Assembly: GCA_019308685.1 (NCBI GenBank) | Contig: JAFDHQ010000005.1 | Span: forward strand, 1 to 33,063 | DNA: 33,063 bases | Reading direction: 5' to 3' | Source: Deltaproteobacteria bacterium | Lineage (GTDB): Bacteria > Desulfobacterota > Desulfobacteria > Desulfobacterales > UBA11574 | Shown here: one piece after another, positions 1 to 33,063 of the stretch | Position numbering within the stretch: the stretch's first letter is position 1 | How the letters are laid out: every line of letters starts with the position of its first letter | Made by a program: the position numbers and the translations under genes | The notes under the pieces: model-generated | What the model was told of the DNA's origin: nothing | Databases searched by the model: none | What the model saw: the letters and a program-made list of their open reading frames with translations, nothing else

Positions 1-198
1 GAATGATGATGCTAACTTCTATCGTGTGGCTTCCTTTTCTCATTTCTTTCACCTGAAGACTTTTTTTAACCGATTATTTCAAATTTTGCAATATTCCATC
101 ATTCCTTATATCGGGTAAAAACATTTGATTTCGGTACAGCGGAGCGACGGCGTGTTTCTCTTGGAAACCGACTGACTGTTTGAAGGGTTTTAATTTGC

Positions 199-1149
199 AT
201 GGATTGCATTTTTGGAATCGCGCTGTTGTTCGGATTTGCCCTTTTCATGTGAGGGGCGCCGACAACCGCTCAGGCTAAAACCACTTTTATTACCATCGGA
301 ACCGGAGGGATTACCGGCGTTTACTATCCCACCGGCGGCGCCATTGCCAAAATCGTAAACAAGACCGTGGAATCTACCGGCGGGTCGGTGTTCAACGTCA
401 ATGCAATTATGTCCGGAGATTTAGAGTTCGGTGTTGTCCAGTCGGACCGACAGTTCCAGGCCATAAACGGATCTCCTGATTCTGAGTGGGCGGGAAAGCC
501 CCAAAAAGATCTCCGTGCGGTTTTCAGCATTCATCCCGAATCGATCACCCTCGTTGCTGCTGTGGATGCCGACATCAAAGACATTATGGATCTAAAAGGG
601 AAAAGAGTAAACATCGGCAACCCGGGTTCGGGTCAGCGTCAGAATTCCATTGATGCACTTACAGCGGTTGGGATAGACTATAAAAAAGACCTGAATGCAG
701 AAGGGATCAAGGCTTCCGAATCGGCCGGACTCCTTCAGGACGGCAGAATCGATGCCTTCTTTTACACGGTGGGACATCCCAATGGATCGATAAAGGAAGC
801 GACTTCCGGCAAGAGGAAGGTCCGCTTTGCTTCCATCACCGGTGTTGATAAACTGCTGGCAAAATACCCTTACTATGCCAAAGCTTTTATACCGGTTAAG
901 GTTTACCCGGGGGCTGTAAACGAAAAAGATGTCCAGACTTTTGGTGTCAAGGCCACTTTTGTCACTTCGGCAAAGGTGCCGGATAATGTGGTGTACGCCA
1001 TTACCAAAGAAGTATTTGATAATTTCGAAGATTTTAAAAAGCTGCACCCCGCATACCAGGTTTTAACCAAAGAAGGTATGCTGGAAGGTCTGTCCGCACC
1101 TATTCATCCGGGTGCAATGAAATACTACAAGGAAGCCGGTCTGAAATAA
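199..1149 (+). CDS. TAXI family TRAP transporter solute-binding protein, interrupted by in-frame TGA (250-252) in the signal peptide
   Basis: Frame from ATG199 reads MDCIFGIALLFGFALFM*GAPTTAQAKTTFITIGTGGITGVYYPTGGAIAK..., then continues as the listed ORF (GTG367). TAXI-type N-terminus (ITIGTGGxTGVYYPTGGAI) and TAXI-like body; immediately upstream of a fused TRAP permease. Confidence 0.85.
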
Positions 1150-1173
1150 ACCAAACCGGCCCTTTAAACTATC

Positions 1174-1222
1174 GGGCGGCGGAGCCGAAGCAAAAGGATG
1201 CGGGCCCGTCGCCCTTTATTAT
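1174..1222 (+). terminator. Rho-independent terminator/attenuator-like hairpin between TRAP binding protein and permease
   Basis: GGGCGGCGG (1174-1182) pairs with CCGTCGCCC (1206-1214) with one G-U pair, followed by TTTATTATT. Confidence 0.5.
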
Positions 1223-1374
1223 TAATCCTGGTATAATTGTTTTATCTCATCATGTACCATATTGTTTCAGATCTATTTTACATTTCGATTAAAACGGTCA
1301 GCCTGAATTTTTTTCCGGAATCTTTGTGTCGTATTTAACATTGGCCTACAATACTGACAGATTATGTGCTAGCC

Positions 1375-3465
1375 ATGAGCAAAAATGAAATTCATGAACA
1401 GGATGACAGCCTGGAGCAAGATGATGGGCTTGAACTTGCCAGAAAGATGGCCGAAGAAGAAGAGGGAATCAGCAGACGTCCCACGGGGTTTTCCAGATAT
1501 GTCATTCCCACCGTTGCGGTAGCTTGGAGTTTCTTCCAGCTATCCATCGCCAGCTGGCTCATCTTAGATTCCACATTTATCCGGGCCATCCATCTGGGTT
1601 TTGCCATGCTGATTGTTTTCCTTAACTATCCTTTTTTTAAAAAACCGCGTTTCGGCCTCAAATTTCTGTCTGCCACTGACAGTATCCCCATATTTGATTA
1701 TATCATAGCAATCGTGGCTGCTTTTACTGCAATTTATATCATGGTCGATTATGGGGGAATTACCACACGCTACGGAGCACCCATAACACGGGATATTGTT
1801 ATCGGTTTAGCCCTTACCGTGCTTTTGCTCGAAGCGTCACGCCGTGTGATCGGCCCGGCCCTGCCAGTTATTGCATTACTATTTTGTGGTTATGCCTTTT
1901 TTGGCCCTTATATGCCTGAAATAATTGCGTTTAAAGGGGTCTCCATGAACCGGTTCGTAGGACAAATGACCATGTCTCAAGAAGGGATTTACGGTATTCC
2001 TTTAGACGTTTCCGCTACCATTGTTTTCCTGTTCGTTCTTTTCGGCGCCATGCTCGATAAGGCGGGTGCGGGTCATTATTTTATCCAGCTGGCCTTGAGC
2101 CTTTTAGGGGGGTTCAAAGGCGGACCGGCCAAAGCTGCTATTGTGGGCAGCGGACTCACAGGAATGGTATCCGGCTCTAGCATCGCAAATATCGTCACCA
2201 CCGGAACGTTTACCATTCCCATGATGAAAAAAGTCGGCTATCCGGCCACTAAAGCAGCCGCCGTTGAAGTTGCCGCCAGCACAGACGGACAGCTGGCCCC
2301 GCCGATCATGGGGGCGGCCGCCTTTATTATTGCCGAATATGTTAATGTTCCCTATATAGAGGTGGTCAAGGCTGCCGCCATACCGGCGTTTGCCTCCTAT
2401 GCCGCCTTGTTCTATATTACCCATATTGAGGCATCCAAACTGGGATTAAGGGGGATGCCGCGCGCTGAACTCCCGGCCTTTTTCAAAACACTGATTGGCG
2501 GAGCGCATTACCTTATACCCATTGGTATGCTCCTGTATGAGCTCATCATTGTACGGCACTCACCGGAACTCGCTGCCTTTCATGCCATATGGGTCATGGC
2601 AGTTCTGATGCTATTCCAAGGTCCGGTAAAGGCGCACCTGAACAAACAACCCATCGGCCCCGCGTTCAAGCAGAGTATTATCGACATTTTTTCCTCTCTT
2701 GCCAGCGGAGCCCGAAACATGGTTGCAGTCGCCCTTGCCACCGCCGCCGCAGGAATCATAGTGGGTGTTGTGGCATTGGGGCTTGGCGGACTCATCACCG
2801 AAATCATCGACGTCATTTCCATGGGTAACGTCTACTTGATGCTGGTGATCACTGCCGTTGCAAGCCTTGTCATCGGCATGGGTCTCCCCACTACGGCCAC
2901 ATATATTGTTATGGCGTCTCTGACAGCTCCGGCCATTGTTACCATTGCAGGCTACCAGGATTGGGTGGTTCCTTTGATGTCAGCCCACCTGTTCTGTTTT
3001 TACTTTGGGATCCTGGCGGATGATACGCCTCCCGTGGGTCTGGCAGCTTATGCCGCCGCCGCTATTGCCAAGTCACCACCGATTCCAACCGGTTTACAGG
3101 GGTTTATGTATGATATCCGTACAGCTATTTTGCCGTTTATGTTCATTTTCAACAGCGATCTCATACTTCATAATATCACAAGCTGGCCCCAGGGGATTCT
3201 TATTTTTCTCATGGCATGCTTGGGTAACTTTGCATTTGCATCAGCAACTCAAAACTGGTTTGTGGCAAAGAACAAAATATGGGAAATACCTTTTTTTCTA
3301 TCCGTAACCGTGACATTAATGCGCCCGGATTTAATCTCTAAATTGATCGGTATACCCCATGGACAACGTTATTGGGCATACCCCATCGGACTTGCCATTT
3401 TTGGGCTGCTCTACCTGATGCAAAGACCGCGTATTCCCAAGACAGAACCAGCGCCTGCAGCATGA
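1375..3465 (+). CDS. TRAP transporter, fused 4TM/12TM permease
   Basis: About 695 aa, many TM helices; TRAP-fused signatures such as GSGLTGMVSGSSIANIVTTGTFTIPMMKKVGYP and GMGLPTTATYIVMASLTAPA. ATG1375 is preferred over the ORF-track GTG1366. Confidence 0.93.
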   Translation: MSKNEIHEQDDSLEQDDGLELARKMAEEEEGISRRPTGFSRYVIPTVAVAWSFFQLSIASWLILDSTFIRAIHLGFAMLIVFLNYPFFKKPRFGLKFLSATDSIPIFDYIIAIVAAFTAIYIMVDYGGITTRYGAPITRDIVIGLALTVLLLEASRRVIGPALPVIALLFCGYAFFGPYMPEIIAFKGVSMNRFVGQMTMSQEGIYGIPLDVSATIVFLFVLFGAMLDKAGAGHYFIQLALSLLGGFKGGPAKAAIVGSGLTGMVSGSSIANIVTTGTFTIPMMKKVGYPATKAAAVEVAASTDGQLAPPIMGAAAFIIAEYVNVPYIEVVKAAAIPAFASYAALFYITHIEASKLGLRGMPRAELPAFFKTLIGGAHYLIPIGMLLYELIIVRHSPELAAFHAIWVMAVLMLFQGPVKAHLNKQPIGPAFKQSIIDIFSSLASGARNMVAVALATAAAGIIVGVVALGLGGLITEIIDVISMGNVYLMLVITAVASLVIGMGLPTTATYIVMASLTAPAIVTIAGYQDWVVPLMSAHLFCFYFGILADDTPPVGLAAYAAAAIAKSPPIPTGLQGFMYDIRTAILPFMFIFNSDLILHNITSWPQGILIFLMACLGNFAFASATQNWFVAKNKIWEIPFFLSVTVTLMRPDLISKLIGIPHGQRYWAYPIGLAIFGLLYLMQRPRIPKTEPAPAA

Positions 3466-3549
3466 TATGACGGCATTCGACCCGCAGTCTATTTATCAGG
3501 GTTTTACCCTTAAAAAGGGAGGCAATGTTAGAAAATAAAGGGAAAAATT

Positions 3550-4041
3550 ATGGATGACATTAAAAAGATATTGGTTTCACTTGCTTTTACTTCTTATTCG
3601 GAAGGCCTTTTCAATTATGCCGTAAAAATTGCACAAAATTTTAATGCCGAATTGATTATCGGAAGCATCATTAACTCGCGGGATGTTTCTGCTATCGGAA
3701 TGATTGCATCCATGGGCTATGAAGTGAATAGCGAACATTACATTGGCGGCATTAAACAAGAACGAAAAACAATGCTGGAACAATTCCTGGCCAAGTCTTC
3801 CTTTAACCCCGAGAATATCCGGCTAATCTTCAAGGTCGGCAATCCCATAAATGAATTATTAAAGCTTATCGTTAAAGAAAACATCGATCTTGTCGTCATG
3901 GGGATCAAAGGACGTTCAGATCTGGAACATGTATTTGTCGGATCAGTGGCGGATAAGCTGTTTCACCGTTCTCCCGTACCGGTCCTCTCTTTTCGGGATG
4001 AAAAGAGTGCCAACCGGTTAAGAAAAAGAATAAAACTATAA
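3550..4041 (+). CDS. Universal stress protein UspA family
   Basis: 163 aa; IDLVVMGIKGRSDLEHVFVGSVADKLFHRSPVPVL matches the Usp ATP-binding signature; follows a TRAP permease gene. Confidence 0.9.
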   Translation: MDDIKKILVSLAFTSYSEGLFNYAVKIAQNFNAELIIGSIINSRDVSAIGMIASMGYEVNSEHYIGGIKQERKTMLEQFLAKSSFNPENIRLIFKVGNPINELLKLIVKENIDLVVMGIKGRSDLEHVFVGSVADKLFHRSPVPVLSFRDEKSANRLRKRIKL

Positions 4042-4102
4042 CAGGTGGATATTCTAGCCAGTCCGAGATTAACTATCATCGCGCTCTGAATAGGAGGGCA
4101 AA

Positions 4103-4588
4103 ATGTCCAAAAAGAACTTATCAAACCTATTGATAATGGTTTCTGTTATGCTATTTATCCATGCTTGGGCAATCGCCGATGACCGGTTTACTGATAACGG
4201 CGACGGAACGGTGACCGATCACCAATTGGGACTGATGTGGGCAAAAACCGACAACCAAGGTGATATTAACTGGAATCAGGCGAACTTGTGGGTAAAATAC
4301 ACCTTTCCCGATACCATCCAGACAGCCTATGATAACTGGCGGCTCCCCACGCTAAAAGAACTTCAAAGCCTGTATGTATCTGATAAAAAATACAAGGGAT
4401 ATGAAACCGATTGCGGACAACGGGTAAAGATCGTGCCGGATATAAAATTGAGTTGCGGATGGGTTTGGGCCTCTGAAACGTCAGCGATTCAAGCCTTTAT
4501 TTTTAACTTCAAACGAGGGTACCATTATTCGGATCGAATGGTGCATAAAAAAGCATACCGGGCGTTGCCCGTTCGCGATCTGAAATGA
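4103..4588 (+). CDS. Exported DUF1566 (Lcl C-terminal-like) domain protein
   Basis: Signal peptide; RFTDNGDGTVTDHQLGLMWAKT...NWRLPTLKELQSL...YRALPVRD is typical of DUF1566. Confidence 0.85.
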   Translation: MSKKNLSNLLIMVSVMLFIHAWAIADDRFTDNGDGTVTDHQLGLMWAKTDNQGDINWNQANLWVKYTFPDTIQTAYDNWRLPTLKELQSLYVSDKKYKGYETDCGQRVKIVPDIKLSCGWVWASETSAIQAFIFNFKRGYHYSDRMVHKKAYRALPVRDLK

Positions 4589-4644
4589 AATAAAAGAGAC
4601 CTCTGCAAAACGCCTAATTCGTGAAAAATCAAGAAATCGACTTG

Positions 4645-5658
4645 TTACAATTCCACGCCATCAATTTCCGCGCCGCAATTGGGGCACCGTCCATTTTCTA
4701 TCAGATTTTCCCGGACATAAAATCCCCATCGGTCAATCAGGATCTTACCGCACTGATAACAGAATGTCTTCTCTCCGCTTTCACCGGGCACATTACCGGT
4801 ATAAACATATTTTAAGCCCGCCTTTATTCCGATTTCACGAGCCACAACCAGAGTCTTAACTGGGGTTGACGGTCGATCCTTCAGCCGGTATGTGGGATGA
4901 AACCGGCTGATATGCCAGGGGGTTTCCGTGCCCAGAGTACCCGCCAGAAAGGCCGCCAGTTCTTCAAGCTCATCCATGGCATCGTTCAATCCCGGAATAA
5001 GCAATGTGGTTACCTCCACAAAAACACCGAGGGATTTCATGAGTTTTAACGTCTCTTTGACAGGCGCCAGCTTGGCCCCGCAATATGTTTTATAAAAATC
5101 ATGGGTGTAAGCTTTTAAGTCGACATTAGCCGCATCCAGATAGGGATGTATCATGTTAAGGGCTTCGGCGGTCATGTATCCATTGGTGACGAAAATATTA
5201 TTAATTCCCTTTTGGTGAGCAAGTTTGGCCGTATCATAGGCCAATTCAAAAAAAACCGTGGGTTCGGTATACGTATAGGCGATGGTTTTGCAATCCCCTC
5301 GTAAAGCGGCATTCACAATATCATCGGGCGAGAAGAAGTCACCGACAATCATTCCGTCACGATCCGACGGCATCTGGGCGATATCAGCGTTCTGGCAAAA
5401 TTGACACTTAAAATTACACCCGACGGTTGCCACGGAATAGGAAAGGCTTCCGGGCATGAGATGAAAAAGCGGCTTTTTTTCAATGGGATCGATATTACGG
5501 GCAATGAGCCTTCCGTAAACCAGGGTTTCCAGTACTCCGCCCCGGTTTTCCCTGACACCACATATTCCGCGACGGCCCTCTTTTATGATGCACCGGTGGT
5601 TGCAAAGACTGCATTTTACCTTTTTTTTCTCCAGAGGTTCATATAAATAGGCTTCCAT
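4645..5658 (-). CDS. amrS: AmmeMemoRadiSam system radical SAM enzyme (AmrS-like)
   Basis: CNFKCQFCQNADIAQMPSDRDG radical SAM CxxxCxxC motif; N-terminal CSLCNHRC and C-terminal cysteine pairs (CYQCGK, CPNCG). Confidence 0.9.
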   Translation of the reverse strand: MEAYLYEPLEKKKVKCSLCNHRCIIKEGRRGICGVRENRGGVLETLVYGRLIARNIDPIEKKPLFHLMPGSLSYSVATVGCNFKCQFCQNADIAQMPSDRDGMIVGDFFSPDDIVNAALRGDCKTIAYTYTEPTVFFELAYDTAKLAHQKGINNIFVTNGYMTAEALNMIHPYLDAANVDLKAYTHDFYKTYCGAKLAPVKETLKLMKSLGVFVEVTTLLIPGLNDAMDELEELAAFLAGTLGTETPWHISRFHPTYRLKDRPSTPVKTLVVAREIGIKAGLKYVYTGNVPGESGEKTFCYQCGKILIDRWGFYVRENLIENGRCPNCGAEIDGVEL

Positions 5659-5703
5659 AATTCGGACTCCTGCCTGAAGTTAAAAGTTGAACCTTAAACG
5701 CTC

Positions 5704-6450
5704 CTATCCGGCCGCCACACCGGTGGTATGTTTTGTTTTAATGGGCACGGCAAGGGGCCGGGTTCTGAAACGGGGAACCAGGGTAACCACCATTCCGATA
5801 AAAGCTCCGCACGGACATCTTTGTAATATGGCAAACTTTTCCAGTCTGCGGGTCATCCGGCCGGTTGCCGCCGGAAAATGACATACGGTACGCCATGATA
5901 TGGGCACATCCCCTAAAAGGGACCGAATTTTCTGTTTAAGCTCCCAGATACTGAAGAAATGAGCCCGGTTATATATGGTACTGGAAAAAATTCCTTTGAC
6001 CCGGCGCTGAACCCCTTTAACCGAATAACTATTTAGAACTCCAAGGAATATCCTGTCTTTTGCAACTCTGCTTGCCTCCTCAATCGCCTTTTTGGGATCT
6101 TCGACAAATTCCAGGGTGGTAATAAAACAGGCATGGTTAAAGGAGTTGTCTTCAAAGGGAAGATCCTCTGCAAAACCACGGTGGAGATCCGCACGATTCC
6201 CTACATTTTTTAGGGCGATGTCCAGCATATAAGGGGATGGATCAATTCCGGTTACTTCGACCCCGGCATCTATAAATGTAAGCAGGCCGGCACCGGTTCC
6301 GCAACCGATTTCCAAAACGCTCTCCCCCGGTGCAGGCTTGAGCAAATCGAGCATGAGCCGGTTTTCGAGCTCAGCAACAAACCGGTTATGAGGTTTGTCA
6401 TACCATTTTTCGTATGCCACCGCGTCATTAAAATCGAAGATATAACCCAT
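5704..6450 (-). CDS. Class I SAM-dependent methyltransferase
   Basis: VLEIGCGTGAGLLTFIDAGVEVTGIDPSPYML motif I/II; Methyltransf_11-like. Confidence 0.88.
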   Translation of the reverse strand: MGYIFDFNDAVAYEKWYDKPHNRFVAELENRLMLDLLKPAPGESVLEIGCGTGAGLLTFIDAGVEVTGIDPSPYMLDIALKNVGNRADLHRGFAEDLPFEDNSFNHACFITTLEFVEDPKKAIEEASRVAKDRIFLGVLNSYSVKGVQRRVKGIFSSTIYNRAHFFSIWELKQKIRSLLGDVPISWRTVCHFPAATGRMTRRLEKFAILQRCPCGAFIGMVVTLVPRFRTRPLAVPIKTKHTTGVAAG

Positions 6451-6568
6451 AAACAGTCATTTAAATAAATAAACTCATTTTTTCAAGGAGAAAACGACAT
6501 TTTCCAATGGATGAAATGTTTGCTTATATTTTATTCTATTTAAATGGAAACACTTTAAGGTCGATTCC

Positions 6569-6598
6569 TTGACACATAAACAATTATCATACTACTAT
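6569..6598 (+). promoter_or_regulatory. Possible sigma70-type promoter upstream of moeA
   Basis: TTGACA (6569-6574), 18-nt spacer, TACTAT (6593-6598); in the divergent intergenic region. By-eye match only. Confidence 0.3.
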
Positions 6599-6742
6599 AT
6601 CGAAATTCTGCATAACCTTTTTTCGAAACAGATAATGCGCGTTTTAGTGGTATCCTCCATTCTTCCTTTCTGATGGTGGAAACAGGTTGTCATTAATAAA
6701 TATGTATTTTCAATAAGTCATAAAATTGCCAATTTGTTGGTT

Positions 6743-7972
6743 ATGAAAGAATTTTTTAAAGTTACGGATTTAAAAAAGGTTCTGGAATACGCATCTGATT
6801 TTACTTCGGTTGAGACTGAAGACGTGCCGCTTATTGAGGCAACCGGAAGGGTTCTTGCCCAAGATATTCATGCGGATGTGGACCTTCCCGATTTTATGCG
6901 ATCCACCATGGACGGCTATGCGGTCCGTGCGTCCTCGACCTTTGGCGCATCAGAAGCAAATCCGGCCTATCTTTCCATCATAGGTTCGGTAATTATGGGA
7001 GAATCTCCCCCTTTTTCCATTGAAACCGGCCAAGCCGCTGCGATCTCAACCGGAGGCATGCTGCCGGACGGGGCCGATAGTGTTATCATGATCGAACATA
7101 CAGAAGCGGTGGACGACATAAGCATTGAGGTATACCGGAGTGTTGCTCCGGGACAGAATATACTTGAAAAGGGCGAGGATATCACTAAAAACGCTGTTCT
7201 GGTTTCCGGCGGGAAAAGACTCAGAGCCCAGGAAACCGGACTTCTGGCCGCATTTGGCCAAAACAGGGTCAGGGTTTACAAAAAGCCTGTCATCGGTATT
7301 ATCTCAACCGGAGATGAAATAGTTCCCATTGATAAAACACCGGGTCCCGGCCAAATTCGCGACGTAAACATGTACACGCTCTCCGGTCTTGTGAAAAATG
7401 CCGGGGCTGACCCGGTGTCTTTCGGAATTATTCCGGACGACTTTGATGATCTTTTGAAAAAATGTGTCCTGGCTCTCGAAAAAACAGACATGGTCTTGAT
7501 TTCAGGGGGTAGTTCCGTAGGCACCCGCGATTTTACCATCCAAGTACTCGCCGAACTTCCGGATGCCCAAATCCTAGTACATGGTATATCTATAAGCCCG
7601 GGCAAACCAACCATTCTGGCCAAATCAAGTCATCACGCCATATGGGGCTTTCCCGGACAAGTGGTTTCGGCCATGGTCGTTTTTGAAGTGGTTGTTAAGC
7701 CCTTCATTGAGCAAATCAGCGGTCTTTCCGTTAAACACAAAAAAACCATCAAACTTCATGCGCTCCTGAGCAGAAATATTTCATCTTCCCAGGGCCGAGC
7801 CGACTATATCCGGGTACGTTTGAATGAGAAAAACGGCGTGCTTTGGGCCGAGCCGATTCTTGGAAAATCAGGGCTTATAAACACAATAGTAAAAGCCGAC
7901 GGTCTAATTGAAATCGGGCTAAACACCGAAGGGCTGGATAAGGGTGCCGAAGTCGAGGTGATACCCATTTAA
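6743..7972 (+). CDS. moeA: Molybdopterin molybdenumtransferase MoeA
   Basis: MDGYAVRA, GADSVIMIEHTE, ISTGDEIVPID, GGSSVGTRDFT, SPGKPTILA. ATG6743 is a likely start (ORF track begins at TTG6734). Confidence 0.92.
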   Translation: MKEFFKVTDLKKVLEYASDFTSVETEDVPLIEATGRVLAQDIHADVDLPDFMRSTMDGYAVRASSTFGASEANPAYLSIIGSVIMGESPPFSIETGQAAAISTGGMLPDGADSVIMIEHTEAVDDISIEVYRSVAPGQNILEKGEDITKNAVLVSGGKRLRAQETGLLAAFGQNRVRVYKKPVIGIISTGDEIVPIDKTPGPGQIRDVNMYTLSGLVKNAGADPVSFGIIPDDFDDLLKKCVLALEKTDMVLISGGSSVGTRDFTIQVLAELPDAQILVHGISISPGKPTILAKSSHHAIWGFPGQVVSAMVVFEVVVKPFIEQISGLSVKHKKTIKLHALLSRNISSSQGRADYIRVRLNEKNGVLWAEPILGKSGLINTIVKADGLIEIGLNTEGLDKGAEVEVIPI

Positions 7973-8032
7973 TCCCGAAGTCAAGGGCAAGAATTCTATA
8001 AAAATAATTTGGGGAGCGAAGCGACATCATTA

Positions 8033-8143
8033 TTCGACGTTCAACGTTGGACGTTCAATGTTTACCCGCCTTCGGCGGCGCCAGAGGCGACCAGGGTTCG
8101 ATGTTCAGTCTGTTCGATGTTGAACGTTCATCTTTCAAAAAAA
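8033..8143. repeat. Intergenic 7-bp-period array (TTCRAYG consensus) split by a GC-rich hairpin
   Basis: TTCGACG TTCAACG TTGGACG TTCAATG (8033-8060), CCGCC-TTC-GGCGG hairpin, then TTCGATG TTCAGTC tg TTCGATG TTGAACG TTCATCT. Confidence 0.7.
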
Positions 8144-8284
8144 AACTTATTGCTTTTTGGGCTTAGCTCCAATTGGAATAACGGAGTAATTCAGTAATGA
8201 AATGATGGGTCTGACCTCATGAACCAATAGCGATTAAAAGATTTTTAAATTCAAACAATTGTAAAATTTCCGAGACGAAATATT

Positions 8285-10213
8285 ATGAGCAAAAGTCGAC
8301 ATATATATTTAAAGATGAAAACCCTTAAAGAGGCTCGCCAAATAATGTTTGAGCGGTTTTCCCTTTCTCAACCTCTTTTAAAAGAGACGATTTCGGCTCC
8401 TGACGCAGTGGGCCGGGTTCTGGCAGAACCGGTTACCGCCGTAATTTCTTCTCCGAACAATCACCTGGCTGCAATGGACGGAATCGCCGTAACAGCGGCA
8501 ACGACCTTTGGTGCTTCTGAAACACGGCCCAAGGAACTTGTCATGGATACGGACGCTTTTTATGTAAATACCGGCCACATAATGCCTGAAAACACCGACG
8601 CAGTGATCATGATAGAAAATGTTAATGATAGGGGCCAAGGCCGGATTGAAATTGAGGCGCCGGCATTCCCCTGGCAGAACGTTCGAAAGGTCGGTGAAGA
8701 TATCGTGGCGACCGAGCTTCTCTTCCCCCATAACCATGTCATAACCCCCTATTGTGTGGGAGCCCTTCTTTCAGGAGGCGTCTTTAAGGTGCCGGTAAGG
8801 GAAAAACCAAAAGTACTGGTTATTCCCACAGGGTCCGAACTGGTGGACTGGCGTGATACACCTCTCGAGAATCTTAAGCCGGGTCAGGTGCTTGAAACAA
8901 ATTCTTTTGTCCTCGGAAAACTGATCGAATCGTACGGAGGCGCCTTTGTCCGACATGAAATGTTAACCGATGATCCCGGAATACTAAAAGAGACCATTCT
9001 GCGTGCGGTCGACAATAATTTTGATATGGTACTGACCGTGGGCGGATCATCGGCAGGATCAGAGGATTACACCAGAAATGTTATTGATGACCTGGGTGAG
9101 GTGTTGGTCCACGGCGTTACCATCATGCCCGGAAAGCCCCTGATTATCGGTCAAATAAAAGACAAACCCATCTTTGGTATTCCGGGGTACCCGGTTTCCG
9201 CAATCGTAACCTTTGAACAGTTTGTGGGTCCGTTGTTGTCATTGATGCTGGGACAGCCGGAAAAAAGAAGGGACGCCGTTCGCGTTGAACCGACAAAAAA
9301 GATTGCTTCAAAACTCGGTGTGGAAGAATTTATACGGGTTAAGCTGGGAGCCGTGGGCAACAGAATTGTGGCCACTCCCCTGCCCCGTGCGGCCGGGTGT
9401 ATTACCACCTTAACCCAAGCGGACGGAATCATCCGGGTCCCCAATAACGTTGAAGGGTTACAGCCTCACGAGTCCGTCACGGCTGAACTGTTGCGTCCTC
9501 TGTCTTCCATCAAAAATACGGTGGTGGTGGTGGGAAGCCATGACAACACCTTGGACATTCTGGCAGATCAGATTCGCTTCGGGCACAAAGACCTTACCCT
9601 TTCATCAAGCCATGTGGGAAGCATGGGCGGCCTGATGGCCGTTAAAAAAGGGGTTTGCCATTTGGCAGGGTCACATCTTCTGGATACCCAGGACGGTTCT
9701 TACAATATATCATATGTCAAAAAATATCTCCCCGATGTCAGAGTAAAACTGGTGAATCTTGTGCTTCGGGATCAGGGACTGATTGTACCTCCGGGAAATC
9801 CCAAAGGGATCAATGGTATCGAGGACCTTGGCCGTAATGATATCACTTTCATCAATCGACAGGCAGGCTCCGGCACAAGAATTCTTCTCGATTTCCGCTT
9901 AGCCCAGTTGGGCATCGAGCCCTCTTGTGTCAGCGGATATGAAAACGAAGAATTTACCCATATGTCGGTGGCCGTTGCCGTGCTCAGCGGTTCGGTGGAT
10001 GTGGCCCTTGGAATCTTCGCTGCCGCAAAGGCCCTGAAACTTGATTTTATCCCGGTGGTCACGGAACAGTATGACCTTATTATTCCCGAAATATATTATG
10101 AATCTGAAAACATCCGGATCCTGCTCGAAACCATTAATTCTCCCGAGTTTAAAAAGCGGGTTCAAGCATTGGGAGGATATAGCACCGAAAAAACTGGCCA
10201 GATAATTATTTAG
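8285..10213 (+). CDS. MoeA-like molybdopterin biosynthesis protein with C-terminal PBP/LysR-substrate-like domain
   Basis: N-terminal MoeA signatures (MDGIAVTA, TGSELVD, VGGSSAGSEDYT, MPGKPLIIG); C-terminal VVVVGSHDNTLDILADQIR...GSMGGLMAVKKGVCHLAGSHLLD...FINRQAGSGTRILLDF is a PBP_like_2-type domain. Confidence 0.9.
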   Translation: MSKSRHIYLKMKTLKEARQIMFERFSLSQPLLKETISAPDAVGRVLAEPVTAVISSPNNHLAAMDGIAVTAATTFGASETRPKELVMDTDAFYVNTGHIMPENTDAVIMIENVNDRGQGRIEIEAPAFPWQNVRKVGEDIVATELLFPHNHVITPYCVGALLSGGVFKVPVREKPKVLVIPTGSELVDWRDTPLENLKPGQVLETNSFVLGKLIESYGGAFVRHEMLTDDPGILKETILRAVDNNFDMVLTVGGSSAGSEDYTRNVIDDLGEVLVHGVTIMPGKPLIIGQIKDKPIFGIPGYPVSAIVTFEQFVGPLLSLMLGQPEKRRDAVRVEPTKKIASKLGVEEFIRVKLGAVGNRIVATPLPRAAGCITTLTQADGIIRVPNNVEGLQPHESVTAELLRPLSSIKNTVVVVGSHDNTLDILADQIRFGHKDLTLSSSHVGSMGGLMAVKKGVCHLAGSHLLDTQDGSYNISYVKKYLPDVRVKLVNLVLRDQGLIVPPGNPKGINGIEDLGRNDITFINRQAGSGTRILLDFRLAQLGIEPSCVSGYENEEFTHMSVAVAVLSGSVDVALGIFAAAKALKLDFIPVVTEQYDLIIPEIYYESENIRILLETINSPEFKKRVQALGGYSTEKTGQIII

Positions 10214-10279
10214 GAATAGAAATATTATGAATTTCCTATGAATACTCAAGTATTGAGTAAAAAGGATCTTTTGGGCAGG

Positions 10280-10699
10280 ATGACAAAGAAATACAATTTG
10301 ATAGACCACACGGCGGATTTCGGAATCCATGTTTACGGTTCGGATTCAAAAGAGCTTTTTGCCAATGCAGCATGGGCCGTCTTTGACATTATTACGGAGA
10401 TCGATCAGTTGGCAGGCCTTGATTCTTGTCACATTGAGCTGTCCGGGGATGACTGGTCCGATCTCATGGTAAACTGGCTCAGAGAGGTTTTATACCTATG
10501 GAACGGTAAAGAATTGCTCGTAAAAAAGGCTCGAATTCTGTCTTTGTCTGAAACTGAACTTTCCGCAACCGTCGAGCTTGACTCCTTTAATCCCGACCGC
10601 CATGTTATAAAAACTGAAATCAAAGCCGTAACCTACCACCAGATTCAGGTAAACAGCGGCCCTTCCGGGTGGGAGGCGATGATCATATTTGATATTTAG
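10280..10699 (+). CDS. Archease
   Basis: YNLIDHTADFGIHVYGSDSKELFANAAWAVFDIIT and C-terminal DI; directly upstream of rtcB. In-frame ATG10238 is an alternative start. Confidence 0.88.
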   Translation: MTKKYNLIDHTADFGIHVYGSDSKELFANAAWAVFDIITEIDQLAGLDSCHIELSGDDWSDLMVNWLREVLYLWNGKELLVKKARILSLSETELSATVELDSFNPDRHVIKTEIKAVTYHQIQVNSGPSGWEAMIIFDI

Positions 10700-12133
10700 A
10701 TGGAAATTAAAAAAATAGACAACTACCGGTGGGAGTTGCCCAAAACCGGCGACATGCGAGTACCGGGAATAATTTACGCAACAGAATCCATGCTCAAAGC
10801 TGAAAAGCAGAAAGAGCCTTTAAAACAGGTGGCAAACGTTGCAACCCTTCCGGGCATTTTAAAGGCATCGATGGCCATGCCGGACATGCACTGGGGATAT
10901 GGATTTCCCATCGGCGGGGTTGCGGCCTTTGACTGGGAATCGGGCATCATATCTCCGGGCGGAGTGGGGTATGATATTAACTGCGGCGTACGACTGGCAA
11001 CAACATCCCTTTTGGAAAAAGAAGTCCGCCCAAAACTTGAAAATCTTGTGAATGCACTTTTCCGGGGAATTCCTACCGGAGTGGGTTCAAAAGGTTCTAT
11101 CAAGCTTTCCGTCCCCGAAGAAAAAAAGGTGCTTCAAATGGGCAGCCGGTGGGCGGTCAGCCGGGGACTTGGAGAAGCGCTGGATTTAGAACATACGGAA
11201 GATGGCGGGTGTATGCCCAATGCAGACCCCGGCGTAATCAGTCAAAGGGCCCTGGAAAGGGGGCTCAGGCAGCTCGGAACCCTGGGTTCGGGAAATCATT
11301 TTCTTGAAATCGGCGTGGTAGAAGCGATTTATGATACACCGGCGGCTCAGGCTTTCGGGCTTTTTGAAGGACAGATTACAGTAATGCTCCATACGGGCTC
11401 CCGAGGTTTGGGGTACCAGATTTGCGACGATTTTCTGGCTTTTATGACAAAGCATGTTAAAAAACTGGGGATCGATCTGCCGGATCGACAGCTTGCCTGC
11501 GCCAGCATTCAATCCAAAGAAGGGATGCGCTACTATAATGCCATGGCCTGTGCCGCAAATTATGCCTGGACCAACCGTCAGATTTTAATGCACCATTCTC
11601 GTGAAATTCTTTACCGCGTACTCGGTATGAGTCCCAGGGATCTGAACATGAAACTGCTTTATGACGTATGTCACAACATCGCAAAAAAAGAAGTTCATGT
11701 TATCGATGGAAAAAAACAGACGGTCTGTGTTCACAGGAAAGGCGCAACCCGTTCTTTTCCGCCCGGACATGAGGACCTGTGCGATCAATATCGGCCGGTG
11801 GGACAACCGGTAATTATACCCGGAGATATGGGTACGGCTTCATATGTTCTTGCAGGTACGGAAAAGGCCATGCAAGAAACATTCGGCTCCACATGTCACG
11901 GCGCCGGTCGTGTTTTGAGCCGAAAAGCCGCAAAAAAAGCCAGCAAAGGACGGGCCATACATCGGGAACTCGAAGACAAGGGAATTCTTGTCAAATGGAC
12001 CGGCAGATCTACCCTGGCGGAAGAAATACCCGAAGCCTATAAAGATATTTCTCAAGTGGTTGAAGTGGTCCATGAAGCCGGAATTTCAAAAAAGGTGGCA
12101 AAACTTAGACCGATCGGTGTGGTTAAAGGATAA
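10700..12133 (+). CDS. rtcB: RNA-splicing ligase RtcB
   Basis: GGVGYDINCGVRL, GSGNHFLEIG, HTGSRGLG, HHSRE, RKGATRSFPPG, GDMGTASYVLAG, STCHGAGR. ATG abuts the archease TAG. Confidence 0.96.
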   Translation: MEIKKIDNYRWELPKTGDMRVPGIIYATESMLKAEKQKEPLKQVANVATLPGILKASMAMPDMHWGYGFPIGGVAAFDWESGIISPGGVGYDINCGVRLATTSLLEKEVRPKLENLVNALFRGIPTGVGSKGSIKLSVPEEKKVLQMGSRWAVSRGLGEALDLEHTEDGGCMPNADPGVISQRALERGLRQLGTLGSGNHFLEIGVVEAIYDTPAAQAFGLFEGQITVMLHTGSRGLGYQICDDFLAFMTKHVKKLGIDLPDRQLACASIQSKEGMRYYNAMACAANYAWTNRQILMHHSREILYRVLGMSPRDLNMKLLYDVCHNIAKKEVHVIDGKKQTVCVHRKGATRSFPPGHEDLCDQYRPVGQPVIIPGDMGTASYVLAGTEKAMQETFGSTCHGAGRVLSRKAAKKASKGRAIHRELEDKGILVKWTGRSTLAEEIPEAYKDISQVVEVVHEAGISKKVAKLRPIGVVKG

Positions 12134-12142
12134 ACCGCCGCT

Positions 12143-12487
12143 CTAACTCCCCAATTCCCATTCAATTTGGTCAAAAACGTCCTCGATCTGATACAGTGCC
12201 TGATCGGCCTTGGCCAGCTTCCAATCCGCAATATGCTCCTCAACTTCATTGTGAAGCTTGCGGAGTTTGTCTTGGTGTTTAAGAAGAATCTCTCTGAACG
12301 GCGGATTCCCTTCCAGATCATAGAGGAGCTGGTCCAGCCTTCCCACAATCTCAAAGAGCGAGGGGCCTTCCTCTATCCATGCTTCATTGAGATAACTCAG
12401 CCCCCGTCCAATCGCGGGAAAATCCGCTTTCAGACTCTTTTTGTAATAGGGACGAACACGCACGGTCAGTTGCATGATTTTGCTCAT
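12143..12487 (-). CDS. Hypothetical helical 114-aa protein
   Basis: Continuous ORF with AAAGGAG upstream on the minus strand; 47 bp downstream of, and co-oriented with, the 832-aa gene. No family recognised. Confidence 0.7.
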   Translation of the reverse strand: MSKIMQLTVRVRPYYKKSLKADFPAIGRGLSYLNEAWIEEGPSLFEIVGRLDQLLYDLEGNPPFREILLKHQDKLRKLHNEVEEHIADWKLAKADQALYQIEDVFDQIEWELGS

Positions 12488-12534
12488 GTTTTGGGTTCTC
12501 CTTTATTCATTAATTTTCATGCGAAATTCAGGCA

Positions 12535-15033
12535 CTACAAATCCGGGTCCGGCAACTTCACCTCGGTAATTATCGCTCCAAAAACCGAAAAAATTGAAAA
12601 GACAAATATTCGCCACATACCGTTTGTCACAATCTCTCCCATCGAAATACCACTACCGTGGCCGAGAAATGCCGACACCCCCGCATAAAACACCCCGACC
12701 GCAACGCCGCACACAGCCGCCCCGACAATCCGTTTGGCCAAAGTTGCCCCACCACATCCCAATGTCACCACCGCGCCACAAAGCATGGGTACAAATACGC
12801 ACAGCCACCAAATCGTCCTCAAATCAGGCAAATTTCCAACATTCCCAAGGTAAACAAAATCCGCAATTCCAAATATTCCGGTTGCCGCAATTGCGCACAA
12901 ACCGATATGCCAGTATCGATTGGGCATGGACGCCCTTAGCAGAACACGCTTTCCAATACGACGGCGTATGGTCAACGGAAGATTGTAGAATAAACAAAAG
13001 ACCCAATGCTCCAGCAATGCGCCACTTTCACCAAACACCGGAACAATGTGTACCGATTCATTGGCCCAGTGCCCGGCCATAAATCGAGCCAACACCGGGT
13101 AACGATAGGCCATCTGGATCGGAAAAGCCAAATATCCGATGTATTTAAAAAACCCTAAAAATACCGCAATATTATAGTCTTTGAAATTTCGCTCCCTGAT
13201 CACCAGATACAGTACGTAAATCCCCCGAACCAGAGACCCCGGAGAAATCGGCACAACCTGAAACAATGCGATAATTCCGAGTCCGATCCCCCATGCCTGT
13301 GCTCGCGGCATCTCAGGATGCATGGCAACATAAGTCATGGCTACCAGCACGGAAACAATCTGGGTTACCGGTAACGTACAGATATGCACGGCCAGGCTTT
13401 TCAGATACTTTTGTATAAACGGCTCATCAACCTGTGACAGAATAATTTCTGCGTCCTCATGACTTAATATATGCTTTTTCCGCCCATCTGATACCATCTC
13501 ATAAAGCCATTGCTTGCGCAGTTCTGAATTAAAATATAACCGAATCGGTCTCACAAACAGATAATTGAATCGCTCTTTGGCATATTCCCAATCCGTTAAT
13601 ATTCGGTGCAGCCCGGCAGGAAGTATTGACAATGCACAATTTCCCATAAAACGCCAACCGGATTTGGCGACGCTTATGGCGCCGGCGCTATCGATCCGGT
13701 TCGCTCGATGCCACCCAATGATTTTTTCAGCCATCTTCCCTCTAAAAGCTCTTTTTAAATAATCCCAACTTGTGACTATTCCCTTATAATGTTTTCGCCA
13801 GTCCCCGTGCCCCCAAAATCGCTGAAATGATATACCATAAATTGGAATGATTCCAATTAAATAAAATAATATAGTTAAAGTTTTACTTTGTCTTAGCTTT
13901 TGTGCCTGCGAATCATCGACCACATTTCGCACTTTCCATCCATTCACCGCGCTGTCAAATAGGGTCGACCACAGCCGCCCGCTGTAAAATAACCGAATGA
14001 AATTGTGAGTAATGTCGGGAACCGAGTCTCTGTAAATACGCTCGGATGCTTTAAGTTCATCCAACATCTCTCGCATGTCGGCAAAATCGTTAGGATGCGC
14101 TTCTATAAATCGTTCAAGTTGTTCGATGCTGCCCCGATCGAACTGTACCAGGCTTCCCCGACCGAGTCCTTTGATAATCAGTTTAAAATCCCCGGGACTC
14201 ATGGGTAAAAACATCAGCAGCGCAAGACCGGCCCGAAAATCAACTGCTACCAGCCCGCCGGAGGGATTATTATCCGTACCCTTTCGTTTCAGACAGTTTG
14301 GCTGACTTTTACACGTGGACCACTCATATTGTCTCGCAAACTCATGCCCTCCCATGTCATGCAGCAGCGCAACAAATTTGTGCATAAATTCATACTTGGC
14401 GCGATATTCCGGCGAGCCCAGCCGGTCACTCTCAACCGGCCTGCCCCTACGCCATTTTTTCAAGAAATCCAGATGATCATCGACCTCCAGCCGCCAGGTT
14501 CTCCCGTCCACCCACTCGCTAAACTCACCGCAACTCCCCAGTGTATGGTCCACAAACGTTGCATAAATATCCACAACCGTTTTTTCATCACCAAATCGAA
14601 TTTTAGCGCCTCGCCGGATAAATTTTTGCCATAACGCCCCGGCTCTTGCAGCACGCGGATTCACCTGAAGCTGAAAGGGTCCTTGAAAACCCATCCAATA
14701 AATGGCATTGCGAAACAGCCGGGAAAAGGTAGACGGCGGAATAAGAATCTTCATCGCATAAATGCCGCCGACCTCAAGTCCTTTTATGGCCCCATCCGGC
14801 TCATGGATCTCCGTGACCTTCACCCGATAGACCTGTCCGGCAAAACCACCACCTACAAACGTCTCAACTACCGCACGAACTCTTGCCGTATGGGTACCGG
14901 CGACCTCGGTGACGTCATAAACAAGCTCACGGCCCGCATCATAACGCTCAAGTCGAATGGGCCGGTATAATCCTGCGTCATGGAATCTTGCTTCAAGTGT
15001 CTTGCATGTCTCAATAGAGTATTCTCGCGTCAT
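12535..15033 (-). CDS. Hypothetical 832-aa protein: N-terminal protein-kinase-like/ABC1-like domain plus multi-TM C-terminal membrane domain
   Basis: GGGFAGQVYR (GxGxxGxV, aa 61-69), IYAMKIL (K95), HDMGGHEFARQ, KSQPNCL, LVAVDFRAG (D265); roughly 10 hydrophobic segments from about aa 390 to the end. Confidence 0.8.
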   Translation of the reverse strand: MTREYSIETCKTLEARFHDAGLYRPIRLERYDAGRELVYDVTEVAGTHTARVRAVVETFVGGGFAGQVYRVKVTEIHEPDGAIKGLEVGGIYAMKILIPPSTFSRLFRNAIYWMGFQGPFQLQVNPRAARAGALWQKFIRRGAKIRFGDEKTVVDIYATFVDHTLGSCGEFSEWVDGRTWRLEVDDHLDFLKKWRRGRPVESDRLGSPEYRAKYEFMHKFVALLHDMGGHEFARQYEWSTCKSQPNCLKRKGTDNNPSGGLVAVDFRAGLALLMFLPMSPGDFKLIIKGLGRGSLVQFDRGSIEQLERFIEAHPNDFADMREMLDELKASERIYRDSVPDITHNFIRLFYSGRLWSTLFDSAVNGWKVRNVVDDSQAQKLRQSKTLTILFYLIGIIPIYGISFQRFWGHGDWRKHYKGIVTSWDYLKRAFRGKMAEKIIGWHRANRIDSAGAISVAKSGWRFMGNCALSILPAGLHRILTDWEYAKERFNYLFVRPIRLYFNSELRKQWLYEMVSDGRKKHILSHEDAEIILSQVDEPFIQKYLKSLAVHICTLPVTQIVSVLVAMTYVAMHPEMPRAQAWGIGLGIIALFQVVPISPGSLVRGIYVLYLVIRERNFKDYNIAVFLGFFKYIGYLAFPIQMAYRYPVLARFMAGHWANESVHIVPVFGESGALLEHWVFCLFYNLPLTIRRRIGKRVLLRASMPNRYWHIGLCAIAATGIFGIADFVYLGNVGNLPDLRTIWWLCVFVPMLCGAVVTLGCGGATLAKRIVGAAVCGVAVGVFYAGVSAFLGHGSGISMGEIVTNGMWRIFVFSIFSVFGAIITEVKLPDPDL

Positions 15034-15342
15034 TTCTGCATCTCAATTTTAACGAAAGGTCGGGAAATTTTTTTAATTCAAACAGGTTACAATTTCGTCG
15101 CTGATTATTTATTCCGATTTATTTGAGGGGTTAAAAGAAAAACTCCCCCACCCCTCAATTAAATGACGGATTGAGCGGATAAGAATTGTCTTGTTAAATG
15201 AAAGTCAAGTGAGTATAGATATAGGACGCTTGCGTGTCAAGCGAGTAAAAAACAATCCGTCCACTGATTATAAAATATAAAATATATTGCCGTTTTAGAT
15301 AACCATTGATGCAGGTTTTAGGTTGTCAGAAAGGAGACGATT

Positions 15343-16692
15343 ATGAACCCGGAAATGTTTAGAGAATACGATATCAGAGGAATTGCAGGAAAGGATATGA
15401 CCGAGAATGATGTCCTGCGGATTGGGAAAGGTGTCGGGACGTTTCTAAAGAATCATGGTCGATCAAAGCTCATTGTGGGCCGTGATTGCCGTTTAACTTC
15501 AGACCTCTATTCTGAAAAAATTATTGAGGGATTACGGTCAGCCGGATGTGATGTGATCGACATCGGAGTGTGTCCTACTCCGGTTTTCTATTTTTCAATC
15601 CAGCATTTTGACCGGGAGGGGGGTGTGATGATTACGGCCAGTCATAATCCCGGCGAGTATAACGGTTTTAAGCTCTGTATGGATTTGGATTCGATCCACG
15701 GCCAGGATATCCAGAAAATTCTCGGGATTATTACTGAAAAATCATTTGTGCAGGGAAAAGGCTCTCTGTCTACAGCCGACGCTGTCACGCCCTATCAGAA
15801 ATTTTTAATCAATAATATAACCATAGCCGGTCCTATCAAGGTGGGTGTGGATGCGGGCAATGGTACTGCGGGAGCGGTTGCCGTACCCGTATTAAAGAAT
15901 CTTAATTGCGAAGTTTACGATATTTATTGCGACATGGACGGCACGTTCCCAAACCACGAAGCCGATCCCACGGTGGCAAAGAACATGCAGGATCTCATTG
16001 CCCTGGTAAAAGAAAAGGGATTGGATGTGGGCATCGGTTATGACGGTGACGGCGATCGAATCGGCGTTGTGGATGAGACAGGGAACCTTGTATTTGGAGA
16101 CCAGCTTATGATTATTTTTGCCCGGGAGATCCTTTCGAGAAAACCCGGGTCAACATTCATATCCGAAGTAAAATGTTCAAAAACAATGTATGATGACATT
16201 GAAAAAAACGGCGGCCGGGCGATTATGTGGAGAACCGGTCACTCTTTGATTAAAAAGAAAATGAAAGAAGAAAAGGCTGAACTGGCCGGTGAGATGAGCG
16301 GCCACATGTTTTTTGCCGATCGATATTTCGGTTTTGATGATGCCACCTATGCTTCTTGCAGGCTCCTGGAAATATTAACCCAAACCGGAAAGAAAATATC
16401 CGAACTTTTATCTGATGTTCCCAAAACATTTTCCACCCCCGAGATACGTGTGGAATGTCCTGATGATAAAAAATTCGAGGTTGTTAAACAGGCGACCGAA
16501 TTTTTCCGCACGCGTTACAATATAATTGATATCGACGGAGTTCGGGTTCTGTTTGACGACGGGTGGGGCCTTGTTCGCGCATCCAACACTCAGCCGGCTC
16601 TGGTGCTGCGTTTTGAAGCCATGACTGAAGACAGGCTTTCAGAGATAAGGAATCTGGTCGAGTCTGTGCTGGCTGATATTCAAAAAGCATAA
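15343..16692 (+). CDS. Phosphomannomutase/phosphoglucomutase
   Basis: FREYDIRGIAG, GVMITASHNPGEYNGFK (phosphoserine loop), GYDGDGDRIGVVDE; AAGGAGACGATT RBS. Confidence 0.95.
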   Translation: MNPEMFREYDIRGIAGKDMTENDVLRIGKGVGTFLKNHGRSKLIVGRDCRLTSDLYSEKIIEGLRSAGCDVIDIGVCPTPVFYFSIQHFDREGGVMITASHNPGEYNGFKLCMDLDSIHGQDIQKILGIITEKSFVQGKGSLSTADAVTPYQKFLINNITIAGPIKVGVDAGNGTAGAVAVPVLKNLNCEVYDIYCDMDGTFPNHEADPTVAKNMQDLIALVKEKGLDVGIGYDGDGDRIGVVDETGNLVFGDQLMIIFAREILSRKPGSTFISEVKCSKTMYDDIEKNGGRAIMWRTGHSLIKKKMKEEKAELAGEMSGHMFFADRYFGFDDATYASCRLLEILTQTGKKISELLSDVPKTFSTPEIRVECPDDKKFEVVKQATEFFRTRYNIIDIDGVRVLFDDGWGLVRASNTQPALVLRFEAMTEDRLSEIRNLVESVLADIQKA

Positions 16693-16724
16693 GAGCGATT
16701 CCATCTGTACTTTTTAAAAAAATT

Positions 16725-16758
16725 AAGCCATCCTCTGTAATGTGGATGGCTTTGTGTT
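16725..16758 (+). terminator. Hairpin after phosphomannomutase gene
   Basis: Perfect 9-bp stem AAGCCATCC (16725-16733)/GGATGGCTT (16744-16752), 10-nt loop, followed by TGTGTTG; A/T-tract upstream. Confidence 0.5.
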
Positions 16759-16786
16759 GAACGGGAAATGTTCCACCCTTTGTTTA

Positions 16787-18004
16787 ATGAAAAAATTAAA
16801 TAAAAAAATTTTCAGCATCCTGTTTTTTTCCATATTCGGTACGGTAACCGGTGTGGGGATCGTCGTCCCCTTGCTGCCGGTCTATGCCCACGACCTCGGG
16901 GCGAGCGGGTTATACATCGGGTTGATATTCGGGTCATTTTCCCTGTCCAGAAGCTTTTTACTGCCTTATTTCGGCAGATATTCGGATAAAAAGGGGCGGA
17001 AGCCGTTTATTGTGGCGGGACTCTGTGGCTATACACTGGTTTCACTGGCATTCATTCTTGCAAATAATGTTGAATCCCTTATCGGTATACGGTTTGTTCA
17101 GGGGATAACGTCAGCCATGATAATGCCGGCGGTTCAAGCCTATGTCGGAGATATCACACCGCCCGGCCGTGAAGGTTTCACCATGGGATTGTTTAATATG
17201 TCGATGTTCCTGGGTTTGAGTATCGGACCACTGATCGGAGGAGAAATCCGTGACCAATTCAGCCTGGACACCTCTTTTGCATCCATGGGCATTCTCGCTT
17301 TTGCAGGCTTTTTATTAAGTTCGTTTTTACTCCCTCCCGCACGGTCTGAGTCGGTTGTGAGCCGGGGAACAAATCCAACCGAGTGGAAACGTCTTCTTTA
17401 TGACAGTGATATGGCGGGGCTTTTTCTTTTCAGGCTCGCTTATGCCGCATGTATCGGCGTCATCTGGAGCTTTCTGCCGGTTCTGGGGGATTTAGAATTT
17501 TCACTCTCGAGTTCATCCATTGGAATTCTTGTGACATTGGGAATTTTTTCAAGCGGTCTTTTGCACGTCCCCATGGGTTTTCTGGCAGACAGAATCAATC
17601 GGAAAATGATGGTTGTTACCGGGGGGTTAATCATCAGTTATGCAATTTTTTCTTTTCAATGGGCAGACAGTTTCAACGATCTGGTAGTGGCCAGTGTTTT
17701 GTTCGGTTTCGGGGGGGGTATTTCAATGCCTGCACTGATGGCACTGTCTGTGTTAAAAGGAAATTCAACCGAGGCAATGGGATCTGTTATGGGGCTGTTG
17801 GCAATGGCGCACAGTCTGGGAATGCTGACGGGATCATTGCTGGCCGGCTTGATGATGGATGTCTTTCAACTCCGCCGGGCGTTTCCATCCGGAGGCGCCA
17901 TTATGATTATTTGTGTTGGCCTCTTCATTGTTCTCTCCTATCATAAAAAAGTGACGCCGGCTCGGGCAGATTCGAGAACCGGTCCTTTGGATCTCGAAGG
18001 ATAA
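16787..18004 (+). CDS. MFS transporter
   Basis: 12-TM-like; DLGASGLYIGLIFGSFSLSRSFLLPYFGRYSDKKGRKPFIVAG MFS motif A. ATG16787 preferred because GTG16742 lies in the hairpin. Confidence 0.88.
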   Translation: MKKLNKKIFSILFFSIFGTVTGVGIVVPLLPVYAHDLGASGLYIGLIFGSFSLSRSFLLPYFGRYSDKKGRKPFIVAGLCGYTLVSLAFILANNVESLIGIRFVQGITSAMIMPAVQAYVGDITPPGREGFTMGLFNMSMFLGLSIGPLIGGEIRDQFSLDTSFASMGILAFAGFLLSSFLLPPARSESVVSRGTNPTEWKRLLYDSDMAGLFLFRLAYAACIGVIWSFLPVLGDLEFSLSSSSIGILVTLGIFSSGLLHVPMGFLADRINRKMMVVTGGLIISYAIFSFQWADSFNDLVVASVLFGFGGGISMPALMALSVLKGNSTEAMGSVMGLLAMAHSLGMLTGSLLAGLMMDVFQLRRAFPSGGAIMIICVGLFIVLSYHKKVTPARADSRTGPLDLEG

Positions 18005-18016
18005 ATTCAAAGAGTA

Positions 18017-18367
18017 TCATTCACTCTCATAAGGTTTGCCGCATTCCTTGCAACGCCCGTCCGGACCGATCACGCCGATGCAGCTCTCATCGATACAGAG
18101 TTTGCGCTGCTCCCACTCTAAATCCAAATCGGATTTCTCCTCCCCACTTTCCGCATCCTCTTCTAATTCGTCTTCTGGTTCAGTCTCTTTTAAATTCTCT
18201 ATGGACGGTTCTGCTTTTATTTCATCGGAAGGCCCTTCTTCAAAGGGCAATCCGCATTCCTTGCAGCGTCCGTCCGGACCGATCACGCCGATGCAGCTCT
18301 CATCTTTACATAACTTGCGCTGCTCCCACTCGATATCTGCTTGGGACTTAGTATCTTTGTCTTCCAT
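18017..18367 (-). CDS. Small acidic protein with two tandem zinc-ribbon-like modules
   Basis: Two copies of (I/L)EWEQRKLCxDESCIGVIGPDGRCKECGxP(Y/F)E joined by an acidic linker. Confidence 0.8.
   Translation of the reverse strand: MEDKDTKSQADIEWEQRKLCKDESCIGVIGPDGRCKECGLPFEEGPSDEIKAEPSIENLKETEPEDELEEDAESGEEKSDLDLEWEQRKLCIDESCIGVIGPDGRCKECGKPYESE
18039..18119. repeat. Direct repeat copy A within the zinc-ribbon gene
   Basis: 81 nt aligned to 18252-18332 with 8 mismatches counted by eye. Confidence 0.8.
18252..18332. repeat. Direct repeat copy B within the zinc-ribbon gene
   Basis: See copy A at 18039-18119. Confidence 0.8.
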
Positions 18368-18469
18368 TTTTCCAACACCCGCTGTTTTTAACCCGCCTGT
18401 CGGAGCGAAGCGTAGATCTCACGACCGGAACCCGGTTAAGCCCAAATGTGTTTATCCGGGTTTGTCTTT

Positions 18470-18853
18470 CTATTTCACTCTCTGACAACTTGCAGCAAAG
18501 GCGCCCTCTATCGCACTTTTTAATACGGTACCATTCACCGGTTTACAAAGATGACCGTCAAATCCGATATCCTGAAGCTGTTCCGGCTCAAACTCTTTTA
18601 GATATCCGGACAGGGCATAAATAACCGTTCCGAGGTTTATACTTCTAATTTGACGGCACAATTCGGCGCCGTCTATCTCCGGCATTTTTAAATCTGTTAT
18701 GACAAGCTGAAACTCCTCATTTTTTATTTTGTCCAAAGCTTCCTCGGCACTGCACGCAAGCTCAACTTTATATCCAAATTCAGAAATGGTTCTTTCCAGA
18801 AGGGCCCTTGTACTTTCTTCGTCATCTACAACCAAAATTTTCTTTTCAATCAT
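18470..18853 (-). CDS. Single-domain response regulator (CheY-like receiver)
   Basis: KILVVDDEESTRALLERTI...LVITDLKMPEIDGAELCRQIR...CKPVNG; REC domain only, 127 aa. Confidence 0.93.
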   Translation of the reverse strand: MIEKKILVVDDEESTRALLERTISEFGYKVELACSAEEALDKIKNEEFQLVITDLKMPEIDGAELCRQIRSINLGTVIYALSGYLKEFEPEQLQDIGFDGHLCKPVNGTVLKSAIEGAFAASCQRVK

Positions 18854-19056
18854 AACTTTTCAACCCTTTTTGTCGTTCGGAAAATAAAACTAAATTGAAC
18901 GATTGCCGAGGCTTGCCTTCAAACAGCGTATTTTCTAAAAAATTGTATTTATAAAAGGTAAGCGTATTATGTCAACCATAACGTTGCAAAAGTCGAGGAT
19001 ACCGCAGGTCCAAGGTAAAGGAGACATTCATTTAAATAATTCTTTTATCCCAATTT

Positions 19057-19209
19057 TGACAGTATCGTAAAAAGTCACAATCCGACGGCAAAGTAAAAAG
19101 TTCCAAATTCAAGGCGCGCAAATTCTGAGGAATGAGGCGTACTTATAGTACGCTGCAATGACGAAGGATGCAGCGCAACGCAGAAGTTGGACTTTTTACG
19201 AAGCCGTCA
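19057..19209. mobile_element. Non-coding MITE-like repeat with terminal inverted repeats
   Basis: Perfect 12-bp TIR TCGTAAAAAGTC (19065-19076)/GACTTTTTACGA (19190-19201) with weaker extension to TGAC...GTCA ends; internal 7-bp stem GCGTACT-TAT-AGTACGC (19137-19153). Confidence 0.65.
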
Positions 19210-19216
19210 GTTTTCA

Positions 19217-20152
19217 TCAAAGCTCTTCGGGTGTAAATGCCACCACATCATCAATATGGGCTGTATTTGCAAATAACATCACCAGACGGTCAACACCCAG
19301 AGCAATACCGGATCCTTCCGGCATAAATTGCAATGAATCCAGAAATTTTACTGACAAGGGATATGCCTGTAATCCCAATTTGCTGCGGTTCTCCTGTTCA
19401 TCCTCAAATCTTTTTCTCTGTTCAAGGGGATCGGTCAGTTCTGAAAAGGCATTGCACAGTTCCAAACCGCTGATATAAAGCTCGAACCTTTCGGCAATGG
19501 AAGGGTTTTTCGGTTTTAGTCTTGCCAAAGAGGCAAGAGCAGCAGGGTAATCATAGAGAAAAAGCGGTTTGTTGTGCCCCAGATTCGGTTCAATATCAAA
19601 GGCCATTAATGGGTCGAATCGATCCTGTAAAACCGCCTTTTCCATGGAAACGGATGAGAATCTCTCGAATGCCTCTGTCACGGACATTCGGGGCCAGGGA
19701 GCGTTAAGATCGATGCGGTTGCCCTGGTAAACCAGAAAATCTTTAAAACCGGTTCGATGAGCTACAAACCGTATTAATTCCTCACACTGCTCCATCATAT
19801 TAAAATAATTATGACCGGCGATATACCATTCCAGCATGGTCATTTCAGGCAGGTGCTTTGCCCCCCTCTCTTTTTGACGGAAGCATCGGCAAATCTGAAA
19901 AATACGCGGATATCCGGATGCAAAAAGCCGTTTCATACAAAGTTCCGGAGAAGTGTGTAAAAACCAGTCACCTGAAACTTCAGCCTCAATATGGGCTTCG
20001 GGAGCAGGAGCAGGGATCCTGCAGGGAGTCTCAATTTCAAGATAGTCATTATCAATGAAAAATGCACGCACCGCCTGGATGATTTTTGCCCTCAGCCAAA
20101 GATTTCTTTTTATTTGAGATTGTCTGTTGGTTTTCATGGAGTTTATCTGCAA
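19217..20152 (-). CDS. epmA: EF-P lysine lysyltransferase EpmA (PoxA/GenX; LysRS-like)
   Basis: Class II aaRS core without anticodon domain: YLEIETPCRIPAPAPEAHIEAEV, LHTSPELCMKRLFASGYPRIFQICRCFRQKERGAKHLPEMTMLEWY, GIALGVDRLVMLF. Confidence 0.93.
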   Translation of the reverse strand: MQINSMKTNRQSQIKRNLWLRAKIIQAVRAFFIDNDYLEIETPCRIPAPAPEAHIEAEVSGDWFLHTSPELCMKRLFASGYPRIFQICRCFRQKERGAKHLPEMTMLEWYIAGHNYFNMMEQCEELIRFVAHRTGFKDFLVYQGNRIDLNAPWPRMSVTEAFERFSSVSMEKAVLQDRFDPLMAFDIEPNLGHNKPLFLYDYPAALASLARLKPKNPSIAERFELYISGLELCNAFSELTDPLEQRKRFEDEQENRSKLGLQAYPLSVKFLDSLQFMPEGSGIALGVDRLVMLFANTAHIDDVVAFTPEEL

Positions 20153-20372
20153 TTATAATGTGTTAGGCGTAGATAGGACCATTCAAATTAGATTTTATAT
20201 TGACTTTGAAGATAAACAATTATATTTTTTTATAATTTAGTTCTTTTAAACAATCCGGTTTCAAACGCGCGGTAATATTTTTAAACAGCTAACGTGTTGC
20301 ACTTTTTGTAATAAGTGATTGATTCAAAAATTTTTTACACCTTTTACCTTCCAAAAAAATGGAGGCAAGATT

Positions 20373-21137
20373 ATGCGTTGTATAACAAATAATCAAACCA
20401 AATTCAAAGTCGTTGCTATCTTCGCGCTCCTGGCGTTTGCATCAACGCTTTTTGCTTCAGGATTATCCGTGGGCAGAATAATCCCTAAGGGCAAGGTTAC
20501 CTTATTTCAGGGGAACCAGAAAGTTGGAGAGTTCAGTTCCGAAGCACCGTTTCCCGAAGGTGCTCTCTTATCCGTCCAAGGCGAGTGCGGCGTCAAGATG
20601 AGCGACCTTTATCTGGTGGCAATAGACAAAAGCCTGTTTTCCCTTAAAACATATTATGAGTCCCGTAAGTTGTTCGTCAAAAATGGAACGGTTTATTTTG
20701 CCCTTTCCGCCACACCGCATATTCTGGTATTCCAAACTCCGGATGGCGTGGTAACCACCCATCAAATTTTGCTAAATGTATCTACGAAATCCGGTTTGCT
20801 AAAAGGCTATGTATCGGTTTCGGAGGGCATTACCCGGGTTGGAGTGCTTGAGGGTGGATCAATCTTATTATCGGTGGGCGACGGGGAAACCAAGAGGATC
20901 GACGCCGGGCAGGAACTTAGATTGGCTCAGGCAGGTCTGTTTGAAGAGAAAGAAGGGGAAAAAGAGGAACCAAAAGCTGAAAAAGAGAAAATAGCGGATA
21001 AAGATAAAGGTTGGTCAACCACCACAAAAGTTCTTATCGGGCTCGGAGTCGTGGGTGGCGGTGTTGCTGCTTTTGCCGGCGGTGGCGGAGGCGGCGGTGG
21101 GGGCGGTGCTCCTGTGATAAGTCAGTCTGCACCTTGA
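20373..21137 (+). CDS. Exported FecR-like protein with C-terminal TM and poly-Gly tract
   Basis: Signal peptide; FecR-like beta-repeat pattern (GLLKGYVSVSEGITRVGVLEGGSILLSVGDGETKRIDAGQELRL); C-terminal KVLIGLGVVGGGVAAFAGGGGGGGGGG. ATG20373 has a GGAGG RBS. Confidence 0.65.
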   Translation: MRCITNNQTKFKVVAIFALLAFASTLFASGLSVGRIIPKGKVTLFQGNQKVGEFSSEAPFPEGALLSVQGECGVKMSDLYLVAIDKSLFSLKTYYESRKLFVKNGTVYFALSATPHILVFQTPDGVVTTHQILLNVSTKSGLLKGYVSVSEGITRVGVLEGGSILLSVGDGETKRIDAGQELRLAQAGLFEEKEGEKEEPKAEKEKIADKDKGWSTTTKVLIGLGVVGGGVAAFAGGGGGGGGGGAPVISQSAP

Positions 21138-21244
21138 TAGTCGGAAAAAAAGGCTTTCCGAGGTAAAAATATATTGCGGTGGCTCACCTGGTTCGTGAAC
21201 CGCCGCTTTGATTTTATGTATCCGTTCACGGAGTAGTTGAGTTA

Positions 21245-21415
21245 GTGGAAATTCCAAATAACAAATAAATAACAATTACCGAAATTCAAAATCCCAAACA
21301 AAAAAACAATCGCTTTGAACCGGTTTGGAATTTGGAGTTTGAGATTTATTTGGAATTTGATGCTTGGAATTTGTGATTTAATTGATCTTTGGCGCTTGGA
21401 ATTTATGATTTCAAA
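21245..21415. repeat. AT-rich repeat region with TTGGAATTT motifs
   Basis: TTGGAATTT at 21325, 21350, 21364 and 21396; inverted AAATTCCAA at 21249. Confidence 0.6.
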
Positions 21416-21463
21416 AAATCCGTAAACGGTTACATTTTATCAACGGTCTTTAGGAATAATTCA

Positions 21464-22489
21464 TTGCAAACAAAAATAACGAACATTTGTTTTTTTTTGA
21501 TTACAGCAATCACAGTGTCACTCTTGGCGCCTTTTTTATCGGGCTGCAGCAAAAAGGACCTAAACCGTGACATGGTTAAGCGATATTCCGCCGCCGATAA
21601 AAATGATGACATCACCCGCCTCAACCAACAACTGTTTTCCGCCGCCCAGATGAACGTGGATCCCAGTGACTATCTATTAGGCGCCGGCGACCTGCTTCAA
21701 ATTAGCGTGTTTGAAGCCGAGAATCTGAATACTACGGTTCGCGTCAGCTCACGGGGGCATGTCACGCTGCCGCTTCTGGGCCAAATCCGGGTTAAAGGGT
21801 TGACCGCACGCGAAACCGAGATAAAAATCGAAAATCTTTTTCGGTCAAAATATATTAAAGATCCCCATGTCAGTGTCTTTGTCCAAGAGCATTTCAGCCA
21901 GCGAGTGACATTGGTGGGGCAGTTCAAAAATCCCGGAACCTATGACTACGTTTCCAAACAACGTCTGCTTGACGTTATGGCGCTGGCCGGCGGTCTTTCC
22001 GATAAGGCCGGAAGAACCGTCCAGGTCCGTCGTCACGGCAATATTCCCGGCAAACCCAACGTGTTCGTGGTTGACATGGACCGGCTCATCAAGGAAGGCC
22101 GGACCGAACTGAATATTGAAATTAACGGCGGGGATGTTATATTTGTTCCCGAGGCCGGCAATTTCTTTGTTGACGGTGCGGTTCGCCGCCCCGGGTCTTA
22201 CCCGATTCGAAATAAAATGGTTCTTGGGGAAGCTTTGGTGGCCGCCGGTGGAATTGCCCCTTACGCCATCAAAGACTCCCTGGTATTGATCCGGTATTTT
22301 AAGGACACAGGCCGGAAAGCCATTGAACTCGAGTATAATCCGGAAAATCAAGAAATGGAAATACAAGACCGGGATATCATCGTGGTTAAATCCAGCACCT
22401 GGGGCAAACTGGTTCACGGAACAGGAATAAATATCGGAATACCCGGATTAGGGGTGGGGTACCATGATCCGGAAAGGGGATACTGGTAG
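21464..22489 (+). CDS. Wza-like polysaccharide export outer-membrane lipoprotein
   Basis: Lipobox LAPFLSGC; YLLGAGDLLQISVFEAENLNTTVRVSSRGHVTLPLLGQIRVKGLTARETE (Poly_export) plus SLBB-like repeats. No ATG start; TTG21464 is a plausible start (ORF opens at TTG21389). Confidence 0.88.
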   Translation: MQTKITNICFFLITAITVSLLAPFLSGCSKKDLNRDMVKRYSAADKNDDITRLNQQLFSAAQMNVDPSDYLLGAGDLLQISVFEAENLNTTVRVSSRGHVTLPLLGQIRVKGLTARETEIKIENLFRSKYIKDPHVSVFVQEHFSQRVTLVGQFKNPGTYDYVSKQRLLDVMALAGGLSDKAGRTVQVRRHGNIPGKPNVFVVDMDRLIKEGRTELNIEINGGDVIFVPEAGNFFVDGAVRRPGSYPIRNKMVLGEALVAAGGIAPYAIKDSLVLIRYFKDTGRKAIELEYNPENQEMEIQDRDIIVVKSSTWGKLVHGTGINIGIPGLGVGYHDPERGYW

Positions 22490-22500
22490 TATTTCAAGGA

Positions 22501-24711
22501 TTAATAATCCAACCGCCTGACCTTAAAAGAATCTCCGTTCGCTAAAAGCTCCATGTCTATTGGGCCGTTTCTCTCCCGCCATGTTGCGCTTCCATCCAAT
22601 CTGGCCTTGACATAAAAAATTCCCTCGATCCTGATGACACCGGTCCCTTCCTGAATGGCATATCTTTTGAGGTCAATCCGGTAATCCATGGCATCGATTC
22701 TTGCAAAAGTGCGTCGATATTGGCCCAACCGGGAAGTGAACGATTTGCCCTTTTCCATGGCATCCGGTGTAAAAAAGGCGGCAAATTTATTAAGCTGTTC
22801 TTTTGCATATGTTTGGCAATACTCCTTTAAAAAAGCGTTCAGACGGGACTGCAAATCGGTACGGACAAATCTATCCCCGGCCACGCCTTCAGGTTTTATT
22901 CCCTTCCGGAGTGCCACAACCTTTTTTTCTTCAGTTTTTTTTACCGGCACCACCACCTTTTTTTCCTCGAACTTTTTTCTCGGTACCACCACCTTTTTCT
23001 CTTCGGGCTTATTTGCCGGAACCGTCGCCTCTTTTATCTCGATCTTCTTTACCGGTACCACCGCCTTTTTTTCTTCAGGCTTCTTTGCCGGTATCACCAC
23101 CTTTTTCTCTTGAGACTTCTTCGCCGGTACCGCAACTCTGGCGGTTGCACTCTCACGGATTGCCGCAGTCTTAATGGGCTGTTTATCCTTTTCTGAAACA
23201 GCCGCCACCCTTGGTGTTGGACCGCTGTCTGAAAATCCGGTCATTGTCCGGGATGCCGGTTTCTCGGATGGAGCAGGTTCAACCCGGTCTTTGTCCAGTG
23301 TTTCTTTCTGAACAGTAACCGGCTTTGCTTTTGGCGGTATGCTTTTAGTTTCCTCAGGCGTAATCTCAGGAATTTTGGATTCCTTGGGAACCATCTTGGT
23401 GAAGGCATCATACACTTCCGGCTCCCTATCACCGCCTGGAATTTCTTGTGTGTCAGCTTGACCGGCAATCGCTTCAGACGGCACAGAAGCAGGAGTCTTT
23501 TCTTTGCTTATGTCAACTTCCCTGAACAATTTGGGTTCAGGGTCCTTTATTATATAATAACGAGAATCCCCCACTTTCCCGATTTCCACCTTGGAAGGAA
23601 CAGGGTACGTTTTTTCCTTCGGCACGTTTGGATTGGTTGTTTGCAAGTTATTTTTCTCTTCCCATTTTTCGGGATAAGAGGTGTTGTCTTGGTTTAAGAT
23701 TAGGTTTACAAGGGAGCCTGTCTTTATATCATTATAAAAAACATATCCGGTAACACTCCCGATCACTGCAAGAAGGCCAATACCTATGAATACAGACTTA
23801 AGTCGTATATCTTTTTTCTTAGGTCTTTCTTGCCTCTGTATAACGGGGATTTCTGGTTTTGATGCACGCTCATCATTAAAGCGGTCCGTATCCCGCATTC
23901 TATTCAAATCCGATATCTTTAGCTCTTCTTTACACTCTCTGATAATATCCGCGTTTATAATGATAATCTCCCTGACAAAACCACTCAACAGGGCATGATC
24001 ACATATAATATTTATCATGCGGGGATAGCCCTTGGAAAAAGAAAATATTTCTTGAATAGCGCCGGGGCTGAAAATAGGCGCTCTGGCACCGGCGGTTTTA
24101 AGCCGATGCTGGGTATAAGTCTTTGTCTCACTTAAAGTCAAAGGCTCAATGTGATATCTGATGGTAATTCGTTGTCTTAACGCTCTGTTTTTATATTCTT
24201 TTAAAATATCGATAAATTCATTCTGTCCTACAAAAAAAATATTCAGAAGTCTGACATGCTCATCTTCAAGATTGGATAAAAGCCGGATCTCTTCAAGCAG
24301 TTCACTGGAAATCCGCTGGGCTTCGTCAATGATCAGCAATGCTTTTTTATTCCTGGCACGGGCTTCTTTTAAAAATTGCTTGAAATAAATAAGAAACTCG
24401 CCTTTGCCGTCAAAGGTTCTCCCCATGTTAAATGCAACCGAAACAATATTAAAAAAATCCAATACCTGCAAACTTGGATCGTAAATGGTTGCAACCATTG
24501 TATCATCCCCGAGGCTTTGAATAAGCGCGTTGATGAGCGTAGTCTTGCCCGTTCCCACGTCACCGGTAAGGGCGAGAATTCCCTTGTTCTCAACAATGGC
24601 ATATTTCAACGTTGCAAGAGCCTCTTTGTGCTTTTCGCCGAGCCAGAGAAAATTTGGATCGGTACTCATCTGAAACGGCTTGGACTCCAAACTGTAATGG
24701 TTAAGATACAT
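22501..24711 (-). CDS. ExeA/XrtA-associated-type AAA ATPase with TM, 36-bp-repeat linker and C-terminal NTF2-like domain
   Basis: MYLNHYSLESKPFQMSTDPNFLWLGEKHKEAL...LTGDVGTGKTTLINAL (Walker A), ALLIIDEAQRIS (Walker B); TM about SVFIGIGLLAVIGSVTGYVFY; C-terminal FLKEYCQTYAKEQLNKFAAFFTPDA. Confidence 0.88.
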   Translation of the reverse strand: MYLNHYSLESKPFQMSTDPNFLWLGEKHKEALATLKYAIVENKGILALTGDVGTGKTTLINALIQSLGDDTMVATIYDPSLQVLDFFNIVSVAFNMGRTFDGKGEFLIYFKQFLKEARARNKKALLIIDEAQRISSELLEEIRLLSNLEDEHVRLLNIFFVGQNEFIDILKEYKNRALRQRITIRYHIEPLTLSETKTYTQHRLKTAGARAPIFSPGAIQEIFSFSKGYPRMINIICDHALLSGFVREIIIINADIIRECKEELKISDLNRMRDTDRFNDERASKPEIPVIQRQERPKKKDIRLKSVFIGIGLLAVIGSVTGYVFYNDIKTGSLVNLILNQDNTSYPEKWEEKNNLQTTNPNVPKEKTYPVPSKVEIGKVGDSRYYIIKDPEPKLFREVDISKEKTPASVPSEAIAGQADTQEIPGGDREPEVYDAFTKMVPKESKIPEITPEETKSIPPKAKPVTVQKETLDKDRVEPAPSEKPASRTMTGFSDSGPTPRVAAVSEKDKQPIKTAAIRESATARVAVPAKKSQEKKVVIPAKKPEEKKAVVPVKKIEIKEATVPANKPEEKKVVVPRKKFEEKKVVVPVKKTEEKKVVALRKGIKPEGVAGDRFVRTDLQSRLNAFLKEYCQTYAKEQLNKFAAFFTPDAMEKGKSFTSRLGQYRRTFARIDAMDYRIDLKRYAIQEGTGVIRIEGIFYVKARLDGSATWRERNGPIDMELLANGDSFKVRRLDY
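22915..23130. repeat. Six tandem 36-bp units in the ATPase linker
   Basis: Encodes VPAKKSQEKKVV/IPAKKPEEKKAV/VPVKKIEIKEAT/VPANKPEEKKVV/VPRKKFEEKKVV/VPVKKTEEKKVV. Confidence 0.85.
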
Positions 24712-24726
24712 AATATTGCTTTTTAT

Positions 24727-27042
24727 TTATTCTGGCAGTTCCCTGCTTTTCTTTTTATTAATCTTGGTTTTGCCATAGCTGTAATAACTATAGTATTTAT
24801 AGTAGGACTGATATCCAAATCGCTTGCTGAGATTAACCTTGTTGATAATACATCCTAAAATCTTTCCCTGGGAGTTGAGTACGCTCTTTTTAAAATGAAG
24901 TAAGGCGTCTCGGGTGGTTTCACCCATGCTGCTTACCAGCACGACGCCGCCCATATGCCGCGAAATAACCAGGGAATCGGCAAAACCCAGATAGGGAGGT
25001 CCGTCTACAATCACGCGATCAAAACGCATAGTCAGGGTTTGTATCAGCATGGCAAAACGCTCCGAGGCCAGCAACTCAACCGGGTTTGGCGGAATCGGTC
25101 CCGCCGGTATAAAACATACATTGGATATACCGTTTTGGCAGACTAAGCCTTTGCTGCTGACCCCTGCCAGGAATTTCGAAAGACCGGGGCTAAAGGCATT
25201 ATCAGAACACTGGAAAAACTTGTGAAGTTTGGGTTTGCGCATGTCCGCATCTACCAGAATCACCCGTTCCCCGGCTCCGGCAAAAGCCAGGGCAAGGTTG
25301 GCCGCCATAGTTGTTTTGCCTTCCGATGGCCTGGTGCTTGTCAACACAAAACTTCCGGCCTGGGAAGCGGTTCCAGACAGCTGAATCGACATTTTGGTGC
25401 TCCGCATAGCTTCGGACAGGGGTGCCCGGGGATCTTTTACAAAAGTGTGTTCAACCGGAAACTCGTCGGTTTTGGACAGGGGCGCCACCCCCAGAATAGG
25501 AATATGAAACCGGTCGGAAATCTCGTCGGGATCGGTGATGGTGTCGGTAAAATATTCCAAGAAAAAGGCGAGCCCTAAGCCGCCCATCACACCGACCACA
25601 AGGGCCAGAAGCAGGTTTAACTTAACTCTGGGTTTAAACGGTTTTATCGGCAGCATGGCCTTGTCGACAATATGTATATTGCTCGACGACACCCCTACCA
25701 TGGACTCAATCTCTTTGGTACGCTCCAGCAGGCTCTGGTAGATCCCTTTATTGGTCTCCACCTCCCGGGCCATAATCTTGTATTGGGTGGCCCGCTCATT
25801 CAGGTCAATGGCCATTTTTTTCTGATGCTCTAATCGCTCTTGCATGGTTTCCACTTTTTGCAGACCGGCCTTGTATTGATTTGCAATTGCCAAAAATACT
25901 TTTTGTTCCTCGATATTGATTCGGTCGGCAATACTGTCCATCTTGGTTTTTAGAGCCTTGACCGCCGGATAACCATCGTGGAAGGTAACGGTTAAGTCCT
26001 CATATTCGGATCGCAGTCGGGCATATTCGGCTTTTAAGCCTGAAATTACCTGGTTTTCCATCACCTGTGGCAAACTGGAGGGTCCGTCCAACATCGCCTG
26101 TTTGTAAACAGATTCCTTACCGATTAAGTCGGTTTCAGCCATGGCCAGGGCTGAATTCAGTTCCTCGAGCTGGCGATATACGCTGTTGAGTTTGGCATCC
26201 AAAGAAACAATACCCGCCTGTTTGCCAAACCGGTTTAAATCCTCTTCCGCTTTTTCCAGACTGATCTTGGCCCGGTCGATCTGCTTCATTAGAAACTCGC
26301 GGGCCAGTTGAGAGGCTTCGAGTTTTTTCTCCATATTCCAGTGGACAAATTCTTCTACAAAAGCATTTGCTATGCTTTGTGATAATTGTCGGTCCGGAGA
26401 CATGAAAGAAATGCCGATAAGCATGGAGTTTCTTTTGGGGGAAACTTCAAGATTATTTTCAACAAATTTAATCAAAGCTTCCTGTTTCAGAGCTTCTTCG
26501 GAAATGAAAGACGAATTCTTTTCCTTGTCCGCACGACTCGATATTAAAGCGCTTAAATTGTTTTTAACGAATGCCCTTATCCTTGAGATAATACCAAGTT
26601 TTCCGTTTTCATACAGCGTATCCATAATAACCGGGTGTTTGACCAGTTCCAGCCTTTCAATAACCCGGCAGGTAAGGGCCTTGTTTTGAAGCAAGTCCAC
26701 CTGGGTCTGATAAAACTCCTGGGCACGCATTTCTGTGGCAACAACCTCTTCGAACTTCGTAACCTTCTGGTTCTGCGGCATTACCTCAATGAAGGTGGAT
26801 GCCTTATACATTTTCGGAGAGGCCAGGGTTAAAATAAGGGTGGTGATAAAGGTCAGCGCCAGGAAACTGATAATGATCCATTTGCGACGGAAAATAACAT
26901 CCAGGTAGTCGCGCAGGTGGACCGCTTCGGTATCCCACTCGGGAATAGCATGCCGGAATTCCGTGGCGGGAAGATTCTCGTTGCCTGCTCTGCCGGTATT
27001 ACTTCCTGAAATTTTACTTAATTTGATGATTTCATCAGACAT
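24727..27042 (-). CDS. Wzc-like polysaccharide co-polymerase / BY tyrosine kinase
   Basis: N-terminal Wzz-like domain, coiled coils, STRPSEGKTTMAANLALAFAGAGERVILVDADMRKP Walker A/A', C-terminal Tyr cluster YQSYYKYYSYYSYGK. Confidence 0.93.
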   Translation of the reverse strand: MSDEIIKLSKISGSNTGRAGNENLPATEFRHAIPEWDTEAVHLRDYLDVIFRRKWIIISFLALTFITTLILTLASPKMYKASTFIEVMPQNQKVTKFEEVVATEMRAQEFYQTQVDLLQNKALTCRVIERLELVKHPVIMDTLYENGKLGIISRIRAFVKNNLSALISSRADKEKNSSFISEEALKQEALIKFVENNLEVSPKRNSMLIGISFMSPDRQLSQSIANAFVEEFVHWNMEKKLEASQLAREFLMKQIDRAKISLEKAEEDLNRFGKQAGIVSLDAKLNSVYRQLEELNSALAMAETDLIGKESVYKQAMLDGPSSLPQVMENQVISGLKAEYARLRSEYEDLTVTFHDGYPAVKALKTKMDSIADRINIEEQKVFLAIANQYKAGLQKVETMQERLEHQKKMAIDLNERATQYKIMAREVETNKGIYQSLLERTKEIESMVGVSSSNIHIVDKAMLPIKPFKPRVKLNLLLALVVGVMGGLGLAFFLEYFTDTITDPDEISDRFHIPILGVAPLSKTDEFPVEHTFVKDPRAPLSEAMRSTKMSIQLSGTASQAGSFVLTSTRPSEGKTTMAANLALAFAGAGERVILVDADMRKPKLHKFFQCSDNAFSPGLSKFLAGVSSKGLVCQNGISNVCFIPAGPIPPNPVELLASERFAMLIQTLTMRFDRVIVDGPPYLGFADSLVISRHMGGVVLVSSMGETTRDALLHFKKSVLNSQGKILGCIINKVNLSKRFGYQSYYKYYSYYSYGKTKINKKKSRELPE

Positions 27043-27099
27043 GTTACACCTAAGTTATAATTACTAAAATCAAAAGGGCTTGTCTATGGTTATTCAGGG

Positions 27100-28308
27100 T
27101 TATAGCTTTTCCAGCTCAAAATCATCCAGCCATAAAATACCTTCAATCTTGTTATCAAACCGATGGCTGGGCTGGCGGCGCAGGCGGACCACCACGGCAT
27201 GGCAGTCTTCGGGAACCGTAAATTCCACATTCTGCTCCTGCCAGTCGTGAGTGCCGAGCATCATGGCGCCCTTGATATAAAAACCTTTGCAATCGTACCC
27301 GTAAATATCCACGAACGGTCCCTGGTCTGTTGTAATATTTCTACTGCGCCAACGATAGGTCAGCCGGTAAGGAGTCAGCGAGTCGACCGGAACGATCTGG
27401 TACAGATGGCCAAATGAGATATTTTCCTTTCCTTCAAACCTAATCTTCAGGCTATGGGCTCCGGAAAAAGCCCCGGACATGGACCGCCGTATCGCCCACT
27501 TCCCCTTTTGATCTGCAGTATACCGCCAGTCAAATCCGGAGCCCGTGATTTGTTCCTCAAACCCGGGATTGGCCATACCTTTAATGCCGGTGCTGGATTT
27601 CCAGATCTCAGCCGCCAGGGAAACGCGTTTTCTGCTAACCAGAAAGTGTATATATTTCGATCGGATATCTTTATCCTGAATGCCGGCCGAAATAATTTTG
27701 CTCCAGGCAATCTGAGCATCATTCATCCGGCCCCAGCGCATCAACCATTCAAGAAAAGGAATTAAATTGTCTGTGTCCAGTACATTAACCGCACGCATTG
27801 CGTCTCCGGCCAGGTGAGTGTCCAGCAGTTGAAACGCATCGGGTATTTTTTTGCGGTGATGGATCAAAAAATTGATGTTACTCAAAACGATTTTTTCCAT
27901 GCTCAGATCATAGGCCAAAAGGATCTGATCCCATTTCCAGCGATACACCTTATCCGTCAAACGGTCTGAAAACTGTAATATATTTCGAGCCTTGTCCGGT
28001 TTTCCCAGAACAATTTCAGCCTGGGCCAGCTTTAACCAGGCATCCATGAAAAAAACGTCCTGTAATACGGTCCGGTGAAAAAATCGGGCGGCACTATCAG
28101 AATCGTTTTCAAACCAGGCGTTGAGGCCGAAATTATAAAGGGCTCGGGGAAAGTGTCTGAACTGTTCTGCATCTTTTGTCCCAAAGCTGTAATTTTCATG
28201 ATATATGGTCCGATACTGCCAGTTATGGACCATAAGCCACACCGACAACCCAACCAGAACCAGCGTAACCAGGCTCTTAACGATTATGGTTTTGGATCTG
28301 TATGTCAT
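27100..28308 (-). CDS. Membrane-anchored TPR-like protein with C-terminal carbohydrate-binding-like domain, exopolysaccharide cluster
   Basis: N-terminal TM; helical repeat region (ALYNFGLNAWFENDSDSAARFFHRTV...WLKLAQAEIVLGKPDKARNIL); C-terminal NPGFEEQITGSGFDWRYT...ILWLDDFELEKL typical of CBM-like jelly-roll domains. Confidence 0.7.
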   Translation of the reverse strand: MTYRSKTIIVKSLVTLVLVGLSVWLMVHNWQYRTIYHENYSFGTKDAEQFRHFPRALYNFGLNAWFENDSDSAARFFHRTVLQDVFFMDAWLKLAQAEIVLGKPDKARNILQFSDRLTDKVYRWKWDQILLAYDLSMEKIVLSNINFLIHHRKKIPDAFQLLDTHLAGDAMRAVNVLDTDNLIPFLEWLMRWGRMNDAQIAWSKIISAGIQDKDIRSKYIHFLVSRKRVSLAAEIWKSSTGIKGMANPGFEEQITGSGFDWRYTADQKGKWAIRRSMSGAFSGAHSLKIRFEGKENISFGHLYQIVPVDSLTPYRLTYRWRSRNITTDQGPFVDIYGYDCKGFYIKGAMMLGTHDWQEQNVEFTVPEDCHAVVVRLRRQPSHRFDNKIEGILWLDDFELEKL

Positions 28309-28324
28309 GGTAATTAGAAGGTAA

Positions 28325-28354
28325 GTCCTCCAAACTAACGGCGGATAAAAAGGT
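28325..28354. repeat. 30-bp inverted repeat, left arm
   Basis: AGTCCTCCAAACTAACGGCGGATAAAAAGG; reverse complement at 28544-28573 with one mismatch (24 bp contiguous perfect). Confidence 0.9.
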
Positions 28355-28543
28355 CAGAAGATTAGAAGGTTAGTAACAGAACTTTGCCGCATCCATTTCC
28401 ATTGAATTTAACATTGCAATAATCTGCTCATAATCATCATCGAGATTATCAAACTCCTTCTTACCCTCTACCCCTCTCAACGCCCCACCTTCCCACCTTC
28501 TGATTTTCTAACCTTCCCACCTTCCTACCTTTTCACCCTCTTC

Positions 28544-28573
28544 CCTTTTTATCCGCCGTTAGTTTGGCGGACT
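28544..28573. repeat. 30-bp inverted repeat, right arm
   Basis: CCTTTTTATCCGCCGTTAGTTTGGCGGACT; overlaps the 3' end of the O-antigen ligase gene. Confidence 0.9.
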
Positions 28574-29934
28574 CCCTCAACTCCCTGCCATAAACATACA
28601 TCCACAATCCCGATCAATATGACAAAGTAGACGCAGTTGGCCGGCATATGGAGGTTAAAGTCAAAGAAGCTGTGAAAGGCTATGGAAACCAGGCCGCTTA
28701 AGGCGCCGATGGTAAGAAAAAATCGAAACGGATCCGCTTGCAAGCGCATGCGTCTGACCTTGCGAAAACTTCTCACCAGAAAAATATAAAATCCGCTCAC
28801 AAGGGCCAAAAAGCCAATCCACCCGGCTTCAACCAGTAATTGCAGATAGTCATTGTGCGCATAATAGAGCGTTTTTTCAGAAATGGTCGAGACATTATAA
28901 ACCGGAAACACCTGCTTGAACGTTGCAAGACCGATTCCAAAGGGGTGGTCCTTGACGATCACCAGACTGTCGCGCCAGAAATTGAGTCGTGAAGCCTCCT
29001 TGGAAATCTTTAAAAACCGTTCCAAAATCGGATCCACACCGATTCTAAAGCTGAAGAAAGCGACCATGCCTATAATTATCGATGTAATTACCCAGAAACT
29101 TCGGGGTATTCCGTTGCTTCCGGAATGTACCAATATAACAAAGGTTAAAAAGCCCAGACCCCACCCGGTAATTCCGGCCCTGGACTTGGAAAACAGCAAT
29201 GCCAGTACCATAACCGCTAACCCGATGGTAAGAAAAAACTGGAAATTAGGTCGATCCGTGGACATCAATGCTTTAAGACTCAGTTTCTCCTTCCAGTTGC
29301 CCAGTGCCAGGGTGTATCCCAAACTCAGAGGCAATATCATTTCTATAAAACCGGCAAAATGGTTCCGGTTTATATACGTGCCCCGGGCATCCCCCAAATA
29401 GGCCTCAATATAATCAATCCAGAGAACGCCCAGGGAAGGAACCAACGCCTGGATCAGACCATATATGGCTTCAGCCGCTGCCAATACCAGCAGGATATAA
29501 ATCAATATTTTTAAATGCCTTGAAGATGTAAAAGTTATTCGGAAAATAAAAAAGAGCAATAAAAGACCCAGTAAAAACGTCCACCAGGCCAATGACCTCA
29601 GTGACGCATAGCTGATGGATTGCCACCCAACAGACCCATGGATTATTGCCATGGATTGTGTCAGCACTTTGTGTCTAAAGGGACTTAAAAAAGACAGAAT
29701 AGTGGAAGGAAGGGGAAGGCACTGCAGCAAACACACCAAATAGAATGCCCCCATAGCAAAAATATAAATCTTATCCGGAAGCCATGCCTTGTTTATTCTA
29801 TTTTGCCATAACAGAATTAAAAACGCGGCAAAAATACCTGCCGTGTAAAAAGACCAGATCCACGCTTGTACCGCAGCAAAAAAAACAGGGATGGTTGCAA
29901 TGATAAAAAAGATTATGCTTCGACTAAATGTCAT
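28549..29934 (-). CDS. O-antigen ligase/polymerase (Wzy_C/WaaL-like)
   Basis: Multi-TM 461 aa; GTYINRNHFAGFIEMILPL...LLFSKSRAGI...YAHNDYLQLLVEAGWIG. Confidence 0.9.
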   Translation of the reverse strand: MTFSRSIIFFIIATIPVFFAAVQAWIWSFYTAGIFAAFLILLWQNRINKAWLPDKIYIFAMGAFYLVCLLQCLPLPSTILSFLSPFRHKVLTQSMAIIHGSVGWQSISYASLRSLAWWTFLLGLLLLFFIFRITFTSSRHLKILIYILLVLAAAEAIYGLIQALVPSLGVLWIDYIEAYLGDARGTYINRNHFAGFIEMILPLSLGYTLALGNWKEKLSLKALMSTDRPNFQFFLTIGLAVMVLALLFSKSRAGITGWGLGFLTFVILVHSGSNGIPRSFWVITSIIIGMVAFFSFRIGVDPILERFLKISKEASRLNFWRDSLVIVKDHPFGIGLATFKQVFPVYNVSTISEKTLYYAHNDYLQLLVEAGWIGFLALVSGFYIFLVRSFRKVRRMRLQADPFRFFLTIGALSGLVSIAFHSFFDFNLHMPANCVYFVILIGIVDVCLWQGVEGVRQTNGG

Positions 29935-30294
29935 TGGAAATGGGCCTTGACATGTACATGAAAGCCGGGAAGGTTTTTATCCAAAATATTCCTCCAAACT
30001 GCCGGCAGATCTTCGATTTTGGAGTAATCCGCGGATCTCGGTCTGAAAGAATCTGCGCCCGGCCTGCAGCTCATTTTGATGGTACCGAGATAGGCAAGAA
30101 TACAATAAGATTTTATTTATTTTAAAAAACATTTGAAATCATAGAATTAATTTTCTATAATTGATTTTGTTTGAAATACATGTATGTTATCCTATAAATA
30201 ATTCAGATGCATTGGTAATTGTAGATTCCATATACTACATCAACCATATTTATGTTTTAGTTTAGCACATAGCACAATTATCGGGAAAAAAGTT

Positions 30295-30585
30295 ATGGAA
30301 GAATTAGCTTTCGATACAACCAAAGTTATCGAGATATGCCGTAAGAATGATGCATCAATGATAGGTGTTTTTGGATCAATGGCAAGAGGGGAAGCTACCG
30401 ACCAAAGCGACATTGACCTCCTATTAAAATTCTCTAAACGAAAAAGTCTTCTTACTCTGGTAAAATTGGAAAGAGAATTATCTACCTCTATTGGTAGAAA
30501 GGTTGAATTGCTGACTGAAGCATCAATTAGCCCCTATTTGCGAGGCCGAATAAAAAAAGAACTAAGGATTATCTATGAATCATGA
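30295..30585 (+). CDS. mntA: MntA-type nucleotidyltransferase antitoxin
   Basis: GVFGSMARGEATDQSDIDLLLKF fits GSX10DXD; overlaps the downstream HepT gene by 11 bp. Confidence 0.92.
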   Translation: MEELAFDTTKVIEICRKNDASMIGVFGSMARGEATDQSDIDLLLKFSKRKSLLTLVKLERELSTSIGRKVELLTEASISPYLRGRIKKELRIIYES

Positions 30586-30913
30586 TGAGTCAGTATATAT
30601 TCAGCACATATTTGATGCAATCATGAGGATTGAAGAATATCTCCAAGGTATTGATGAGCAATCATTTCTAAAAAATCATTTGATTCAGGATGGTGTCATC
30701 CGGCAAATTGAAATCATTGGTGAAGCGACCAAGAGACTCTCTTCTGAATTGCGAAGCAAGTATTTTCATATCCCCTGGGAAGATATAGCAGGTATGCGTG
30801 ATAAGCTTATTCATAATTATTTTGGAGTAGATATTGAGACAGTATGGCTCACAGCAAATGACGATATACCAATTTTGAAATCAGAGATAGAGAGAATTCT
30901 TAATGAAATATAG
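30575..30913 (+). CDS. hepT: HepT-like HEPN ribonuclease toxin (DUF86)
   Basis: RDKLIHNYFGVDIETVW fits RX4HXY; DUF86 N-terminus IFDAIMRIEEYLQG. Confidence 0.93.
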   Translation: MNHDESVYIQHIFDAIMRIEEYLQGIDEQSFLKNHLIQDGVIRQIEIIGEATKRLSSELRSKYFHIPWEDIAGMRDKLIHNYFGVDIETVWLTANDDIPILKSEIERILNEI

Positions 30914-31052
30914 GGATTCAGCTGCACCAATTATCTTGTACGTCCTCTTGCCGCCCATCTTTTACTTTTTTTAATATGCGAAAATCTGCGTAATCTGTTT
31001 ACCCTGTGAAATTCGCGATAGCGACAATGCAATGTATTTCACTGGGGCAGAT

Positions 31053-32429
31053 CTATATGCCTTTAAAAGCAAAAATCAACGTTTCTATCAAAATTGCAAC
31101 GTCAAGAAAAAATGATACATTCTTTTTATAATACAAGTCATAATCCATGTTTTCATGGATGCTGAGTTGCCATAAACCGGTAATTCCGGGGACCACCTTT
31201 AATCTTTCTTTGTGAATTTCTTTATACTGTTCCACTATAAACGGCATTTCCGGTCTTGGCCCGACAAAAGACATTTCTCCTTTAAGAACATTGATGACCT
31301 GCGGTATCTCATCCAGACTTGTTTTCCTCAAGAACCTCCCGACCCTTGTTATGCGGGAATCATTCTGATCTGTCGGGTTTACTGTGTAGGGATTCGTGCC
31401 ATTATACATGGTTCTGAATTTAAATAATTTAAAAATTATGCCACCCTTCCCTACTCGATCATGTATGAAAATAGCCGGTCCTTTTGAATCTAATTTTATT
31501 GCCAGCGCAATAATCAAAAACACAGGCCATAACAGAATTAGTGCTATCACTGCCAGAATTATGTCCAAATACCTTTTGAAACTTAAGTAGAACGGCTCAA
31601 AATCTTCTTCTTCTTTTACAACAGGTATTTCTCCAACCTTATCAATTCTCACTTTATGCATGAAAACTTTATACAAATTGGGGACAAAGGATGCTTTAAC
31701 GTTTTTCGCTTTGAGGTAATCCAAGATTTCAATTAACTTGTCATTGTTTATATTTGAAATCGCAACGTAGATTTCGTCAAAATCATACACTTTTTTTAGA
31801 CGCTCGATATCTTCCCGATTTCCGAGGACCCTGATACAATCGGTTGAATTGAATCCACTTTGATAACATACATAATTGCGTTTATTGGGGTCATCATCAA
31901 TAAAACCGATTGGGTTTATTCTTAATTTAGGGGAATTGGCTATTTCACGAAATAGCGCCCGGCCCAGCTCACCGGCACCGTAAATCAGCACTTTTTTTTG
32001 AAATCCTTTTAGAAATTTTGAAAACGGAGAAATGTGGTAAAAAACCATTTTTTCTGCAACAACAAATGTTAAGGAAAAAATATATGAAAACAAAAGAACA
32101 TACCTTGAGATATTAATTTGTCCAAAGACTAAAATCACACCTAATAAGAGAAAGCTTAAAGAGATCCCCTTAACCACATTTTTTATTTCCTCCATATTGA
32201 GCAGGCTTGATTCATTTTTATAAACTTTAAAAATCTGCATGATGATTACCGTAATTGAAGCAAATATAAGGCTTATGGGAACAATTTGAACGTTTTGATA
32301 ATAGACGTGTTTGCCAATATCCATTATCCAGTAAAGCTTATAGGAAAACATAATTGCAAACACCAATATCGCAAAATCAACAAGCGGATAGACAAGAAAA
32401 ATAAGCCTATAAACAGTTCTCTTCATCAT
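31053..32429 (-). CDS. Exopolysaccharide biosynthesis polyprenyl glycosylphosphotransferase (WbaP/WcaJ-like sugar transferase)
   Basis: N-terminal TM helices, CoA-binding-like GAGELGRALFREI, C-terminal KRYLDIILAVIALILLWPVFLIIALAIKLDSKGPAIFIHDRVGKGGIIFKLFKFRTM. Confidence 0.93.
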   Translation of the reverse strand: MMKRTVYRLIFLVYPLVDFAILVFAIMFSYKLYWIMDIGKHVYYQNVQIVPISLIFASITVIIMQIFKVYKNESSLLNMEEIKNVVKGISLSFLLLGVILVFGQINISRYVLLFSYIFSLTFVVAEKMVFYHISPFSKFLKGFQKKVLIYGAGELGRALFREIANSPKLRINPIGFIDDDPNKRNYVCYQSGFNSTDCIRVLGNREDIERLKKVYDFDEIYVAISNINNDKLIEILDYLKAKNVKASFVPNLYKVFMHKVRIDKVGEIPVVKEEEDFEPFYLSFKRYLDIILAVIALILLWPVFLIIALAIKLDSKGPAIFIHDRVGKGGIIFKLFKFRTMYNGTNPYTVNPTDQNDSRITRVGRFLRKTSLDEIPQVINVLKGEMSFVGPRPEMPFIVEQYKEIHKERLKVVPGITGLWQLSIHENMDYDLYYKKNVSFFLDVAILIETLIFAFKGI

Positions 32430-32504
32430 TTCACAACCTCACCTTTGAAGTTTGTTAATTTTATCACACGGTTTACCGCATTCGGTCGAAACAGATTTAT
32501 TCAC

Positions 32505-33063
32505 TCAATCATTCATCTTTACTTGTTCTTCTATCCAGAAGAACGTCTTCTCTATTCCTACTTTTACGGTTTCCACCCTAAGTTCTTATTAATGAGCCAG
32601 TTATCCGAATTCCTTCCTCTTACACCCAAAGGACCAGGAATGTGCCTCTTGGTCAACTGCTTTCCTGCAATATCCATGACCATATCCGCCAATTGATCAA
32701 TTGTAACCATCTCATCTGAGCCGATATTTACCGGCCCGGTCCAGTCAGAACGCATTAAGCGGATAGTGCCTTCAAGGCATTCATCAATGTATAAAAAAGA
32801 TCTCGTTTGCTTCCCGTCGCCCCAAATCCTTCAAGGCATTCATCAATGTATAAAAAAGATCTCGTTTGCTTCCCGTCGCCCCAAATCTCAATCTCACCTC
32901 CATCCTCTGCCATCGCTACTTTACGGCAGATTGCAGCAGGCGCTTTTTCTCGCCCATCGTTCCAGCTCCCTTCAGGACCAAAGATGTTATGGTAACGGGC
33001 AATGCGCACCTCCATATTGTAATTCCGGTGAAAAGCAAGATACATTCTTTCACTGAATAGCTT
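32505..33063 (-). pseudogene. GDP-mannose 3,5-epimerase-like NAD-dependent epimerase, partial at window edge, with two frameshifts
   Basis: KLFSERMYLAFHRNYNMEVRIARYHNIFGPEGSWNDGREKAPAAICRKV...EIWGDGKQTRSFLYIDECLEG | TIRLMRSDWTGPVNIGSDEMVTIDQLADMV...WLINKNLGWKP | VKVGIEKTFFWIEEQVKMND; pieces lie in different frames. Confidence 0.85.
32770..32887. repeat. Perfect 59-bp tandem direct duplication
   Basis: CTTCAAGGCATTCATCAATGTATAAAAAAGATCTCGTTTGCTTCCCGTCGCCCCAAATC at 32770-32828 and 32829-32887. Confidence 0.97.

Follow-up and report, generated by a model that had tools for sequence, protein, structure and literature searches.

A family of membrane proteins with a protein-kinase-like domain lacking the catalytic aspartate in Desulfobacterota

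The window analysed here, the whole stretch of 33,063 nucleotides, contains a gene for an 832-aa protein that a sequence-only reading described as a divergent kinase-like domain fused to a polytopic membrane domain and assigned to no recognised family. Is this protein real and constrained, does its N-terminal part adopt a kinase fold, and what could such a fusion do? The observation is confirmed, and the protein represents a new family, in which a helical linker connects a kinase-like domain, without the canonical catalytic base, with a membrane domain that has about 7-9 spans.

The gene, its relatives and its surroundings

12535..15033, minus strand: whole gene, 832 aa, monocistronic (open reading frame with ATG start; purifying selection)
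15212..15240, minus strand: sigma-70-type promoter TTGACA-17-TATACT (11/12 matches; shared by five relatives from its own family)
15186-15256, minus strand: conserved upstream block that holds the promoter, with a GCTTG-N5-CAAGC palindrome overlapping the -35 element in part of the relatives

The coordinates of the open reading frame given in the sequence-only reading, which named no strand, are exact. The gene is single copy and intact within its own genome. Pairwise dN/dS against three relatives is 0.13-0.15, indicative of strong purifying selection, and the protein has diverged about as much as MoeA and RtcB, which are encoded nearby; thus, the protein is strongly constrained. No match was detected in Pfam, NCBIfam, PHROGs, PADLOC or PDB sequences, in agreement with the original claim that the family is unrecognised, and such a kinase-like/membrane fusion protein was not found described in the literature. 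A defence system or phage protein was rejected, with PADLOC, PHROGs and viral contigs all lacking a match, as was a plasmid-borne gene, for which there was no plasmid match.

Homologues were sought in 96 relatives, in 390 genomes sampled from the class, and then at the phylum level. Full-length homologues, with 61-91% identity, were detected in 21 of the 96 relatives and in 34 of the 390 class genomes (~9%), every one of the latter within the same order; the phylum-level search added four genomes, from two families outside the class, at 61-65% identity. The carriers are marine sulfate reducers that have not been cultured, among them the genus to which Eth-SRB2 belongs, and the contigs bearing the gene include those named Eth-SRB2 and S5133MH16. 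The spread is patchy: the gene is absent from near-complete genomes within its own genus and family. Almost no homologues fall below 60% identity, the exceptions being a marginal short match and a partial N-terminus, 44% identical over 87 aa, which retains GSGFAGQLY. In the gene tree, the copies of families f8 and f106 form clades, and those of family f1 form one clade with a single intruder (genome G088). Therefore, inheritance is largely vertical, with losses and possibly a few transfers.

Two irregularities were observed among the homologues. The copy in genome G674 (L072:2285-4768, minus strand) is intact except for one in-frame TAG at residue 432. Pyrrolysine at this position was rejected because PylS above the cut-off is absent from that genome, so the TAG is probably an error or the mark of a young pseudogene. 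In the single-contig metagenome-assembled genomes G076 and G288, the gene lies in two distant halves, each terminating at a run of 100 N (L051:9096-9195; L024:1878-1977; L058:9220-9319; L059:9235-9334). Natural splitting was rejected, as the breaks coincide with these scaffold gaps, and this artefact is a warning about 'complete' single-contig genomes of this kind.

As five relatives of the family share this promoter, the gene is very probably transcribed on its own, and the palindrome could be an operator. Within the same family, the gene is flanked by RtcB, archease and MoeA on one side and by phosphoglucomutase and an MFS protein on the other. The flanking genes differ between families, no conserved neighbour was found, and an operon partner was rejected accordingly. 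The missing partner gene and the conserved promoter are consistent with a self-contained protein and, the gene being monocistronic without conserved neighbours, we infer its function.

Elsewhere in the window, two tandem MoeA genes (8285-10213 and 6734-7972), one of them fused to a periplasmic-binding-protein-like domain (PF12727), are followed by archease and RtcB in a block that is kept in other families of the order. A radical SAM enzyme of the AmmeMemoRadiSam system (4645-5658, minus strand) adjoins a methyltransferase. The exopolysaccharide locus at 21389-32429 encodes EpsE-like export, an XrtA-associated ATPase-like protein, a chain-length tyrosine kinase, a Wzy_C ligase and a polyprenyl glycosylphosphotransferase; beside it, a 272-aa open reading frame (20319-21137) has no Pfam or NCBIfam match and a homologue of 55% identity in contig L056.

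The protein-kinase-like domain

14020..14928, minus strand: protein-kinase-like domain, aa 36-338 (AlphaFold2 model of aa 1-372; Foldseek matches all kinases)
14827..14853, minus strand: glycine-rich loop GGGFAGQVY, aa 61-69 (invariant in 28/28; profile-aligned to the Pkinase glycine loop)
14749..14751, minus strand: K95, VAIK-type lysine on strand beta3 (invariant; aligned to the VAIK lysine)
14290..14361, minus strand: catalytic-loop region HDMGGHEFARQYEWSTCKSQPNCL, aa 225-248 (N246 kept in all sequences; C, W or A at 241, the HRD-Asp position)
14233..14241, minus strand: DFR, the DFG equivalent, aa 265-267 (invariant)

The kinase-type fold suspected for the N-terminal part was recovered by structure prediction. 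The AlphaFold2 model of aa 1-372, obtained with 28 sequences, has a pTM of 0.78, and pLDDT exceeds 90 across much of the N-lobe. With the secondary structure elements named by our own assignment, the model comprises beta1 (49-63), the glycine loop, beta2 (66-77), beta3 with K95 (91-96), helix C (126-147), beta4 (156-162), beta5 (167-173), helix D (188-195) and helix E (208-227), in the order typical of a kinase. The 50 best Foldseek matches in the PDB are all protein kinases (probability 0.96-1.00), including BubR1, TTK, GSK3B, GAK and RIOK3, with marginal E-values (best 7.8e-4). The TM-score is only ~0.3 and the rmsd 8-17 Å, so the C-lobe is poorly matched. The bilobal protein-kinase-like fold, with a five-stranded N-lobe, helix C and a helical C-lobe, is thus present, the N-lobe and helices D-E being clear and the C-lobe stretch 269-298 being of low confidence.

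Comparison of the protein's profile with 20 Pkinase domains from related genomes placed GGGFAGQVYRV against GkGxxGxVYkg and YAMKIL against VAIKxx, in register, at E 0.004. None of 60 column shuffles was as good and the reversed profile scored low; known kinase families match one another at E 1e-6 to 1e-8. Unlike alignments between known kinase families, this one stops short of the catalytic loop and DFG. Because it covers the N-lobe only, the superfamily is assigned from the fold and the motifs of the N-lobe, without help from the catalytic loop.

All the motifs quoted in the sequence-only reading were found at the residues it gave (GGGFAGQVY at 61-69, YAMKIL with K95, HDMGGHEFARQ at 225-235, KSQPNCL at 242-248 and LVAVDFRAG at 261-269), and they exceed chance, as judged by the full-length homologues in many genomes, the low dN/dS and the invariant pocket. 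Conservation was counted in an alignment of 28 sequences. The residues that define the superfamily, namely the glycine loop, the beta3 lysine and the metal-binding Asn and Asp, are all conserved: G61, G62, G63, G66, V68, K95, N246, D265 and F266 are invariant (28/28), including the three (K95, N246 and D265) that had been singled out for scrutiny, and DFR replaces DFG in every sequence. The HRD aspartate, which had not been obvious, is indeed missing: position 241, whose register is inferred by counting back from N246, is occupied by C in 18 sequences, W in nine, A in one and Asp in none. In the alignment, no Glu of helix C is conserved, and Q136 is invariant. Two hallmarks of an active protein kinase, a match to Pfam PF00069 and the catalytic aspartate, are accordingly absent, and the pocket appears to be competent for nucleotide and metal and yet devoid of the canonical base.

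The linker and the membrane part

13414..14019, minus strand: variable charged helical linker, aa 339-540, with one hydrophobic stretch at 385-403 (conservation and hydropathy)
12919..13413, minus strand: conserved membrane core, aa 541-705, with PISPGS, FKDYN and RYPxLARFM motifs (~60% of columns invariant)
12538..12918, minus strand: variable C-terminal four-helix membrane bundle, aa 706-832 (13% of columns invariant)

The protein is polytopic, as had been proposed, but the earlier count of about ten transmembrane segments is an over-count or at best uncertain. Averaged hydropathy yields spans at 385-403, 551-569, 583-601, 622-640, 710-728, 741-759, 772-790 and 809-827, with further uncertain ones near 603-613 and 646-690, or ~7-9 altogether. 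The membrane domain had been placed from about aa 390 onward; a hydrophobic stretch does occur there, but 404-550 is mostly charged helical linker. The core at 541-705 matches the kinase pocket in its degree of conservation. Arg and Lys abound in the loops near 602-621 and 641-709, which suggests that these loops face the cytoplasm. A fold search was uninformative with the full-length model, whose quality is low (pLDDT 64.8, pTM 0.47).

The proposed likeness to LPG synthases or flippases did not survive: the PF03706 model gave no match, and the profile alignment of the membrane core was no better than that of shuffled columns (32 of 40 shuffles as good). This reading of the membrane domain was rejected; the PxxPGSL-type loop within a multi-span domain (PISPGSLVRG, beginning at aa 595) resembles LPG_synthase_TM by eye only.

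Possible functions and comparison with known systems

The explanation that we favour, with a probability of about one half, is a new integral membrane family in which a protein-kinase-like head controls or energises its own membrane core. The N-terminal domain, presumably cytoplasmic, keeps the glycine loop, K95, N246 and D265 and would bind ATP/Mg. Having lost the HRD aspartate and without a conserved helix C glutamate, it would act as a pseudokinase or a UbiB-like ATPase rather than as an ordinary protein kinase. Through the helical linker, it may be coupled, within one polypeptide, to the membrane domain of ~7-9 spans, the core of which might handle a lipid, an isoprenoid, another small hydrophobic ligand, or a signal.

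A tentative alternative is that the protein is an atypical but active phosphotransferase, either a SelO-like AMPylase or a kinase of proteins, lipids or isoprenoids, with the substrate presented by its own membrane domain. The invariant K95, glycine loop and Mg-binding N246 and D265 fit this possibility, and the loop at 231-250, the most conserved stretch of the protein (90% invariant), is conserved beyond the need of a dead domain; the nearby invariant E231, E237 or K242 could take the place of the missing catalytic residue. Against it stand the C, W or A at position 241 in 28/28 sequences and the helix C devoid of a conserved glutamate. Rather more speculative, and in our view doubtful, is an ATP-dependent membrane machine specific to Desulfobacterota, in which a base-less kinase-like ATPase would drive the membrane domain of the same chain by UbiB-like chemistry, with an integral membrane module of its own.

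It is improbable that the protein combines a membrane domain with a divergent ATPase of the UbiB/ABC1 type and is engaged in handling membrane lipids (quinone or isoprenoid). Both are membrane-linked protein-kinase-like proteins, and GQVYRV...YAMKILIP aligns in register with ABC1 GQVhra...VAVKVQRP (0/60 shuffles as good), but Pkinase reaches an equal profile score. The ABC1 model (PF03109) matches proteins in 25 of 26 relatives, and five in the same genome, but not the product of the 12535-15033 gene. Beyond the N-lobe there is no alignment, and the motifs differ: the loop is glycine-rich (GGGFAGQ) where that of ABC1 is Ala-rich, no KxGQ motif precedes the N-lobe, and C/W/A-KSQPN stands in place of the D-x-H-P-G-N loop (DPHPGN) with its Asp. 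Membership in ABC1 was therefore rejected, and of the ABC1/UbiB-type spacing noted originally only the short resemblance around the glycine loop and lysine remains. Least probable is a signalling or scaffolding pseudokinase that binds no nucleotide, keeps its pocket for structure only and uses the membrane part as an anchor or sensor: the loss of the catalytic Asp and the membrane-associated families known among bacterial pseudokinases (reviewed in PMC12599244) would suit it, but the ATP/Mg-binding residues are all invariant and the membrane core is conserved like the pocket, beyond the need of an anchor.

Judged by the respective models, the protein is not a member of ABC1/UbiB, APH, Pkinase or LPG_synthase_TM. 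APH (PF01636) was rejected as its Pfam model gave no match and the profile comparison did not rise above shuffles. With Pkinase (PF00069), the new family has in common the order of fold elements, the GxGxxGxV loop, the A-x-K lysine and the Asn and Asp metal ligands; it differs in the missing Pfam match and HRD Asp, an insert before the loop, and DFR for DFG. SelO (PF02696) is an AMPylating enzyme with a protein-kinase-like domain classed as a pseudokinase; unlike the 832-aa protein, it is recognised by Pfam. Of the 42 bacterial Ser/Thr kinase and pseudokinase families, including ActPs, GLW and CP1, in the accessible part of PMC12599244, the pseudokinase motif sets differ from that of our protein, and a multi-span membrane fusion of this type is absent from that part of the review. 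The protein thus adds to the protein-kinase-like superfamily a deeply conserved family that had not been described before: it retains the nucleotide-binding residues, has lost the catalytic Asp and carries a fused multi-span core that is conserved to the same degree. The fusion would allow a direct test of the effect of a base-less, ATP-binding kinase fold on its membrane partner, a matter that also concerns UbiB/COQ8 and bacterial pseudokinases.
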